Shown piece by piece: positions 1 to 64,000 of a stretch of DNA of 64,000 nucleotides. Positions within the stretch are counted from its first letter, which is position 1. The number at the start of each line of letters is the position of its first letter. The notes below the pieces were generated by a model that was given only the letters and a program-made list of their open reading frames with translations, was not told the DNA's origin and did no database searches. Made by a program: the position numbers and the translations under genes. Source of the DNA: Anaerolineae bacterium (lineage in GTDB: Bacteria; Chloroflexota; Anaerolineae; Aggregatilineales; Ch27); the NCBI GenBank assembly GCA_013178165.1, contig JABLXG010000003.1, positions 165,711-229,710 of the forward strand. Reading direction: 5' to 3'.

Positions 1-27
1 CCAGTCATCGAGCGTGCGATAGCTCAT
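1..27 (-). CDS. Start of an unidentified CDS (partial)
   Basis: An ATG at the window edge on the minus strand is preceded by an AGGAGTG ribosome site seven bases upstream and opens a frame reading MSYRTLDDW before the sequence ends. It would lie downstream of pyk in the same direction. The first residues resemble the opening of some phosphoglycerate kinases (xxRTLDDxDV), which would fit a glycolytic neighbour, but nine residues cannot establish identity. Confidence 0.3.
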
Positions 28-92
28 CGACCAACACTCCTGTACCAGGGAGGCTGCTCAGACCTGCACCGGATCGTACCACCGGGAAACGC

Positions 93-131
93 CCAAAGAA
101 AACCAGGCGCGGGAAGCCCCCCTCGCCTGGT
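93..131 (-). terminator. Intrinsic terminator after pyk
   Basis: On the minus strand an 8-bp stem (ACCAGGCG/CGCCTGGT, 102-109 with 124-131) is followed immediately by TTTTCTTT. It lies 35 bases past the pyk stop and closes the minus-strand operon. Confidence 0.75.
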
Positions 132-165
132 CGCCTTCTGGAGCTGCGCCGTTCCGCCAGCGCCG

Positions 166-1602
166 CTACTCCTGCCCGATCTGCATGATCTTGAGGAAAT
201 TGGTCGGGCCGTGCTGGTTAAACGGATGCCCGCCGGTGATGACTACGGTATCGCCGGGTCTGGCATACCCGCTCTGGATGACCGTCGGGATAATCTGCTG
301 CCAGAACTCAAGATCATCCTCGTAGTAGTCCGATTTGAGCGGCTGCACGCCCCACAGCAGCGCCAGGCGGCGATAAATATGATCATAGGGCGTCAGGGCA
401 ATGATCGGCACTGCCGGCCGGTAATGGGAAACCTGCCGCGCTGTCCGCCCGGACTGGGTGAAGACCCAGATGGCGTTCACCGCCAGCGCCTTGGTGATCG
501 CGCTGACCGCTGTGCCGATGGCCTGCGGGATCGTCTGCACCTCGTGCAGTACCCAGTCGGTAGAATCGGTATGGGAATGCGGGGGTAGCGTACCGCTGGT
601 TTCGACAGCGGCGGCGATGGCGGCCATCGTCTGTACGGCCTCGACCGGATACTGGCCGATTGACGTTTCGCCGCTGAGCATCACGGCGTCGCTGCCATCC
701 AGGATGGCATTGGCGATATCACTGACCTCGGCGCGGGTAGGTGAAGGATCGTTGATCATCGATTCGAGCATCTGGGTGGCGGTGATGACCGGCACGGCGC
801 GGCGGTTGGCGGCGGCGATGATGTGCTTCTGAATCAGCGGAACCTGCTCCAGCGGGATTTCGACGCCCAGATCGCCGCGGGCGACCATCACGCCATCGGC
901 GACGTCCAGGATGTCATTGAGCACGGCCAGCGCCTCTGGTCGCTCGATCTTGGCGATGACGGGCACGTTGCGCCCGGCCCCGGCGATCAGCTTCTTGACC
1001 TGTTCCACGTCCCCGGCGCGGCGCACAAACGAAATTGCCACGTAGTCCACGTCATGGGCCAGGCCGAACTCCAGATCGGCGATGTCCTTGCGGGTGACGC
1101 TGGGGGCGCTGATGTTGACGCCGGGCAGGTTGATGCCCTGCTTGGGGCGCAACACGCCGCCGTTGCAGACCCGGCAGATCACCTCCGTGGCCGTTTTTTC
1201 CAGCACTTCCAGAGCGATCCGCCCGTCAGAGAGCAGGATGCGATCAGCAGGATGGACATCCTGCGGCAGGGCTTTGTAGGTGGTGCTGACCCGTTCGGAT
1301 GTACCAAGCACGTCGTCGGTAGTCAGGGTGAATTGCTGGCCTGCCTTCAAAACCAGCGGCTCATCGTGGAGGTGCTCGCCGGTACGCATCTTGGGGCCAG
1401 CCAGGTCCTGCAGGATGGCGACAGGCTGGCCCAGTTCAGCGGCGGCCCGCCGTACCAGCTCAATACGCCGGGCGTGTTCCGCATGATCGCCATGCGAAAA
1501 GTTAAGGCGGGCGACGTTCATCCCGGCCTGGATCAGCCGGACGATCGACTCATAGGAATCGACCGCCGGGCCGAGGGTAGCGACAATCTTGGTGGCGCGC
1601 AT
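166..1602 (-). CDS. pyk: Pyruvate kinase
   Basis: This enzyme catalyses the last step of glycolysis, phosphoenolpyruvate + ADP to pyruvate + ATP, in the cytoplasm. The 478-residue product opens with RATKIVATLGPA, carries NFSHGDH, the active-site stretch VIAKIERPEA, MVARGDLGVEI and the signature PVITATQMLESM, then the C-terminal domain with FTQSGRTARQVSHYRP. The length is typical. The ATG at 1602 was chosen because GCGAGGA lies about 11 bases upstream and the protein then begins at the conserved N-terminus; a TTG at 1644 overlapping the previous stop would add 14 non-conserved residues. It is the last gene of the minus-strand cluster, 38 bases after the methyltransferase gene, and has its own terminator. 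Confidence 0.96.
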   Translation of the reverse strand: MRATKIVATLGPAVDSYESIVRLIQAGMNVARLNFSHGDHAEHARRIELVRRAAAELGQPVAILQDLAGPKMRTGEHLHDEPLVLKAGQQFTLTTDDVLGTSERVSTTYKALPQDVHPADRILLSDGRIALEVLEKTATEVICRVCNGGVLRPKQGINLPGVNISAPSVTRKDIADLEFGLAHDVDYVAISFVRRAGDVEQVKKLIAGAGRNVPVIAKIERPEALAVLNDILDVADGVMVARGDLGVEIPLEQVPLIQKHIIAAANRRAVPVITATQMLESMINDPSPTRAEVSDIANAILDGSDAVMLSGETSIGQYPVEAVQTMAAIAAAVETSGTLPPHSHTDSTDWVLHEVQTIPQAIGTAVSAITKALAVNAIWVFTQSGRTARQVSHYRPAVPIIALTPYDHIYRRLALLWGVQPLKSDYYEDDLEFWQQIIPTVIQSGYARPGDTVVITGGHPFNQHGPTNFLKIMQIGQE

Positions 1603-1640
1603 CGAATGGGTATCCTCGCTTTCGCTGGAAGTCAGCCGGG

Positions 1641-2531
1641 TCAACCGATCTGCAAGCGTTCGGCGATAGCGCGGATGTGGGCCGGGGTGCTGCCGCAGCA
1701 GGCGCCGATGATCGTCGCCCCGGCGGCCTGCAGGCGGACGGCGAAATCGGCCATCACCTCCGGCGTGGCGTCGTAGACCGCCGCGCCGCCTTCCAGGCGC
1801 GGCAGACCGGCGTTAGCCTTGGCTACCAGCACAACATCCGGGTTCACGGCCCGCATCCGGTTGATGACGGCCTCCAGTTCATCGGGACCTTTGCCGCAGT
1901 TGCCGCCCAGCGCCAGCGGCCCCAGCGCCCCCAGTTCGGCGATGGCCTGTTCCGGCGTGACGCCCATCATCGTGCGGCCGTTGGTGTCAAAGGTCATCGT
2001 GGTGACATAGGGGACGCCCGGCGCGGCCTGTCGGCAACCCTCCACGGCAGCCCGCACCTCGTTAAGGTCGGACATCGTCTCGATCCACAGGACATCCGCG
2101 CCGCCCTCCACCAGGGCGCGGGCCTGTTCCGCAAAGGCGGCGGTCGCTTCGGCTACGCTCAACAGGCCAAACGGTTCCAGCATGTGCCCGGTCGGGCCGA
2201 TCGAACCGGCGACGACCACCGGATGGGGGGCAGCGTCGGCTTCCAGGCGGGCCAGTGCAGCGGCGGCGCGGCACAACTCGGCGGCGCGGTCGCCCAGACC
2301 GTGCAGGCCCAGCCGGAAGCGCGAACCGCCAAAACTGTTGGTCAGGATGATCTGCGCCCCGGCTTCAATATAACCCCGGTAGACGCTGCGCACCTTATCC
2401 GGCTGCTCGACATTCCACAGTTCCGGGGCGCGGCCCTGTTCCAGCCCCAGGCTGAAGAGCATAGTCCCCATTGCGCCGTCGGCGATGATGGACTTTCCGG
2501 CGGCCAGGAGGTCCTGCAGGGTGGTTTTCAT
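1641..2531 (-). CDS. Homocysteine S-methyltransferase family protein
   Basis: The 296-residue protein is a single-domain zinc methyltransferase of the family that includes the N-terminal module of MetH and betaine-homocysteine methyltransferase (PF02574). It shows the TIM-barrel opening ADGAMGTML, the GSIGPTG segment, and the three zinc cysteines in GGNCGKGP and GACCGSTPAH. The family moves a methyl group onto homocysteine; the donor here (methyl-corrinoid, betaine or S-methylmethionine) cannot be read from sequence. The ATG at 2531 has GGAGAG six bases upstream. It follows the corrinoid activator by 29 bases, which favours a methyl-corrinoid donor, but this is inference. Confidence in the family is high, in the substrate low. 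Confidence 0.9.
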   Translation of the reverse strand: MKTTLQDLLAAGKSIIADGAMGTMLFSLGLEQGRAPELWNVEQPDKVRSVYRGYIEAGAQIILTNSFGGSRFRLGLHGLGDRAAELCRAAAALARLEADAAPHPVVVAGSIGPTGHMLEPFGLLSVAEATAAFAEQARALVEGGADVLWIETMSDLNEVRAAVEGCRQAAPGVPYVTTMTFDTNGRTMMGVTPEQAIAELGALGPLALGGNCGKGPDELEAVINRMRAVNPDVVLVAKANAGLPRLEGGAAVYDATPEVMADFAVRLQAAGATIIGACCGSTPAHIRAIAERLQIG

Positions 2532-2560
2532 GGTGTTCTCTCCGTGCTGACGATCCTTGA

Positions 2561-4552
2561 TCAACGATTGGCAGCGCCCGGCGGCAGGATGGCGGCCAGC
2601 CGCGGGAACGGGTCATGGGCGTGGGGGAGTGTCATCGCCTCCACGAAGCGTTCCTGGAAGATGGGTGTGCCGCCCGTCTCCACATATTCGACCTGCCGGG
2701 CAGCCCGGCGGGCCAGCGCCCGCTGCTCGACATTGAGCAGGGCCAGCCGCGCCCCATCCCCGGCGGCATTACCCACCGCGACGACACGTTCCAGGTCGCA
2801 GTCAGGCAGCATCCCGATCACCATAGCGTGGTACGGATCGATGTAAGTGCCGAATGCCCCGGCCAGCCGGATGCGATCAACATGGTCGACGCCCAGCCGA
2901 TCCATCAGCATCCGCGTCCCGGCGTAGAGCGCACCTTTGGCCAGCTGGATGGCGCGGATGTCCTTCTGGGTGACGACGATCGGCTGGCCGGTGGCGCTTT
3001 CCTCCGCGCCGGCCAGCACCAGTTCGCCCAGGTTGCCCTGCCAGCGCACCGCGGGGCAACGCGCTGGTGCATCAGGGACGAAGCGCCCGGTGCGATCGAT
3101 CAGCCCGGCCAGGAAAAGCTCGGCCACAACTTCGATGATACCAGAGCCACAGATGCCGGTAGGACGCAGCGATTCGCCCTCGTCCAGCATATCGCTCCAG
3201 CGCTCATCGCCGATCACGCGATAGCGCACGGCCCCGGTCGCCGGGTCGATCCGCACCCGTTCGATGGCCCCCGGCGCAGCACGTTGCCCGTGCTTGATGT
3301 GTGCGCCTTCAAAGGCAGGGCCGGTCGGGCTGGAGGCGGAGAGAAGGCGCTCGCGGTTGCCAAGCAGGATTTCGGCGTTGGTGCCGATATCCACAATCAG
3401 GCTGATGCCATCGTCCAGGGTGGGCTGTTCGGCCAGCAGGACGCCGACGTTATCCGCGCCAACGTACCCGGCAATGCAGGGCAGGACATGCACCATCGCG
3501 CCGGGGTGCAGGGCGGTCAGACCCAGATCGCGGGCTTTGACGTCTACCGCGTCATGGGTGGCCAGCGCAAAGGGCATTGCACCCAGGTAAGTCGGGTCGA
3601 TGCCCAGCAGCAGGTGATGCATCACAGTATTGCCCACCAGTACAGCGTCGGTGATGGCGTCAGGCGTGATCCCGGCGGTAGTGGCGGCCTGCGCCGCCAG
3701 ATCGTTCAGCGCTTTGATGATCGCCCGGTGCATCCGGGCCACACCTCCCGGCTCGGCCATGCCGTAGGAGATACGGCTCATCAGGTCTTCGCCGTAACGC
3801 ACCTGCGGGTTCATCATGGCCTCGGTCGCCAGCACCGCGCCTGTGCGCAAATCGCACAGGTAAGCGGCGACGGTGGTCGTGCCGATGTCGACGGCCAGGC
3901 CGTATAACCGCTCATCGTAGCCTGGGGCGACGCGGATCACCTCCCGCCCCTGCCAGACGGTGAGGGTGGCCTTCCAGTCGCCTTCGCGCAGGGCGGCCTG
4001 CAGGCGGCGCAAGATGACCGGGTCGATCGTCAGATCGTGCAGGCCCCACTGGTCGGCCAGGGCGATCTGTACGCGCTGCCAGTCCGCCGGGCCGCCCAGC
4101 GTGGCCGGTTCGACTTCCACGTAAACCAGGCGCACAGCAGGCGCGACCTCGATGGTCAGATTGCCGGCAGCCTTGCGGATGACCTGCTTGCGGGCCTGGC
4201 TTTCCTCCGGGACGGTGATCAGCACATCGCCCAGGATACGCGCCGCACAGGCCATACGCCGTTCGCGCAGGTTGATGCCATGCTTGCGGGCGTAGGCGAT
4301 CTCGGCCTCATCCGGCGGGGAAAGGTGTTCATCGGCAGAAGTGATCCCGTGGCGGGGGAAGGTCCCGCGCTCCAGGGCGACCAGGCACTTGCCGCAGGTC
4401 TGCCGCCCGCCACAGATCGATTCGATCTCGACGCCGAGCATCGCTGCCGCCGCCAGCACGGTTGTGCCATGCGGCACCTCTCCGCGCCGCCCGGAGGGTA
4501 GCAGGATCAGACGGTGAGTCTCGGATGGAGTGGAATATGCGTTGTCGGTCAT
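2561..4552 (-). CDS. RACo-type corrinoid activation protein (2Fe-2S plus ASKHA domain, DUF4445)
   Basis: The 663-residue protein matches the architecture of reductive activators of corrinoid-dependent methyltransferases. An N-terminal plant-type ferredoxin domain has cluster cysteines C47, C53, C56 and C102 (CGGRQTCGKC, then MACAAR). After a linker comes the ASKHA ATPase region with the phosphate loop VDIGTTTVAA near residue 218, then VDIGTNAEIL and GICGSGIIEV. The family uses ATP to push an electron onto an inactive Co(II) corrinoid protein and return it to Co(I). Length matches known RACo proteins (about 630). No strong ribosome site was found at the ATG. It lies between two zinc methyltransferase genes, all on one strand. 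No corrinoid-binding protein is encoded in the window, so the partner must be elsewhere. Confidence 0.9.
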   Translation of the reverse strand: MTDNAYSTPSETHRLILLPSGRRGEVPHGTTVLAAAAMLGVEIESICGGRQTCGKCLVALERGTFPRHGITSADEHLSPPDEAEIAYARKHGINLRERRMACAARILGDVLITVPEESQARKQVIRKAAGNLTIEVAPAVRLVYVEVEPATLGGPADWQRVQIALADQWGLHDLTIDPVILRRLQAALREGDWKATLTVWQGREVIRVAPGYDERLYGLAVDIGTTTVAAYLCDLRTGAVLATEAMMNPQVRYGEDLMSRISYGMAEPGGVARMHRAIIKALNDLAAQAATTAGITPDAITDAVLVGNTVMHHLLLGIDPTYLGAMPFALATHDAVDVKARDLGLTALHPGAMVHVLPCIAGYVGADNVGVLLAEQPTLDDGISLIVDIGTNAEILLGNRERLLSASSPTGPAFEGAHIKHGQRAAPGAIERVRIDPATGAVRYRVIGDERWSDMLDEGESLRPTGICGSGIIEVVAELFLAGLIDRTGRFVPDAPARCPAVRWQGNLGELVLAGAEESATGQPIVVTQKDIRAIQLAKGALYAGTRMLMDRLGVDHVDRIRLAGAFGTYIDPYHAMVIGMLPDCDLERVVAVGNAAGDGARLALLNVEQRALARRAARQVEYVETGGTPIFQERFVEAMTLPHAHDPFPRLAAILPPGAANR

Positions 4553-4697
4553 GCGCTACGTGTCTCGCCGGGTCTGCATGCGGCTCCGGAAGCCCAAAGG
4601 CCCTATCGTAGCACACCTGCGTCCCGCTGCCATGCATATCTTTCGCCGGTCGGGGCGACTGTTGTCACGTGTGCCGATCCGGGGCAAAGGCTCTCTG

Positions 4698-5885
4698 TCA
4701 GTACTGGCCATATTCCTCAGCGATATCAACCAACATTTCCAGCTTCCAGGGCTCGACATGCGGCGCAACCGAGCAGGCCGTGCTCAGGATGTAACCGCCG
4801 CCCGGCTTGCCGATCTCCACCGCTTCCCGCGCCCGCTGGAACATCTGCTCCCGGTCGTCCGTCAGGATTTCCACGGCGTTCATGTTGCCCTTGATGAAGA
4901 GCCGGTCACCGATGCGCCGCTTGGCGTCGGCCAGGGTGGTGTTGCCCAGTGGTGGCGGATCGAGCGTGTCCACGCCCTGGGTATGCGTCTCCAGCATCAA
5001 TTCCAGGCGGTCGTTCAGTTTGCCACAGGTGTGGGTATAAACGGGCAGGTCGGGATACCTGGCATGGATGCCATCCACCACCTTGCGCTCAGCAGGCACA
5101 ACGAACTGGCGGTACATCTCCGGGGAAATAAAGCCACCGCCAGCGAAGGCCGACGAGATCAGCACGGCGTCCACGCCCTCGGCGGCCTGAGCCACCCCCC
5201 AGGCGATGCTGGCTTCCGCCAGCCGGTCCAGGATGGCTGACGCCCGTCCGGCATCCATCACCAGCAACATCAGCGCGTTCTGGTAGCCGAACAGTTCCAT
5301 CAGGTGGGTGAAGGGGGAGAACGTCTCGCCGTGAATGGAGATCGTCTCCCCGACTGCCGCCCGCACCAGCCGGATCGTACGGCTGAAGTAGTCCGGCGGC
5401 TGGCGGAGCAGACCGGGCGCCTTACCGGGCAGGTGCGGGGTGTGGTAGACGCCCCAGGTGTAGCGCGGGAAATCGTCAACCCGCTCCAGGTCACGGTCGG
5501 GGTCGAAGGTCATGAAGTCCGGGTACGGCGCTTTGGTCGGGTCATCCGGCTCCAGCAGGGCGTTATCATCCCAGGGCAAGAGGACACGCAGGCCGTCCTT
5601 CCAGGTGACAATCTCGCCGCGTTCGGTCTCCTCAATGGAGCGCACCTCGCGCCGCCAGTCGGGGTCACGTCCGGGGATGTTGATCAGGATGCCGTCGAAG
5701 CGGTAGCGTTCGCGCAGGGTCAACAGCGCCTCGGCAAAGCCCTCGCTGGTGAACCAGATTTCGTGCGGTTTGAGCCGGTCGCGCAGGTTGAGGAAGTAGT
5801 GGCCCAGCGCCAGCTGGCACATCACCGGGACGCGATCCGGCAACTGGAAGCGCATGGCCCGCGCGATGCGTTCTTTGCCGTTCAT
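4698..5885 (-). CDS. Zinc-dependent URO-D-family methyltransferase (MtaA/MtbA/CmuA-like)
   Basis: The 395-residue protein has the uroporphyrinogen decarboxylase fold but not the HemE signature. It instead carries the zinc ligands of the methyltransferase branch: H285-T-C287 in THTCGKL and a third cysteine, C371, in STACSVAPH. Members such as MtaA, MtbA and CmuA transfer methyl groups between a corrinoid protein and a thiol or tetrahydrofolate. IKGNMNAVEIL and a C-terminal helix complete the fold. The ATG is preceded by AAGGAGC. The gene starts 16 bases after the importer permease, so it is probably co-transcribed with transport, suggesting that the imported compound is the methyl donor. That link is inferred. 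Confidence 0.87.
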   Translation of the reverse strand: MNGKERIARAMRFQLPDRVPVMCQLALGHYFLNLRDRLKPHEIWFTSEGFAEALLTLRERYRFDGILINIPGRDPDWRREVRSIEETERGEIVTWKDGLRVLLPWDDNALLEPDDPTKAPYPDFMTFDPDRDLERVDDFPRYTWGVYHTPHLPGKAPGLLRQPPDYFSRTIRLVRAAVGETISIHGETFSPFTHLMELFGYQNALMLLVMDAGRASAILDRLAEASIAWGVAQAAEGVDAVLISSAFAGGGFISPEMYRQFVVPAERKVVDGIHARYPDLPVYTHTCGKLNDRLELMLETHTQGVDTLDPPPLGNTTLADAKRRIGDRLFIKGNMNAVEILTDDREQMFQRAREAVEIGKPGGGYILSTACSVAPHVEPWKLEMLVDIAEEYGQY

Positions 5886-5901
5886 GTTCGCTCCTTGTGG
5901 A

Positions 5902-6732
5902 TCAGCCCTTGATCGCGCCAGCCGTTAGCCCTTTGATGAACTGGCTGGACATCAGCAGGTAAGCCACCAGCACCGGCACGGCGGCCATCGATAGCGCCGC
6001 CAGCGCCCGTGTCCAGTCCGTCTGGTACTGGCCAAAGAGCAGCGACACGCCCAGCGTGACCGTCCGCGCCTCTTGATTACGGATGAAGATCAGCGGGAAC
6101 CACAGATCATTCCAGATCGGCAACAGGTTGAAGATGGTCACTGTCGCCAGGGCCGGGCGGATCAGCGGCAGAATCACGGAGAGATACACCCGCCACTCGC
6201 TGGCTCCGTCGATGCGCGCCGCGTCGCTCAGTTCGGCGGGCACCGAACGGATGAAGCTGGTCAGTACAAACGTCGCGATCGGCATCCCCATCGCCACGTA
6301 AATCGGGATCAACCCCAGCAGGTTATCGGTCAGCCCCAGGCTCTGGATGATCTGGAACAGGTTGATCGTGCCCAGGCGGATCGGGATCATCAAGCCAGCA
6401 ATGAAGTAGATGTACAGGATGCTGGACAGGCGCGAACGCCAGTTGGCCAGGGCGTACGCCGCCAGCGAGCCAAATAGCAGGATCAGCAGCAGGGAGGCCA
6501 CGCTGACGATGATGCTGTTGCGGAAGTACAGGTCAAAGCGTCCGGCTGTCCAGGCGTTGCTGTAGCCGTCCAGGGTGATCTCTGAGGGCAGGCCAAACGG
6601 GTTGCGGAAGATCTCCCGCTTGGGCTTGATCGAGTTGATCAGCATCGTCCAGACCGGGATCAGCACGACCAGCGACCAGGCGAGCAGGACCAGATGGGTG
6701 ACGATCATGCCGGGGGAAAAGCGTCGGGTCAT
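5902..6732 (-). CDS. CUT1 sugar ABC transporter permease, MalG type
   Basis: This 276-residue inner-membrane permease has six predicted hydrophobic segments and the cytoplasmic EAA-loop sequence SDAARIDGASEWRVYLSVILPLIRP that docks the ATPase. The start MTRRFSPGMIVTHLVLL with a first membrane span and the conserved P-W-N-D-LWFPL region near the C-terminus are typical of MalG. GGAGG lies nine bases before the ATG. It is 12 bases downstream of the MalF-type permease and 16 bases upstream of the methyltransferase. No ATP-binding subunit is encoded in the cluster; CUT1 systems often share a distant MsmX-like ATPase. Confidence 0.93.
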   Translation of the reverse strand: MTRRFSPGMIVTHLVLLAWSLVVLIPVWTMLINSIKPKREIFRNPFGLPSEITLDGYSNAWTAGRFDLYFRNSIIVSVASLLLILLFGSLAAYALANWRSRLSSILYIYFIAGLMIPIRLGTINLFQIIQSLGLTDNLLGLIPIYVAMGMPIATFVLTSFIRSVPAELSDAARIDGASEWRVYLSVILPLIRPALATVTIFNLLPIWNDLWFPLIFIRNQEARTVTLGVSLLFGQYQTDWTRALAALSMAAVPVLVAYLLMSSQFIKGLTAGAIKG

Positions 6733-6744
6733 CGTGCGTACCTC

Positions 6745-7722
6745 CTAGCCCGCCAGGGTTTCTTCCCCGCCGCGGCCAAAGCGTAACCACAGGCTCACGC
6801 CGGTCAGCAGGATCAGGAAGGTGCAGGTCGCTACCGCCGCGCCAAGGCCCATATTCGGCTGGGCCACCGGGTGTTCTCCGGCGATGGCCGTGCGGTAAAA
6901 GAAAGTCGCCAGCAGGTCGGTGGCGTAAGCCGGCTCGCCGCGCGCCCCGGCCATGGCGAAGATCACGTCGAAGGCATTGAAGTTGCCGATGAAGGTTAGC
7001 ACAGAGACAATACCGATGGTCGGACGGAGCAGCGGCAGCTTGATCCGCCAGAAAATCTGCCAGGCGCTCGCGCCGTCGACGCGCGCCGCCTCACTCAGCT
7101 CGTCGGAGATGGTCAGCAGCCCGGCCAGGAACATCATGGTGGGCAGGCCCACCCACTGCCAGGACGAGACCAGCGAGATCACCGGCAGAGCCAGGTTAGC
7201 ATCGCCCAGCCAGGGGCGGGCCAGCGCTCCCAGCCCGACCCATTCCAGCACCTGGTTGAGCATCCCCCAGCGCGGGTTGAGGATCAGCGTCCACAGGAAG
7301 CCGGTCACCAGGACAGACATGGTCGCCGGGGTGAAGATGATCGCCCGGTAGACGTTGCGAGCGAACAGACGGGTGTTGCTCAGCAGGGTGGCAAAGAGCA
7401 GGCCCAGGGTGTTCTGGACCAGCATGTGAATGGCAAAGAAGACAAACGTGTTGCCGACAGCGTTAAAGAAACGGTCGCGCCACAGCGGATTGGTGAACAG
7501 GGTGACATAGTTCTCAAAGCCGACATAACGGTCGGGCGTCAGGCCCTGGCCCTGATAAAAGCTCAGCCGCATCGAGTTGAACAGCGGGAAGGCCATGAAG
7601 ATCGTGTAGATGAGTAGAGCCGGGATCAGGAAGAGCACCCAGGTGCGTCGCCGCTGGACATCCCAGCGCGTGATCTCGACCTGTTCGCTGGCCCGCGCCG
7701 GCGCAAGGACTGAGTTAGCCAT
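6745..7722 (-). CDS. CUT1 sugar ABC transporter permease, MalF type
   Basis: The 325-residue membrane protein has about six hydrophobic segments. A cytoplasmic N-terminus (EITRWDVQRRRTWVLF) leads into the first span, and the EAA loop reads SEAARVDGASAWQIFWRIKLPLLRP. It is the partner of the MalG-type permease, forming the translocation pore for a substrate delivered by the binding protein encoded just upstream. AGGAG precedes the ATG by eight bases. An unusually strong stem-loop separates it from the binding-protein gene, consistent with lower permease expression. The substrate cannot be told from sequence; CUT1 systems carry mono- and oligosaccharides, glycerol phosphate and related polyols. 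Confidence 0.93.
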   Translation of the reverse strand: MANSVLAPARASEQVEITRWDVQRRRTWVLFLIPALLIYTIFMAFPLFNSMRLSFYQGQGLTPDRYVGFENYVTLFTNPLWRDRFFNAVGNTFVFFAIHMLVQNTLGLLFATLLSNTRLFARNVYRAIIFTPATMSVLVTGFLWTLILNPRWGMLNQVLEWVGLGALARPWLGDANLALPVISLVSSWQWVGLPTMMFLAGLLTISDELSEAARVDGASAWQIFWRIKLPLLRPTIGIVSVLTFIGNFNAFDVIFAMAGARGEPAYATDLLATFFYRTAIAGEHPVAQPNMGLGAAVATCTFLILLTGVSLWLRFGRGGEETLAG

Positions 7723-7761
7723 AGGCGGCTCCTGTCGCTAGCTGGCGGTACCCAGAACAAA

Positions 7762-7787
7762 TGGGGGCGATCGCTGGATCGCCCCCA
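7762..7787 (-). terminator. Intercistronic stem-loop between binding protein and permease
   Basis: A perfect 11-bp stem (TGGGGGCGATC with GATCGCCCCCA, loop of four) lies in the 88-base gap between the binding-protein stop and the MalF-type start. The minus-strand tail (TTTGTTCT) is only weakly T-rich. It probably acts as a partial terminator or mRNA 3'-end stabiliser giving excess binding protein. Confidence 0.7.
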
Positions 7788-7810
7788 GTGTAACACGCTA
7801 CGCCATGAAA

Positions 7811-9094
7811 CTACATCCCGGCGGGGCAGTTCTGGGCTGGCTCAAACCACTGGGCCAGGCCTTCCTGCAGCGCATCAGCGGCTTCCTGCGGGGTCATCGT
7901 GCCCGCGATCACGGCCAGCGCACCGTTTTGCATCAGCGTGTAGCCGTCAGGCTGGCCATCCAGCAGCTTTTCCCACGCCCAGCGGACATCCAGGCCAGCA
8001 CCCTCGTTGAGGGCCAGGAATGCGTTGGCATGCGGGTTGCTCAGCTCAATCGGATGGTTGGAGATCGGGAAGAAGCCGGGCAGCGTGTCGCCCATCAGGG
8101 TAGCGAACTCTGGCGTGGTCATCCACTCCAGGAAGAGCTTGGCGGCTTCCTTGTGGTCGTCAGGTGCGGCGGCGTTGAGGCCCATGCCCGCATCCATGTG
8201 GAAGGTCACATAGCGCTGCTCCTGGCCCTCCGGGGCGGGGATGCCAAAGACGCTCCATTCGAAGTCCGGCGCCTCGCTCTCAAAGAAGGGGATGTCCCAG
8301 GAGCCGCCCAGCCACATGGCCGCTTCGCCCATCAGGAAGAGTTGCTGGCTGTCGTAGTAGGTCAGCGCTTCCTGGCCTTCCGGCAGGAAGGGCGCCAGGT
8401 CAGCCACCGCCTGGAAGGCGGCGACAGCATGCTCGTCGTTGAAGCAGCGCTCGCCATTCAGGTAGGCCTGGCGGCCCTCATAGCCACCGATGAAGGTCGG
8501 GGCGATGTTCATGAACACGATCTCGGCGATCGTCCACTCGTCACCGCTGGCGTTGGCAAAGGGATCATAGCCGGCGTCCTTGATCGCCTGAGCAACGGCC
8601 AGCAGTTCTTCCCAGGTCTGGGGGACTTCCAGGCCCAGCTCGTTGAACAGATCGATGTTGTAGTAGACGCCGTGCGACACAGCGATGAAGGGCACGCCGT
8701 AAGGCAGGCCATCGTCAGTCGCCCACGGGGCGCGCGCAGCCTCGGTGAAGTTCTCCATCAGACCGGGCAGGTCGCCCAGCGGCTCCAGATAGCCTTCCTC
8801 AAAGAGCTGGCGGGAGGTGGCATAGGAGCGCAGGTAGAACAGGTCAGGGGCTGTGCCGCCTTCAAGCTGGGTGCGCAACGTGGCATTGTAGTCGGGCGGG
8901 TTGGTCGGGTCGAAAGTGATGGTGATATTGGGATAAACGGCGTGGAAGGCGTCCAGGATCACCTGCATCTGAGCAACATCATCGACACGCCACGATCCCA
9001 TCGTCAGGGCGATTTCACCACCCTGTGCACTAACAGAGGGGATCAGGCCCAGCAGCATAGCAGCGACCAGCAACAGGGTCAGTCTGAGCTTCAC
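7811..9094 (-). CDS. ABC transporter extracellular sugar-binding protein
   Basis: The 427-residue exported protein has a signal peptide (MKLRLTLLLVAAMLLGLIP, cleavage expected after SVSA) and the fold markers of family-1 solute-binding proteins: ALTMGSWR, then YNATLRTQLEGGTAPDLFYL, and later GEAAMWLGGSWDIPFF. It captures a substrate outside the membrane and delivers it to the two permeases encoded downstream. There is no lipobox cysteine at the cleavage site, so it may be anchored by an uncleaved signal or bound to the transporter. The start is GTG with AAGGAGAG close upstream. It heads the minus-strand cluster and has a good promoter at 9240-9268 and a leader of about 140 bases. Confidence 0.93.
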   Translation of the reverse strand: MKLRLTLLLVAAMLLGLIPSVSAQGGEIALTMGSWRVDDVAQMQVILDAFHAVYPNITITFDPTNPPDYNATLRTQLEGGTAPDLFYLRSYATSRQLFEEGYLEPLGDLPGLMENFTEAARAPWATDDGLPYGVPFIAVSHGVYYNIDLFNELGLEVPQTWEELLAVAQAIKDAGYDPFANASGDEWTIAEIVFMNIAPTFIGGYEGRQAYLNGERCFNDEHAVAAFQAVADLAPFLPEGQEALTYYDSQQLFLMGEAAMWLGGSWDIPFFESEAPDFEWSVFGIPAPEGQEQRYVTFHMDAGMGLNAAAPDDHKEAAKLFLEWMTTPEFATLMGDTLPGFFPISNHPIELSNPHANAFLALNEGAGLDVRWAWEKLLDGQPDGYTLMQNGALAVIAGTMTPQEAADALQEGLAQWFEPAQNCPAGM

Positions 9095-9146
9095 TTCTCT
9101 CTCTCCTTACTTGACCTATATTACATCAGGAAATCCTAATCTTACG

Positions 9147-9159
9147 GGCAGTGACTGCC
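9147..9159. promoter_or_regulatory. Palindrome in the importer leader
   Basis: GGCAGTGACTGCC is a perfect 6-bp inverted repeat around one central base, lying about 80 bases after the predicted start of transcription and 53 bases before the binding-protein start. It could be a LacI-type operator or a small leader hairpin; nothing in the window identifies a cognate regulator. Confidence 0.35.
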
Positions 9160-9239
9160 GAAGAGATGCCCCCTCCCTGCCCGTGCCAGGGATAGGCAGG
9201 TGGCCTAGCTGGCCGTTACCCTGTCCCTGAGCTTTTTTC

Positions 9240-9268
9240 AGTATATAGCTGGAAGCTGATTCGGGCAA
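9240..9268 (-). promoter_or_regulatory. Promoter of the importer/methyltransferase cluster
   Basis: On the minus strand TTGCCC (9263-9268) and TATACT (9240-9245) are separated by 17 bases, giving a sigma-70-like promoter with a start near 9233 and a leader of about 140 bases before the binding-protein gene. Confidence 0.6.
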
Positions 9269-9284
9269 TCTGGACAGGTATTCC

Positions 9285-9324
9285 GGGCAGAACAACCAGG
9301 GGCCAGCCCTGGAAGGCTGGCCCC
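9285..9324 (-). terminator. Terminator of the DUF4342 gene
   Basis: A 10-bp stem (GGGGCCAGCC, 9299-9308, with GGCTGGCCCC, 9315-9324) is followed on the minus strand by TGGTTGTTCT. It lies about 90 bases after the DUF4342 stop and upstream of the importer promoter. Confidence 0.6.
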
Positions 9325-9415
9325 CGCTACCGATAAATTGACCTGAAAGCTGACCGACAAGAGCAATGGCCTGGTTGGTGTCCGATACACCCGGCTCGTT
9401 GCATACCCGGATTGC

Positions 9416-9673
9416 TCAGTCGCGGCGGTTGATGGCGACCTTCAGCAGGTCCAGCAGATGGGCGATGACGATCAGCAGGGCCAGCTGTGGCACCACCAGC
9501 CCAATGACCAGCGCAACCAGACCCGGCAGACTGACGATGGTGGAACCGTCCTGACGGCGCAGGATTACCTGGTAGGCGTTGATGTCTTCCAGGAGTTGCT
9601 GGAGCCGCTTGCCCACATCCTGCGTGGAGAACTCGAATGTTTCCTTGCGCTTCTGCTTGCGATCTTCCGACAC
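9416..9673 (-). CDS. DUF4342-like small membrane-associated protein
   Basis: The 85-residue protein begins with a charged stretch (SEDRKQKRKETFEF), then a predicted helix (VGKRLQQLLEDINAYQ), a beta-like segment RQDGSTIVSLP, and a hydrophobic span from VALVIGLVVPQ to LLDLL. This order is that of DUF4342 proteins, whose function is unknown. The GTG at 9673 was chosen because AAGGGGGA lies seven bases upstream; a longer frame exists but its extra 58 residues run across the divergent gene's ribosome site and look non-coding. It is divergent from the large membrane protein at 9813. Confidence 0.65.
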   Translation of the reverse strand: MSEDRKQKRKETFEFSTQDVGKRLQQLLEDINAYQVILRRQDGSTIVSLPGLVALVIGLVVPQLALLIVIAHLLDLLKVAINRRD

Positions 9674-9812
9674 GGCTGTTTCCCCCTTGGCAATCTGGCG
9701 GTTTCTATTGCTATATACGCGCCAAACTGGTGGTGGGTTGCGCCGCAGCTTGCCGATTCTGGTTGCGCCAGTACAATCGGCGCGGAAACGAGCGGCCAGC
9801 GAGGAACGTAAC

Positions 9813-11882
9813 ATGGCGGTGAAAACAGCGGGCAGAGGATGGCTCACAGCGGCGGCGGGGCTGCTGGCCCTGGCGATCGCCCTCGTGCTGATCGTCCTGG
9901 CGATCGCGCCAGGGAGCGCCAGTTTGACCGCCGCCGATGAAGGGGCACAGATACATCTAAGCGCTGACCGACGCTGGACAATCCTGCCCGGCGGCTGCGT
10001 TACCGTGGCCTGGGCGGTCGCTGGCGTGCGCGAGGTCTACCTCGACGGCGAAGGCGTGACCGGAGAAGGGTCACGCCTGCTGTGCGCCAGAGAAGACGAA
10101 GGGATCATCACCCCCATCCTGCGGATCATCACCTCCAGCGGCGCGGAACGCTTTTATGCCCTGCACATCCCGGCGCTGACCGGACGCGGCGAGTTCTGGC
10201 TGGCGCTGGCGGCTATTGTCGGGCTGGGTGGTGCGGCGGCGATCGGGCTGTTCCCGGCGCTCGATGAGCGGCGGCGGGAAATCATCACCGGGATGCTGCT
10301 GCTAGCAGCAGCGGGGATCGGCGCCTGGTTGATCTGGCTGTTCGTTAACCCCGCACCGCTGACGATCTGGACTGCGGAACGCGGCGGTTTGGTCTCTTTC
10401 AGCGCGACACCGATCCGCCCTCCCGACGATTGTACAATGCTGGTCTGGACGGTAGAGGGCATCCAGCAGGTGTGGCTCAACGGCGAAGCCGTCACCGGCC
10501 AGGGGGAAAGACACCTGTGCGGAGCCGATATTCACGATCTGCGCCTGACGGTCACTTTCCGAGACGGTAGCCAGCGCAACTATCGCTTCCCGCCTAACCG
10601 GCTGCTGTACCCGGCGGGCCTGCTGGCGCTGTGTGGCGCGGTGCTGCTGGCCGTCCTGGCGGCGGATGTCTGGCGCGGAGCGCGACTCCGCCTGTCACTA
10701 TCCCTGAGCCGCTACGACGCGGTGGGGCTGATCGGCGCTGTCGGGGTGACGGCGCTGCTCTACGGCTATTTGCTCAGCCAGGCGGTACAGACGACCGACG
10801 ATTACTGGGTGCATCTGAACTTTGCGGCTGCCGTACTCGAAAGCGGGACAACGCCACTGCCACATTTTCTGTTCCAGGCATTGGCGGTAGCCCTGGCAGG
10901 GATGATTCCAGGGGGTGATCTCACGGTTGCCGGCATTCTGGTCGGTGCAGCAGCCTACGCCAGCACCTCTGCGCTCGCCTATGTCCTGCTGGGGCAAGCA
11001 TTAGACCGGGCAGAGGGGTGGCCGCAGGCGGGCTTGCTGGCCGGGCTGGCGCTGGCCGTCTGCCTGATGGATGTGGCAACCCTGCCTGTACCGGGCTATG
11101 ACAGCTACACCTACCGGCTGGCGTATATCTCCCTGCAGCCGTTGCATAACCCGACCTATCCGCTGATGCGGCCGTTTGCGTTGCTGCAATTCATTGTGGC
11201 ACTGCGCGTACTTTCTGACCAGAGAGCGCCAGGGATGGCCTGGCCAGCGGCGCTGGTATCTGTTGTGGCTACGTGGGCCAAGCCAAACTATGCGATTGTC
11301 CTCCTGCCAGCGCTTGCCCTGCTGGCGGCCGCCCGCTGGTTGCGCGGAAAGCGGCTGGACTGGTGGTTGCTGCTCGGTGGGCTGATCTTGCCGACAGTCG
11401 CCATCCTGGGCTGGCAGTTCTACTTCAACTATGGCTCGGCTCAAGCGGAGAGCGGCTTCACCATTGAGCCTTTCGCTGTATTCCGCCTCTTTGCCCCCCA
11501 ACCCTGGGCGGTGTGGCTGGTTGTGTTCACCCTCTGCTCGGTGCTGTTCCCCCTGCTGGTGACCGTGCTGTACGGAAGACAGGCTATCCGCGATGGCGGG
11601 TTGACCCTCGCCTGGCTGGGCTTTGCCATTGCCATGGGTTACTACTTGTTCTTTGCGGAACAAGGCGCGCCTTCCGCTGCCAACTTCCGCTGGGGCGCCC
11701 AGATCGCCCTGTTCATCCTCTACGTGACTGCTCTGCTGTTCTTTGTACAGCAGGCCCGCGAGTCCGGATGGGGCTGGCGGTTCCGCATCGGGGCGGCGCT
11801 GTTCGCCTGGCATGTTCTCAGCGGCGTCTACGCTTATGCCGCTTACCTGGCCTGGGTCTGGAGCTGGATTCGCCCGGCCTGA
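9813..11882 (+). CDS. Large multi-pass membrane protein with duplicated extracytoplasmic domain
   Basis: The 689-residue protein starts with a membrane span (LLALAIALVLIVLAI). Two related extracytoplasmic segments of about 70 residues follow, each with a Cys pair: one spans LSADRRWTILPGGC to LDGEGVTGEGSRLLC, the other SATPIRPPDDC to LNGEAVTGQGERHLC, each followed by another span. The C-terminal 400 residues hold eight or more spans with SQAVQTTDDYWVHLNFAAA in an outer loop, reminiscent of GT-C glycosyltransferases, though a clear catalytic motif was not found. GAGGA lies eight bases before the ATG. No operon partner is evident; the next gene has its own promoter. Function is not known. Confidence 0.75.
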   Translation: MAVKTAGRGWLTAAAGLLALAIALVLIVLAIAPGSASLTAADEGAQIHLSADRRWTILPGGCVTVAWAVAGVREVYLDGEGVTGEGSRLLCAREDEGIITPILRIITSSGAERFYALHIPALTGRGEFWLALAAIVGLGGAAAIGLFPALDERRREIITGMLLLAAAGIGAWLIWLFVNPAPLTIWTAERGGLVSFSATPIRPPDDCTMLVWTVEGIQQVWLNGEAVTGQGERHLCGADIHDLRLTVTFRDGSQRNYRFPPNRLLYPAGLLALCGAVLLAVLAADVWRGARLRLSLSLSRYDAVGLIGAVGVTALLYGYLLSQAVQTTDDYWVHLNFAAAVLESGTTPLPHFLFQALAVALAGMIPGGDLTVAGILVGAAAYASTSALAYVLLGQALDRAEGWPQAGLLAGLALAVCLMDVATLPVPGYDSYTYRLAYISLQPLHNPTYPLMRPFALLQFIVALRVLSDQRAPGMAWPAALVSVVATWAKPNYAIVLLPALALLAAARWLRGKRLDWWLLLGGLILPTVAILGWQFYFNYGSAQAESGFTIEPFAVFRLFAPQPWAVWLVVFTLCSVLFPLLVTVLYGRQAIRDGGLTLAWLGFAIAMGYYLFFAEQGAPSAANFRWGAQIALFILYVTALLFFVQQARESGWGWRFRIGAALFAWHVLSGVYAYAAYLAWVWSWIRPA

Positions 11883-11950
11883 GCAGAGCCGCTGATCCCG
11901 GCCTCCATGGCTCTTGCCCTTGATTATCTGCCCTCTTTTTCGCTCGCTGC

Positions 11951-11980
11951 TTGACATCGCCTGCCGGACTATGCCATACT
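11951..11980 (+). promoter_or_regulatory. Promoter of the FadR-like operon
   Basis: TTGACA (11951-11956) and CATACT (11975-11980) are 18 bases apart, placing the transcription start near 11987, inside the operator palindrome. Confidence 0.75.
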
Positions 11981-11984
11981 GAAA

Positions 11985-12012
11985 TTAACTGGTCAGACCA
12001 CTGACCAGTTAA
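11985..12012. promoter_or_regulatory. FadR-type operator palindrome
   Basis: TTAACTGGTCAG and CTGACCAGTTAA form a perfect 12-bp inverted repeat around ACCA. It contains TGGTCAGACCA, which matches the FadR-subfamily core TNGTNNNACNA, and its left part AACTGGTCAGAC matches the remembered enterobacterial FadR consensus (ANCTGGTCNGAC). It covers the predicted start site and ends 21 bases before the regulator gene, a position suited to autorepression. Confidence 0.75.
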
Positions 12013-12033
12013 CCACCGCGAAGCGAGGTGATT

Positions 12034-12777
12034 ATGAACTGGTCCGCGCCCAAGCGCCCCGTTGACCACGTTGAAGAAGCCCTGATCTCGGCCATCCTTG
12101 AGGGTGACTTCCCTCCCGGCAGCGCCCTGCCCGCTGAGCGTGAGCTGGCCGCTCGGCTGGGGGTCACCCGCCCGACCCTGCGCGAAGTCCTGCGCCGCCT
12201 GGAGCGCGACGGCTGGATCACTATCCAACAGGGCAAGTCAACGCTGGTCAACGCTTTCTGGTGGGAAGGCGGACTGAATGTGATCAGCGGTATTGTGCGC
12301 TACAGCCGCACCCTGCCGGACGATTTCGTCAGCAACCTGCTGCAGGTGCGGCTTGACCTGGCGCCTTCCTATACCCGCCTGGCGGTGATCCACGATGCGC
12401 CAGGTGTGGCGGTTCTGCTGGCGGAGGCCGATAGCCTGCCGGAAGCACCGCCAGCCTTCGCCGCCTACGACTGGCGCCTGCAGCACGGCCTGACAATCGC
12501 CTCCCGCAATCCTGTCTATGCAATGATTTTGAATGGCTTCGCTGGCTTTTATGAAAGCCTGGCCTGCCACTACTTCGCCACAGCAGAAGCCCGGAGCGTT
12601 TCCCGCGCTTACTACGCAGCGCTCCTGGAAGCCGCCCGTGCTGGCGACGCCCCCCGTGCCGAGATGGTCACCCGCGAGGTGATGGCCCACAGCATCACCC
12701 TGTGGGCGCAGGCGCAGCATGCCCTGATCGCTCAGTCCCCCGGCGAGGGGTGGCGGCGGAAGGAGGAACAACCATGA
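12034..12777 (+). CDS. FadR-like GntR-family regulator
   Basis: The 247-residue cytoplasmic regulator has an N-terminal winged helix containing FPPGSALPAERELAARLGV and TLREVLRRLERDGWITIQQG. It continues with VNAFWWEGGLNVI and a helical C-terminal domain resembling the acyl-CoA-binding domain of enterobacterial FadR rather than the FCD domain of most GntR proteins. Its length is close to FadR (239). Compared from memory with E. coli FadR, recognition positions read TRPTLR instead of TRTTLR and QQG instead of QHG. The ATG has GAGGTG just upstream; a GTG six bases earlier is possible. It overlaps the next gene by four bases, so it heads a four-gene operon and probably represses it from the operator at 11985-12012, released by an acyl-CoA or related ligand. 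Confidence 0.85.
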   Translation: MNWSAPKRPVDHVEEALISAILEGDFPPGSALPAERELAARLGVTRPTLREVLRRLERDGWITIQQGKSTLVNAFWWEGGLNVISGIVRYSRTLPDDFVSNLLQVRLDLAPSYTRLAVIHDAPGVAVLLAEADSLPEAPPAFAAYDWRLQHGLTIASRNPVYAMILNGFAGFYESLACHYFATAEARSVSRAYYAALLEAARAGDAPRAEMVTREVMAHSITLWAQAQHALIAQSPGEGWRRKEEQP

Positions 12778-14366
12778 GGCGCTGGAATGGCTGGGGCGAC
12801 GACACCCAGGATTATCCCCTGCCGGAAGGCGCAGCCCATTTCCTGGAAGAGGCGCTGGGACCGGCGACGCCGCCGGTCGACGCGGCACTGGAAGACGTGC
12901 TGGCAACCGCCCCGCCCTCGCGTTTGCCGCCGCATCCGCTGATCGTCACCGATGCCGAAACGCGCCTGCGTCACACCCGCGGCCAGAGCTTCCCGGACTG
13001 GGTGGCGTTGCGCAGTGGGCGGATCGGACCGCTGCCGGACGGCGTGGCCTTTCCCACGGCGGGCGAGGAAGTGCGTGAACTGCTGCGCTATGCGCGGGAT
13101 GCCGGGGCGCGGGTGATCCCCTACGGCGGTGGGACGAGCGTTGTTGGCCATATCAACCCATTGCCTGGTGACGCACCGGTGTTGACCATCAGCCTGGCCC
13201 GGATGAATCACCTGGAAAGCCTGGACGAGGCCAGCGGCCTGGCCCGCTTTGGGGCGGGCGTCACCGGCCCCGACCTGGAGGCGCAACTCCGCGCCCGCGG
13301 TTTCACGCTCGGCCACTACCCGCAATCATTCGAGTTCTCGACTCTGGGCGGCTGGATTGCCACGCGTTCCAGTGGTCAGCAATCGCTGGGCTACGGGCGG
13401 ATTGAGCGGCTGTTCTCCGGCGGGGTGGTGGAAACGCCAACCGGCACGCTGGTTTTGCCGGACTTCCCGGCGTCAGCGGCGGGGCCGGACCTGCGCGAGA
13501 TTGTGCTGGGGTCGGAAGGACGGCTGGGGGTGATCACGCAGGCCAGCGTGCGCGCCTCTCGCCTGCCGCAGGTTGAAGCTTTCCACGGCGTCTTCCTGCC
13601 GGACTGGGAACGCGGACGGGAGGCCGTGCGGGCCATCGCCGGGGCCGGGTTACCGCTTTCCATGCTGCGCCTTAGCACCCCGGGGGAGACGATCACCACC
13701 CTGGCTCTGGCCGGGCATGATCGCCTGATCGGGGCGCTGGAGCGTATGCTGGCCCTGCGCGGAGTCAAAGATGAGAAGTGCATGTTGATCATCGCCGTTA
13801 CCGGATGGGAGAAGGTCGCCAGGACCGCGCTGAGGGAAGCGCTGGGCCTGTGTAAAGAGCATGGTGGCATCCATGTTGGCCAGACGTTTGGCAAGCAGTG
13901 GCACAAGTCGCGCTTCCGCACGCCTTACCTGCGCAATACACTCTGGGAGCGCGGCTATGGCGTCGACACGCTGGAGACCGCCGCACCCTGGGAACGTATC
14001 CCGGCGCTGGTAACGGCGATCGAGAGCGCGCTGCATTCAGCGCTGGCCGATGTGGATGAGCGGGTGCATGTCTTCACCCACCTTTCGCATGTCTATCCGC
14101 ATGGTTCCAGCGTCTACACCACGTACATCTTCCGCCTGGCCGCCGATCCGGAAGAAAACCTGCGCCGCTGGCGGGCGCTCAAAGGCCGGGCAAGCGAGGC
14201 GATTGTGGCTGGCGGTGGCACGATCAGCCATCAGCACGGCGTCGGTGTCGATCATGCGCCCTATCTGGCGGCGGAGAAAGGGGCGCTGGGGCTGGGCGCG
14301 ATCCGGGCACTGTGCGCCTATTTCGACCCGGACGGCCTGCTCAATCCGGGCAAACTGATCGAATGA
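12774..14366 (+). CDS. FAD-linked oxidase of the alkyl-DHAP synthase (AGPS) family
   Basis: The 530-residue flavoprotein begins with RRWNGWG, the hallmark opening of alkyldihydroxyacetonephosphate synthases. It carries the FAD-binding segment VIPYGGGTSVVG, the family block YPQSFEFSTLGGWIATRSSG, the tyrosine-bearing HLSHVYPHGSSVYTTYIF, and GGTISHQHGVG. True synthases exchange the acyl of acyl-DHAP for a fatty alcohol to start ether lipids; other members are simple oxidases. The histidine triad usually written HHH reads H486-Q487-H488 here. AGGAGGAA is a strong ribosome site and the ATG overlaps the regulator stop. Neighbouring GlpD- and GlpK-like genes place its substrate among glycerol-phosphate compounds. 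Direction (making or breaking) is unresolved. Confidence 0.85.
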   Translation: MRRWNGWGDDTQDYPLPEGAAHFLEEALGPATPPVDAALEDVLATAPPSRLPPHPLIVTDAETRLRHTRGQSFPDWVALRSGRIGPLPDGVAFPTAGEEVRELLRYARDAGARVIPYGGGTSVVGHINPLPGDAPVLTISLARMNHLESLDEASGLARFGAGVTGPDLEAQLRARGFTLGHYPQSFEFSTLGGWIATRSSGQQSLGYGRIERLFSGGVVETPTGTLVLPDFPASAAGPDLREIVLGSEGRLGVITQASVRASRLPQVEAFHGVFLPDWERGREAVRAIAGAGLPLSMLRLSTPGETITTLALAGHDRLIGALERMLALRGVKDEKCMLIIAVTGWEKVARTALREALGLCKEHGGIHVGQTFGKQWHKSRFRTPYLRNTLWERGYGVDTLETAAPWERIPALVTAIESALHSALADVDERVHVFTHLSHVYPHGSSVYTTYIFRLAADPEENLRRWRALKGRASEAIVAGGGTISHQHGVGVDHAPYLAAEKGALGLGAIRALCAYFDPDGLLNPGKLIE

Positions 14367-14412
14367 AGGGGAGCGACAATCGTTGCCGGCGGGTGATGGG
14401 AAAGCAGAGGGC

Positions 14413-16155
14413 ATGATGTGGGGTAGAAACTGGCGCGATAGCGTTTGGGAGCGGCTGGGGACAGACTGGGACATCATCGTTATCGGCGGGGGGATCACCG
14501 GTGCGGGTATTCTGCGGGAGGCGGCCCGGACAGGGCTGCATGTACTGCTGGTGGAAGCGCGGGACTTCGCCTGGGGAACGAGCAGCCGCTCATCCAAACT
14601 GGTGCATGGTGGGCTGCGTTACCTGGCCCAGGGCAAGCTCCGCCTGACGCTGGAATCCGTGCGCGAGCGTGAACATCTGCTGGAAGACGGCCCCGGCCTG
14701 ATCGACCCGCTGGGCTTCCTGCTGGCAACGCACAAGGGCGACCGCCCCGGTCGCTGGACATACAAGGCCGGTCTTTCTCTCTATGACTTGATGGCCCTGC
14801 AATGGACTCACCGCCGCTACCGCCCGGAAGACTTCCGGATGCTGGCCCCGCACATCACGCCTGACCGCCTGGAGGGTGGCTTCCGCTACGGCGATGCCCA
14901 GACGGATGATGCCCGGCTGGTGTTGCGTCTGATCCGCGAGGCGGTCGCCGATGGCGGTGTGGCGATCAACTACGTGGCAGCGATCGGGCTGATCCGCGAG
15001 GATGGCGCGGTAAGGGGCATCCGCCTGCGGGATGCCGTCACCGGCCGCGAAGCCGAAACCCGCGCCCGCGTCGTGATCAACGCCACCGGTGCCTGGGCTG
15101 ACCGGCTGCGGGCGCAGGTTGGCGGCGAGGCGCGGATCCGGCCCCTGCGTGGCAGCCATCTCATCCTCCCTGCCTGGCGGTTACCGCTGGCTCAGGCCGT
15201 CAGCTTCCTGCATCCCATCGATCATCGCCCGGTCTTTCTGTTCCCCTGGGAGGGGGTGACACTGGTCGGCACGACCGATCTGGATCATGACGCCCCGCTG
15301 GATGAGGAACCGCACATCAGCCCGGCAGAGGTCGCCTACCTGATGGCTGCCATCCAGCACCAGTTCCCCGCCTGCAACATCACGCTGGACGACGTGATCG
15401 CCACCTTCGCCGGGGTGCGGCCAGTGATCGGGACAGGCAAGGACGACCCTTCCAAAGAATCACGGGAGCACGTTGTCTGGCAGGAAGACGGTCTGCTGAC
15501 TGTCACCGGCGGCAAACTGACCACCTTCCGCCTGATTGCCGTGGACGCGCTGCGGGCCGTGCGTGACCGCCTGCCGGAACTGGCCGAGATCAGCGCCGAC
15601 CATCCGGTACTGGCAGCGGTGGATGTTAACCTGCCTGGCGCGGAGAGTCTGCCGCCCGCGATCCGGCGGCGGTTGCTGGGGCGTTACGGTGCAGACGCGC
15701 CGGCGCTGGTGGCAGCAGCGGGGCCGGGCGAGCTGGAGCCGATCCCCGGCACGCGCACACTGTGGGCGGAATTGCGCTGGGCGGCGCGGGCGGAAGGTGT
15801 GGTTCATCTGGACGACCTGCTGCTGCGCCGTGTGCGGCTGGGTCTGCTCCTGCCGGAAGGCGGAGCCGGGCAGATGGCCCGTGTCCGCGCGATCTGCCAG
15901 CCGGAACTGGGCTGGGATGACGCCCGCTGGGAGGCTGAGGAGACTGCTTACCGGGCGCTGTGGCGGGCTGCCTACAGCCTGCCGGAGCGCGCCCTGATCC
16001 CGGATTGGCAAACGATGCTGCTGGACGCCCGCGCGGCGCGGCTGGCCAGCCCCTATAGCTTCCGGAGACCGCTGTTCCTGCTGGCCGGGCTGACGGCACT
16101 GGCGCTGCTGTCGCGGTGGCGCCGTCGTGCGAGCCGGGATGGCGCGGTAGTATAG
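14413..16155 (+). CDS. glpD: FAD-dependent glycerol-3-phosphate dehydrogenase with C-terminal hydrophobic tail
   Basis: The 580-residue protein has the Rossmann FAD motif DIIVIGGGITGAGI near the start, then WGTSSRSSKLVHGGLRYL, INATGAWADRL, GTTDLDHDAPLDEEP and the C-terminal FAD contact VTGGKLTTFRLIA, all typical of GlpD. It oxidises glycerol-3-phosphate to DHAP and feeds electrons to quinone. Length fits GlpD with the cap domain. Unusually, the last 30 residues contain a hydrophobic segment (LFLLAGLTALALL) followed by an Arg-rich end, suggesting a tail anchor instead of peripheral binding. Start choice: ATG pair at 14413/14416 behind GCAGAGGG; a TTG at 14383 is an alternative. It is 46 bases after the AGPS-like gene. 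Confidence 0.92.
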   Translation: MMWGRNWRDSVWERLGTDWDIIVIGGGITGAGILREAARTGLHVLLVEARDFAWGTSSRSSKLVHGGLRYLAQGKLRLTLESVREREHLLEDGPGLIDPLGFLLATHKGDRPGRWTYKAGLSLYDLMALQWTHRRYRPEDFRMLAPHITPDRLEGGFRYGDAQTDDARLVLRLIREAVADGGVAINYVAAIGLIREDGAVRGIRLRDAVTGREAETRARVVINATGAWADRLRAQVGGEARIRPLRGSHLILPAWRLPLAQAVSFLHPIDHRPVFLFPWEGVTLVGTTDLDHDAPLDEEPHISPAEVAYLMAAIQHQFPACNITLDDVIATFAGVRPVIGTGKDDPSKESREHVVWQEDGLLTVTGGKLTTFRLIAVDALRAVRDRLPELAEISADHPVLAAVDVNLPGAESLPPAIRRRLLGRYGADAPALVAAAGPGELEPIPGTRTLWAELRWAARAEGVVHLDDLLLRRVRLGLLLPEGGAGQMARVRAICQPELGWDDARWEAEETAYRALWRAAYSLPERALIPDWQTMLLDARAARLASPYSFRRPLFLLAGLTALALLSRWRRRASRDGAVV

Positions 16156-16213
16156 TCATCAGCGATGGGCGGCACAGCCCTGAGTTCCATGACCTGTTTA
16201 AGCGAGGGCGTCC

Positions 16214-17788
16214 ATGGCGGGTGACGTGATCCTGGCGATTGACAACGGCACGCAGAGCGTGCGCGCGCTGCTCTTTGACCTGGACGGGCGGCTGCTGGGC
16301 AAGGCCCGGGTGCCCATCAAGCCCTATGTTGCCCCGCAGCCTGGCTGGGCGGAGCAGGATCCGGAGTACTTCTGGCAGGCGCTATGCCAGGCCACGCACC
16401 AGTTATTTGCAGGGACCGCCATTCGCCCCGAAGCAGTGGCGGGAGTGACCCTGACCACCCAGCGTTCCACCCTGATCAACGTTGATCGGGCCGGGAAACC
16501 GCTGCGCCCGGCCATTGTCTGGCTGGATCAGCGTCGCACGGAGGGTCTACGGCCGGTTGGTGGACTGTGGGGATTGGCCTTTAGGCTGGTGGGCATGTCT
16601 GACACGGTGGCTTACCTGCAGGCCGAGGCCGAGGCCAACTGGATCAGGACGCACCAGCCAGAAGTCTGGGCGGCCACGCACAAATACCTGTTTCTCTCCG
16701 GCTACCTGACTTACCGCCTGACCGGGCGGTTTGTCGATTCGGTCGGCTGCCAGGTCGGCTACATTCCCTTTGATTACAAACGCCTGACCTGGGCGCGCGG
16801 CTGGGACTGGAAGTGGCAGGCCGTGCCGCTGGACCCGGCCCTGCTGCCCGATCTGGTGCCCCCGGCGGGCGTGCTGGGGCAGATCACGGCGGAAGCGGCG
16901 GCGGCGACGGGCTTGCCGGAGGGCCTACCCCTGATCGCGGCAGCGGCAGACAAAGCCTGCGAGGTGATCGGCTCCGGCTGCCTGGAACCGCACATCGGCT
17001 GCCTGAGCTACGGCACGACAGCCACGATCAACACCACCCACCGCCGCTACATCGAGGTCATCCCCCTGATCCCGCCGTATCCTTCCGCTGTGCCAGGCCG
17101 CTACAGCCTGGAGATCCAGATCTATCGAGGCTACTGGATGGTCAGCTGGTTCAAGGAAGAGTTCGGCCTGCGGGAAATTCTGCTGGCGGAGGAGCGGGGC
17201 GTCGAACCGGAGAGCTTCTTTGACGATCTGGTGCGGGCCGCGCCGCCGGGATCGCAGGGACTGGTCCTGCAGCCGTTCTGGTCGCCCGGCCTGCGTGTGC
17301 CGGGGCCGGAGGCACGGGGGGCGATCATCGGCTTCAACGCCGCCCACACCCGCGCCCATGTCTACCGGGCCATCCTGGAAGGGCTGGCTTACGCCCTGCG
17401 TGAGGGCAAGGAACGCACGGAGCGGCGCAGTGGCGTCGCGGTGACCGAGTTGCGCGTCTCCGGCGGCGGCTCCCAAAGCGACGCCGCCCTGCAACTCACC
17501 GCTGATGTCTTCGGCCTGCCAACTGCCCGTCCGTACACGTACGAGACCTCCGGTCTAGGCGCGGCTATCGATGCAGCGGTTGGGCTGGGCCTGCACCCGG
17601 ATTTTGAGACAGCCGTCCGGGCTATGACACGCACGGGCCGCGTCTTTGAGCCAGACGCGGCCACGCACGAGATCTACAATGAACTGTACGAGCGTGTCTA
17701 CCGCCCGATGTACGGCCGGCTACGGCCGCTATACGAGGCATTACAGGCCATGACGGCACTCCACGACGGGCGCAGCCCGGCGGTCTAG
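16214..17788 (+). CDS. FGGY-family carbohydrate kinase (glycerol-kinase-like)
   Basis: The 524-residue kinase has the ATP-fold opening [17 protein letters not shown], the substrate-loop sequence [15 protein letters not shown] with [10 protein letters not shown], the adenosine segment [10 protein letters not shown] and the C-terminal [23 protein letters not shown]. These are FGGY markers; the phosphoryl acceptor (glycerol, xylulose, dihydroxyacetone or another polyol) is not diagnosable by eye. It is 58 bases after the GlpD-like gene with CGAGGG before the ATG, and probably supplies the phosphorylated substrate of that dehydrogenase, which makes glycerol or a glycerol ether the favoured acceptor. 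That is inferred from context. Confidence 0.88.
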
Positions 17789-17804
17789 GCCGCCGCGACA
17801 GCGA

Positions 17805-19403
17805 TCAGTGCAGGCTGTTGAACACCTCCTGCACTTCAGCGGCGTCCAGCGCACCGCTGTATAACTGCACATTCCTGATCGCACCGGAGAACGCGCCGGT
17901 TCGCTTGCCGCCCTGGCGTAGCGCGCCGAGGATGGTATTGCCCCGCGCCGACCAAGGCGCCCAGGCCTCAAGGGCGACAGTCGCCTGGGGTTCGCCATCC
18001 ACGTACAGCGTCGCCTGCCTGGTCTGGCCGTCCCAGACACCTACCAGATGCACCCACTGATCCGCCGCCGGGACGAGCGGCGCAGCGGCGCTGATCGACA
18101 TATTGCCAAACGGCGCGAACAACGTGAAAGCGAAGCCTTCGCCGGTATATTCCAGGACAAAGTTGCTGGCGATGCCGCCATCCTGGCTGAGGATCGGCGC
18201 GGGAGTGGCAGGATCGGCGACGCGCACCTCCGCCGCAACGGTGAAACTGCCCAGCGTGTCGAGCCAGCTCATGCCGGTGTCGATGAAACCTTCCTGTAGC
18301 TCAAACACGCCCTCAGGTGGCGCTTCCAGCGAAGCGGCCAGGATATCCCCATCCGCGGCGACCAGCCCGCACAGTTCGCCGGCAGGCAGGGGGATCGTCG
18401 CCCCGGCAGGCACCGGACGCCCGAAGTTGGGCGTACCGTCCTCGTTCCAGGTGAAGGGTTGGGCGAAGATGGCCCGGTCATCCCAGCCGTCGCCCGGTTT
18501 GGTCTTGGCATGGTAGAACAGCCAGCTTTCGCTGCCATCCGGGGAAAGCACGGGTGTTGAATTATGCCCCGGCCCGTAGGCGTTGCCGGTTTCATCGGAG
18601 TAGCCGCTGAAGACCGGCCCGACCTTCGTCCAGGAAGCGGCGTCCAGCGGATCGTCCCCGGTGAGCACCAGCATGCCCAGCTTGTAGGCCCGCGACCAGC
18701 TGGCGTCCGCCGAGTAGACGATGGAAAGCGTGCCGTTATGGATGAACGCTTCCGGCCCCTCCTGGATGGCGGCGACCGACCGTTCCCAGGGCTGATCCGG
18801 CTCAGAAATCAGGCGGCGCGGGCCGCTGATCGTCAGTGGATCGCTCATCGGCGCGATATAGAGATTCTGCGGGAAGTCCCCCTGATCGCCGGGCCAGCCG
18901 GACCACACCATGTAGAGCTGCCCTTCGTACTCAAAGACCGTCCCGTCGATCGCCCATTTGTCGGTTGTAGGGTCGTAGACCTTGCCTTTCATCGTCCACG
19001 AACCCTGCGGATCGGCGGTATCGGCCTGTAGCACGTACATGCGGTGGGTATAGTTGGCGCCCGGTCGTTCAGTGGCCGCCACGTAGATGTACCACGCGCC
19101 ATCCAGGTAGACCAGCTCCGGCGCCCACAGGTCGTAGCTGTAAGGCTGCCCGCGCGGCGGGCTGTAGACGAACACGGCTTCTGCCGTCGCCAGACCGGTC
19201 AGGGTGGGCGACTTGGCGATGGAGAGGCCGCTGGCGCTCGACTGCACCAGGTAGTAATAGCCGTCATGCTGTACCACGGAGGGGTCCTGGCCTGCGCCGA
19301 TCAGGGGATTGGTGAAGACGCAGGTGATCGCTGCGTGGGAGGGTATCGCCGGTAGCAGGCACAGACCGCACAAAAGCAGGAACACAGGCAGATAGGGTTT
19401 CAT
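17805..19403 (-). CDS. Secreted GH43 glycoside hydrolase with C-terminal LamG domain
   Basis: The 532-residue exported protein has a signal peptide (KPYLPVFLLLCGLCLLPAI, cleavage near SHA). It continues with a five-blade GH43 domain showing the catalytic base in GAGQDPSVV, the middle aspartate in WAIDGTVFEYEG and the acid glutamate in IQEGPEAFIHNG. About 190 C-terminal residues form a LamG/concanavalin-like sandwich (SFTVAAEVRV to ALRQGGKRTGAFSGAIRNVQLY). GH43 enzymes cut arabinans, xylans and related pectin side chains outside the cell. The ATG at 19403 is preferred because the signal peptide follows at once; a GTG at 19427 is possible. It is convergent with the kinase gene, 16 bases apart. 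Confidence 0.9.
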   Translation of the reverse strand: MKPYLPVFLLLCGLCLLPAIPSHAAITCVFTNPLIGAGQDPSVVQHDGYYYLVQSSASGLSIAKSPTLTGLATAEAVFVYSPPRGQPYSYDLWAPELVYLDGAWYIYVAATERPGANYTHRMYVLQADTADPQGSWTMKGKVYDPTTDKWAIDGTVFEYEGQLYMVWSGWPGDQGDFPQNLYIAPMSDPLTISGPRRLISEPDQPWERSVAAIQEGPEAFIHNGTLSIVYSADASWSRAYKLGMLVLTGDDPLDAASWTKVGPVFSGYSDETGNAYGPGHNSTPVLSPDGSESWLFYHAKTKPGDGWDDRAIFAQPFTWNEDGTPNFGRPVPAGATIPLPAGELCGLVAADGDILAASLEAPPEGVFELQEGFIDTGMSWLDTLGSFTVAAEVRVADPATPAPILSQDGGIASNFVLEYTGEGFAFTLFAPFGNMSISAAAPLVPAADQWVHLVGVWDGQTRQATLYVDGEPQATVALEAWAPWSARGNTILGALRQGGKRTGAFSGAIRNVQLYSGALDAAEVQEVFNSLH

Positions 19404-19509
19404 AGCCTTCAGAGCCTCTTTCCTCACCGTAGATCGCGCATGATCATTCTACTGCGATTGCAGCAACAGGGGCGCGGCCCCTGCCTGCCGCGCCCCGCTG
19501 GCGACCATC

Positions 19510-21318
19510 CTACTTTGCCGTCAACTGTTCCAGCCGATCCACATAACCGGCCAGCACCTCAAAGGCTGCCTCAACCGGCTCCGGCTGGCTGAGGTCAACG
19601 CCGGCCAGCTTGAGCGCATCCACCGGGTAGCGCGAGCCACCTGCCTTGAGGAAGTTGATGTGATCCTGTGCTGCGCCTGGCACGCCGCTCAGGATGCGGC
19701 GGGCGATGGCGTGCGCGCCAGAAATACCGGTCGCGTACTGGAAAACATAGTAGTCCACGTACAGGTGGCCGAACTGCGCCCAGGTGATCCCCACCCGCTC
19801 GCGGTCGATGTGCATCTCGCCGCCGTAGCCTTCCGCGAACAGGTCAGCCATCAGGTTGATCAGGTCGTCGGCGGAGAGACCCTCGCCGCGCTCGACACGT
19901 TCATGGACTTCCAGCTCAAAGCGGGCCAGCGTGGGCATGATGAAGAAATAGCGGTGGAAGTTGTCCATCGCCTCTTCCAGGACGCTGATCTGGAAGGCCG
20001 GGTTGCTGAACTGTTCCAGCAGATAGGCGCGGACCATGGCCTGGTGGAAGTTGGAGGCGACCTCCGCCACGAACATCGCGTATTCGCCGTAAATCACCGG
20101 CTGCGTTTGCCAGGTCAGGTAGGAGTGCATTGAGTGGCCCAGTTCATGAGCCAGTGTGCTGACGCTGCTGATACTGTTGGTGTAGCTCATCATGATGAAG
20201 GGGTGGGTGCCGTGCGCCCCGTAGGAGAAGGCTCCAGCGCTCTTGCCCTGGTTGGGGTAGACATCCACCCAGCGGTCGACCAGGCAACCCTGCCGGACGC
20301 GGGAGACATACTCCTCGCCCAGCGGGGCCAGCCCGGCACAAATCCATTCGACCGCCTGCTGGTAGGGCACTTCCGGCCCCGATTGCTGGCTCAGCGGCGC
20401 CCAGATGTCATAGGGATGTAGCGTATCCACACCCAACGCCTGCCGGCGCACACGCCAGTAGCGGTGCCAGGTTGGCAGGTTCTTCTTGAAGATGGCCAGC
20501 AGATTATCATACACGCTGCGCGGGATGTTCTGGCGGGAGAGGGCCATCTCCAGGGTGGAGGCGTAGCGGCGGGCGCGCATGCGGTAAACGTTCTGCTTGA
20601 CCGAGGTCAGCAGGGTGCTGGCCAGAGTATTCTTGTGGGCCAGGTATTGATCGGCGTAACCTTCCCAGGCGGTGCGGCGTGCCTCGCGGTCGGCGCCGTC
20701 CAGGATATGCCCCAGCGTGCCCTGAGTCACTTCGATCTGGCGACCCTGCGAATCGATGGCGGGCGGGAACTTGAGGTCAGAGTCGGTGAGCAGGCTGTAC
20801 GTGTTGTTGGCCCCGCTAAAGGGGTCGGCCAGCAGCCCCAGCAACTCCTCCACTTCCGCCGAGCGGACATGTGCCTGCTGGCGGAACAGGTTGTCCACGT
20901 AGTGCTCCAGGTAAGCCAGGCGCGGCTCCTCGGCCAGCCAGCGGCGGATGGTTGGCTCGCCAATGGCGATCAACTCCGGGTCAAAGAAAGCCAGGGCGGC
21001 CATGACCTGGCCGTACAGACCCTGCGCCCGGTTGTAGCGGGCCGCAGCGACCTGATCAGTGGTGTCTACGCTGTAGCTCATGGACGCGTACATATAGACA
21101 ATATTGACCCGCTTGGCGATGGCCTGCAGGGCATCAACGGCCTGCAACAGGATGGCCGGGCCTTCCGCCAGGCGGCCCTGGTAAGCCTTGATTCCGGGCA
21201 GTTCAGCCTGGATAGCCTGCAGTTCGGCTTCCCAATCCGCCGGGGTGGGAAAGACGCTGGGAGCGTTCCAGGTGTATTCCGGCGCGATTGCGCTGCGCGG
21301 CGGTACAGAGGCGGTCAT
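19510..21318 (-). CDS. pepF: Oligoendopeptidase F (M3B family)
   Basis: This 602-residue cytoplasmic metallopeptidase cleaves short peptides. The zinc motif [11 protein letters not shown] lies near residue 390 in the expected context (STLAHELGH), with the downstream glutamate in [13 protein letters not shown], and the C-terminal [25 protein letters not shown] typical of PepF. An N-terminal helical domain with [14 protein letters not shown] completes the family architecture, and the length is standard. GGAGAG precedes the ATG by three bases. It stands alone between the GH43 and exporter genes on the same strand, with about 100 bases on the GH43 side. Confidence 0.94.
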
Positions 21319-21481
21319 AGTCTCTCCAATCTGTTCTGGCGGGCTTTCGCCGCCGGGAAAGATGCAGGGGCAATTATAGCGCAGGTACTATCAGGCAGCT
21401 CTTATCAGGTAGTGCCAGTTTGCATTGCCTTATTATGGGTGGGATGAACAATCCCCTCACCCCTTGCCTTCACACTGGGGA

Positions 21482-22984
21482 TCAGCGCCTGGCGTTGGCG
21501 GAGCCAATCTCCGCGCCGGGGAGCGCGGCGGCGCGCACCGCCCGCTGGCGGTTCTCGATCCGTACACCCCACACACCCAGCAGCACCAGCAGGCCGGTCA
21601 CCCCCGCCAGGACGAGGAAAGTCTCCGCCGTACCGGCGGCGATGGCAGCGGGCGGGGCGGCGCTGGCGTCGGTGATCGTCCCGGCCAGCTCCGGCGGCAG
21701 GTTAGCCAGCGTGCGGCTGGCCCACAGCGCGCCAATGGCGGCTATCCCGACCAGCTGACCCATGTTGCGCGTCAGGGCCAGGAAGCTACCGGCCAGTCCC
21801 AGCCGCTCCCGCGGCACGCTGCCCATCACGGCACTGTTGTTGGGCGCCTGGAACAGCCCGATGCCCAGCCCAGTCGGGGCGCTGAGCAACGCGAACAGCG
21901 CCGGAGAAAGATCCGGCCGCACAAACGTCGCCAGCAGCCAGTACCCACCCAGGCTGACAACCAGCCCGACCAGCGAAATCTTCATGCTGCCGATCCGGTC
22001 GGAAAGCCAGCCCGCCGCCGGGGCCATCAGGGCCATGCTGATCGGCCACACCGCCAGAATCAGGCCGATGTCAGTCACCCGCACACCTACACCCAGTTCC
22101 AGAAAGAAGGGGATGATGATCCGGCTGGCAGCAGTGATGAAGATGACCACCGCCATGGTCAGGCTGATGGCAAACTGCGGGTTGCGGAACAGGGTCAGAT
22201 CAACCATCGGCTGCTGGACACGCAACTCGATCAGGATAAACGCGGCAAAGAAGACGGCAAACACACCGAACAGGGCCAACGTGCGGCCATCCCCCCAGCC
22301 CCAATTCTGGCCCAGCGTCAGCGCGATCATCAGCGCCCCCAGGCTGACGCCCAGTGCTGCCGCGCCAACAAGGTCAAAGCGCTGGCCGGGCCGCCGTTCG
22401 CCGGGGCGCACGTGACGGCTGACCATCAGCAGACCGATCGCCGTCACGGGCACATTAACATAAAAGATGATGCGCCAGCCGACCTGATCGATCAGGATAC
22501 CACCCAGCACAGGGCCGGTCAGGATGCCCGCCGATACCAGCAATCCGCTGATCCCCAGCGCCCGCCCGCGCTCGGTCGGCGGGAAAGCTTCGGTAATGAT
22601 CGCCATGCCCAGGGCCTGCATCATGGCTGCGCTCACTGCCTGCACCACCCGAAAGCCGATCAGCATCCGCACATCCGACGCCAGCCCGCACAGCGCCGAC
22701 GCCACCCCAAAGACGGCCATGCCAGTCAGGTAGGGGCGCTTTTTGCCGACGATATCTCCCAGGCGCCCCATGCTCAACAGGAGCACCGTCAACGTTAGCA
22801 GGTAGGAAAGCGTCACCCACTGAATGGTGGGGAAGTCGGTCTGCAGCTGCCCGACCAGTGTGGGCAGAGCAACAGTGACGATCGTGCTGTCGATCGTTGT
22901 CAGGAATGTGCCCATACCAACCGCGATCAGCACCAGCCACTTCCGGCTGTAATCTGGCGCGGGCGCAGCGGGTGAGATAGTCAT
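21482..22984 (-). CDS. MFS transporter of the DHA2 (EmrB/QacA) family
   Basis: The 500-residue inner-membrane protein has about 14 hydrophobic segments. Motifs of drug:proton antiporters are visible: TTIDSTIVTVALPTL in the first span (motif D1), GRLGDIVGKKRPYLTG between spans 2 and 3 (motif A), and GPVLGGILIDQVGWRIIFYVNVP (motif C). It probably exports amphipathic compounds using the proton gradient; the substrate is unknown. AAGGGGG lies five bases before the ATG, and a promoter is present at 23045-23073. No dedicated regulator gene is adjacent. Confidence 0.92.
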   Translation of the reverse strand: MTISPAAPAPDYSRKWLVLIAVGMGTFLTTIDSTIVTVALPTLVGQLQTDFPTIQWVTLSYLLTLTVLLLSMGRLGDIVGKKRPYLTGMAVFGVASALCGLASDVRMLIGFRVVQAVSAAMMQALGMAIITEAFPPTERGRALGISGLLVSAGILTGPVLGGILIDQVGWRIIFYVNVPVTAIGLLMVSRHVRPGERRPGQRFDLVGAAALGVSLGALMIALTLGQNWGWGDGRTLALFGVFAVFFAAFILIELRVQQPMVDLTLFRNPQFAISLTMAVVIFITAASRIIIPFFLELGVGVRVTDIGLILAVWPISMALMAPAAGWLSDRIGSMKISLVGLVVSLGGYWLLATFVRPDLSPALFALLSAPTGLGIGLFQAPNNSAVMGSVPRERLGLAGSFLALTRNMGQLVGIAAIGALWASRTLANLPPELAGTITDASAAPPAAIAAGTAETFLVLAGVTGLLVLLGVWGVRIENRQRAVRAAALPGAEIGSANARR

Positions 22985-23044
22985 GGAACCCCCTTACGGA
23001 GCGAGGCGGGCGCAGGCCATCCGGGCAGATGAAGCCGGGTCAAA

Positions 23045-23073
23045 AGCATGGCGCTTTTTAGGCCAGGTGTCAA
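23045..23073 (-). promoter_or_regulatory. Promoter of the MFS transporter
   Basis: On the minus strand TTGACA (23068-23073) and CATGCT (23045-23050) are 17 bases apart, about 60 bases before the transporter start. Confidence 0.5.
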
Positions 23074-23215
23074 TACTGACGGGCATTCGGGCGCTGCTCC
23101 CGGCGGCGCTCCTGCAACCGGGAGCAACAGAGCCAGAGACCGGGAAGCCGGGAACCCAAGAGACTGCCAGAAATGTAACATAGCTGACCCGGCGACATGA
23201 TTACCGCCACACGGA

Positions 23216-23395
23216 TCAGCTTCCGGTGTCGCCGCTCCGCTGATCCGGCGGCGCAGTCAGGTCGTCATCATCCCGGGGCCAGCGTGGCGGACCGGTCAGA
23301 TCGCCGATCAACCGCCGCAGCGCCAGCACGCCGCCGATCACGATCACGCCCCACACCAGCGCATCAAAGAGTTCAGGGGAGAGAAAGTCCAGCAT
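23216..23395 (-). CDS. Small single-span membrane protein, unknown
   Basis: The 59-residue product has one hydrophobic segment (ALVWGVIVIGGVLALRRLI) after a short N-terminus MLDFLSPELFD, then an acidic, proline-containing tail with DDDDLTAPPD. No family was recognised. The start at 23395 is 30 bases after the stop of the 516-residue lipoprotein and reads in the same direction, so it is probably the last gene of that three-gene unit. GAAGG lies just before the ATG with short spacing. A coding function is supported by position and hydrophobic pattern only. Confidence 0.5.
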   Translation of the reverse strand: MLDFLSPELFDALVWGVIVIGGVLALRRLIGDLTGPPRWPRDDDDLTAPPDQRSGDTGS

Positions 23396-23425
23396 AGCCT
23401 TCAGAGTCCTCGGCAAGTAGTGGTG

Positions 23426-24976
23426 CTACTGGCCAGCTGCGCCCTCTTCCGCTGCGGGCATGGTGGGCGCCACCAGCCCCATGTTGACCCCCGGCACGCT
23501 GGCATAAACGGCATAGGCGCTGCCCTGCTGGGTAAAGAGCACATTCGGGTTGCCGTGCAGGCCGTGCAGATGCGCCCAAGCAAAGCGCAACGCGTTGGCT
23601 GTCGCTTCCCCTTCCCCTCCATCTTCCTGCCAGGTCGGGGTGGCCAGCCGGCGCAGTGGCGGGTATTCCTCCGGCCAGGGCACCAGCGCATAATCAATAT
23701 CGCCCTCGTAGGCATCCGCCGGGCCGATCCGTTCCGCCGAAAGATACCCCGCCTCCGGTTCATAGGGCACTAGCGCGGCGATCCCGGCGCACGGGTTACG
23801 GACGCTGCGTACATAGGCGCTCGTTGTGGTGAAGGTGCGCGTCAGTTCGCGCTCGCGGAGCTGGATTGTCACCACTTGCTGGACACGGTCCGGGGGGACT
23901 GCTGCCATCGCGGGCGCATCATCAAAGAAACCGCTCTCAATCCAGCCATCCAGGAAGTCCTGCATCGCTGTCCGGCTGAGCTTGCCGACCTGTACGCGCC
24001 CGATCGGCTGCTCGCTGACGATCACACGCCCGTCGCCGAAGATTGAGCAGGCGGGCATGGCATTCAGCCCAACGGTGCGGTAGGGGCCGGGCAGGCCACC
24101 GATCAGCCAGGCGGTGAAGACGCGCGCTTCAGCCGCCGGGTACCAGGGCGTGGTCGGCGGCAACGGGGCGGCGGGATCGCGCGGTTCTCGCGGGGTATCC
24201 AGGGTGATTCCCTCCACGCGCAGGATTACGCGGTAAGCGCGCTCGCCATCCCAGAAGCTGGCCCGCGCCCCGTAGTCGCGCTGGGCGGCCCAGATAGCCG
24301 CCACCTGCGCTTCGTCAGCGTACCAGCGCGGCTGGTCAACCAGAGCCGCCAGGTCAGGCGCGTCCGGCGGCCAGGGGAAGCGCACATCACCCGGCGCGGC
24401 GAGGGGAAAGACATGCAGCCAGCCGGCGGTCGGGATGATCTCCTGCGCTTCCTCCGGCTGGCGCAGCGACTCGCACGCGCCGAACAGCGTGTCAAACGCT
24501 GCCGGCGCGGCTGTGATATCCGCCACCTGCACGGTGTGCGTCCCCAGCCCTTCCACACGGACGAGCAGCTCGCGCACTGGCCCCAGGTTCGGCCCGATCA
24601 CCGGCTCCAGGGTGAAGAATCCAGAGTCGATCACGCGCTCCAGCAGGGCGGCCAGCGCCGCCGGATCGACCCGGCTCTCCAGCAGGCGACCCAGCGCCCC
24701 CTGCGCCAGGGCAGCAGCATCCGGCGGCTCCACCCAGCGCACACGGCCATCGCCAAAGACCGCACAGGCGGGCACACGGGCGGCAAAATCAGCGTCAGAA
24801 AGCGGCACGCTGAAGCGATCGCTGCGGATAAGAACGACCGAAGCGCGCTCATCCCAGTGGTAGGCAGGCGGCGTTGGCACCGGCGTGGCCGGGACTGCCT
24901 GGTGGGGCAGCAGATCGCAGGCGGCCAGCAGGAGCAGGGCCAGCAGGCAGCAGGGAAGCAGGCGACGGCGGATCAT
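23426..24976 (-). CDS. Lipoprotein with two copies of an unknown FGDGRV domain
   Basis: The 516-residue protein has a lipoprotein signal (LLALLLLAACDLLP, lipidated Cys at about residue 20) and two related domains. Each begins with a Cys-containing FGDG stretch, VPACAVFGDGRVRWVEPPD and later MPACSIFGDGRVIVSEQPI, followed by a helix with a 'SGFF' element (ERVIDSGFFTLEP; GWIESGFFDDAP). A third copy is the neighbouring 264-residue lipoprotein. The protein is probably on the outer face of the membrane. Function is unknown. Its ATG overlaps the upstream stop by four bases, so the two lipoproteins are translationally coupled. Confidence 0.75.
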   Translation of the reverse strand: MIRRRLLPCCLLALLLLAACDLLPHQAVPATPVPTPPAYHWDERASVVLIRSDRFSVPLSDADFAARVPACAVFGDGRVRWVEPPDAAALAQGALGRLLESRVDPAALAALLERVIDSGFFTLEPVIGPNLGPVRELLVRVEGLGTHTVQVADITAAPAAFDTLFGACESLRQPEEAQEIIPTAGWLHVFPLAAPGDVRFPWPPDAPDLAALVDQPRWYADEAQVAAIWAAQRDYGARASFWDGERAYRVILRVEGITLDTPREPRDPAAPLPPTTPWYPAAEARVFTAWLIGGLPGPYRTVGLNAMPACSIFGDGRVIVSEQPIGRVQVGKLSRTAMQDFLDGWIESGFFDDAPAMAAVPPDRVQQVVTIQLRERELTRTFTTTSAYVRSVRNPCAGIAALVPYEPEAGYLSAERIGPADAYEGDIDYALVPWPEEYPPLRRLATPTWQEDGGEGEATANALRFAWAHLHGLHGNPNVLFTQQGSAYAVYASVPGVNMGLVAPTMPAAEEGAAGQ

Positions 24977-25767
24977 GGGGCAGCCGGGGCGGCAGGCTGG
25001 AGGCCCGGCACCTCCACCAGCAGACGGTAGAGAATACCCTCTTCACGGATATGCAGGCGGCCCTGCCGGGCCAGATTCCAGGCGGCAGCGGCCAGGTCTC
25101 CGGTCGCCCAGCGCGGCCTTTCCGGCGGGATATCAGCCAGCCGTACATCGGGAAAGCGCACGGCATACCCCGCCCAGGAAATCGCCGGCAAGTGAATCTC
25201 CTCCGGAACTGGCATGGCGCTCACCCAGGCCCCGGTCGGGACGTAGAGCACTGGCGTGGTGCTCAGCCCCCGGCAACGGGCCAGCAGATCGGCGAAGGCA
25301 TTCGGCGGCCAGTTGGAATCGGCGGTTACCACGTGCGGCTCTCCGAACAACGCCAGCAGGATGTACTCGCGCAGCAGGCTACCACCAGCAGGGGCAGGTG
25401 TGCCGATGATCTGCGGCTCCCAGTGGTAGAAGCCGGCCAGCACGACTTCCTCCAGGAACGCGCGAATCGTCGCCTCGTCCAGGCGATCCTCCAGCACTTC
25501 CTCCGGCATGATGCCGGGATTGACCCACACAATATGGCCATCGCCAAAGATCGTGCACAGCGGGACAGCGTTGCGGATACTGGCCGGGTCACCGCCAGTT
25601 GTGCCGCTATCCACGCGGAAGATAACCGCGTCTGGAGAGCGGTTCCATTCGATTCGCTCGCTGACTGGCGCCGCCGCGTCCTCAGCCATTTGGGACACCG
25701 GGCTTCCGCCCGGCGCGCACGCTGCCAGGCCGATCGCGAGCAGGATCACCATCCACGCACGACGCAT
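24973..25767 (-). CDS. Lipoprotein with one FGDG domain, unknown
   Basis: The 264-residue product has a short lipoprotein signal (MVILLAIGLAACAPG) and one copy of the domain repeated in the downstream lipoprotein: VPLCTIFGDGHIVWVNPG, then EEVVLAGFYHWEPQIIG, and a C-terminal region with TPVLYVPTGAWVSAMPVP matching HVFPLAAPG in the partner. The ATG at 25767 was preferred over an upstream frame because GAAGGGCGAAG lies just before it and the signal peptide begins there. It is the first gene of a coupled unit with the 516-residue lipoprotein and a small membrane protein. No function can be assigned. Confidence 0.75.
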   Translation of the reverse strand: MRRAWMVILLAIGLAACAPGGSPVSQMAEDAAAPVSERIEWNRSPDAVIFRVDSGTTGGDPASIRNAVPLCTIFGDGHIVWVNPGIMPEEVLEDRLDEATIRAFLEEVVLAGFYHWEPQIIGTPAPAGGSLLREYILLALFGEPHVVTADSNWPPNAFADLLARCRGLSTTPVLYVPTGAWVSAMPVPEEIHLPAISWAGYAVRFPDVRLADIPPERPRWATGDLAAAAWNLARQGRLHIREEGILYRLLVEVPGLQPAAPAAP

Positions 25768-25943
25768 CACTTCGCCCTTCCGGCTCTCCGGCTGAAGACC
25801 GGAGCCACTCCCGCCTGCATTGTAGCCCCGGCCAGGGAAGCGCGGCAAGCCAGTATTCTCGCCGGCGAAGTCGATCATAGCGGGCCGGGCGGCGTCAGGT
25901 GTGGGAAGGGGGTACCAGAGCCAGCAGCGCCAGCTGCGGCAAT

Positions 25944-25953
25944 CCCCCCCCCC
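25944..25953. repeat. C10 homopolymer tract
   Basis: Ten consecutive C, then ACCCC, lie between the SH3 lipoprotein's terminator and the upstream region of the FGDG lipoprotein operon. The tract is non-coding; it is long for a GC-rich genome and is a candidate for slippage or an assembly error. Confidence 0.8.
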
Positions 25954-25961
25954 ACCCCGGC

Positions 25962-25996
25962 AAAAAACAAGCCTCCCACGGCGAGCGCGGGAGGCT
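25962..25996 (-). terminator. Terminator of the SH3 lipoprotein gene
   Basis: An 8-bp stem (AGCCTCCC/GGGAGGCT) is followed on the minus strand by TTGTTTTTTG, 28 bases after the stop codon. Confidence 0.85.
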
Positions 25997-26024
25997 ATGA
26001 TGGTGCAAATCGCGGCGACAGTTG

Positions 26025-27086
26025 CTACTTGACCTCGACAGTGATGCGCTCCTCACGCACGCTGTCATCCGGCAGCACCACGCGCAGGGTGAACGTTGTT
26101 GTGGCGTTGACCGTCTGCTCGATGCCGCCGGAATTGCTGCCGGTGGCCGGGTTGTTCTGGAAGTAGACTGCCTTGACGCCGGAGACTTCCCAGTAGAAGC
26201 GGATGACCGTGCCCGCGCTGACGGCGGTACCTGGATAGGTCGACCAGAAGCGGATCGACGGGCCAGCCGGGACAGCGGTCGCAGGAACGGCAGTCGGCTG
26301 TGGTACAGCGGTCGGCGGGGGCGGCGGGACATTAATGACGGGCAATGTGCTGACATCGCCGGTGATGGTCATCAGTTCGCCGTACACCCATCCTTCGCTC
26401 AGGCCATAGGGCAGGCGGAACCAGGTGCTGTCGGCATTACGGCCGGTGAGTTGCGTCTCATAGTTGGCCAGCAGGCTGCCGATGATCGGGTAAAAGGTGC
26501 TCGGCCCGCCGCGCACGTTGACACCCATCGTGGTTACGCCACGCGGGCCGGTCGGCGTATCGGTCGGTGCGGGGGTTGCTGTTGGCTGCGCCGCGGGGAC
26601 TTCAGTAGTCTCCTGCGGGATTGGCGTCGGTTCCAGGGTAGGGGTAGGCGCCACCGTTGGCGGCGCTTCAACCACGTTGACGCTGATCGTCTGCGGGGCG
26701 CTGCTGGTGCCGTCGGCGCGGCGCGCGATGGCCGTGATCGAGTGCGCGCCAACGCCCTGAGCAGACCAGCTAAAATTGGCCATCAGCGCGCCCTGCCCGG
26801 CGGTATTAGGAGCCGGCATGCTGCTGAAAGGCCGGTCATCGATCAGCAGTTCCAGCATGCTAACCCCCGCGCCGGAGTCGGTGCCGACGACCTGAATCAC
26901 GACCGTCGTCCCTTCGGCAAACGACATCCCATTCACCGGCACGCGGATCGATACCTCCGGCGCATTGACCGCCGGCTGCTGATCACCGCTCGTGTCCCCT
27001 CCGCTGCCCGGCAGGTTCAGGTTGCACGCCATAGCTGCCAGGGCCAGCAGCGTTACTGCAAGCACAATGAAGGGCCTGCGGGTCAT
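26025..27086 (-). CDS. Lipoprotein with Ig-like and SH3b domains
   Basis: The 353-residue lipoprotein has a signal ending in LAAMAC (lipidated Cys near residue 21). An Ig-like domain with PEVSIRVPVNG and GAHSITAIARRADG follows, then a Thr/Pro linker (PTVAPTPTLEPTP), an SH3b domain (TTMGVNVRGGPSTFYPIIG to GWVYGELM), a second Pro-rich linker, and a C-terminal Ig-like domain with IRFYWEVSGVKAVYFQNN. Such arrays are common on Chloroflexota surfaces and are thought to bind wall or extracellular polymers; no catalytic domain is present. The ATG at 27086 has GGGAG eight bases upstream; an ATG two codons earlier is too close to that site. Confidence 0.87.
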   Translation of the reverse strand: MTRRPFIVLAVTLLALAAMACNLNLPGSGGDTSGDQQPAVNAPEVSIRVPVNGMSFAEGTTVVIQVVGTDSGAGVSMLELLIDDRPFSSMPAPNTAGQGALMANFSWSAQGVGAHSITAIARRADGTSSAPQTISVNVVEAPPTVAPTPTLEPTPIPQETTEVPAAQPTATPAPTDTPTGPRGVTTMGVNVRGGPSTFYPIIGSLLANYETQLTGRNADSTWFRLPYGLSEGWVYGELMTITGDVSTLPVINVPPPPPTAVPQPTAVPATAVPAGPSIRFWSTYPGTAVSAGTVIRFYWEVSGVKAVYFQNNPATGSNSGGIEQTVNATTTFTLRVVLPDDSVREERITVEVK

Positions 27087-27398
27087 GTGCATGTCTCCCA
27101 TCAGGTGTAAGCCCGTTCGAACACCGCTAGACTAGCGCAATACGCGCCGCCGCGCAACGCGTCGCAAGTCCCAGGCCCACGGCTACGGGCGGGAGACGGG
27201 GGAGCAGGCCTGTATACGGCTGCCTGTGACCTGCCGCCCCCCACTGCCTTGCCCGCCGATGCATACCGCCCGGCTACCGCCGGTGCAGGGAAACGATCTT
27301 CCCAGGGTGGGTCAAAATCCTGTATGCTTTAAACAAACGTTAGAATTTTCACAAAATATCGCATAGCTACCGATCCCGGGAGACAGAAAGGCTTGCCT
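27087..27398. other. Divergent intergenic region
   Basis: This 312-base gap separates the SH3 lipoprotein from the GltD-like gene. No ORF or RNA was found. The stretch 27310-27365 is clearly AT-rich (TATGCTTTAAAC, TTAGAATTTTCAC) and probably holds the rightward promoter, but no convincing -35/-10 pair could be fixed. Confidence 0.5.
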
Positions 27399-28859
27399 AT
27401 GATCGAACGCAAGGAGTCCATCGCCCCCCGCCTGGATAAAGAGGCCCGGCGGCAGAGAATGGCCCTGCCGCCCCAACCCGTGCTGGAACGCAGCGCCGCC
27501 GAGCGTCTGCGGGACTTCGCCGAGACAGCCGTCCCGTTCAGCGCCGAACAGGCGATAGCGGAAGCCTCGCGTTGCCTGCTGTGCCCCGGCGCGCCCTGCG
27601 CTGCCCATTGTCTGCTGGGCAACGATATCCCCGGCGCCATGTGGCTGATCAGCCAGGGCGACTTTCTGGGCGCTGCGGCGCTCTACCGCCAGACCAGCCC
27701 CATGCCGGAAATCTGCGGTCGTGTTTGCCCGCAGCAGTCGTTGTGTGAGGGTGCATGCGTGCTGGGCAAGAGCGGGACGCCTGTTGCTCTGGGTCGCCTG
27801 GAGAGGTTCGTGGCGGATTACGAGCGCGCCCGCGACGGCCACACCGTGGTTGACGGGCCGGACACCGGTTTCCGCGTGGCCGTGATCGGTTCCGGCCCGG
27901 CGGGAATCGCCGCCGCCGACTGGTTGCGCCGGGCCGGGCACGCCGTGACCATCTACGAAGCCCTGCCGGAACCGGGAGGTCTGCTGGTCTACGGCATCCC
28001 CACCTTCAAGCTGGATAAGCGTATCGTCCGTGAGAAGCTCGACCGCCTGCGGGCACGGGGCGTCACCCTGATCTGCAACGTCCGCGTGGGGCGAGAGGTG
28101 CCCTTTGAGGCCGTCCGCCAGCAGCATGACGCTGTGTTCATCGGCACCGGAGCCAGTGTTGACGCCACCGCCCGGATCGACGGCATCTCGTTGCCGGGAG
28201 TCCTGCAGGCGACACCCTTCCTGATCCAGGCTAACCTGCCGCCTGTCCTCTGGCCTGCCAGTCTACCGCCGGGACCGCCGCCTGTGGGCCGCCGGATCAC
28301 CGTCTTTGGCGGCGGCGATACGGCGATGGACTGCGTCCGCAGCGCCTTGCGCCTGCAACAGCGGGCCGGTTACCCGCTGGATGTCACCTGTGTTTATCGC
28401 CGTACTGAGGAAGAGATGCCCGGCAACCGCCACGACCGGCAACTGGCCCGTGAGGAAGGCGGGCAATTCCTGTTCCTGACGGCGCCAACCCGCTTCCTGC
28501 CCGATCAGGATGGCCGCCTGCGGGCGGTCGAGTGCATCCGCATGCGGCTGGGGGAGCCGGATGACAGCGGTCGCCGCCGCCCGGTGCCGATTGAGGGCAG
28601 CGAATTCATGCTGGAAACCGACCTGGCCGTGCTGGCGCTGGGCTACTGGCCCGACCCCCAGCTGGGCGAGGCGATTCCCGGCCTGCAGACGCATGATAGC
28701 GGATTGATTGTGGTTGACCCGGAAACCGGCCAGACCTCAGTACCGGGCATCTTCGCTGGCGGCGACAACGTCACCGGCCCTGATCTGGTCGGTCGGGCGG
28801 CGGCGGCAGGCATCCGCGCCGCCAAGGCCATCGATGCCTACCTGCAGGCCAGACGCTGA
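27399..28859 (+). CDS. GltD-like NAD(P)H/FAD oxidoreductase with N-terminal Fe-S domain
   Basis: The 486-residue protein has the architecture of the glutamate synthase small subunit. An N-terminal domain provides cluster cysteines (CLLCPGAPCAAHC, then CGRVCPQQSLCEGAC), and two Rossmann domains follow with VAVIGSGPAGIAAADWL (FAD) and ITVFGGGDTAMDCVRSA (NAD(P)H), ending with GIFAGGDNVTGPDLVGRAAAAG. It passes electrons from NAD(P)H through FAD to an iron-sulphur partner. No large GltB subunit is in the window, so it may serve a different oxidoreductase, for example a pyrimidine reductase or ferredoxin. The ATG at 27399 has AAAGG eight bases upstream; a TTG six bases earlier is possible. Confidence 0.85.
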   Translation: MIERKESIAPRLDKEARRQRMALPPQPVLERSAAERLRDFAETAVPFSAEQAIAEASRCLLCPGAPCAAHCLLGNDIPGAMWLISQGDFLGAAALYRQTSPMPEICGRVCPQQSLCEGACVLGKSGTPVALGRLERFVADYERARDGHTVVDGPDTGFRVAVIGSGPAGIAAADWLRRAGHAVTIYEALPEPGGLLVYGIPTFKLDKRIVREKLDRLRARGVTLICNVRVGREVPFEAVRQQHDAVFIGTGASVDATARIDGISLPGVLQATPFLIQANLPPVLWPASLPPGPPPVGRRITVFGGGDTAMDCVRSALRLQQRAGYPLDVTCVYRRTEEEMPGNRHDRQLAREEGGQFLFLTAPTRFLPDQDGRLRAVECIRMRLGEPDDSGRRRPVPIEGSEFMLETDLAVLALGYWPDPQLGEAIPGLQTHDSGLIVVDPETGQTSVPGIFAGGDNVTGPDLVGRAAAAGIRAAKAIDAYLQARR

Positions 28860-28909
28860 GGTGGGCCTGTGCCGCCATGCGATTCCGGGTTACCGAAAGT
28901 AGGGGAACA

Positions 28910-29179
28910 GTGGCTGAACAGCAGCAATGGGAATACTGGAGTGGCATCCTGTGGGCCGAGCAAAAGCGTAAGAGCAAACAAAACGAAGAGGCCTCACCCA
29001 TCTACGCACCTCAACACCTGATCCCGGAACTAAATGCGCTGGGCGCTGAAGGCTGGGAACTGGTGCATATGCAGCCGGTTTACGCCGGGGACAACCATGA
29101 CGTACTGGCCTTTGCCAGTGATGTACGCCTGTGGACACACGCTTACTTTTGCGTGTTCAAGCGCCCGGCCAACTTCTAG
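28910..29179 (+). CDS. Small DUF4177-like protein
   Basis: The 89-residue product starts AEQQQWEYWSGILW and has LNALGAEGWELVHMQPV followed by a strand-rich end, FCVFKRPANF. This WEY ... LN.LG.EGWELV pattern is that of small DUF4177-type domains, which have no known function. The GTG at 28910 follows AGGGGA by four bases and is preferred; an in-frame ATG at 28877 lacks a ribosome site. It lies 50 bases after the GltD-like gene on the same strand and may be co-transcribed. Confidence 0.65.
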   Translation: MAEQQQWEYWSGILWAEQKRKSKQNEEASPIYAPQHLIPELNALGAEGWELVHMQPVYAGDNHDVLAFASDVRLWTHAYFCVFKRPANF

Positions 29180-29302
29180 CGGCGCAGGAATGCGGCACAA
29201 ATGCTCCGGATCGGCTATAGTCGGGCGCGATCGCCCTCCAGCGGCGTTTATTGCTGGCGGGCGTTGCGCTGATTGCTGCAGCTTCCGGAGTCAGACACTC
29301 CC

Positions 29303-30028
29303 GTGACTGTTCTACCCGAACTGTTTTTGGCGGCGCTGCTGATCGGGCTTTCCAAGGGTGGGCTGGCCGGGGCGCTGGGCGGGCTGGTAGTACCGCTGCT
29401 CAGCACAGTCATGCCGGTCTCTCAGGCGGTCGGCCTGACGTTGCCGCTGCTCATGATCGGCGATGTGTTCGCTCTGCGAGCCTTCTGGCGGCAGTGGGAT
29501 GGGCGGCTGCTACAGCTGTTGCTGCCTGCCGCGGTCATTGGCATCCTGGCGGGCGTGGCCTTGCTGACTCGCCTGCCGGATGTGACCCTGCGGCGCATCC
29601 TGGGCCTGTTCACGCTGGTGGCCGTCGCTTACAAGCTGGGCAGCGACCGCCTGCGCGTCTTGCGTTACACGCCCCACCCCTGGCATGGCGCGCTGGCCGG
29701 TGGGCTATCCGGCTTTGCTTCCGCCCTGGCCAACGCCGGCGGCCCACCGATCACGATCTACCTGCTGTTGCAGCGCCTGACGCCGCTAGTCTTCCTGGGC
29801 ACCAATGCCCTGTTCTTCGCCATCGTCAACGTGATCAAGTTGCCTTTCTTCCTGGGAACCAGCGTGATCAACGCCGATCAACTCCTGGGTACGATCTGGG
29901 CGCTGCCGTTGATCCCGGTCGGCGTCTGGCTGAGCAAGCAGCTGATGACCCGGATCAATCGCCAGGCTTTTGAGTGGCTGATGCTGGCCCTGCTGACTTA
30001 CAGCGGCTTTTCCCTGTTGCTGCGCTGA
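29303..30028 (+). CDS. TauE/SafE-family membrane permease
   Basis: The 241-residue membrane protein has about seven to eight hydrophobic segments. It opens with LFLAALLIGLSKGGLAGALGGLVVPLL, carrying the family's GxxKGG(L/I)G signature, and its second half repeats the layout with FASALANAGGPPITIYLLLQ, as in sulfite/organosulfonate exporters. Members move sulfite, sulfoacetate or related anions. The GTG at 29303 is chosen with GGAGT about 12 bases upstream; a TTG at 29273 is an alternative. No sulfur-metabolism genes are adjacent, so the substrate is open. Confidence 0.85.
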   Translation: MTVLPELFLAALLIGLSKGGLAGALGGLVVPLLSTVMPVSQAVGLTLPLLMIGDVFALRAFWRQWDGRLLQLLLPAAVIGILAGVALLTRLPDVTLRRILGLFTLVAVAYKLGSDRLRVLRYTPHPWHGALAGGLSGFASALANAGGPPITIYLLLQRLTPLVFLGTNALFFAIVNVIKLPFFLGTSVINADQLLGTIWALPLIPVGVWLSKQLMTRINRQAFEWLMLALLTYSGFSLLLR

Positions 30029-30092
30029 CGGGCAATCCGGCTGACGGCGCATGAGAAGATGGTGAGAGTCGGGTGGCAGGGCAGCAACAGGA

Positions 30093-30122
30093 TTGCCAGG
30101 ACTGCCGGGCTTCGGGTATTTT
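30093..30122 (+). promoter_or_regulatory. Possible promoter of the DUF3105 gene
   Basis: TTGCCA (30093-30098) and TATTTT (30117-30122) are 18 bases apart, 48 bases before the GTG start. Confidence 0.4.
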
Positions 30123-30169
30123 AGAGGTAAATCAGAACCGCTTCATCTTAAATGCGGAGAAAGCCCATC

Positions 30170-30757
30170 GTGCCCAGCAAAATCAAATCCTCGCGTCGCC
30201 CTCCTGCCACCGGCCTCCGCCGCTATCTGACGGTTGAACGCGTCGTCATCGGCGGCGCGGTCGGGTTCACCATCATCTTCCTGGCCGCCATGGTGATGGG
30301 TAGCGTCTTCAACACCCCGCCCGACGTCAACCCGGCCGCCGTCCCTGATCACAGCCAGGCTTTTCCTATCCAGAGCCGCGATCACATCCAGCCGGGCGCC
30401 CAGCACCCGCCCTATAACTCCAACCCGCCAACCGGCGGCTGGCACTACGCCCAGACGGCCCGCACCGGCGTTTACACGGAAATGCTGCCGGATGAAACGC
30501 TGGTCCACAACCTGGAGCACGGGCATGTCTGGCTATCCTACCGCGACGCTGAGGACGAGGAAGCGCTGGCCGTCCTGCGCGACCTGCAGCGTTTTTACCC
30601 GGACTACGTGATCGTCACCTACCGTCCGCAAAACGACACCCGCGTTGCTGCGGCGGCCTGGGGGCGGCTGCTGACGCTGGACGAGCCGGATGCTGCCCAG
30701 TTGCAGGCCTTCATCATGCGTTACCGCGAGCGCGCGCCGGAGAACATTCCGGGGTAA
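30170..30757 (+). CDS. DUF3105 membrane-anchored protein
   Basis: The 195-residue protein has a basic N-terminus, one membrane span (VVIGGAVGFTIIFLAAMVM) and an outer domain with PPYNSNPPTGGWHY, LVHNLEHGHVWLSY and FYPDYVIVTYRPQND. These are the conserved blocks of DUF3105, a family of unknown function whose histidines (HNLEHGH) could bind a metal. The GTG at 30170 is chosen because GGAGAAAG lies nine bases upstream; an ATG at 30152 has no ribosome site. It is followed 27 bases later by a small ferredoxin gene on the same strand. Confidence 0.83.
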   Translation: MPSKIKSSRRPPATGLRRYLTVERVVIGGAVGFTIIFLAAMVMGSVFNTPPDVNPAAVPDHSQAFPIQSRDHIQPGAQHPPYNSNPPTGGWHYAQTARTGVYTEMLPDETLVHNLEHGHVWLSYRDAEDEEALAVLRDLQRFYPDYVIVTYRPQNDTRVAAAAWGRLLTLDEPDAAQLQAFIMRYRERAPENIPG

Positions 30758-30784
30758 GACTGGCCCGCTACAGCAGGGGGGAAT

Positions 30785-31003
30785 ATGGGGGACGAACCGG
30801 CAGTGCGGCGGTTGATCGTGGCCATAGATCGGATAGTGTGCAAAGGCTGCACGCGCTGCCTGGGTGTGCGCGCCTGCCCGACCGGCGCGCTGGAGAATAC
30901 CGGTCGCGGCCAGCCGCCGCGCTTTCACGCCGAACGATGCCAGGGATGCCTGGAATGCGTAGCCGCCTGCCCGATCGGCGGGCTGCGGCCGGTTGAAGCC
31001 TAA
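30785..31003 (+). CDS. Small 2[4Fe-4S] ferredoxin
   Basis: The 72-residue protein has two cluster motifs: C19-x2-C22-x2-C25-x5-C31-P and C52-x2-C55-x2-C58-x3-C62-P. Such proteins carry low-potential electrons. The second motif is regular, while the first has five rather than three residues before the last cysteine (CTRCLGVRACP). AGGGGGGA lies just before the ATG. It lies 27 bases after the DUF3105 gene and its stop overlaps the convergent ROK kinase stop by four bases. It could work with the GltD-like enzyme, but nothing shows this directly. Confidence 0.85.
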   Translation: MGDEPAVRRLIVAIDRIVCKGCTRCLGVRACPTGALENTGRGQPPRFHAERCQGCLECVAACPIGGLRPVEA

Positions 31004-31986
31004 GCGTTGTTGAACGTGGCCTGGGCCAGCATCGCGGCCCCCAGTACGCCCGCGTAATCGCCCAGCGTCGCCACCTCAATGCGCACTTTTTCGATATCCA
31101 GCCGGTTGATGAAATGCTGCTGGGCGGTCGCCCGGATGGTGGGCATCAGCCATTCCTCGCAGGCTTCGATCAGCCCGCCGCCGAAGATGATCACCTCCGG
31201 ATCGATCAGGTTGGCGATTGACCCGGCCAGCAGACCCAGATAGTGAGCCGTCCGGAACAGCACTTCCAGCACCAGCAGATCGTTGGCCGCTGCCGCCTTG
31301 GCCAGCGCCCCGCTGCGGATGCGCCCTTCAGCGTCCATCAGATCGGTCAGGACGGTACGCCGGCCAAAGCGCATGGCCGCCCGCAGGTCGCGCTCCAGGG
31401 CCGTACGGCTGGCCAGCGCCTCGGCGCACCCGCGCCGCCCGCAACCGCAGACCGGCCCGTCAGCCAGCAGGGTGATATGGCCGATCTCGGCGGCGGAGCC
31501 ACGCGCGCCGGTGTGCAGCTTGCCATCCAGGATCAATGCGCCGCCGATGCCCGTGCCGGGGAAGATTCCGGCCACGCTGCGGCAGCCCGCCCCGGCCCCC
31601 AGCGCGTATTCGCCAAAGGTGGCTACGTCAACGTCATTGCCTACCACCACTGGCAGGCCCAACGCCTCCGAGAGCTTGTGCCCCAGCGGGACTTCGTCCC
31701 AGTGCGGCAGGTTGGGGGCAAAGCGCACCACGCCCGTCGCCGCCTCTACCACGCCCGGCGCGCCGATGCCCAGACCGGCGGCGTCGCCGGGATCGATCTC
31801 AGCAGCCCTGGCCGCCTGCTGGACGGTCTCAGCCACGCGGGCGATGACCACTTCCGGCCCTTCGCGGTCAGGCGTGGGGGACTTGGCCTCGCTGAGGATT
31901 TTGCCTTTACGGGAGATCACAGCGGCCAGGATTTTGGTGCCGCCCAGGTCAACACCGATGTAAGGCGCTTTGCCCTTCTTGCTCAT
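31000..31986 (-). CDS. glcK: ROK-family glucokinase
   Basis: The 328-residue cytoplasmic sugar kinase has the ATP motif YIGVDLGGTKILAAVI at the start, catalytic VVGNDVDVATFGEY, the ROK signature GIFPGTGIGGALILDG with EIGH, and the zinc motif CGCGRRGCAEA. These features fit glucose kinases of the ROK family (glucose + ATP to glucose-6-phosphate); N-acetylmannosamine or another hexose remains possible. The ATG at 31986 has GAGGAG seven bases upstream. It follows rsmG by 14 bases on the same strand, so the two are probably co-transcribed. Confidence 0.9.
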   Translation of the reverse strand: MSKKGKAPYIGVDLGGTKILAAVISRKGKILSEAKSPTPDREGPEVVIARVAETVQQAARAAEIDPGDAAGLGIGAPGVVEAATGVVRFAPNLPHWDEVPLGHKLSEALGLPVVVGNDVDVATFGEYALGAGAGCRSVAGIFPGTGIGGALILDGKLHTGARGSAAEIGHITLLADGPVCGCGRRGCAEALASRTALERDLRAAMRFGRRTVLTDLMDAEGRIRSGALAKAAAANDLLVLEVLFRTAHYLGLLAGSIANLIDPEVIIFGGGLIEACEEWLMPTIRATAQQHFINRLDIEKVRIEVATLGDYAGVLGAAMLAQATFNNA

Positions 31987-32000
31987 AGGGGTCTCCTCGT

Positions 32001-32738
32001 TCACAACGGCTTGCGGGCCGGGACACCCGGCCGACGGGGATATTTGGCCGGGCTGGCGGCAACTTTGTCGATCACGACCAGATAATGGGTTTCGGCGACT
32101 TCCGGCAGTTCAACCGGGATCAGGCGCTGCAACTCGCCGCCCAGCAGGCGCAGGGCCGCCTGTGCCGCGCTGGCTTCCTGAGCGGCGCTTTCCCCCTTGA
32201 GCGCGACCATCCGCCCGCCGATCCGCAACAGAGGCAGCAGATATTCCACCAGCACGGGCAGACGGGCCACCGCGCGAGCCAGGGCCACATCATACTGCTC
32301 GCGGTGCTCTGGCTGCTGGCCGATCTCTTCCGCCCGGCCATAAACCAGGCTGACATCGCGGATGGCCAGCCGTTCGAGCACATGCTGAAGGTATTCGATC
32401 TTCTTGCCGGTGGCCTCCACCAGGGTCAGGGCGATCTGCGGCTGGACGATGCGCAGCGGCAAACCAGGGAAGCCCGCCCCCGTCCCAACATCGATGACCC
32501 GGCAACCGGGTCGCAACTTGACCGCCCGAAGCACAGAGAGGGAATCAAGGAAATGGCGGATCTCAATCGCCTCCGGTTCGGTGATGGCCGTCAGGTTGAC
32601 CCGCTCATTCCAGGCCACCAGCTCCCCGGCCATGATCCGGAAGGCCCTTTGTTGCTCCGCCGTCAGTTCCAGGCCGAACAGCGTCCGGGCATGGGCTGGC
32701 AGCCGGCTCAGGTGTATCTCTCGCGTGTGTCCATCCAC
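32001..32738 (-). CDS. rsmG: 16S rRNA (guanine-527-N7)-methyltransferase RsmG
   Basis: The 245-residue enzyme methylates N7 of G527 in 16S rRNA, near the streptomycin site. It shows NERVNLTAITEPEAIEIRHFLDSL, the SAM motif VIDVGTGAGFPGLPL, LVEATGKKIEYL and the family segment ARAVARLPVLVEYLLPLL. The GTG at 32738 has GGGGA nine bases upstream and gives a normal length; 26 more residues upstream would be non-conserved. It is the first gene of a pair with the ROK kinase. Confidence 0.94.
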   Translation of the reverse strand: MDGHTREIHLSRLPAHARTLFGLELTAEQQRAFRIMAGELVAWNERVNLTAITEPEAIEIRHFLDSLSVLRAVKLRPGCRVIDVGTGAGFPGLPLRIVQPQIALTLVEATGKKIEYLQHVLERLAIRDVSLVYGRAEEIGQQPEHREQYDVALARAVARLPVLVEYLLPLLRIGGRMVALKGESAAQEASAAQAALRLLGGELQRLIPVELPEVAETHYLVVIDKVAASPAKYPRRPGVPARKPL

Positions 32739-32864
32739 GGTAGTTGGTCCCCGGCCCCACCGCCGTGCACTGTTTCCGGCCCTCTGCGGAAGAATCGCCC
32801 TTGCTTTTCTGTCCAAATTCAGCTACTGTAGCTTGGTTGAATGATGATATGGGTAACGCCCCGC

Positions 32865-33116
32865 TCACCCCACCGGCATCCGGAAAACCCAGTGGTTTTG
32901 CAGGGTGCCATCTGGCAGACTAATGGCAGTGTGCGCCATCGGCTCAAAGCCATCGAAGAGCACCGCGCCGATGAGCTGCACGGCGTCATCCTCCGGCGTA
33001 AACGGAAGCTGGTAAGCAGCTGCATCCTCCCCCGTCTGGCCGAGCGGGCGGTAGAGATTGGCCTTGACGAGAACACCATTCCGTTCGACAATCTCAAGAA
33101 TTTCCCAGCGTGTCAT
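32865..33116 (-). CDS. Small protein, unknown
   Basis: The 83-residue product (MTRWEILEIVERNGVLVKANLYR, then LPFTPEDDAVQLIGAVLFDGFEP) looks like a compact alpha/beta protein without membrane segments. No family was recognised. AGAGGG precedes the ATG by six bases. It is upstream of rsmG on the same strand with a gap of 126 bases and is divergent from the RNase J gene. Coding is supported by the ribosome site and the balanced composition. Confidence 0.55.
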   Translation of the reverse strand: MTRWEILEIVERNGVLVKANLYRPLGQTGEDAAAYQLPFTPEDDAVQLIGAVLFDGFEPMAHTAISLPDGTLQNHWVFRMPVG

Positions 33117-33294
33117 GGCCCGGCCCTCTGTAAATGAGCGCACCAGCCCGTCGCGCCTTTAAGTATGCCATGCCGGGGCCTGATTGCAAATCACGCCGGG
33201 CGGACCGCTGCCGCGTGAGCGCCAAGAAACAAGATTACTTTGCCGCCTTTGTTTATGAGAACCGCAATGCTTTTTAGCTATTCTGGAGATCGTA

Positions 33295-34956
33295 ATGAGC
33301 ACCAAACTACGGATCATCCCCCTGGGAGGCCTGGGGGAGATCGGCAAAAACATGATGGCTATCGAATATGGAACCGACGCCATCATCATTGACGCGGGCC
33401 TGATGTTCCCCCAGAACGACATGCTGGGGATCGACTACATCATCCCCGACTTTCAGTACCTGACCGAACGGACCGACCTGAACATCCTGGCCATCCTGAT
33501 CACGCACGGCCACGAAGACCACACCGGCGCGATCACCCACGTGCTGGAGGCTTTCCCCAGCACGCCGGTCTACGCCACCCGTCTGACTGCTGGCCTGCTG
33601 GAGGTCAAACTCAAGCAAAACCGCAACCTGAGCCATGTCCGACCGCAGGTCTTCCGGGCAGGCGACCAGTTCACTATTGGCCCGTTCAAGGTGGATACCT
33701 TCCACCAGACGCACAGCATCCCCGATTGCGTCGGCTTTGCCATCACGACGCCGGTCGGCCTGCTGATCCACACTGGCGACTTCAAGTTTGACCACACGCC
33801 CACCGATGGCTGGGCGCCCGACTTTGGCCGTATCGCAGAATTTTCCCGGCGCGGTGTGCTGGCCCTGATGAGCGACAGCACCAACGCCGACCGCCATGGC
33901 TGGACGCCTTCCGAGAGCACGCTGGACGATGGTTTTGAGCGCGTCTTCCGGGGGGCGCAGGGGCGCATCCTGGTGGCAACCTTCGCCTCTCACATCAGCC
34001 GCATCCAGCAGGTGGCCCGTGTGGCCATGCGTCATGGGCGCAAGATCGCCGTGACCGGCTACAGCATGATCGAGAACATCAAGATGGCCACCAACCTGGG
34101 CTATGTGGACCTGCCGCCGGAGCTATTCGTACCGCTGGATCAGATCAAGCGCATGCCAGCCAACCAGGTCCTCATCCTGTCCACCGGCACGCAGGGCGAG
34201 CCGTCGGCGGTGCTCAGCCGCCTGGCCCAGGGCCGCCACCGCCAGCTTGACATCGAGCCGGGCGATACGGTGATCATGTCCGCCCATGTCATCCCCGGCA
34301 ATGAGGAGATGGTCAGCCGCACGATCAACAAGCTGATCCAGCGCGGTGCCCATGTCTTCTACCACCCGGTGGAACAGGTACATGTTTCCGGCCACGCCAG
34401 CCGGGAAGAACTCAAACTGATGATCAACATGGTGCGCCCAGAGCATTTCATCCCTGTTCATGGAGAGCTGCGCCACCTGACCCAGCACGGCCTGCTGGCT
34501 GAGTCGCTGGGCATCCCCCGCGAGAAGATCGCTGTGGTCGAGAACGGGATGGTGATCGAGTTCGACCACAACGGGCAGATGACGATCGGCGAGCGTGTGC
34601 CCGGTCGCTATGTCTTTGTGGATGGCGCGGGCGTAGGTGACATCGGCCCGGCGGTGCTGCGCGACCGCGAGATCCTGGCGCGGGACGGCTTTGTCCTGGT
34701 CATCATCACCATCGACAGCGAAACGGGCGAGTTGCTGGCCGAGCCGGAGATCATCTCGCGCGGGTTCGTTTACCTGCCCGACGCTGAGGAATTGTTCGCC
34801 GAAGCGCGCCATCGCATCCGCCAGGTGCTGCAGGAATCCAACGGGCAGACCAGCATGCGCAAGCGCACAGAGCGGGTGGAAAACGCACTGAAGTACATCT
34901 TCCAGCAGGAAACCAAGCGCCGGCCCATGGTCTTTGTCCATCTGAACGCGATCTAG
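33295..34956 (+). CDS. rnj: Ribonuclease J
   Basis: The 553-residue cytoplasmic RNase combines 5'-3' exonuclease and endonuclease activities in mRNA decay and rRNA processing. The metallo-beta-lactamase core shows HGHEDHTGAI (residues 71-80), FHQTHSIPDCVG, HTGDFKFDHTP and LMSDSTNADRHGWTPSE. The beta-CASP part has STGTQGEPSAVLSRLAQG and the histidine in HVSGHASREELK, and the C-terminal domain begins after FIPVHGELRHL. Length matches RNase J1/J2. GGAG lies seven bases before the ATG. It is a single gene with its own terminator. Confidence 0.96.
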   Translation: MSTKLRIIPLGGLGEIGKNMMAIEYGTDAIIIDAGLMFPQNDMLGIDYIIPDFQYLTERTDLNILAILITHGHEDHTGAITHVLEAFPSTPVYATRLTAGLLEVKLKQNRNLSHVRPQVFRAGDQFTIGPFKVDTFHQTHSIPDCVGFAITTPVGLLIHTGDFKFDHTPTDGWAPDFGRIAEFSRRGVLALMSDSTNADRHGWTPSESTLDDGFERVFRGAQGRILVATFASHISRIQQVARVAMRHGRKIAVTGYSMIENIKMATNLGYVDLPPELFVPLDQIKRMPANQVLILSTGTQGEPSAVLSRLAQGRHRQLDIEPGDTVIMSAHVIPGNEEMVSRTINKLIQRGAHVFYHPVEQVHVSGHASREELKLMINMVRPEHFIPVHGELRHLTQHGLLAESLGIPREKIAVVENGMVIEFDHNGQMTIGERVPGRYVFVDGAGVGDIGPAVLRDREILARDGFVLVIITIDSETGELLAEPEIISRGFVYLPDAEELFAEARHRIRQVLQESNGQTSMRKRTERVENALKYIFQQETKRRPMVFVHLNAI

Positions 34957-35052
34957 GCGGCGTGAAAAATTCATGAAAAACGGCTCTGCCGGTGGTCTGA
35001 CGACTTGTCGGGCCATCCGGCAGGCAGTACGATGAGAATATCATATGCAGGG

Positions 35053-35108
35053 GACAGCCTTCCTGCCGCCTTGTTTATTGCCCAGGCGGGGAGGCTGTCT
35101 CTGTTTTT
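35053..35108 (+). terminator. Terminator of rnj
   Basis: GACAGCCT (35053-35060) pairs with AGGCTGTC (35092-35099), enclosing a second stem CCGCCTTG/CCAGGCGG, and is followed by TCTGTTTTT. It leaves a 3' untranslated region of about 100 bases. Confidence 0.8.
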
Positions 35109-35129
35109 AAGGCGGCGGGTGGCGCCCCC

Positions 35130-36101
35130 CTACCCCTGATGATCGCGCATGTAGTCCACGATCTGGTCGATCGTCTGGTCGAGGTCGGTCGTCGGCTCCC
35201 AGCCCACGTAGCGCTTGATCTTGCGGATATCCGGCACACGGCGGCGCATATCCTCAAAGCCCGGCTTGTAGGCCTGCTCGTAGGGCACGAGCTGAATCTC
35301 CGAACTGCTGCCCGTCCGGGCGATCACCCGTCTGGCCAGGTCCAGGATCGTGATCTCCTCGTTGTTGCCAATGTTGAAGACCTCGCCCACCGCCTCCGGG
35401 CACTGGCTCAGGCGGTGGATGGCGTCTACCACATCCTTGACGTTGCAGAAGCAGCGCGTCTGCTGGCCATCGCCAAAGACTTGCAGCGGCTCGTTCTTGA
35501 GCGCCCAGCCGACAAAGCGCGGCAGCACCATGCCGTAATGCCCCATCTGGCGCGGGCCGACCGTGTTGAACAGCCGGAAAGGGATCACCGGCAGGCCGAT
35601 TTCCTGGTAGTAGGCCAGACCCAGGAATTCGTCCAGGGCCTTGCTGGCCGCGTAGCTCCAGCGGCTCTTGGTCGTCGGGCCAAGCAGACGGTCGTCATCC
35701 TCGCTGAAGGGCACTTTGACGCCCTTGCCATAGACCTCGCTGGTGCTGGCGATCAGCACTTTGCGCCGGTAGCGGCGGGCCGTACGCAGCACGATCTGCG
35801 TGCCATCCACATTGACCTCGATCGTATCGATCGGGTGGGAAACGATGGAAAATACGCCTACCGCCGCCGCCAGATGGAAGATCACGTCGCACTCGCTGAC
35901 CAGCCGGTCGAGCACGGTCAGGTTACGAATATCCTCAATGGCGTAGCGAAAGCGCGGGTGGCCTTCCAGGTGGGCAATGTTCTCAAAGCGGCCGGTGGAG
36001 AGGTTGTCGATGATGGTAACTTCATCGCCCAGAGAGAGCAGGTGTTCAGCCAGATGGCTGCCGATGAACCCGGCCCCGCCCGTGATCAGCGCACGCGTCA
36101 T
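35130..36101 (-). CDS. NAD-dependent sugar-nucleotide epimerase/dehydratase
   Basis: The 323-residue extended SDR has the NAD motif ITGGAGFIGSHLAEHL, DNLSTGRFENI, FHLAAAVGV, the catalytic STSEVYG with Y-x3-K as SYAASK, and FRLFNTVGPRQ. It acts on a nucleotide sugar in the cytoplasm; the pattern is closest to GalE/UDP-glucuronate decarboxylase-like enzymes used for cell-surface sugars. GAGG precedes the ATG. It is a single gene, convergent with rnj. The exact product sugar cannot be read from sequence. Confidence 0.88.
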   Translation of the reverse strand: MTRALITGGAGFIGSHLAEHLLSLGDEVTIIDNLSTGRFENIAHLEGHPRFRYAIEDIRNLTVLDRLVSECDVIFHLAAAVGVFSIVSHPIDTIEVNVDGTQIVLRTARRYRRKVLIASTSEVYGKGVKVPFSEDDDRLLGPTTKSRWSYAASKALDEFLGLAYYQEIGLPVIPFRLFNTVGPRQMGHYGMVLPRFVGWALKNEPLQVFGDGQQTRCFCNVKDVVDAIHRLSQCPEAVGEVFNIGNNEEITILDLARRVIARTGSSSEIQLVPYEQAYKPGFEDMRRRVPDIRKIKRYVGWEPTTDLDQTIDQIVDYMRDHQG

Positions 36102-36190
36102 GGTGCATCCTCGTTTCTGTGGAAGTCCCTGCCTGCTGGCGGGCGATTATAACGCGCATCCTGTGGGGCGCAGGCAATACTTGAAAAGAA

Positions 36191-36236
36191 GAGACCAGGA
36201 CACCGGGAGACCAGGAGGCCAGGAGATCGGGAGACC
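36191..36236. repeat. Degenerate short tandem repeat
   Basis: GAGACCAGG, ACACCGG, GAGACCAGG, AGGCCAGG, AGATCGG and GAGACC follow each other without a gap in the intergenic region 36102-36394. Units are seven to nine bases and purine-rich on the plus strand. The rest of the gap shows only a TACAAT-like -10 (36354-36359) before the ECF ATPase gene. Confidence 0.6.
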
Positions 36237-36394
36237 GTCTGCTGACGCGCCCTGGCTTGCTCCCAGCACCCGGCATGCTCACGCCCGCTCGTTTCGCTGA
36301 GTCGCATTTGCCTTGAGAGAATGCGGCTTGGAGCACCGCCCGCGGGGATTCGGTACAATGGGGAGGCGTTCGTTCTGACTGGCCCGATATTGCC

Positions 36395-37210
36395 ATGCCT
36401 CAATCGATCATCCACCTCGAAAATGTAACCTTCGCCTACCCACCGGTGCTGCTGGATGGTGAGCCGCTGCGCGTCCTGCGCGGCGTAACGTTGGATGTGC
36501 CAGCGGGGCAATTCGTCGGCGTGATCGGCCCCAATGGCGTCGGCAAGACCACCCTGCTGCTGATCCTGGCCGGGCTGGCTCCCCGGCTGACCAAAGGGCA
36601 GCTTTCCGGCGTGGTGGAGGTACGCGGGCGCACCAGTATGGTGTTCCAGGAACCGGAGGGGCAGCTCTTTAACCCGACCGTCGAGGCTGAAGTAGCATGG
36701 GGCATGGAGAATCTGGGCCTGCCCATCGACGAGATCGAGCGGCGGCTGGACTGGGTGCTACGGGCGATGGGCATCGCTAACCTGCGCACCGCCGCGCCGG
36801 GGGCGCTTTCCGGCGGCCAGCAGAAGCGCGTGGCGCTGGCCGCAGCCCTGGCCATGCAACCGGACATCCTCCTCCTGGACGAGCCGACCTCCGGCCTGGA
36901 CCCGGTTGGCCAGCAGGAAGTGCTGGAAGCCCTGGAAGACCTGCGCCGCACCTACCCGGTGACAGTGATCCTGGTGGAAAACGACGCCGAGACGGTTGTC
37001 CGCTTCGCCGAGCGTGTACTGGTACTCCACGAGGGACGCATCGTCCGCGATGCGCCTCCGGCGGCCATCTTCCGCGAGATCGCCTTTCTGGACGGAATCG
37101 GCGCACCGATTCCCCCGGCGGCGCGGCTGGCGTCTATGCTCCGCGAGGCCGGACTGGAAGTCGACTTCCTGACGCTGGAAGAAGCGATCGCCGCCCTTCG
37201 CCGTACGTGA
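36395..37210 (+). CDS. ECF-type ABC transporter ATP-binding protein
   Basis: The 271-residue ATPase has Walker A GPNGVGKTTLLLIL, the Q-loop in MVFQEPEGQLFNPTVEAEVAWG, the signature LSGGQQKRVALAAAL and Walker B ILLLDEPTSGLDP with the H-loop replaced by VILVENDAETVV. The FQ(E/D)P..Q.F..TV..E(V/I)A(F/W)G block is the mark of EcfA/CbiO-type ATPases that energise vitamin or cobalt/nickel uptake. An EcfT, an S component or a second ATPase is not next to it, so its partners are elsewhere. The last residue of the LVEND segment replacing the usual switch histidine is typical of some EcfA2 proteins or a loss; this should be compared. Confidence 0.85.
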   Translation: MPQSIIHLENVTFAYPPVLLDGEPLRVLRGVTLDVPAGQFVGVIGPNGVGKTTLLLILAGLAPRLTKGQLSGVVEVRGRTSMVFQEPEGQLFNPTVEAEVAWGMENLGLPIDEIERRLDWVLRAMGIANLRTAAPGALSGGQQKRVALAAALAMQPDILLLDEPTSGLDPVGQQEVLEALEDLRRTYPVTVILVENDAETVVRFAERVLVLHEGRIVRDAPPAAIFREIAFLDGIGAPIPPAARLASMLREAGLEVDFLTLEEAIAALRRT

Positions 37211-37244
37211 AGAGTCATGCCTCAGACGCTCCGCGTGGCCGAAA

Positions 37245-37274
37245 TTGACCATTCCGCGCGCCCGGTGCTATGAT
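37245..37274 (+). promoter_or_regulatory. Promoter of the anchored protein/methyltransferase pair
   Basis: TTGACC (37245-37250) and TATGAT (37269-37274) are 18 bases apart, 41 bases before the ATG at 37316. Confidence 0.55.
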
Positions 37275-37315
37275 CCGCAACACGACAGGCGAGTTCTCAC
37301 CTCAGGAGCAGGGCC

Positions 37316-38293
37316 ATGCAGCGTCTCAAGTCCGGCTGGGAAACCTTCAAAACCATCGCCATCCTGTTCTCGCTGTTGGTCAACCTGGCGTTGATCGCCG
37401 CGCTGGTCTTCCTGGCGACACAGATCCTGCCGATCAAGAACACCATTGCCGAGCCGCTGATCGACGGCCTGCATGCCAGCTTCGTCGGCCTGGACAAGGC
37501 CACCATTGACCGCATCATCCCGGTGCGGGAGACAATCCCGGTCCAATTCACCCTGCCACTGCAACAGAACACAACCGTCGTGCTGACCGCGCCTGTGCCG
37601 CTGCAGGCTTACGCGCAGTTCAACCTGCCCGGCGGCGGCGGCACGATCAACGGCGTGGTCAGCCTGCAGCTCCCGCAGGGCATGAGCCTGCCGGTGGCGC
37701 TTGACCTGCAGGTGCCGGTCGATACCACCCTGCCGGTCAGCCTGGATGTGCGGGCGGTGATCCCGGTGGAAGAGACGCAATTGCATGACCCGCTGGCGAA
37801 TCTGCGCCGCCTGCTGGACCCGATCGTGCGCGTCCTGGACAACCTGCCGGACGACAGCGGGGCACTGCTGGCCCTGCTGGGTCAGGCCCTGACCGGCCAG
37901 TTGCCCGACCTGCAACAGCCTACAGCCGCCAGCCTGTATCCCTGGCCGGGCTATTCGATCACGGCAGGGGACGGCTACACCTGGCCGGAGGATATGCCCG
38001 CTCAGCCCGGCACCCTGACCGGGACTGTGCCGGGCGGCTGGCAGGCGTGGGGCCGCGCCCCCGGCGCCCCGGACGGCATCTATGTACCCTATGGCTGGAT
38101 CGGCCCGGCCAACATCATCCCGGCGGGCAGCGACCTGATCGATCCCCAGACTGCGCCGCGCATGCGCCCGCAGGCTCCCGCCCCGCAATCCTACCTGGCC
38201 GGCCAGGCCGCGCCCACCGAGACGACAGCTGTCGAAGAGGTTCCTGCCGGGGGCGACCAGGGTATCCTGCCCACGCCGACGCCGGATTTCTGA
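37316..38293 (+). CDS. Membrane-anchored protein of unknown function
   Basis: The 325-residue product has one N-terminal span (IAILFSLLVNLALIAALVFLA) and a long extracytoplasmic part. Residues 60-150 are rich in short hydrophobic strands each ending in 'LPV' or 'IPV' (VRETIPVQFTLPLQQ, LSLPVALDLQVPVDT), and the C-terminal third is Pro/Gly-rich with WPGYSITAGDGYTWPED and a low-complexity tail. No family was recognised. AGGAG lies eight bases before the ATG. The methyltransferase gene starts 18 bases later, so the two are co-transcribed. The middle region looks like a repetitive beta sheet or lipid-binding surface, which is only an impression. Confidence 0.7.
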   Translation: MQRLKSGWETFKTIAILFSLLVNLALIAALVFLATQILPIKNTIAEPLIDGLHASFVGLDKATIDRIIPVRETIPVQFTLPLQQNTTVVLTAPVPLQAYAQFNLPGGGGTINGVVSLQLPQGMSLPVALDLQVPVDTTLPVSLDVRAVIPVEETQLHDPLANLRRLLDPIVRVLDNLPDDSGALLALLGQALTGQLPDLQQPTAASLYPWPGYSITAGDGYTWPEDMPAQPGTLTGTVPGGWQAWGRAPGAPDGIYVPYGWIGPANIIPAGSDLIDPQTAPRMRPQAPAPQSYLAGQAAPTETTAVEEVPAGGDQGILPTPTPDF

Positions 38294-38311
38294 CCGACCG
38301 GGAGTTCCCTG

Positions 38312-39205
38312 ATGACCGCACCGGATACTCCCCCTGTCTGCGATTATGAAGGATCCGGCTACCGCCAGGACTTCTGGGAAAAGCAGGGCCGCGACTATGA
38401 GGATCGGGTGGAGCGTATCGCCCTGCGGCGGCTGCTGCCGACCGGCGGGCAGCGCGCTTTGGAGATCGGCGCCGGATTTGGCCGCCTGACGGCTGAACTG
38501 GCCGCTTACGAGCAGGTGGTGTTGCTGGACTACTCGCGTAGCCTGCTCGCGGAGGCACGCGCCCGGCTGGGTGATGGGCGCTACAGCTATGTCGCCGCCG
38601 ATGTGTACCGGATGCCCTTCCGCCCTGGAACATTCGACGGCGCGACGATGATCCGCGTCATCCACCACATTGCTGATGTGCCGCTGGCCCTGCGCGGGAT
38701 CCGTCGGGTGCTGGCCCCCGGCGCGATCTTCATCCTGGAATACGCCAACAAGCGCAACCTCAAGGCCATGCTGCGCTACACCCTGCGCCGCCAGGCGTGG
38801 AATCCGTACAGCCTGGAGCCAACCGAGTTTGTCCCGCTCAACTTCGATTTCCACCCGGCCTACATGCTGGAGGCGGTACAGGCGGCGGGCTTCCGGGTGG
38901 AGCAGCGGCTGGCCGTCTCCCTGTTCCGGCTGGGAATGCTCAAGCGGCTGGTGCCAGTCGGGGCGCTGGCCGGGCTGGACGGCGCACTGCAGGGCATCGC
39001 GCCGCTGATCTCGCCCAGCGTCTTCACCCGCAACCTGGCCGCCGGAGAGGGGCCGGATGTCACCGGCGAACCGCTGAGCTTCGTCTGTCCGCTCTGCGGC
39101 GGCGATCTGACGCCGGAAGGGGAAGCGCTCCATTGCGCGGCGGCTGGCTGCGGTCGGCGCTGGCTCAGGCGCGATGGCATCTGGGACTTCAAAGAGCCTG
39201 GCTGA
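38312..39205 (+). CDS. SAM-dependent methyltransferase with C-terminal zinc ribbon
   Basis: The 297-residue protein has a class I methyltransferase core: ALEIGAGFGRLTAELA (motif I), VVLLDYSRSLLAEA, YVAADVYRMPF and GTFDGATMIRVIHHI. A short tail has four cysteines, CPLCGG and HCAAAGCGRRW, forming a Trm112-like zinc ribbon. Such fusions methylate lipids, quinones or small molecules; the target here is unknown. It follows the anchored protein by 18 bases. The tail resembles free-standing 'Trm112-like' proteins that activate methyltransferases. Confidence 0.87.
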   Translation: MTAPDTPPVCDYEGSGYRQDFWEKQGRDYEDRVERIALRRLLPTGGQRALEIGAGFGRLTAELAAYEQVVLLDYSRSLLAEARARLGDGRYSYVAADVYRMPFRPGTFDGATMIRVIHHIADVPLALRGIRRVLAPGAIFILEYANKRNLKAMLRYTLRRQAWNPYSLEPTEFVPLNFDFHPAYMLEAVQAAGFRVEQRLAVSLFRLGMLKRLVPVGALAGLDGALQGIAPLISPSVFTRNLAAGEGPDVTGEPLSFVCPLCGGDLTPEGEALHCAAAGCGRRWLRRDGIWDFKEPG

Positions 39206-39271
39206 CAAACAGCACAGCAGAGACTTGAGCGGAAAGCCGCCGGCGCAGGCCACCTGTCAGGAGTGTGAACA

Positions 39272-41401
39272 ATGAGGCGAAAAATGCTTTGGGTGGTCCT
39301 GGCTTGCCTGCTGACGGCGCTGCTGATCATCCCGGCAGCTGCCCAGCCTGACGGCCCGACCGGCCAGACCCCCTGGGACCTGCGCAATCTGCCTCAGGAG
39401 GGCGTGTTTGTGTTCTACGATGCTCCCCTGCAGGCTGCTCAGACCGGTAAGCCGGTTGACGCAGGCGACTTTGACGGCGACGGATGCGGCGATCTGGCGA
39501 TCACCGGTCAGAACGCCAGCCATACGGTAGGCAACGCCTGGCGCAATGGCAACGGGCACATCCGCCTGCTCTTTGGCCTGTGCCGCGTGGAAACCGACCG
39601 GATCGCCATGGAGGATGTCCTGGCTGGCCGGGCCGAACTGCCCCTGCCGCTGATCACGATCTACGGGGCGCGGGCAGGCGACATGGCCGGGACGGAGACA
39701 CACGTCGCGGACTTCAACGGCGACGGCTACGACGACCTGCTCGTCAGCGCCCAGAACCACGACGGGCCGGGGCAGGTGCGCGTCAACGCCGGGGCCGCTT
39801 ACGTAATCTTCGGCGCGGCAGACCTGGCCGGGCGTGGCGATATCGACCTGGCCGATCCACCGGAAGGCGTTCTGACCATCCTGGGCGATACCGACGGTGA
39901 TCACTTTGGCATCTGGGTGGAGAGCGGCGACTTCAATGGTGACGGTCTGCAGGACATGCTGATCGGAGCCAACCAGGCCGACGGCATTGAGGAACGCCGG
40001 GCTAACGCCGGGGAAGCCTGGATCTTCTACGGTGCTGAAGACATCTTCGGGACATATGGGAGCGTAATCGATTTGCGCCAGCCACCATCCAGCGCCACGC
40101 GCCTGATCGGAGCCGACTACGACGACCTGTTCGGCTCGACGGTCTTCGGCGGCGACCTGGATGGCGACGGTATCGATGACGCTGTGATCAGCGCGGCGTT
40201 GTGGCGTGGTTCGGCGGGCGTGGGCGGGCTGTCCTTCGGCGGCGGCGATGGCCCTGGCAACACCCGTTACAACGCCGGGGATACCTACGTGATCTTCGGA
40301 CGGCCCGACCTGCGCGGTCAGACCCTGGACATGGCCGCGCTACTGACCGACGCCGGTCGCCCGCTCGACAGTAGCCTGACCGTGATCTATGGCGCCGGGC
40401 CAAACGATCTGCTCGGCGAGGAAATCGCTATCGGCGATCTGAACGGCGACAGACGTAATGACCTGGTGCTGGGTACGCTGGTCGGCTATGGGCCGGGTGA
40501 CATCCTGCCAGAAGCGGGCGAAGCATGGGTGATCTACACGACGGCGTTCTTTCGGGGGCAGATGTTTGACCTGGCCAACCCGCCACGCAGTACGGTCGTG
40601 ATCTATCCTGACCAGCCGTACAGCAAGGGTGGGGACACGATGAAGGTTGCCGATATCAACGGCGACGGGATCGCTGATCTGCTCTACGGCGCACCGGATT
40701 ACGATCCGATCGGCTATGACCTGATCGTGCGGCGCAACGCCGGGCTGCTGGCCGTGATCTATGGACAGAATGGCCCTCTGCCCTCCAACAACGGGCAAAT
40801 CCAGCTGCCGTCCGAACTGCCGGAAGGGCTGCGGGTGCAATACGTCATCGGCGCGGATCAGAACGACATGCTGGCCTATTCGATGGCGGTCTATGAGATC
40901 AGCGGCGATGGCGTGCTGGACATCATCCCCAACGCGATGGGTGGAGATGGGGCGTACAACACGTTGAGTAATGCCGGGGAGATCTACGTGATCGACGGCG
41001 TAGAGTTCGTGGACGTGGCCCATGACTCCGCCGCCCTGCCCGCCGCCACACTGCCCGCTGTGCCCACGCCGACGCCCCAGCCGCTGCCCACGCTGACGAT
41101 CGACATCAGCGCGCCGGGCAATGTGGATGAAGGGCGGCGGCTGTACCGGATGGCCTGCGCTGGGTGCCACGGTCTGAACGCTGACGGCGAAGGGGTGGGC
41201 GTCCCACTGCGGGATACGCCGTTTATGCGTGATACATCGGCGGAAGAGCTGCTGCGCTTCCTGCAGGTGGGCCGCAGCAGCGACGATCCGGCCAACACCA
41301 CCGGCGTCGCCATGCCCGCTTACGGTGGACGCCCAGACTGGGGTGAAGTTGAACTCTGGGATGTGGTCGCCTACTTGCGCTACCTCAACGGGCTGGACTA
41401 G
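39272..41401 (+). CDS. Secreted FG-GAP repeat protein fused to a cytochrome c domain
   Basis: The 709-residue exported protein has a signal peptide (MLWVVLACLLTALLIIPAA, cleavage near AQP). Seven FG-GAP/integrin-alpha repeats follow, each with a calcium-loop motif such as DFDGDGCGDL, DFNGDGYDDL, DFNGDGLQDM, DLDGDGIDDA and DINGDGIADL, making a beta propeller. After a Thr/Pro linker (TPTPQPLPTL) comes a class I cytochrome c domain with the haem motif CAGCH near residue 628 and a methionine ligand in GVAMPAYGG. It probably sits on the outer surface and moves electrons or senses redox state. The fusion is unusual. Confidence 0.9.
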   Translation: MRRKMLWVVLACLLTALLIIPAAAQPDGPTGQTPWDLRNLPQEGVFVFYDAPLQAAQTGKPVDAGDFDGDGCGDLAITGQNASHTVGNAWRNGNGHIRLLFGLCRVETDRIAMEDVLAGRAELPLPLITIYGARAGDMAGTETHVADFNGDGYDDLLVSAQNHDGPGQVRVNAGAAYVIFGAADLAGRGDIDLADPPEGVLTILGDTDGDHFGIWVESGDFNGDGLQDMLIGANQADGIEERRANAGEAWIFYGAEDIFGTYGSVIDLRQPPSSATRLIGADYDDLFGSTVFGGDLDGDGIDDAVISAALWRGSAGVGGLSFGGGDGPGNTRYNAGDTYVIFGRPDLRGQTLDMAALLTDAGRPLDSSLTVIYGAGPNDLLGEEIAIGDLNGDRRNDLVLGTLVGYGPGDILPEAGEAWVIYTTAFFRGQMFDLANPPRSTVVIYPDQPYSKGGDTMKVADINGDGIADLLYGAPDYDPIGYDLIVRRNAGLLAVIYGQNGPLPSNNGQIQLPSELPEGLRVQYVIGADQNDMLAYSMAVYEISGDGVLDIIPNAMGGDGAYNTLSNAGEIYVIDGVEFVDVAHDSAALPAATLPAVPTPTPQPLPTLTIDISAPGNVDEGRRLYRMACAGCHGLNADGEGVGVPLRDTPFMRDTSAEELLRFLQVGRSSDDPANTTGVAMPAYGGRPDWGEVELWDVVAYLRYLNGLD

Positions 41402-41422
41402 GCGGGTTGAAGCCAGCAGCGC

Positions 41423-42346
41423 TCACGGCGCAAAGCGCTCCCAGCGGGAGCGATCCCCGGCCAAGGCGTAGATCTGGCCATCCGACCCGGTAAGGTAGAT
41501 CGCGCCGCCGCCCTGAGCGCCAGTCTGCTGGATGGTGGCGGTGTAGGCGTCTTCCCACTCGCGCAGCGCCCAGCCCAGGCGGTTGCGGACGGCCGGCGTG
41601 GTGCGCCAGAGCTGGCCAAAGCCCCGGCGCGGCTGCTGCCACAGGCCCTGCGGTCCGACGATCGAGAGATCGCGCTCCGGCATCCCCTCGACATAGGTGT
41701 CGTTATAGTGCTCCCAGGCCGGTTGCTGGCCGTCGGCATACAGCACATAGATCATCCGGTCAACGCCCGTCCAGAACATCTGCCCGCGCTCAAAGGCCAG
41801 GGCCGCCGCCGGCGAACTGATCGCCGATGTCGCCGGGCAGCTACCCGGTTGCCGCGAACTGAAGAACCAGGGGTAAACGCAGTTGCCGCTGGAGTCCAAC
41901 GCGGCGGGCGGGGCGCTCACCGGGGCGCTGCTACCAGGAACCGGGTTGACCTGCACCGGCACCACCGGGATCGGCGTGAACAAAGTGGGAGGCGGCAGCG
42001 GGGTCGGGAAGGGCGTCTGTGTCGGCGGGAACGTCGGCGTGGGGCTGGGCGTCTCACTCGGTGTACTGGAAGGCGTCCAGGTGATCGTCGGCGTGCGGGT
42101 GGGCGGCAGGGTTGGTGTCACCAGGGCGATCGCCGTCTCAGCCACGAAGTCCGGTGTGGGCGGCGCCGGAGTTGGCGTTTCCGTCAGAGTGGGGACGGGC
42201 GTGATCGAAGGCAGGGCGGCCACCGTCGGGATGAGCGCCGTGTCCTCCACCAGGCGTGGGCCGCTTAATCGCCCGTTGCACCCGGCCAAGATCAGCGCGC
42301 CGAGCGCCGCCACGATCAGCAGGGGAAAGCGTCTGGCTGTGGACAT
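41423..42346 (-). CDS. Lipoprotein with Thr/Pro linker and a paralogous C-terminal domain
   Basis: The 307-residue lipoprotein has a lipobox ILAGC, a 100-residue linker rich in TPT, and a C-terminal domain of about 150 residues. The domain shows GNCVYPWFFSSRQPGSCP, FERGQMFWTGVDRMIYVLY, TYVEGMPERD, GLWQQPRRGFGQLWR and RLGWALREWEDAY. The same domain forms most of the next gene. No function is known; the tryptophan-rich pattern suggests ligand binding. The ATG at 42346 was chosen with AGGAGC seven bases upstream. It reads away from the FG-GAP gene on the opposite strand, 21 bases from its stop. Confidence 0.75.
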   Translation of the reverse strand: MSTARRFPLLIVAALGALILAGCNGRLSGPRLVEDTALIPTVAALPSITPVPTLTETPTPAPPTPDFVAETAIALVTPTLPPTRTPTITWTPSSTPSETPSPTPTFPPTQTPFPTPLPPPTLFTPIPVVPVQVNPVPGSSAPVSAPPAALDSSGNCVYPWFFSSRQPGSCPATSAISSPAAALAFERGQMFWTGVDRMIYVLYADGQQPAWEHYNDTYVEGMPERDLSIVGPQGLWQQPRRGFGQLWRTTPAVRNRLGWALREWEDAYTATIQQTGAQGGGAIYLTGSDGQIYALAGDRSRWERFAP

Positions 42347-42444
42347 ACATGGTCGCTCCTGTCTGCTCCTGCTCACCTGGATGACTCCAGCAGGGGCTGG
42401 CAATGCGCCGCCCCTGCTGCGAATACTACCACGGTTGCGGCGGA

Positions 42445-43038
42445 TCAGCCCAGGAAAGTGAACAGTTCCCAGATGCCCTCCGGGCCGGGGTGAAGCTGGT
42501 AGACCTTGTTATCGTCGCGCATGAAGAAAACGAGCGTACCTTCCGGCGTTTCTGCCTTTTGCAGCCAGCCTTCGTAACTGGCCTCCCACTCTTCAAGCGC
42601 CCAGCCCAACCGTTCGCTCACCGTAGCATCCTGCCGCCAGAGCAGACCAAAGCCGCGGCGCGGCTGTTGCCACAGGCCCAGCGGCCCGACCAGGCCCGCC
42701 TCGCGCTCCGGCATCCCTTCAAGGAATGTATCGGGGTAGCTGGCCCAGTACGGCGCCTGAAAATCGCGGAACAGGACGTAGATCGTCTGCTCCGCCTGAA
42801 CCCAGATCATCTCGCCGCGCTCAAATTCCAGGCGGGCGAGATCGGTGGAAATCGGCGGGGTGCTGGGGCAGGCATCCACCGGGCGGGCCTGCGCCCCGAA
42901 GAACCAGTCGTACTGGCAACCTGCCTGGGCGGCATCCGCCGGGCTATCCGGCGCCGGGCTGGCAGAAGCTACCAGCAGTGGCAGGACGGATAGGGCCAGC
43001 AACACCAGGCTCAAGATCAGCAAGCGGGTCAAACGCAT
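42445..43038 (-). CDS. Secreted single-domain paralogue of the adjacent lipoprotein
   Basis: The 197-residue exported protein has a signal peptide (LILSLVLLALSVLPLLVAS) and the same domain as the downstream gene: CQYDWFFGAQARPVDACP, FERGEMIWVQAEQTIYVLF, DTFLEGMPERE, GLWQQPRRGFGLLWR and RLGWALEEWEASY. Two conserved cysteines probably form a disulfide. The ATG has AAGGA eight bases upstream. The pair lies in tandem, 98 bases apart, and looks like a local duplication followed by gain of a lipobox and linker in one copy. Confidence 0.75.
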   Translation of the reverse strand: MRLTRLLILSLVLLALSVLPLLVASASPAPDSPADAAQAGCQYDWFFGAQARPVDACPSTPPISTDLARLEFERGEMIWVQAEQTIYVLFRDFQAPYWASYPDTFLEGMPEREAGLVGPLGLWQQPRRGFGLLWRQDATVSERLGWALEEWEASYEGWLQKAETPEGTLVFFMRDDNKVYQLHPGPEGIWELFTFLG

Positions 43039-43312
43039 GAGTCACATCCTTACCAGTAATCCAGCCATCGGACGGTCCGGACGGCGAACAGAATCGCCGC
43101 TATCTCCATCTTGGCGTGAATGGCCCATAATGTCGAGCGTCCCATCCACCGCCTGCCCGCCGCTTTCCTGACAGATCACTGACTGGCCGGGGTACGCCTC
43201 AGAGAACGCCGCAACCTGTTGGCCAGAAATGCATCTAAGAGCCGTAACCTCAAATCACGGGGCGTGTTTTTGTTGTTACAATGACGGTATACAGGAACCA
43301 GAGGGCGTGATA

Positions 43313-43963
43313 ATGGATTTGCTGACGATCGCAAGAACAGCCATCGTGTGCTACCTGATCGGGGCCATCCCCACGGCTTACCTGATCGGGCGCCTCAACG
43401 GCATCAACATTTTCGAGGTAGGCAGCGGTAACATGGGGGCGACCAACGCCATCCGTGCCCTGGGCTGGGGCTGGGGCGTGGTCGTCTGGGCGATCGACAT
43501 CAGCAAGGGCATCGCTGCCGTAGCGCTGGCGATGACTCTGCTCCCGAACGGCTACGCCCAGGTGGTGGGCGGGCTGGCGGCCATCCTGGGGCATAACTGG
43601 TCGCTGTTCGCCGCCCTGTTGACCGGACGGCTGCGCGGGGGCAAAGGGGCTGCTACCTGGATGGGCACTTTCCTCATGATCGCCCCGACCCCATCAGTTG
43701 CCCTGGTGATCGGCTTGTTCGCCGCGATCGTCTTGCTGACCCGCTATGTCTCGCTGGGCGTACTGCTCAGCGTGGCAGCAGGGGCGATCTCGCTGGCTGT
43801 CCTGGCCTACAGCCAGATTGCGGGCATGCCGACTCTGCTGGGGGCCAGGGAAGCCTACATCGCTTATGGCATCCTGGCCGCAGTTATGATCTTCTACCGC
43901 CACCGCGATAACATCCAGCGCCTGCTGGCCGGGACTGAGCGCCGGCTTGGCGAGCGGGCGTAG
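43313..43963 (+). CDS. plsY: Acyl-phosphate:glycerol-3-phosphate acyltransferase PlsY
   Basis: The 216-residue inner-membrane enzyme acylates glycerol-3-phosphate at position 1 using acyl-phosphate, the first step of phospholipid synthesis. It has about five spans and the three PlsY motifs: GSGNMGATNAIRALG, LRGGKGAATWMG and the C-terminal IFYRHRDNIQRLLAGTERRLG. The ATG at 43313 was chosen with AGAGGG eight bases upstream; the upstream frame is non-conserved. It has a terminator 25 bases after its stop. Confidence 0.95.
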   Translation: MDLLTIARTAIVCYLIGAIPTAYLIGRLNGINIFEVGSGNMGATNAIRALGWGWGVVVWAIDISKGIAAVALAMTLLPNGYAQVVGGLAAILGHNWSLFAALLTGRLRGGKGAATWMGTFLMIAPTPSVALVIGLFAAIVLLTRYVSLGVLLSVAAGAISLAVLAYSQIAGMPTLLGAREAYIAYGILAAVMIFYRHRDNIQRLLAGTERRLGERA

Positions 43964-43987
43964 CCCGCTTCAGCTACCGTATGACCG

Positions 43988-44010
43988 GGAACCCTGCGGG
44001 GTTCCTTTTT
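43988..44010 (+). terminator. Terminator of plsY
   Basis: GGAACCC pairs with GGGTTCC around TGCG and is followed by TTTTT. Confidence 0.88.
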
Positions 44011-44079
44011 GTCATCCGGGCTAAGCGCCGGAAAATGAGTCTATCGTGATATGATCGATCTGAACGCAGGCGAGATCGG

Positions 44080-44346
44080 GTGAGGTTTTTTCGGTTGGAC
44101 ATATCCCATGCCAGGGATCGAATCCGGGAGTTCATCACACTGACGTTGATCGGAGACCCGGATTACCCCCTGGCCGATGATGAATTGCTGGTCGGCAGCG
44201 GCCTGCTGGACGATGCGGCGCGAGAAGAGCTGGCCGGGTTCCTGGCGGAAACGTTCGGGATCGCCCTCGAAGATGACGATCTGAGCACAGAAAACATCGA
44301 CACCGTCGAGGCGCTTGTGACCCTGTTGCGGGATCATCTGGTCTAG
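44080..44346 (+). CDS. Acyl-carrier-protein-like protein without the phosphopantetheine serine
   Basis: The 88-residue acidic helical protein has the length and helix pattern of acyl/peptidyl carrier proteins (helix 1 ISHARDRIREFITLTL; then LLVGSGLLDDAAREELAGFLAETFGI; end ENIDTVEALVTLLRDHLV). Where carrier proteins have GLLDSL or GxDSL, this one reads GLLDDA, so the serine that takes 4'-phosphopantetheine is replaced by D45. It can therefore not be primed in the usual way. The start is GTG at 44080. It is just after plsY's terminator and its stop overlaps the convergent glycosyltransferase stop by four bases. Confidence 0.6.
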   Translation: MRFFRLDISHARDRIREFITLTLIGDPDYPLADDELLVGSGLLDDAAREELAGFLAETFGIALEDDDLSTENIDTVEALVTLLRDHLV

Positions 44347-45350
44347 CGATGGTCGGCGCGGCGGATCATCCAGCGCCATACCCCGTACCAGAAGCCCGTT
44401 CCCCAGGCCAGATGCAGGACCAGAAAAGCTACCAGGATGCCTGGCAGCAGGCGCCAGCCGCGCCGGGCGGCCTGACGCAGGCTGAACACAGCCGCCAGCA
44501 GCAGGTACAGGCCCACCGCCACAACGTAGGCTGCCCGCCAGAAACCGCCGGCCATCTGCAACACCGTCCCGACCACCAGCCCGGCCACCAGCAACGGCGC
44601 CGCCAGCTGGCGCGGGCGGAGCGAGCGGGGATGCTGCCTGAGCATCCGGGCTTTCCAGTACCCGTAGCGGAAGTATTGCCTCCCCAGCGCGATCAGGCAG
44701 GGGCGCACATAGTAGGTCATCCAGATCTCCGGCGAGTAGACGATGCGCCCGCCGCTGGCCCGTAGACGGTAGTTCAGCTCGTAGTCTTCGTTGGTCAGGT
44801 AGACCTCGTCAAAACCACCCAGCGCCAGCAGGCGCTCCCGCCGGTAGAAGCCATAGGGGACGGTATCGGCCTCTCCGGCTACCGGGCCGCGCCAGCGCCC
44901 CGGCCCAACCCCAAAGCGTGACTCCATCGCCGCGGCGATGGCCTGCCCGATCCAGCCTTCCCCGGCGTATTCCCAGCACCCACCTACATTATCCGCCCCG
45001 CTTTCCGCCATGATCTGCACACAGCGGCGGAGATAATCCGGGGCGGCGATGGTATGACCGTCCATGCGGGCGATCAGCGGGTAGCGGGCCGCCCGGATGC
45101 CCAGGTTGAGCGCAATGGGGATGATCCGCCGGGGATTATCGACCAGCCGGACACGCGGATCGCGGGCGGCAATCCCGGCGACAATCTCCCTCGTGCCATC
45201 ATCACTCTGGCCGTCAACGACAATGACTTCAAGCCGGTCAGGCGGGTAATCCTGGGCCAGCATCGCGCCCAGGCTGCGAGCAATGAAAGCCGCCTCGTTG
45301 CGGACGGGCATCACGACGGAGATAAAGGGCCAATCAGGGATGGAAGACAT
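44343..45350 (-). CDS. Family 2 glycosyltransferase, membrane-anchored (ExoA-like)
   Basis: The 335-residue enzyme has a GT-A domain with SVVMPVRNEAAFIARSL, IVVDGQSDDGT, LIARMDGHTIAAPDYL (the metal-binding DxD position reads MDG) and a catalytic-loop NEDYELNYRLRASGG, then two C-terminal membrane spans. The pattern resembles ExoA-type enzymes that extend exopolysaccharide repeats on a lipid carrier. Donor and acceptor are unknown. It is a single gene with tRNA genes behind its promoter region and no other polysaccharide genes next to it. Confidence 0.87.
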   Translation of the reverse strand: MSSIPDWPFISVVMPVRNEAAFIARSLGAMLAQDYPPDRLEVIVVDGQSDDGTREIVAGIAARDPRVRLVDNPRRIIPIALNLGIRAARYPLIARMDGHTIAAPDYLRRCVQIMAESGADNVGGCWEYAGEGWIGQAIAAAMESRFGVGPGRWRGPVAGEADTVPYGFYRRERLLALGGFDEVYLTNEDYELNYRLRASGGRIVYSPEIWMTYYVRPCLIALGRQYFRYGYWKARMLRQHPRSLRPRQLAAPLLVAGLVVGTVLQMAGGFWRAAYVVAVGLYLLLAAVFSLRQAARRGWRLLPGILVAFLVLHLAWGTGFWYGVWRWMIRRADHR

Positions 45351-45456
45351 AGGAGCTATCCTGCTACGCTGCTTTCGATCCGGGATCGACTATTGCTGAA
45401 ACGGCGGCGCTGCGCAAACAGGATAAAACCAGCCCTGACAACGGTCAAGATCGGTA

Positions 45457-45485
45457 TTGTCAAATCAGGATGGCGGTGCTATTAT
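45457..45485 (+). promoter_or_regulatory. Promoter of tRNA-CAT
   Basis: TTGTCA (45457-45462) and TATTAT (45480-45485) are 17 bases apart, with an overlapping TATAAT at 45483-45488. The tRNA begins 25 bases after the first -10. Confidence 0.65.
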
Positions 45486-45509
45486 AATTCACACCAAAAC
45501 AGGTAATCT

Positions 45510-45582
45510 GGCGATGTAGCTCAATTGGCAGAGCGGGGGACTCATAAGCCCTAGGTTACAGGTTCAAGTCCTGTCGTCGCCA
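45510..45582 (+). tRNA. tRNA with CAT anticodon (probably elongator Met)
   Basis: The 73-base gene folds as a cloverleaf. Acceptor GGCGATG pairs with CGTCGCC, the D stem is GCTC/GAGC, the T stem ACAGG/CCTGT encloses TTCAAGT, and the discriminator is A. The anticodon loop CTCATAA gives CAT. The anticodon stem has four pairs (one G-T) plus an A-G opposition next to the loop. A CAT anticodon can also belong to lysidine-modified tRNA-Ile, which sequence inspection cannot exclude. Confidence 0.93.
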
Positions 45583-45585
45583 CAG

Positions 45586-45609
45586 ACCCTCCCTCCCGGG
45601 AGGGTTTTT
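45586..45609 (+). terminator. Terminator of tRNA-CAT
   Basis: ACCCTCCC pairs with GGGAGGGT around TCCC and is followed by TTTTT, three bases after the mature tRNA end. Confidence 0.88.
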
Positions 45610-45737
45610 AGTCCCCCTGTGACTCCGAATCTTGCCTGTGCTGGCAGCCATTGTCAGCGATCGACCTGCCAGCCGGGCGGGAAAAACCAGGGCTGCCTAC
45701 CGATCGACTGCGCCTGCCCCTGAGCTTCTGCGCTGGC

Positions 45738-45766
45738 TTGCCAAAAAACCGGCCCCGGCATATGCT
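45738..45766 (+). promoter_or_regulatory. Promoter of the Ser/Thr kinase
   Basis: TTGCCA (45738-45743) and TATGCT (45761-45766) are 17 bases apart, 37 bases before the ATG. Confidence 0.6.
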
Positions 45767-45803
45767 CGCTTGAGACAGAACGACGACCGGAACGGTAGCG
45801 ACA

Positions 45804-46895
45804 ATGGTTTTCAGGCGCGCGGCCACTATTCTCGAGCCAGGGCAGGTCTGGCAGGGTTACCAGATCCAGCGTCTGCTCGGCAGGGGCACCCTGACCGAAG
45901 TCTACCGGGCTTTTTCCCCTGCCCTGAACGCCGCTGTTGCCCTCAAGATTCTGACGTTCCGGCCTACCGACGAGGATAAGGCGGCTGCCCTGCAGCAACG
46001 TTTTTTCCAGGCGCTGCCCGCCTGCGCTGCCCTGGATCACCCCGGCATTGCCCGCGTGTATGACTATGGCCAGGCGGAACAGCATTACTACATCGCTTCC
46101 CAGTTGATCGAGGGCAAGACCCTGCTCGACGTGCTCTCCGAGCGCCGGAGCGGTCTACCACAGGCGCGGGCACTGACGATCTTCCGCCAGGTGGCTGAAG
46201 CAGTCGCTTATGCCCACAGCCGGGGGGTGGCCCACCAGGACATCCGCCCCGGCAATATCCTGCTGGCCGGGCCAGAGACGCCGGTCGTGGTCGATTTTGG
46301 CTTGCTCCGCGTGGCCACCGGCGACGCCCAGACCACCGCCGAGTTTAGCCCGCGCGCGCCGCTCTACATGTCGCCGGAACAGGCCAGTGGGGCAGAAGTT
46401 ACGCCCCAGGCTGATATCTACTCGCTTGGCATTCTGCTCTATGAAATGCTCACCGGCGACGTACCTTTTCGCGGCAGCACGCCGGTGCAAATCCTGCTCC
46501 AGCACCTGCAGCGCGATCCACGCCCACCCAGCGAACTGGTGCCCGATCTCGATCCCCGCGTGGAGGCGGCTATTCTGCGGGCTATGGCCAAGAACCCGGC
46601 GGATCGTTTCAGTTCGCCGCTGGACATGGTGGCCGCCCTTGAGGAGCCGGCGCAAAACCTGGACTACGAGACCATCTCGCTAACCAGACAGGACATTCAG
46701 CAGGTACGGGAGCACTTCCGCCAGGTCAAATCTGCCCCGCCCCAGCCCGCCCCCAGGCCGGACAGCGTGCCTGAAATGCCCCCGGCAGCCGGAGAACCGG
46801 ATAAGGTACGCTGGTGGATATGGGTGTGGGTCGTTTTGGCGCTGCTGATCGTGCTGGCGCTGGGCGCACTGGTGATCAGCCAGCTCGGCGGGTGA
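45804..46895 (+). CDS. Membrane-anchored Ser/Thr protein kinase
   Basis: The 363-residue Hanks-type kinase has the glycine loop LLGRGTLTEVYRAF, ATP-binding K48 in VALKIL, the catalytic loop HQDIRPGNILL (H144-Q-D146), metal-binding DFG at 164-166, YMSPEQASG and the activation segment that follows. A Pro-rich linker (PPQPAPRPDSVPEMPP) leads to one C-terminal span near 335-358 with almost nothing outside, so it has no PASTA-type sensor. The catalytic arginine of HRD is Q, making it a non-RD kinase. No clear ribosome site precedes the ATG, and a leaderless-like short UTR is possible. Confidence 0.9.
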   Translation: MVFRRAATILEPGQVWQGYQIQRLLGRGTLTEVYRAFSPALNAAVALKILTFRPTDEDKAAALQQRFFQALPACAALDHPGIARVYDYGQAEQHYYIASQLIEGKTLLDVLSERRSGLPQARALTIFRQVAEAVAYAHSRGVAHQDIRPGNILLAGPETPVVVDFGLLRVATGDAQTTAEFSPRAPLYMSPEQASGAEVTPQADIYSLGILLYEMLTGDVPFRGSTPVQILLQHLQRDPRPPSELVPDLDPRVEAAILRAMAKNPADRFSSPLDMVAALEEPAQNLDYETISLTRQDIQQVREHFRQVKSAPPQPAPRPDSVPEMPPAAGEPDKVRWWIWVWVVLALLIVLALGALVISQLGG

Positions 46896-46910
46896 CGGCT
46901 GGCGTTACGC

Positions 46911-47351
46911 TCAGAAGGGGGGATCGCTGTCGAAGAACAGCGCCCACCAAAGCCGCCAGTTTTCGACAATCGGTTCCTCTTCCGGGAACAGCGCCTCCGG
47001 CGGGAGCGGGGTAGGCGTAGCTGTGGGCAGCGGCTTAGACGCCGGGACAGGGATCACCAGCACTTCATTCGGCTGAACCATTTTGCCTTCGGAGCGCGCC
47101 CAGGAGACCACATACTCGTCGCTACGGGCGTAGTCGCGCTCCTGGATCAGGGCTGCCTGTTCCGCCTCCAAAGTGGCGATCTCCATCTCCAGCGCCTGCC
47201 GGTCGCGCTGGATACGTTGCCCGGCAGCAATACGGCTGCTGAAGTTGATCGCCAGCAACAGGCCGATCGCCAGGATGGAGGCAAAGAGAATTTGCATCCC
47301 TGAAAGCGGTTTGCTGGCGCTACGGTTTTGATCGCGGGGAGATCGGCTCAT
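46911..47351 (-). CDS. Septum formation initiator (FtsB/DivIC-like)
   Basis: The 146-residue bitopic protein has a short basic cytoplasmic end, one span (MQILFASILAIGLLLAINF), a coiled coil (RIQRDRQALEMEIATLEAEQAALIQ) and then RSDEYVVSWARSEGKMVQPNEVLVI, the consensus of FtsB/DivIC proteins that bridge FtsL and the divisome. A Thr/Pro linker and a tail ending in WWALFFDSDPPF follow, longer than in most members. The ATG at 47351 was chosen; the frame continues upstream only into the tRNA-Leu gene. It is transcribed after that tRNA's terminator. Confidence 0.87.
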   Translation of the reverse strand: MSRSPRDQNRSASKPLSGMQILFASILAIGLLLAINFSSRIAAGQRIQRDRQALEMEIATLEAEQAALIQERDYARSDEYVVSWARSEGKMVQPNEVLVIPVPASKPLPTATPTPLPPEALFPEEEPIVENWRLWWALFFDSDPPF

Positions 47352-47410
47352 GCCCTTATCATAGCGGCAAGCGAGGGGTTCTGCCAGCGTAGTGCAGGTG
47401 GGGCCATCAA

Positions 47411-47435
47411 CAAAAACACCCGCCTGCGGGCGGGT
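47411..47435 (-). terminator. Terminator of tRNA-Leu
   Basis: On the minus strand ACCCGCC pairs with GGCGGGT around CGCA and is followed by GTTTTTG, nine bases after the mature tRNA end. Confidence 0.85.
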
Positions 47436-47443
47436 ATTCGCTG

Positions 47444-47527
47444 TGCCGAAGGTGGGATTCGAACCCACACTCCCTAATGGGAACTACGCCCTGAACGTAG
47501 CGCGTCTGCCAATTCCGCCACTTCGGC
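47444..47527 (-). tRNA. tRNA-Leu (CAG)
   Basis: The 84-base minus-strand gene has acceptor GCCGAAG/CTTCGGC, an anticodon stem CTACG/CGTAG with loop TTCAGGG (anticodon CAG), a long variable arm (TTCCCATTAGGGA), T loop TTCGAAT and discriminator A. The long variable arm fits leucine. Confidence 0.95.
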
Positions 47528-47539
47528 TTACTGACCAGG

Positions 47540-47568
47540 ATTCTAGACGCCGGGGCAAAGAATGTCAA
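47540..47568 (-). promoter_or_regulatory. Strong promoter of tRNA-Leu
   Basis: On the minus strand a perfect TTGACA (47563-47568) and TAGAAT (47540-47545) are 17 bases apart; the tRNA begins 12 bases later. Confidence 0.85.
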
Positions 47569-47651
47569 GAGTTGTTTCGATGCGGGTGCAGGTGAGACCT
47601 GCTGGCCACGCTACAGGGTGACCAGGAAGCCAGCTGTCAATCACGCGGCCA

Positions 47652-47680
47652 TTGGCCGTTCGGCGTAGGCCGGCTATCAT
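47652..47680 (+). promoter_or_regulatory. Promoter of the PHP gene
   Basis: TTGGCC (47652-47657) and TATCAT (47675-47680) are 17 bases apart, 36 bases before the ATG. Confidence 0.55.
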
Positions 47681-47716
47681 AACCCCGGCGAAGAGTCACG
47701 CGGAAGGCTGGCTACG

Positions 47717-48814
47717 ATGGTCGAAGTGGTTGGCAATCTGCATCTGCATACTGTGTATTCTGATGGAGCGCTGCCTCATGCGGTGATTGCGGCTGCCGCT
47801 GCGCGGGCCGGGCTGGATTTCCTGGTAGTGACCGATCACAACGTCCGGGCGCAGGGGCTGGAGGGCCTGTACCGGACCCCGGATGGGCGGCAGGTGCTCC
47901 TGCTGACAGGAGAAGAAGTGCACGATATGCTGCGCGAGCCGCAGCGCAACCACCTGCTGGTCTATGGCGCCGGGAGAGAAATGGCGCCCGCCGCTCAGGG
48001 CCAGCCGCCCCAGCGCCTGCTGGACGCTGTACGGGAGGCTGGCGGAATATCCTTCCTGGCCCATCCGGTGGAGGTGGCCGTACCCTGGGCCGGGGAAGGC
48101 GAATACGGTTGGGACGATCTGGATGTGACTGGCTTCACCGGGATCGAGCTGTGGAACACCATGTCCTCCGTCAAAATGATGCTACCTGATCCGGTGCGCG
48201 GTATTTTTGCCCTGTTCTTTCCGGATCTGGTGATGGTTGGCCCGCCGCTGCAGACGCTCCGGCTGTGGGACGATCTGTTGCGGCAGGGGCGGCCAGTGGT
48301 GGCGATCGGCAACGCTGACGCGCACGGGGGGGTCTACCGCTTCGGCCCGCTGCGCAAGGTGATCTACCCGTACGAGTTTCTGTTCCGCTGCGTCAACACC
48401 CACGTGCTGCTGGATGCCCCTCTTTCCGGTGATCCGCTGGCTGACGGCCCGATGATCTATCGGGCGCTGGCGCAGGGGCACGCTTTTGTGGGGTATGGCC
48501 TGCCCGGCAATCCGCGTGGCTTCCGTTTTGAAGCCTGGCTGGGTGATAACGTTACGGCGATCATGGGCGATACAACGCCGCTGGCAGGCGGCCAGCGGCT
48601 CCGGATCGCGGCGCCCGCCCCGGCCCGCCTGAAGCTGCTGCGTGACGGCGTCAGCGTCGCCGAAGCTAAGGGGCAGGAGCTGGTCTACCATCCGACGCAG
48701 CCCGGCATCTACCGGGCAGAAGCCTGGAAGCGCTACCGGGGGCGTGAGCGTGGCTGGATCTTCAGCAACCCGATCACCTTGACCGGCCCGGCAGATCGTA
48801 TTGGAAATACGTAA
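47717..48814 (+). CDS. PHP-domain metal-dependent phosphoesterase
   Basis: The 365-residue protein has the PHP metal ligands: NLHLHTVYSDGALPH near residue 7, FLVVTDHNV, a glutamate in LLTGEEVHD, FLAHPVE, and the late AIGNADAHGG. PHP proteins hydrolyse phosphoesters such as nucleotide or histidinol phosphates. About 120 C-terminal residues form a beta-rich domain (GQRLRIAAPAPARLKLLRDG, then IFSNPITLTG) seen in PHP proteins that act on surface or DNA-related substrates. The ATG is 36 bases after the promoter. Substrate unknown. Confidence 0.87.
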   Translation: MVEVVGNLHLHTVYSDGALPHAVIAAAAARAGLDFLVVTDHNVRAQGLEGLYRTPDGRQVLLLTGEEVHDMLREPQRNHLLVYGAGREMAPAAQGQPPQRLLDAVREAGGISFLAHPVEVAVPWAGEGEYGWDDLDVTGFTGIELWNTMSSVKMMLPDPVRGIFALFFPDLVMVGPPLQTLRLWDDLLRQGRPVVAIGNADAHGGVYRFGPLRKVIYPYEFLFRCVNTHVLLDAPLSGDPLADGPMIYRALAQGHAFVGYGLPGNPRGFRFEAWLGDNVTAIMGDTTPLAGGQRLRIAAPAPARLKLLRDGVSVAEAKGQELVYHPTQPGIYRAEAWKRYRGRERGWIFSNPITLTGPADRIGNT

Positions 48815-48950
48815 GAATCCCCCTGGCCTGTTCCGGCCTGCTGGCTGACTCATGGTATGATGAACCGGAAGATAGCAGCGGCCCGCTGGTCCGGTCCGTA
48901 TGGTCGCTATTTGCGCGTGCCCCCTCGCTTTTTCTGGATGGAGAGTGCCT

Positions 48951-50192
48951 ATGTCGCCATTTCTGCAGCTTGCGCTGGCCCTGGTGGTGATCATCCTGGC
49001 GGCCAAAACAGGCGGGTATATCAGCTATCGGCTGGGGCAACCTGCTGTGCTCGGCGGATTGCTAGTTGGCGTCCTGTTGGGGCCATCGCTGTTGGACTTC
49101 TTTCACCTCCCCATCTTCACAGCTGAAGCGCATGTTGGCGAAACCATCACAGAAATGGCGGAACTGGGTGTGCTGCTGCTGATGTTCATCGCCGGGCTGG
49201 ACCTGCGCCTGTCCGATTTGATCAAGTCGGGCAAAGTCTCCGCCCTGGCGGGGACGCTGGGCGTGGTGACGCCGGTGTTGCTGGGAACGCTGACCGGCCT
49301 GCTGTTTGACATGACACTGGTATCTTCAATCTTTCTGGGCCTGATTCTGGCTGCCACCAGTGTGAGTATTTCCGCCCAGACGCTGATGGAACTGAGCGCG
49401 TTGCGCAGCCGGGTTGGCATCAGTATGCTTGGCGCAGCGGTATTTGATGACGTGCTGGTCGTGCTGGGGCTATCGATCTTCCTGGCGCTGATCGGCGATA
49501 CGGGCGCGGCAGGGCTTGGCGCGGTAGCGCTCGTCCTGCTGCAGATGGTGGGCTATCTGGTGATTGCGACTGTCGTCGGGTTTTACCTGTTACCCGATCG
49601 ACTGGCCCGGCGCGTGGAGCGCCTGCCGGTCAGCCAGAGTCTGCTCTCCTTCGCTTTTGTAACCATGCTGCTGTACGCCTGGGCAGCGGAAGCCCTGGGC
49701 GGCATGGCGGCCATCAGCGGCGCGTTCCTGGCCGGTTTGATCTTTGCCCGCAGCCCCCAGAAGGAACGCATTGAGACAGGCGTGATGGCCCTGGCTTACG
49801 GGTTGTTTGTCCCGATCTTCTTTGTCAACATCGGCCTGAGCGCTAATGCCCGTGAACTGATCGGCGGTAGTATGGCGCTGATGTTGGCCATGACGGTTGT
49901 CGCCATCCTCAGTAAGATCATCGGCGCGGGTCTCGGCGGGCGGCTGGGCGGGCTGACCAGCCGCGAGGCGCTCCAGTTGGGCGTCGGGATGATGTCGCGC
50001 GGCGAAGTGGGCTTGATCGTCGTCTCGGTGGGGGTGAGCAATGGGCTGGTTTCCACAGATGTCTTCGCGGCGGTTGTTGGCGTGGTGATCCTGACCACAC
50101 TGTTGACGCCGCCGCTGTTGCGCTTGCTGTTCGCCCGGAACAAACCAAGCGAAGTCGCTGCTCAGAAGGTAAGCCCAGGAGAAGTGTCATGA
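48951..50192 (+). CDS. CPA2-family cation:proton antiporter
   Basis: The 413-residue membrane protein has about 12 spans. It opens with LALALVVIILAAKTGGYISYRLGQPAVLGG, and has the family's LGVLLLMFIAGLDL, a charged span with AAVFDDVLVVLG (the ion-binding DD-type aspartates) and MMSRGEVGLIVVSVG near the end. It exchanges a cation (K+ or Na+) for protons. There is no C-terminal TrkA/RCK domain; instead a PII-like protein is translationally coupled (ATGA overlap). The ATG at 48951 has GGAGAG six bases upstream. Confidence 0.92.
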   Translation: MSPFLQLALALVVIILAAKTGGYISYRLGQPAVLGGLLVGVLLGPSLLDFFHLPIFTAEAHVGETITEMAELGVLLLMFIAGLDLRLSDLIKSGKVSALAGTLGVVTPVLLGTLTGLLFDMTLVSSIFLGLILAATSVSISAQTLMELSALRSRVGISMLGAAVFDDVLVVLGLSIFLALIGDTGAAGLGAVALVLLQMVGYLVIATVVGFYLLPDRLARRVERLPVSQSLLSFAFVTMLLYAWAAEALGGMAAISGAFLAGLIFARSPQKERIETGVMALAYGLFVPIFFVNIGLSANARELIGGSMALMLAMTVVAILSKIIGAGLGGRLGGLTSREALQLGVGMMSRGEVGLIVVSVGVSNGLVSTDVFAAVVGVVILTTLLTPPLLRLLFARNKPSEVAAQKVSPGEVS

Positions 50193-50584
50193 AACGGATG
50201 GTCCTCTTGATTCTGACTGACCCGGACCTGTGCATGGAGATCATGGAAGCCTGGGACAGCGCGGGTGCGCCGGGCATTACCATGCTGGAAAGCGCCGGTC
50301 TGAATACGCTCCGGGAGTCTATTGGTGGCCGCGATGACCTGCCGCTGATGCCCAGCCTGGCCGAACTCCTGCGTACCCAGGAGGTGCATAACCGCACGAT
50401 CTTCTCGGTGGTCGATGACGAAGCTCAGGCGCAGAGTCTGCTTCAGGCTACAGAACAGGTCTTTGCCCGCTTTGAAGCGGAAAAACAGAACGTCAGCGCG
50501 GTCATGTTTGAACTCCCGGTAGAGGCAAGCCACACCTTCACCACATCGCGGGCCAAGGCGCGGGCTAGGCGCCTGAAACAATAG
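50189..50584 (+). CDS. PII-like signalling protein
   Basis: The 131-residue protein has a ferredoxin-like PII fold pattern: MKRMVLLILTDPDLCMEIMEAWDSAG then APGITMLES (the GxTxxxxxG-type turn), and a second half starting TIFSVVDDEAQAQSLLQATEQ, with a basic tail. The classical uridylylation tyrosine and the long T-loop consensus are not present. Its start overlaps the antiporter stop by four bases, so the two products are made together. It probably senses a nucleotide and gates the antiporter, as PII-like proteins do for other transporters; this is inferred. Confidence 0.78.
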   Translation: MKRMVLLILTDPDLCMEIMEAWDSAGAPGITMLESAGLNTLRESIGGRDDLPLMPSLAELLRTQEVHNRTIFSVVDDEAQAQSLLQATEQVFARFEAEKQNVSAVMFELPVEASHTFTTSRAKARARRLKQ

Positions 50585-50713
50585 CGCATCCCCGGCGGAG
50601 ATTCCCAGCCGACCGTGTTGAGCAGACATCATGATGCCGGGGAAGACACGCCGCAGCGGTAACCCTCCACCCTGTCAGATCAGGCGTGCCACGCCAGTAC
50701 AGGAGGAAACCGG

Positions 50714-51493
50714 ATGTCCAGACCTCGCGTGGTGGTGCACAATATCGCCTCCGCCGACGGCAGGTTGACGCTGGCCCCGGATGTGCTGCTGCTGGGCGGC
50801 GATGAACGCTGGCGGGCGGTGGATGACGGCAATTCCAGCGTGGGAGACTGGCTGCGCGCCCACCACGCGCCGGGGGCCATCCTGGAAGGCAGCGGATCGT
50901 TCCTGCCAGAGGGCGCGGAGCCAGAATCACTGCCGCCCTTCAACAGCGATCCGGCGCCCCTGTACGAGGATTATCTGCCACAGGCCATCATCGGGCGGGT
51001 TGGACATCGCGGCTGGTTCTGCGCTGTGGATGGGCGCGGGCGGGTGCGCTGGGGAGTCAAAGACGGCGCGACCTTCGGCCCGGCCTGGGCCGGCTGGTAC
51101 GCACTCAGTATTGTTCACCGGGCCACCCCGCCCGAATATCTGGCCTATCTGCAGCGGGAGGAAGTCCCCTATCTGGTAGCCGGGTCGGGGCCGCAGGTCG
51201 ACCTAGCGATGGCGCTGGAAAAGCTCGGTGGGAAGCTAAGGGTCGCGTGCGTGCTTTCCACCGGCGGTGGAAAGCTCAACGGGGCGCTGCTCCGCGCCGG
51301 GCTGGTAGACGAGATCAACATCGAATACTGCCCGGCGATCATCGGCGGGGTCGGAACGCCCGCCCTGTTTGATGCGCCGCCGCTGCAGGCGGGGGAATGG
51401 CCAACCCGGCTGCGCCTGCTCAACGCTGAGGTGCGGGATGGCGGGCGAGTCTGGCTGCGCTACGCCGTAGAAGAAACCCCAGGCGGGGTGTAG
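50714..51493 (+). CDS. RibD C-terminal-domain (dihydrofolate-reductase-like) reductase
   Basis: The 259-residue protein has the RibD_C pattern: VVVHNIASADGRLTL at the start, LVAGSGPQVDLAMALEKL, and GGGKLNGALLRAGLVDEINIEYCPAIIGGVGTPALFD near the end. The family reduces a pyrimidine ribitol intermediate of riboflavin synthesis or related substrates with NADPH; free-standing copies such as this have often diverged. No rib genes are nearby. AGGAGG lies seven bases before the ATG. It may be part of the antiporter unit, being 129 bases after it. Confidence 0.85.
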   Translation: MSRPRVVVHNIASADGRLTLAPDVLLLGGDERWRAVDDGNSSVGDWLRAHHAPGAILEGSGSFLPEGAEPESLPPFNSDPAPLYEDYLPQAIIGRVGHRGWFCAVDGRGRVRWGVKDGATFGPAWAGWYALSIVHRATPPEYLAYLQREEVPYLVAGSGPQVDLAMALEKLGGKLRVACVLSTGGGKLNGALLRAGLVDEINIEYCPAIIGGVGTPALFDAPPLQAGEWPTRLRLLNAEVRDGGRVWLRYAVEETPGGV

Positions 51494-51531
51494 CCAGGTT
51501 CACGCCCCGCACGGGTGGCTTTTCGGCCTGC

Positions 51532-52296
51532 TCAACGCCGATCGTAGAGTCCCCGCCGCCCATTGGCGCGGATGCGGAATACTTCCCGGAACATGGCGAT
51601 CGAGTCGCGCAGGGGATGGATGCGCGTGTTTTCCCGGTAGTACCAGTCGATTGGCACCTCAACAATGCGACGGCCCCGCCGCAGAGCGATGTGCAGCAAT
51701 TCTACGTCGAAACTCCAGCCGTCCATTGTTTGCAGGGGGAATAGCTCCTCAGCGGCGGCGGCGGTGAACATCTTGAAGCCGCATTGCGTATCCTGAAAGC
51801 CCGGCACAGCGAACAGGCGCACGATGGTGTTGAAGATACGGCCCATCAGGTGGCGGTACCACGGCTCGTCATAGCGGACAGCGCCCGGCGCTTCCCGCGA
51901 GCCAATGGCGATGTCGTAGCCTTCAAGCTGTGGGGGCAGAAAACGGGTGACCTGCGTGATGGGCATGGAGAGATCGGCGTCGCAAATGAAGCGGTACGCA
52001 CCGCGCGCAGCCAGCATTCCGGTGCGGATGGCCGCGCCCTTGCCCTGCCGCCCCTCAAAGAGCACACGCATGTACGGGTTGGCCGCGGCAAAAGCTTCAG
52101 CGATGCTGTGCGTCTGATCGGTGCTGTTGTTGTCCACGATGATGACTTCAATGGGGTATGGCTGGCTCTCCACGAAGGCAGCGATCTCCCGCAGGCTGGA
52201 GGGCAGGCGCAACTCCTCGTTGTAGGCCGGGATCACGATCGACAGGCGGGGGTTGACCCCCGATTTGGTTTCCACCAACTTGACTCCCTGTGACAT
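51532..52296 (-). CDS. Family 2 glycosyltransferase (dolichyl-phosphate glucosyltransferase-like)
   Basis: The 254-residue enzyme has a single GT-A domain: RLSIVIPAYNEELRLPSSL, IIVDNNSTDQTHSIAE, GKGAAIRTGMLAARGAY, the metal site FICDADLSMP and the acceptor-side FQDTQCGFKMF. This set is typical of DPG/DPM-synthase-like transferases that load a sugar on a lipid phosphate; two C-terminal spans are absent. The ATG at 52296 follows the upstream gene's stop by 28 bases on the same strand, so it forms an operon with the next glycosyltransferase. An alternative TTG start at 52359 is less likely. Confidence 0.87.
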   Translation of the reverse strand: MSQGVKLVETKSGVNPRLSIVIPAYNEELRLPSSLREIAAFVESQPYPIEVIIVDNNSTDQTHSIAEAFAAANPYMRVLFEGRQGKGAAIRTGMLAARGAYRFICDADLSMPITQVTRFLPPQLEGYDIAIGSREAPGAVRYDEPWYRHLMGRIFNTIVRLFAVPGFQDTQCGFKMFTAAAAEELFPLQTMDGWSFDVELLHIALRRGRRIVEVPIDWYYRENTRIHPLRDSIAMFREVFRIRANGRRGLYDRR

Positions 52297-52324
52297 CGGC
52301 GGGTAGCCCGACGCCGCCGATGGT

Positions 52325-53317
52325 TCAATTCCCCTCAACAGGGGTAAGAATCGACTCAAGATAGTCCAGCGACACGCGGCGGGTCGCCTGGACGGCGCGA
52401 CGCTTGCGCAGCATTCCGGGCAGCCTAACCAGCCCGGCTATTATACCACGCAGCCGGGCGCGGGCAGCGGCCCCTCGCCAGGCACGTAGGGCCTCCCAGG
52501 CGATCTGCGCCTGCCGCCCGATCACCGCCCGCCAGTGGCGGCGGAACAGATCGCCGGGATAATCCTTGGCCAGGATGTAGAGGAAGTTACGCCCGTTATA
52601 GTAGCTGGCGGTCACGTCGCCGCCGGTAGCAGCCAGCTGGTGGTAGACGACCGCGCGTGGCACGTAGATGCAGCGGTAACCGGCCAGTTGCGCCCGCCAG
52701 GCAAAGTCCACATCCTCTGCACTGAAGAAGAAGTCGTCATCCAGCAAGCCGATGGTTTCCAGCACCTGGCGGCGGATGGCCAGCGCCCCGCCACAGGCGC
52801 CAAAGACATACTCCTCCCGGTCGTACTGGCCTGTGTCTTTCTGCCAGACGCCACGGTTGCCGGGCAGGCCATCCACGCGGTAGTAGTCCCCGGCGGTGTG
52901 GAAGGTATCGCGCCGGTCAAAAAGTAGCATCTTGCTGGCGGCGGTGCCAGCCTGTGGATGGCGGGCAAAGGCATCCACCAGTGCGGCGACCCAGGTCGGC
53001 GCGACTTCTGTGTCGTTGTTGAGCAGGATGACGATCTCGCCCGTGCTGGCGGCGATCCCGGCGTTGTTGCCGCCGGTGAAGCCGCGATTCTCCGGCAGGG
53101 CGACCAGCCGCACTTCCGGGTAATGCTCCCGGATCAGGGCCTGTGAGCCGTCGGTGCTGGCGTTATCGGCGACGATGATCTCCAGGCGTGGGTACGTCTG
53201 GGCGCGCAGGGCGTCCAGGCAGGTGGGCAGATGGCGCGCGCCGTTCCAGTTGATGACGATAACTGACACCAGCGGCAGCTCGCTCTCAGGAGGGGTAAGC
53301 TGAACCGAATCGGGCAT
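52325..53317 (-). CDS. Family 2 glycosyltransferase (rhamnosyltransferase-like)
   Basis: The 330-residue enzyme has SVIVINWNGARHLPTCLDAL, IIVADNASTDGSQAL, VALPENRGFTGGNNAG, the metal site VILLNNDTEVAPTW and later FFFSAEDVDFAWRAQLAGY, the pattern of rhamnosyltransferases that extend surface polysaccharides. A C-terminal amphipathic region follows (FRRHWRAVIGRQAQIAWEAL). It is the first gene of a pair with the DPG-like enzyme. It may participate in cell-envelope glycan synthesis together with the epimerase at 35130, though they are far apart. Confidence 0.88.
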   Translation of the reverse strand: MPDSVQLTPPESELPLVSVIVINWNGARHLPTCLDALRAQTYPRLEIIVADNASTDGSQALIREHYPEVRLVALPENRGFTGGNNAGIAASTGEIVILLNNDTEVAPTWVAALVDAFARHPQAGTAASKMLLFDRRDTFHTAGDYYRVDGLPGNRGVWQKDTGQYDREEYVFGACGGALAIRRQVLETIGLLDDDFFFSAEDVDFAWRAQLAGYRCIYVPRAVVYHQLAATGGDVTASYYNGRNFLYILAKDYPGDLFRRHWRAVIGRQAQIAWEALRAWRGAAARARLRGIIAGLVRLPGMLRKRRAVQATRRVSLDYLESILTPVEGN

Positions 53318-53460
53318 GGCTTCCTGGCCGGGTTATCCACACGGCGCAGAGTGTAGCGCCCCCTGCGCCGGGCGTCCACCTGTATGGGCCTCAGAATGAG
53401 GCTGCCGACATCCGGCCTGTCCCCTCAAAATTGGGGGTGACTCCCCACCGGCGATCGTTT

Positions 53461-53478
53461 ATTATCAAATCTGATAAT
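53461..53478. promoter_or_regulatory. Operator palindrome of the HTH regulator
   Basis: ATTATCA and TGATAAT form a 7-bp inverted repeat around AATC in the only AT-rich stretch of the region, 18 bases before the regulator ATG. GATAAT at 53473-53478 can serve as a -10, so binding here would block transcription. Autoregulation is inferred. Confidence 0.55.
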
Positions 53479-53496
53479 ATCGCCAGAAAGAGGCCT

Positions 53497-54093
53497 ATGA
53501 CCAAACCGCTGATCGAGCTGATCATCCATCCTGTTCGCCTGCGCATCCTGCAACTACTGGGGCTGGGGCCGCTAACCACCCACCAGATCGCCGGGGCATT
53601 GCCAGATGTGCCCGCTTCGTCAATCTACCGCCACGTCAAATTACTGCACCGTCATGACCTGATCCGCGTGGTAGAAACACACCGGGTGCGCAGCCTGGAG
53701 GAACGGGTGTATGCCCTGGCTCGTCCACCGCACCTTGGCGAGACCGACCTGGCCAGCCTGACGGCGGATGACCACGTGCGCAGCTTCACGCTGTACACTG
53801 CCGCGCTGATCCATGACTTCGCCAACTATGTGCAGAGCGCGGGGGATTTCCGGCCACTGGAAGATCGTGCCGGGTACACCGAGGTGCTCATCTACGCCAC
53901 AACAGAGGAGATAGACGCAGTCGGGCGGGCGATCAACGCGGCGCTGGCGCCACTGCTGACGAACGGCCCCGGTGCGGGCCGCCGTCTGCGCAAGCTGAGC
54001 GTGATCAGCCACCCGGTTATGGCGCCGGAGACGTTGAAACCAGCTGAGCAGTTGACGGGCGAAGATCGGGAACAACCGTTAACTGAGGAATAG
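53497..54093 (+). CDS. ArsR-like winged-helix regulator
   Basis: The 198-residue protein has an N-terminal winged helix: MTKPLIELIIHPVRLRILQLL, then PLTTHQIAGALPDVPASSIYRHVKLL and VVETHRVRSLEERVYALA, as in ArsR-type (HTH_20) repressors. The C-terminal 110 residues (LTADDHVRSFTLYTAALIHDF onward) look like a helical ligand or dimer domain without a metal motif. The ATG at 53497 has AGAGG close upstream. The serine hydrolase gene starts 20 bases after its stop, so regulator and enzyme are co-transcribed. Confidence 0.8.
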   Translation: MTKPLIELIIHPVRLRILQLLGLGPLTTHQIAGALPDVPASSIYRHVKLLHRHDLIRVVETHRVRSLEERVYALARPPHLGETDLASLTADDHVRSFTLYTAALIHDFANYVQSAGDFRPLEDRAGYTEVLIYATTEEIDAVGRAINAALAPLLTNGPGAGRRLRKLSVISHPVMAPETLKPAEQLTGEDREQPLTEE

Positions 54094-54113
54094 CAGACAA
54101 ACGAAGGGAACCC

Positions 54114-56549
54114 ATGATGACGAACAACCGCTGGCTGGGAGGAGTGCTGGCTGTCGTGCTGGCGCTGGGGCTGGCCATGCCCGCGCTGGCTCAAGGTGAG
54201 GGGGAAATTACGCTGGTACCATTTACCAGCGAGAATTTCGGGATTGAGGGCGTCGTGCCGGAGGGCTGGAGCGAGCCGTCGCCGGGCGTTTACGCCCGTG
54301 GGGCGGGCATGGGCGACCTGACCTCGTTGATCCAGCAGGCCGCGCCGGACATGACTACCGAGCAACTGATCACCGCCCTGCTGCCCAACCTGGGCCTGAG
54401 CAAACTGCCGGAACCGGTGGGAACGCTGGAGACCGAACATTTCACCTGGACGCGTTATGACGTATCCGTCAGCGTCTCCGGGCTGACGATCAAAGTCGCC
54501 ATGGCACTGGCCGAAGATGAGACCGGCGTCAAGCTGGTGCTGTTGCAGGCGCTGGAGGAGGATTTCGACGCGCTGTACGAAAGTGTTTTCCTGCCAGCGG
54601 TAGAGGTGCTGGCTCCGCTGGGCAGCGCAGCCGCTGGAGCCGGAGAACAGGCCATCTACACCGACCCTGAAGGGCGCTTCACCGTCCCCATCCCGACCAA
54701 CTGGGCAGCGGAAGACCGCCCCGGCTACGCTTACCTGTATGCACCGGAGGAGCTGATCACCGTCTCGATCGTGGTTGTGCCGGAGACCGATCCTGAGACA
54801 GCGCTGGCTGCCGCCTGGCAGGTGGTCGACCCGACCTTTGATCGCGAGGTCAAAGACACCATCGAGTTGCCCGCCGGTAACCTGGATCGCTTCTTCCTGT
54901 TCAACTACAAAATGGAGCGCGACGAGAAGTTCATTTACCAGGTGGAAACGCGCACCCTCGGCGACCTGACCTATGTCCTGATTTTCTACGCTGACCTGAC
55001 CGCCGCTCAGCAGCGCGCCGCGCAGATCCAGATCGTCGATAGCGGCTTCAAGATCACCGCCCTGGAAGAAGTCGATCTCTCCGGCGTGGAGCCGCTACCG
55101 TTGACGGATGACCTGCTGAGCGAACTGGAAGCCTACATCCAGGATGCCATGGCCCGCTTTGAGACGCCCGGCGCGGCAGTGGCGATCGTGCAGGATGGCG
55201 AGATCGCCTATACCGGCGGCTTCGGCGTCCGCAACCCGGCTGGCGACCCGGTCACGCCCGACACGCGCATGTTGATCGGCTCCACCACCAAGACCATGAC
55301 CACGCTGCTGATGGCCCAGATGGTGGACGAGGGGCGCATGACCTGGGATACACCCGCCACCGCATTGCTGCCGTCCTTCCGGGTGGCCGACCCTGAGGTG
55401 ACGGAGCGAATCACCGTGGAGAATCTGGTCTGTGCCTGCACCGGCGTGCCCCGCCGCGACTTTGAGATCCTTTTCAACTCAGCGGAAATGACTGCTGAGC
55501 GGATGATCGAAACGCTGGCTGACTTTGAATTCTTCACTGATTTCGGCGAAGCCTTCCAGTACAGCAACCAGATGGTCGCGGCGGGCGGCTACATCGCGGC
55601 GCTGGCCGGCGGCGGGGAATACGGCAGCCTGTACGATGACTACGTGCGTCTGATGGAAGAGCGTATCTTCCAGCCGCTGGGTATGGCCAGCACAACTTTC
55701 TCCTTTGAAGAAGTGTTGGCCAGCGATGACTATGCCACCCCCTACAGCCTGAACTTTGCCCTGGAAACCGTCCCGGCAGACATGGCGATCGAAAAGGCCA
55801 TCCTCATCCCGATCACCCCCGCCGGGGCAGCCTGGTCAACCGTCCGCGATATGGCCCGCTACATGATCATGCAGATGGCCGGCGGTGTGACCGCTGACGG
55901 GACGCGCATTGTCTCCGCCGAGAATCTGGCCCATACCCAGCAGCCGCAGATCGCCATCAATGCCGAGTCCAGCTACGGCCTGGGCTGGATCATCAGCCAC
56001 TACAAGGGCCAGACGGTGCTCAGTCACGCCGGCAACACGATTGGCTTCACCTCCGAATTCCTCTTCCTGCCAGAAGCCGGGGTAGGGATCGTCATCCTGA
56101 GCAACCAGCAGGGTTCACTGCTGAATAGCGCGGTGAGCGCTCACTTCCTTGAACTGATCTTCGACCAGCCGCCGGAAGCGGAGGAATCGCTGACCTTCGC
56201 TCTTGAGCAACTGCGCCGCAGCCGCCAGGAGACATTCAGCAAGGTGCATGAGATCGCCGAGCCGGAGGCGCTGGCGATCGCGCCGGGCATATACACCAAC
56301 CCCGCGCTGGGTGAGATCACCCTCAGCCTCAATGAGGCCGGTGTGTTGGTTCTGGATTGCGGCGAGTTCCAGACAACGCTCTGGCAGTACATCGATCCAG
56401 AGCAGCAGGAAGCGGGTGAATACAGCTTCCTGATGATGGACGCGCCGCTGGCCGGGACGCCGCTCACCTTTGAACCAGTGGAGGGCAGCGGCTACACGCT
56501 CAAGCTTGGCGGCGGGGTGACGGAATACGTCTTCGAGCAGGTCGGGTAA
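54114..56549 (+). CDS. Secreted serine hydrolase (beta-lactamase/class C fold) with extra domains
   Basis: The 811-residue exported protein has a signal peptide (GGVLAVVLALGLAMPALA). Two related N-terminal domains follow (residues 30-165 and 180-315; FTSENFGIEGVVPEGWSEP and YTDPEGRFTVPIPTNWAAE). A beta-lactamase-type domain carries S390-T-T-K393 (SxxK), Y483-S-N485 and H638-A-G640, and a 110-residue C-terminal beta domain resembles DUF3471. It probably hydrolyses esters, peptides or D-amino-acid substrates outside the cell. Two ATG codons lie at 54114 and 54117. The duplicated N-terminal domains are not known to me. Confidence 0.9.
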   Translation: MMTNNRWLGGVLAVVLALGLAMPALAQGEGEITLVPFTSENFGIEGVVPEGWSEPSPGVYARGAGMGDLTSLIQQAAPDMTTEQLITALLPNLGLSKLPEPVGTLETEHFTWTRYDVSVSVSGLTIKVAMALAEDETGVKLVLLQALEEDFDALYESVFLPAVEVLAPLGSAAAGAGEQAIYTDPEGRFTVPIPTNWAAEDRPGYAYLYAPEELITVSIVVVPETDPETALAAAWQVVDPTFDREVKDTIELPAGNLDRFFLFNYKMERDEKFIYQVETRTLGDLTYVLIFYADLTAAQQRAAQIQIVDSGFKITALEEVDLSGVEPLPLTDDLLSELEAYIQDAMARFETPGAAVAIVQDGEIAYTGGFGVRNPAGDPVTPDTRMLIGSTTKTMTTLLMAQMVDEGRMTWDTPATALLPSFRVADPEVTERITVENLVCACTGVPRRDFEILFNSAEMTAERMIETLADFEFFTDFGEAFQYSNQMVAAGGYIAALAGGGEYGSLYDDYVRLMEERIFQPLGMASTTFSFEEVLASDDYATPYSLNFALETVPADMAIEKAILIPITPAGAAWSTVRDMARYMIMQMAGGVTADGTRIVSAENLAHTQQPQIAINAESSYGLGWIISHYKGQTVLSHAGNTIGFTSEFLFLPEAGVGIVILSNQQGSLLNSAVSAHFLELIFDQPPEAEESLTFALEQLRRSRQETFSKVHEIAEPEALAIAPGIYTNPALGEITLSLNEAGVLVLDCGEFQTTLWQYIDPEQQEAGEYSFLMMDAPLAGTPLTFEPVEGSGYTLKLGGGVTEYVFEQVG

Positions 56550-56560
56550 TAGCCTCCTGA

Positions 56561-56588
56561 GGGGGCGCGGTGCAAGCCGCGCCCCCTT
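56561..56588 (+). terminator. Terminator after the serine hydrolase
   Basis: A perfect 10-bp stem (GGGGGCGCGG/CCGCGCCCCC, loop TGCAAG) is followed by TTGTA, a weak T tail, 11 bases after the stop. Confidence 0.6.
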
Positions 56589-56625
56589 GTAGCACTCTGC
56601 CAAAAACACCCTGTCAAAAACAACC

Positions 56626-56654
56626 TTGACATCCCCCGGGCTTTGACTTATGCT
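56626..56654 (+). promoter_or_regulatory. Promoter of the T-box/thrS operon
   Basis: TTGACA (56626-56631) and TATGCT (56649-56654) are 17 bases apart. A second, overlapping pair TTGACT (56643-56648) and TATTAC (56665-56670) has 16. Transcription should start within about 15 bases upstream of the riboswitch stem I. Confidence 0.7.
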
Positions 56655-56664
56655 GGCAAATACA

Positions 56665-56960
56665 TATTACTGAATGCGTTGATCGGGACATGTTTGCCCG
56701 CCTGCCCGCCCAGAGAAGGCGCGCGCCGGAAGTTCGCTTCCTGTTTGCGCTGAGAGCGCGCCCGCGGTTCCAGCTGGTGAACACCCCCCGTGAGCGGCGG
56801 TCGCAAGTGGCGGCTTTTCCCGCCGCGAAGATCGCCCGGTTGGCCCCGTTATCAGCCGCATAAGGCGCGCCCTCTACAGAGAGGGAGCGTGAAGTTGGGT
56901 GGAACCGCGTGGTCTGATCGTTGGCCTCGCCCCAATACCAGGGGCGAGGTTTCGCTTTTT
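56665..56960 (+). ncRNA. T-box riboswitch (threonine)
   Basis: The leader has a stem I beginning GATCGGGACATGTTTG, a CAGAGA element (56711-56716), and GGTGAACACCCCCCGTGAGC on the 3' side of stem I, where ACC (56783-56785) is the likely specifier; CAC shifted by one base is the alternative. The T-box sequence TTGGGTGGAACCGCG is at 56895-56909, its UGGA bulge fitting a tRNA 3' end with discriminator U. Uncharged tRNA-Thr would favour the antiterminator. It controls the downstream small gene and thrS. Confidence 0.88.
56925..56960 (+). terminator. T-box-controlled intrinsic terminator
   Basis: CCTCGCCCC pairs with GGGGCGAGG around AATACCA, followed by TTTCGCTTTTT. It overlaps the region competing with the antiterminator. 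Confidence 0.85.
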
Positions 56961-56999
56961 CCAGGCCGCGCCTGAGTGTCATAGTTAGAGAGTGCAGCG

Positions 57000-57365
57000 A
57001 TGTATACCGTCAAGCGAGTCTGGTTGGACGACACTGAAGGCATGCGCACAGGCAGCGTTGATGTACTGGCCGAGATGGACGATCAATCCCTGTGGATGGC
57101 CCGCTTTGTGACCATCCCCTACCTGCAGGAGCAGATGGACTACGGTCTGCAGGCCAGCCGCAGCCTGCGCAACACGCCCGAGGTGCGCTACGCCACCATT
57201 GAAACACGGCACATCATTGTCGACCGGCTGGATATCGACACCATCGAGGATGTGATCGACAACCTGCTGGCCCTGGATGTTTTTGAGAGTATGTTCGCCC
57301 TCGTCTCCGACCCGACGATGGCCGCCGTGATCGGCGCTCAGCCAGCCATTGTGCGTCAGGCGTAG
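57000..57365 (+). CDS. Small protein of unknown function in the thrS operon
   Basis: The 121-residue product (MYTVKRVWLDDTEGMRTGSVDVL, then IPYLQEQMDYGLQASRSLR and IIVDRLDIDTIEDVIDNLLAL) looks like a compact alpha/beta protein without membrane segments. No family was recognised. It lies directly after the T-box terminator, so it is read only when threonyl-tRNA is scarce, together with thrS 275 bases downstream. A weak GAGAG precedes the ATG. It may assist tRNA-Thr charging or quality control, but that is only suggested by its regulation. Confidence 0.68.
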   Translation: MYTVKRVWLDDTEGMRTGSVDVLAEMDDQSLWMARFVTIPYLQEQMDYGLQASRSLRNTPEVRYATIETRHIIVDRLDIDTIEDVIDNLLALDVFESMFALVSDPTMAAVIGAQPAIVRQA

Positions 57366-57405
57366 ACGTGGACGTGTGGGGAGACCAAACCGAGGAGCGA
57401 GAACT

Positions 57406-57453
57406 ATGACTGATGATGATACCAGCGCCACCATCACTCTTAGCCCCCGGTAA
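57406..57453 (+). CDS. Threonine-rich leader peptide before thrS
   Basis: A 15-codon ORF reading MTDDDTSATITLSPR has a strong ribosome site, GAGGAG, eight bases before its ATG, and ends TAA. Four of its codons are Thr (ACT, ACC, ACC, ACT), reminiscent of thrL-type leader peptides. It starts 41 bases after the small gene and is followed by stem-loops. Too short for a normal gene. Ribosome stalling on these codons would mean low threonyl-tRNA. The attenuation role is inferred. Confidence 0.55.
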   Translation: MTDDDTSATITLSPR

Positions 57454-57610
57454 GGACCGTCTGCACGGGTTCTTGCCGCGCCGGGGGCCACGTGAACAGC
57501 CAAACCGGGGAGGCAGGGCGCCGTGCAGACCGCCTTTATCCCCCTCTATCTTTGCCAGCTGCATACTGTGCAGACTAGCCGCCGGGCGGTAGGCCCGTCT
57601 GGCGGCTGCA
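57443..57610 (+). promoter_or_regulatory. Structured thrS leader with alternative stem-loops
   Basis: Three stems can be seen: GCCCCCGG with CCGGGGGC (57443-57450, 57481-57488) starting inside the leader peptide; CTGCA with TGCAG (57559-57573); and AGCCGCC with GGCGGCT (57577-57583, 57601-57607). The octamer GTGCAGAC occurs twice (57523, 57568) and CTGCA recurs at 57606, so alternative pairings exist. No U-run follows, which favours translational control. Confidence 0.45.
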
Positions 57611-57640
57611 GTGGCCCGTTGATCACAGTCGAGGAGTACC

Positions 57641-59443
57641 ATGCAACGCTACGAAGAAAGCAAACTGTACCGCATCCGTCACTCGGCGGCGCACATCATG
57701 GCCCAGGCTGTCCTGGAACGCTTCCCAGAGGCCCAGATCGCTATCGGCCCGCCTATCGAGGACGGTTTCTACTACGACTTTGACCTGCCCCGCCCGCTGA
57801 CGCAGGAAGACCTGGCGGCGATCGAGCAGCGGATGCGCGCCATCATCCGCGAGGGACATCCCTTTGTGCGCCGGGTCGTCAGCGCAGAGGAAGCCCGCCG
57901 TCTCTTTGCCAACCAGGTTTACAAGCTGGAGCTGATCGACGGGCTGGAAAAGGGCGCTATGGACGAGGACGGCAACCCGATCGATGGCCCGGCGGTCATC
58001 ACGACCTACCGGCATGACACGTTTGAGGACCTCTGCCGGGGGCCACACGTGGAAAACGCCAGCGAGATCAACCCGGACGCAGTCAGCATCACCTTCCGGG
58101 AGCCAGCCGGGGCTTACTGGCGCGGCGACGAAAAGCGCCCGATGCTCACCCGCATCTACGGCACAGCCTGGGAGACGGCCCAGGAGTTGGAGGAGTACCT
58201 GAACCTCCTGGAAGAAGCCAAGAAGCGTGATCATCGCGTGCTGGGTCAGAAGCTCAACCTGTTCGTGATCGACCCGCTGGTCGGCAAGGGCCTGCCCCTG
58301 TGGAAGCCCAAAGGCGCGCTCGTCCGCGAAGCGTTGATCGACTTCATGCGCGAGGCCCAGCGCGAGGCCGGTTACCTGCCGGTGGTGACGCCGCACATCG
58401 GCAACCTGGACCTGTACCGTACCTCCGGCCACTACCCGTACTACAGCGATAGCCAGTACGCGCCGATCCAGGTCGACGAGGAGCAGTTCCTGATCAAGCC
58501 GATGAACTGCCCGCACCACTGCATGATCTACAAGAGTGAGATGCACTCCTACCGTGACCTGCCGCTGCGCCTGGCCGAATTCGGGACGGTCTACCGCTAC
58601 GAGAAAAGCGGCGAGCTTTCCGGGCTGACCCGCGTGCGTGGCTTCACCCAGGATGACGCCCATCTGTTCGTGACGCCGGAGCAACTCCTGAGCGAGTTCA
58701 TCGGCGTAGCCGACCTGATCCAGCGCGTCTTCCGTACCCTGGGCATGGCCGACTTCCGCGTGCGTGTTGGCACGCGTGACCCGGAATCGGACAAATACGT
58801 CGGCGCACCGGAAAGCTGGGAGAAGGCTACGGCAGCAATCATCGAAGCCTGCCAGCATATGGGTCTGGACTACACGATCGAGGCTGGCGAGGCGGCTTTC
58901 TATGGCCCCAAGCTGGACTTCATCGTGCGTGATGTGCTCAAACGGGAATGGCAGCTCGGCACGGTGCAGGTGGACTACAACCTGCCGGAGCGCTTCCAGC
59001 TGGAATACATCGGCGCGGACGGCGAACCGCACCGCCCGGTGATGATCCACCGTGCGCCGTTCGGCTCGCTGGAGCGCTTCATGGGCATCCTGATCGAGCA
59101 CTTCGCCGGGGCGTTCCCGGCCTGGCTCTCGCCGGTGCAGGTGACGCTGATCCCGGTGGCTGACCGGCACGTCCCTTACGCTCAGCAGGTCGCCGCGCGG
59201 CTCAAGGCTGCTGGCTTCCGGGCGGAGGTAGACGACTCTAACAACCGCATGAGCAACAAGATCCGCATCGCCCAGGGGCAAAAGGTGCCCTATATGCTGG
59301 TCGTGGGCGACCGCGATGTGGAGGCGCAGGCGGTCAGCGTCCGCCTGCGCAGCGGGGAAGACCTGGGGGCCATGCCGGTGGAGGCGTTCATCGCCCGGCT
59401 GGGCGAAATCGTCAAATCGCGCGCGCTGGAGTTATGGCCGTAG
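57641..59443 (+). CDS. thrS: Threonyl-tRNA synthetase lacking the N-terminal TGS domain
   Basis: The 600-residue class II synthetase charges tRNA-Thr. It starts directly in the editing domain (RHSAAHIMAQAV, H14-x3-H18; then RGPHVENASEI), followed by motif 1, the zinc-binding catalytic core (IKPMNCPHHCMIYKSEMHSYRDLPLRLAE), motif 2 and 3, and the anticodon-binding domain (VQVTLIPVADRHVPYAQQV to EVDDSNNRMSNKIR). Most bacterial ThrRS have about 640 residues with an N-terminal TGS domain; none is present and no in-frame start extends upstream. GAGGAG lies five bases before the ATG. Confidence 0.95.
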   Translation: MQRYEESKLYRIRHSAAHIMAQAVLERFPEAQIAIGPPIEDGFYYDFDLPRPLTQEDLAAIEQRMRAIIREGHPFVRRVVSAEEARRLFANQVYKLELIDGLEKGAMDEDGNPIDGPAVITTYRHDTFEDLCRGPHVENASEINPDAVSITFREPAGAYWRGDEKRPMLTRIYGTAWETAQELEEYLNLLEEAKKRDHRVLGQKLNLFVIDPLVGKGLPLWKPKGALVREALIDFMREAQREAGYLPVVTPHIGNLDLYRTSGHYPYYSDSQYAPIQVDEEQFLIKPMNCPHHCMIYKSEMHSYRDLPLRLAEFGTVYRYEKSGELSGLTRVRGFTQDDAHLFVTPEQLLSEFIGVADLIQRVFRTLGMADFRVRVGTRDPESDKYVGAPESWEKATAAIIEACQHMGLDYTIEAGEAAFYGPKLDFIVRDVLKREWQLGTVQVDYNLPERFQLEYIGADGEPHRPVMIHRAPFGSLERFMGILIEHFAGAFPAWLSPVQVTLIPVADRHVPYAQQVAARLKAAGFRAEVDDSNNRMSNKIRIAQGQKVPYMLVVGDRDVEAQAVSVRLRSGEDLGAMPVEAFIARLGEIVKSRALELWP

Positions 59444-59466
59444 GGCGTGGTCTTGCTGCACGGTCG

Positions 59467-59499
59467 CGGGGGCAGCCTGCCAGTCGGGGGCTGCCCCCG
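59467..59499 (+). terminator. Terminator of thrS
   Basis: An 11-bp stem (CGGGGGCAGCC/GGCTGCCCCCG, loop of 11) lies 23 bases after the stop; the tail TCTTCAT is only moderately T-rich. Confidence 0.6.
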
Positions 59500-59572
59500 T
59501 CTTCATGACCCTGCTCCAGGTCGCGGGGTAATGCGGGAACATAGATAATCCATTAGAACCGCCCGGATTCTC

Positions 59573-59600
59573 TTGAAGCCGGGCGGAACGTGCTTAGAAT
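59573..59600 (+). promoter_or_regulatory. Possible promoter of the zinc peptidase
   Basis: TTGAAG (59573-59578) and TAGAAT (59595-59600) are 16 bases apart, 54 bases before the ATG. Confidence 0.45.
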
Positions 59601-59654
59601 CAGGATCTGGAGGGAGGATTACTGTAAAGCAGAGGGGAGGGCAAAGCAAAGGCT

Positions 59655-60392
59655 ATGTTCTTCGATCCGAACTATCTCCTGTGGGTGCTGATTCCGGGCA
59701 TGCTGATCTCATTTGCAGCGCAGATGATGATCCGCAATGCCTATGGCAAATGGAGCCGCATCCGCAATGGCGCCGGCTTGACCGGGGCGCAGGTCGCCCA
59801 GGTGATCATTGACCGCACACCGGTTGGCGATGTCGCCTACGGGAGCGCACGGCTGCGCTACACAGGCCGGAGCGTCTCCAGTATCAGCCTGGAGCGCATC
59901 GGCGGCCAGCTGACCGACCACTACGATCCACGCACGCACACCGTCCGCCTGTCGGATTCGACGGCCAACCAGCCGTCGGTGGTGGCGATGGCAGTGGTGG
60001 CCCACGAACTGGGTCATGCCCAGCAGCATGAGGAGAACTCGATTCTGATCCAGGCCCGCAACTTCCTGATCCCGGCGGTGCAGATCAGCCCGATGATCTC
60101 CTACAGCCTGATTCTGTTCGGCCTGCTGTTCAACCTGCTTGACCTGTTCTGGCTGGGCGTATTCTTCTTCGCGGTGGCGGTAGGCTTCACCATCCTGACT
60201 CTGCCGGTGGAATTTGACGCCAGCCGGCGCGGCCTGCAGCTCCTGCGGGATTCCGGGCTGATGCTGACCACGCAGGATGAGCAGGGTTCGCGGGAAGTAC
60301 TGACGGCGGCGGCGCTGACCTATGTAGCCGCCGCGGTCACTGCGATCCTGCAACTGCTGTACTTCATCAGCCTGGCCCAGCGCCGTGACTGA
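59655..60392 (+). CDS. Membrane zinc metallopeptidase (Zn_peptidase_2 family)
   Basis: The 245-residue protein has an N-terminal span (YLLWVLIPGMLISFAAQMM), the zinc motif VVAHELGHAQQHEEN near residue 118, and two to three C-terminal spans (MISYSLILFGLLFNLLDLFWLGVF, then LTAAALTYVAAAVTAILQLLYF). This order (span, HExxH domain with DHYDPRTHTVRLS, spans) is that of the YugP-like family (PF04298), thought to process membrane proteins. A poor ribosome site precedes the ATG. It has its own terminator. Confidence 0.9.
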   Translation: MFFDPNYLLWVLIPGMLISFAAQMMIRNAYGKWSRIRNGAGLTGAQVAQVIIDRTPVGDVAYGSARLRYTGRSVSSISLERIGGQLTDHYDPRTHTVRLSDSTANQPSVVAMAVVAHELGHAQQHEENSILIQARNFLIPAVQISPMISYSLILFGLLFNLLDLFWLGVFFFAVAVGFTILTLPVEFDASRRGLQLLRDSGLMLTTQDEQGSREVLTAAALTYVAAAVTAILQLLYFISLAQRRD

Positions 60393-60423
60393 GCATCCCA
60401 GGGTTCAGCAGCATTCAACCACA

Positions 60424-60449
60424 CGCACCGCCCCAGAGCGGTGCGTTTT
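60424..60449 (+). terminator. Terminator of the zinc peptidase
   Basis: CGCACCGC pairs with GCGGTGCG around CCCAGA and is followed by TTTTGCTTT. Confidence 0.82.
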
Positions 60450-60567
60450 GCTTTCGGCGGTGGGTGTCCCGGTCAACTGTGCCACTACAGTCTGGTGGCC
60501 GTACGGCGCTTTCCGGCCACCCGGTCTTCCTTCCCTTGTCCTGGCCTCTTACCACCCTGCCGGGATG

Positions 60568-60596
60568 TTGGCCTGGCAGGCAGGCACGGGTACAAT
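60568..60596 (+). promoter_or_regulatory. Promoter of the cNMP/PH-domain protein
   Basis: TTGGCC (60568-60573) and TACAAT (60591-60596) are 17 bases apart; transcription would begin about 50 bases before the ATG at 60653. Confidence 0.5.
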
Positions 60597-60652
60597 GAGA
60601 TCATCCGTGGAACATGCGTTTAGGCCAGCGGCTGGCTGGCCATTGGGCAGCT

Positions 60653-62458
60653 ATGGATCGCAGAGAGAAGATCGAGCACATCAGCCGCCTGCCCCTGTTC
60701 TCGGAACTGACCAGAGACGAGATCGCCCAGATCGAGCCGCTGTTCTCCGAGGAGCATTACCGGGCGGGTGAGTACATTTACCGCCAGGCGGAGTTCAGCT
60801 TCGCCCTGTACCTGTTTGTAGAAGGGCGCGGGCGGTTGCTGCGGGTGGGGCCGGATGGCATCGAGCGGCGCGGTGCGGATGTCGAGCCGGGTGAATTCGT
60901 GGGGGAAAAATCGCTCTTTCTGCACGAGGAGCGCCCCAATTCGCTGGTCATTGTGCGCGACGCTACGGTACTGGTGCTGCCCCGCGCCCGCTTTGATGAG
61001 TTCATCCGCCGCAACCCGGCCATCAAAGCCCGCCTGAACATCCGCGACGATGTGCGCGGTGCGGTGCAGGATCAGGACTTTCCCTGGCTGCAACGCGGCG
61101 AGATCGTGCTGCGCTATACGCACCGCCACCCCTGGGCGTTCATCCGCCGGGCCGCCTGGAGCCTGCCCATGCTGGTGATCCTGCTCCAGGTGCCGCTGGT
61201 GATCGCCCTGTTGCCGCCACCATTCCCCAGCAGTCTGGCGCCCTTCGGCCTGGTCCCGGCGTTGCTGATCCCGGCGCTGTACGTGATCTACACCTATTTC
61301 GACTGGAAGAACGACTGGTTCGTGATCACCAACCAGCGCGTCGTCCACGAGGAAGCCGTGCTACTCACGCTAAACGAGACGCGCCAGCAGGCCCCGCTGC
61401 GCAGCATCCAGAGCGTGGAAACCGTCCAGCGCGGCTATTTCGCCGTGCGGCTGGGCTTTGGCGATCTGATTGTGAACACTGCTGGCTCCGGCGGCAGCCT
61501 GGTCTTTGACACCATCGACAACGCCGAGGACATGGCTGCCGTGCTCAAGTCTGAGCTGGCGCGGGCGCACTCCCACAGCGCCGCCGAGGATCGGCAGAAA
61601 ATCCGCGCCGAGATCGATCGCTTCCTGGGCCGCACCACCCTCAATCGCACTTATGCGGAGACTATCCCTCAGCCCGGCGCCCAGCCGGGTACGCCAAACC
61701 CACCCAGGCCAGTGAGGACGCGCATCCAGGAATGGATGGACAAGATCAACAACTACTTCGACATCCGTGTTCGCATGGATGAAGGCCACCGCGTAGTTTA
61801 CCGCCGCCACTGGCTGGTGCTGTGGAACAGCGTCTTTACCCCGGCCTTCTTTTTACTGCTGACGCTGGGAGCCTTTGCTGCCTCGCTGATCTGGAGCGGG
61901 GAGTGGCCCTGGAATGCCGTCCATCCGCTGGTGCGCGTCGTGATCTTCCTGCTGTTGATGACAGCGGAAGGCTTCTGGCTATGGTACAGCTACGAAGACT
62001 GGCATAACGACCTGTACATCGTTGAGGATCAGACGGTCACGCGTATCCACCGCCGTCCGCTGTGGCTGGCCGACGAGCGCAGCACCATCCTGATCCGCAA
62101 CATCCAGGGTGTCAACGTCTCGATCCGGGGGGTGTGGCAGAAGGCGCTCAATTACGGCACGGTGATCGTCCAGACCGCCGCCGACGACCGCAACCCGACC
62201 GATGGCATGGGCGGCGAGACGATCATCCCCTTTATCTACAAACCCCACACCCTGCAGGAAGACATCCTGCGCCGCCAGCGACGGGAAGACACAAAGAATG
62301 CCCAGCAAGAATCAGACCGCATGGCTGAGCAGATCGCCCGCTGGCTGGCCGTCTACCACCAGGCCACCCACGCCGAAGACTTCGACAGCCAGCCGATGAA
62401 CCAGTACATCGACAAAGGGCAACTCAAGGGCGGGCCGTACCGTAGCGAGGATGAATAA
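60653..62458 (+). CDS. Membrane protein with cNMP-binding and two bacterial PH domains
   Basis: The 601-residue protein starts with a cyclic-nucleotide-binding domain (LFSEEHYRAGEYIYRQAE to GEFVGEKSLFLHEERPNS). Two units follow, each made of a pair of spans and a bacterial PH-like domain (YFDWKNDWFVITNQRVVHEE ... RSIQSVETVQRGYF; and DWHNDLYIVEDQTVTRIHRRP ... IRNIQGVNVSIRGVW). The cNMP part could sense a nucleotide and pass it to the membrane units. The ATG at 60653 was preferred over 60614, which lies only about 11 bases after the predicted start of transcription. No partner gene is adjacent. Confidence 0.85.
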   Translation: MDRREKIEHISRLPLFSELTRDEIAQIEPLFSEEHYRAGEYIYRQAEFSFALYLFVEGRGRLLRVGPDGIERRGADVEPGEFVGEKSLFLHEERPNSLVIVRDATVLVLPRARFDEFIRRNPAIKARLNIRDDVRGAVQDQDFPWLQRGEIVLRYTHRHPWAFIRRAAWSLPMLVILLQVPLVIALLPPPFPSSLAPFGLVPALLIPALYVIYTYFDWKNDWFVITNQRVVHEEAVLLTLNETRQQAPLRSIQSVETVQRGYFAVRLGFGDLIVNTAGSGGSLVFDTIDNAEDMAAVLKSELARAHSHSAAEDRQKIRAEIDRFLGRTTLNRTYAETIPQPGAQPGTPNPPRPVRTRIQEWMDKINNYFDIRVRMDEGHRVVYRRHWLVLWNSVFTPAFFLLLTLGAFAASLIWSGEWPWNAVHPLVRVVIFLLLMTAEGFWLWYSYEDWHNDLYIVEDQTVTRIHRRPLWLADERSTILIRNIQGVNVSIRGVWQKALNYGTVIVQTAADDRNPTDGMGGETIIPFIYKPHTLQEDILRRQRREDTKNAQQESDRMAEQIARWLAVYHQATHAEDFDSQPMNQYIDKGQLKGGPYRSEDE

Positions 62459-62509
62459 CGTCGGGGCGTCAACGCCGTCCGCCGTGTATACCGGATTCAA
62501 AATCTCCTG

Positions 62510-62539
62510 TTCAGAAAATCGTCCGGGACGCGCTATAAT
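62510..62539 (+). promoter_or_regulatory. Promoter of the aldo/keto reductase
   Basis: A perfect TATAAT (62534-62539) is preceded 18 bases upstream by TTCAGA (62510-62515); the leader is about 85 bases. Confidence 0.55.
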
Positions 62540-62631
62540 CGTGGCCGCTTCCGGCCTGTGACCGGGGGTGGGCGCAGCAGTTATATGTGCGCCGAAGAGT
62601 CCGTGACCTGTACGAGGAGGTAATAGTCGTT

Positions 62632-63612
62632 ATGGAATACACCTATCTTGGCCGGACTGGTTTGAAGGTTAGCCGCCTGTGCCTGGGCACGATGAACTTC
62701 GGGCCGCAAACCGACGAGGCTGACGGCCATGCCATCATGGACAAAGCCCTGGAGCTGGGCATCAACTTCTTTGACACGGCCAATGTTTATGGTGGTTGGG
62801 GCAAATCCAACCGCAAGGGCACGACCGAGGAGATCATTGGTCGCTGGTTTGCCCAGGGCGGTGGGCGACGGGAGAAGGTCGTGCTGGCCACCAAGGTCTA
62901 TGGCGACATGGGCGACTGGCCCAACCACAGCCGCCTTTCCGCCCTGCACATCAAGCACGCCTGTGAGGCCAGCCTGCGCCGCCTGCAGACCGACTACATC
63001 GACCTGTACCAGATGCATCACATCGACCGCAACACCCCCTGGGAAGAGATCTGGCAGGCGATGGAGCAACTCGTCCGCGAGGGCAAGGTGCTGTATGTCG
63101 GCAGCAGCAACTTTGGCGGCTGGCACATTGCTCAGGCCAACGAGATCGCCCGTCAGCGGAACTTCATGGGCCTGGTTTCCGAGCAGAGCCTGTACCACCT
63201 GGCCGCCCGTATGATCGAGCTGGAGGTCATCCCGGCCTGCCAGGCCTACGGGCTGGGCCTGATCCCCTGGTCGCCGCTGGGTGGCGGGTTGCTGGGTGGC
63301 GTGCTCAAGAAGCAGAACGAAGGCCGCCGCGCCTCGGAGAATATGCAGAAGCGCATCGAGGAGATGCGCCCGCAGCTGGAGCGCTGGGAAGCCTTCTGCG
63401 CCGAGATGGGCGAGGAACCCGCGGCGGTGGCTCTGGCCTGGTTGCTGCATCAGCCGGCGGTCACCGCGCCGATCATCGGCCCGCGCACAATGGATCAGCT
63501 CACCGGCGCTTCTCTACGCGCCCTGGAGATTAAGCTGAGCGAGGAACAACTCAAGACGCTCGACGAGATCTTCCCCGGCTACAAGACTGCGCCAGAACAT
63601 TACGCCTGGTAG
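62632..63612 (+). CDS. Aldo/keto reductase
   Basis: The 326-residue NADPH-dependent reductase has YLGRTGLKVSRLCLGTMNFG, catalytic D/Y/K/H positions in FFDTANVYGG, VLATKVYGDMGDWPNHSRLS and YQMHHIDRNTPWEE, and the cofactor loop IIGPRTMDQLTGAS. It reduces aldehydes or ketones, or oxidises sugars; the family member is not identifiable, though the closest pattern is the L-glyceraldehyde-3-phosphate/aryl-alcohol group. The ATG at 62632 has AGGAGG upstream. Confidence 0.92.
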   Translation: MEYTYLGRTGLKVSRLCLGTMNFGPQTDEADGHAIMDKALELGINFFDTANVYGGWGKSNRKGTTEEIIGRWFAQGGGRREKVVLATKVYGDMGDWPNHSRLSALHIKHACEASLRRLQTDYIDLYQMHHIDRNTPWEEIWQAMEQLVREGKVLYVGSSNFGGWHIAQANEIARQRNFMGLVSEQSLYHLAARMIELEVIPACQAYGLGLIPWSPLGGGLLGGVLKKQNEGRRASENMQKRIEEMRPQLERWEAFCAEMGEEPAAVALAWLLHQPAVTAPIIGPRTMDQLTGASLRALEIKLSEEQLKTLDEIFPGYKTAPEHYAW

Positions 63613-63626
63613 CGGATTGTCGCTGT

Positions 63627-63676
63627 GCTGCCGGGGTGCATCGTCGTCTGACATTGTCCCCGGCCCCGGCAGCTTT
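63627..63676 (+). terminator. Terminator of the aldo/keto reductase
   Basis: GCTGCCGGGG (63627-63636) pairs with CCCCGGCAGC (63664-63673) around a 27-base loop, then TTTA. It touches the stop of the convergent SpoU gene and may serve both. Confidence 0.5.
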
Positions 63677-64000
63677 ACTCCCGCAGGAGCCCCCGGCGCT
63701 GGCGCATGATCTCAAAAGCCAGCACAGCAGCAGCAGCCGTCGTCCCCAGCGATCCGGCAAAGCGCCGCCCATACGGAATCTGCAGCACGAGATCGGCTCG
63801 CTCCAGAAACGAGCGGGTGACGCCGCGCTTTTCCCCGCCGATCAGCAGGAACAGCGGGCCGGTCAGGTCAGCGTCGTAGAGGGCGACAGCGCGCGGCAGG
63901 TAGGCGGTGGCGGCGATGGTCAACCCGCGCGCCCGGAAGAAACGGGCAGCTTCTTCCGCTTCCTCCGCAACAGCCGTTGGCAGGCGCTCCGAAGCCCCGG
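63675..64000 (-). CDS. SpoU/TrmH-family RNA 2'-O-methyltransferase (partial)
   Basis: The C-terminal 107 residues are present; the start lies beyond the window. Visible are GASERLPTAVAEEAEEAARF, the motif-2 position LFLLIGGEKRGV and the motif-3 position LQIPYGRRFAGSLGTTAAAAVLA, with SLG in place of the usual SLN of the trefoil-knot SPOUT fold. The family methylates ribose 2'-OH in tRNA or 23S rRNA. It is convergent with the aldo/keto reductase. Confidence 0.8.
   Translation of the reverse strand, partial: GASERLPTAVAEEAEEAARFFRARGLTIAATAYLPRAVALYDADLTGPLFLLIGGEKRGVTRSFLERADLVLQIPYGRRFAGSLGTTAAAAVLAFEIMRQRRGLLRE

Follow-up and report, generated by a model that had tools for sequence, protein, structure and literature searches.

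E. coli leaders of the thrL and trpL type are ribosome-mediated transcription attenuators. In the rtpA (anti-TRAP) operon of B. subtilis, T-box control of transcription is combined with a leader peptide on which ribosomes stall in a tRNA-dependent manner, according to the summary given in PMC11255114 (citing Chen & Yanofsky 2003, 2004). The actinobacterial LEU element upstream of leuA consists of a leader ORF joined to a pseudoknot (PMC1262725). Upstream of hisS, T-box and leader peptide have been exchanged for one another between lineages (PMC2965389). In an earlier T-box survey, the Chloroflexi were represented by only two genomes, both of Dehalococcoides, for which ile and trp T-boxes were listed (PMC2494555). 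The locus described here, upstream of the threonyl-tRNA synthetase gene thrS, contains both a T-box and a Thr-rich leader ORF. The pairing of a T-box with a leader peptide is known once, for tryptophan, and is not known for thrS or from the Chloroflexota; the original prediction for this DNA had taken the pairing to be undescribed altogether, which has to be corrected in view of rtpA as summarized in PMC11255114. A literature search, with subscription papers mostly outside its reach, returned no report describing the present element upstream of thrS or in any member of the phylum.

The window, i.e. the whole stretch of 64,000 nucleotides that was analyzed, belongs to a 4.2-Mb draft genome. Its thrS locus comprises promoter, T-box, terminator, orfA, leader ORF and thrS, with the following features.

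56626-56654, + strand: sigma-70-like promoter, TTGACA-17-TATGCT, 10/12 consensus matches (0.3 expected in shuffles)
56670-56937, + strand: T-box leader (RF00230), specifier ACC at 56783-56785, T-box sequence around 56894-56912
56923-56960, + strand: intrinsic terminator of the T-box (terminator scan)
57000-57365, + strand: orfA, 121-aa protein, adjoins thrS throughout the order
57392-57397, + strand: GAGGAG, ribosome-binding site of the leader ORF (from the sequence)
57406-57453, + strand: Thr-rich leader ORF MTDDDTSATITLSPR with stop codon, 15 codons, four of them ACN, the last Thr codon 15 nt before the stop
57445-57458, + strand: segment 1, the 5' arm of hairpin S1, holding the stop codon (57451-57453)
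57459-57486, + strand: segment 2, with a2 (57459-57466, pairs d), b (57468-57478, pairs segment 1 or c) and the lower 3' arm of S1 (57483-57486)
57512-57530, + strand: segment 3, with c (57512-57520, pairs b or e) and d (57523-57530, pairs a2)
57531-57536, + strand: segment 4 (e), can pair c in the weakest of the helices, no U-run after it
57631-57636, + strand: GAGGAG, ribosome-binding site of thrS (from the sequence)
57641-59443, + strand: thrS, threonyl-tRNA synthetase, matches to tRNA_SAD, tRNA-synt_2b and HGTP_anticodon

Within 56560-57660 only one promoter-like and only one terminator-like site were found, both of them those of the T-box, and for this reason the leader ORF is most likely located on the T-box transcript. 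In most relatives the start of the leader ORF overlaps the stop codon of orfA or lies within 18 nt of it. No family could be assigned to orfA despite its conservation between T-box and thrS across the order. Several families possess an additional gene, orfB (57-77 aa), directly 5' of thrS, characterized by EWANVG..GGMFRP and a C-terminal W.PH.RCC; it is placed between the leader (or the T-box) and thrS (loci L041, L043, L048, L053, L055 and L069) and gave no match in Pfam or NCBIfam. The domain search returned no TGS domain for the thrS product. Two tandem copies of thrS were observed in G015 (C25:314625-318253; L016/L045), the first of which matched only piecewise, as if broken.

A T-box followed by its terminator had been predicted at the head of the operon, together with the suggestion to run the Rfam T-box model, and both features are located where they had been placed: RF00230 aligns over its full length (positions 1-219 of 219) to 56670-56937 with 47.6 bits (E 3.9e-9 on 1 kb), and the terminator occupies 56923-56960. 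The score is below the Rfam gathering score of 93 bits, and the T-box is missed by a default Rfam scan. The thrS T-boxes of relatives reach 93.9 and 112.5 bits, which indicates that the low score in the window reflects divergence and not a lack of parts. The specifier, read by alignment position, is ACC (Thr), in agreement with the synthetase gene downstream, and is also ACC in the relatives wherever a simple pattern was found. T-boxes are present at orthologous positions in most of the leader-bearing relatives. Five more T-boxes were identified in the genome of the window (L001-L005); by sight they precede valS, an asnS/aspS-like gene, pheS, leuS and a trpB-like gene.

The 15-codon ORF at 57406-57453, with its GAGGAG and four Thr codons, could be confirmed in the sequence as predicted. 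The regions upstream of thrS were then compared across the order, and ORFs were sought between orfA and thrS (or orfA and orfB). A Thr-rich ORF precedes thrS or orfB in 24 genomes representing 18 genera and four families (f1, f4, f6 and f7); the proposed combination of a Thr T-box for the operon with a Thr-codon leader ORF close to thrS is supported. Within f1, the family of the window, all five genomes carry the ORF (MTDDDTSATITLSPR in the window, and MTDDDTSTTITLSPR, MTENARLTTITLSPR, MTEDETFTITPGPR and MTDDDTGTTIRPGISPR). The leader peptides outside f1 are quite unlike these, yet also rich in Thr, e.g. MTAMLPDTPTGDTTTDGTTGRHR and MTEPDTDGTGTGTPLLTRQGA; apart from the Thr pattern, the peptide is without conservation between families. 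Among 18 genus representatives, with the first two residues left out, Thr accounts for 80 of 293 residues (27%), compared with 4.9% in the long ORFs of the window. Read in the leader frame, this DNA contains 27% ACN triplets, vs 7% and 3% in the two alternative frames. In 12/18 genera the last Thr codon stands exactly 15 nt before the stop (1.5 expected from residue permutation), and the last four codons are free of Thr in 18/18 (4.6 expected). The 24 ORFs had initially been chosen by eye, partly on their Thr content, a bias that was mitigated by a blind repeat in which every gap ORF with a length of 8-50 codons was sorted by a strong S1+S2 structure (see below) at the stop codon; those with the structure average 26% Thr, vs 5% in the rest (p 2.6e-10). 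The leader ORF is not a chance ORF. It is a short ORF with a ribosome-binding site and enriched in cognate codons, as expected of a leader-peptide attenuator.

The stop codon of the leader is located inside the 5' arm of hairpin S1, the loop of which pairs downstream (S2; 57523-57530 in the window). The original prediction had correctly placed the end of the ORF in the 5' arm of a hairpin; the two further stems it had assigned to the region before thrS are not unrelated structures, but are replaced by S1, S2 and a set of competing helices. The S1+S2 arrangement was scanned against 1000 dinucleotide shuffles and exceeds them in 4/5 genomes of f1 (p<=0.013), 11/11 of f4 (p<=0.022) and 4/6 of f7 (p<=0.005). 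The Fisher combined p is about 4e-21 over the 18 genera, the f4 sequences being alike and the f4 genera therefore not fully independent. The scan did not detect the arrangement in G004, G041 and G059, and the result was marginal in G009. The S2 arms of f7 change their letters and stay paired (GAGACGGAA/TTCTGTCTC, GGAACTGAA/TTCAGTTCC, GGAGTCGAA/TTCGACTCC and GAGCCAGGCA/TGCCTGGCTC); the MAFFT alignment of f7 displaces the stems by one base and was excluded from counting. S1 and S2 together could form an H-type pseudoknot, a kind of fold that nested-fold tools cannot score.

In f1 and f4, the 3' arm of S1 (b) can pair either with segment 1 (helix 1:2) or with c downstream, the latter beside a2:d, which results in a long alternative hairpin (2:3); c can also pair with e (3:4). 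Only S1 and S2 were seen in f7, with no 3:4 helix. The 2:3 helix of f1 contains four pairs with compensatory double changes, and 94% of the cells are paired, while the 1:2 helix of f1 varies through wobbles only. Loss of the ORF or of its Thr codons in close relatives, and a lack of covariation, had been named beforehand as outcomes that would count against the leader; neither occurred among the close relatives. Support for the 3:4 helix is weak, and its predicted formation modest. Column 40, in segment b, is constrained three ways: it forms G-U or A-U pairs with the U of the stop codon, but G-C or A-U pairs with c, and both partners are kept at once. When equilibrium folding was computed with the last Thr codon occupied by a ribosome, 2:3 formed in 13 of the 14 cases tested; it was weaker with the ribosome at the stop codon. 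The mutually exclusive helices of f1 and f4 are thus placed for a decision by ribosome position. Covariation within f4 alone was not above shuffles because the f4 sequences are nearly invariant. A covariance model built from f4 (plus G015) recovers those 12 genomes and none of f1, so that the element has diverged too far to be captured by a single model; no Rfam family was found for the leader element.

In our reading, the charging of threonyl-tRNA is probably sensed twice in one transcript, first by the T-box and then by the leader, which most likely acts as a ribosome-position sensor. At the level of the sequence this is supported by the T-box, the conserved Thr-rich ORF, the fixed distance from Thr to stop and the conserved competing helices; we infer from these the stalling, the sign of the control and the output step. 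Uncharged tRNA-Thr read by the T-box would allow RNA polymerase to pass the terminator at 56923-56960 and switch on orfA and thrS. The ribosome translating the Thr-rich leader ORF, directly before thrS, would then report charged Thr-tRNA. While waiting at a Thr codon, it would have its leading edge just before the stop codon, so that S1 (1:2) would be blocked and a2b:cd (2:3) could pair; at the stop codon it would cover part of segment 2 and set segment 3 free. The 2:3 form would permit expression of thrS and the other form would lower it, most likely through Rho acting in the untranslated gap 5' of thrS. Rho-dependent termination appears to be a reasonable choice for the output step. Rho is encoded in the genome, and C exceeds G in the gap before thrS in 24/24 genomes; the bias is mild and only suggestive of a Rho site.

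Intrinsic termination after the leader was considered and rejected, as there is no U-tract behind the 3:4-like helix and no terminator in 56560-57660 besides that of the T-box. The attenuation originally proposed for the leader is not supported in its classical transcriptional sense, and the element was not classed as a classical transcription attenuator because an intrinsic terminator as the OFF form is absent. A leader ribosome that decides instead whether the downstream gene (orfB if there is one, otherwise thrS) has its ribosome-binding site sequestered, as in rtpA, is possible although rather unlikely. In favour of such translational attenuation, the missing U-run speaks against intrinsic termination; there is a precedent in B. 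subtilis rtpA as described in PMC11255114, and in the sequences of G035, G058, G050 and G030 the SD of orfB is a possible pairing partner of segment e. The accessibility of the next gene's SD, however, shows no consistent change between a ribosome at the last Thr codon and one at the stop codon, being higher with the stalled ribosome in 15/24 genomes (means 0.45 vs 0.40), and the genome of the window (G000) is without a long pairing to the thrS SD. On account of this inconsistent folding simulation, SD occlusion was not adopted as the general output. The S1 counts of the simulation include 2:3 pairs as well and were left out of account.

A protein- or ligand-binding pseudoknot resembling the actinobacterial LEU element, in which the Thr codons would play little regulatory part, is improbable. 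The H-type geometry, with the S1 loop pairing downstream and an inter-stem gap of often 0 nt, survives sequence change, most clearly in f7, and the codons of the LEU element were reported not to matter (PMC1262725). The frame-specific enrichment of Thr and the fixed Thr-to-stop spacing nevertheless require that translation matters, and the base stem that the LEU element has between its codon run and the SD that follows is absent here, with no genome exceeding shuffles at p<0.05. A T-box that controls the operon alone, with the short ORF being either a chance ORF or an ordinary gene for a small protein, is close to refuted: the ORF is short and missing in several T-box-bearing relatives, but a peptide unconserved between families beyond its Thr pattern is unlike a functional protein, and frame-specific Thr and the association of structure with the ORF oppose chance.

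The distribution of the two sensors in the order bears on the origin of the serial arrangement. A T-box without leader precedes thrS in other Anaerolineae and in families f3, f5 and f8; both sensors are present in most of f1 and f4 and in part of f7; the leader alone is found in G009, G010, G015 and G031, where no T-box was detected near thrS even at E<=10 and T-boxes occur elsewhere in the genomes. Neither T-box nor leader was found in the thrS loci seen in f2. The leader is dispensable, since some relatives (G061, G020, G063 and G036) have retained the T-box without it. An early origin of the leader followed by several losses is compatible with the thrS tree. With T-box only, both, leader only and neither all represented, the locus may show one sensor in the course of handing over to another. 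A given gene usually has a T-box in one lineage and a leader peptide in another, whereas here both would read the same tRNA in one RNA. The single-sensor relatives on either side make sensor replacement directly testable, and raise the question of why one signal should be measured twice, as uncharged tRNA early and as ribosome progress late. Tentatively, all of this might be combined: an unlisted class of RNA element, a Thr leader ORF whose stop codon forms part of a pseudoknot or switch, could act in series with a T-box and without intrinsic terminator, the order could record all stages of sensor takeover at one gene, and a parallel case at leuS may exist in the same lineage.

The region upstream of leuS contains a T-box, its specifier read by sight as CTC, and a terminator separate from it, followed by a short ORF with the near-invariant core TGCCTTCTCGC (Cys-Leu-Leu-Ala). 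The flanks of the core are unlike one another; the ORF, of which MTGCPVSATTRCGVRCLLALRPEPR is one example, was seen in the order in about 11 genomes, and is located at L004:2270-2440 (G000:C1 near 385800) and in L173-L202. It is likely a second leader peptide, for leucine. A conserved basic peptide of 42-45 aa (RIRELLAELDRL...PVPVPVRVR) was also observed between the leuS T-box and leuS (L004 near 2037-2172, and the leuS loci of f7).

With the thrL/trpL type, the present element shares a leader ORF of cognate codons, a stop codon next to segment 1 and competing 1:2, 2:3 and, weakly, 3:4 helices; it differs in the lack of a U-tract terminator and in that its stop codon is inside segment 1. As at hisS, the same gene carries a T-box or a leader peptide depending on the lineage, but the sensors replace each other at hisS, whereas here most carriers have both on a single transcript, and relatives with one sensor occur as well. 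In the LEU element, too, the leader ORF contains a run of cognate codons, a conserved pseudoknot is able to refold into an alternative hairpin, and there is no clear terminator; apart from the missing base stem, the differences are the phylum, the amino acid, the gene and the T-box located upstream here. The rtpA operon is alike in that one transcript has two means of sensing uncharged tRNA for the same amino acid, a T-box and a leader peptide on which the ribosome stalls, a likeness that in the present case is seen at the sequence level. According to PMC11255114, rtpA concerns Trp and a regulator gene, with translation initiation as the output, whereas here Thr and a synthetase gene are concerned, and orfA separates the two sensors.
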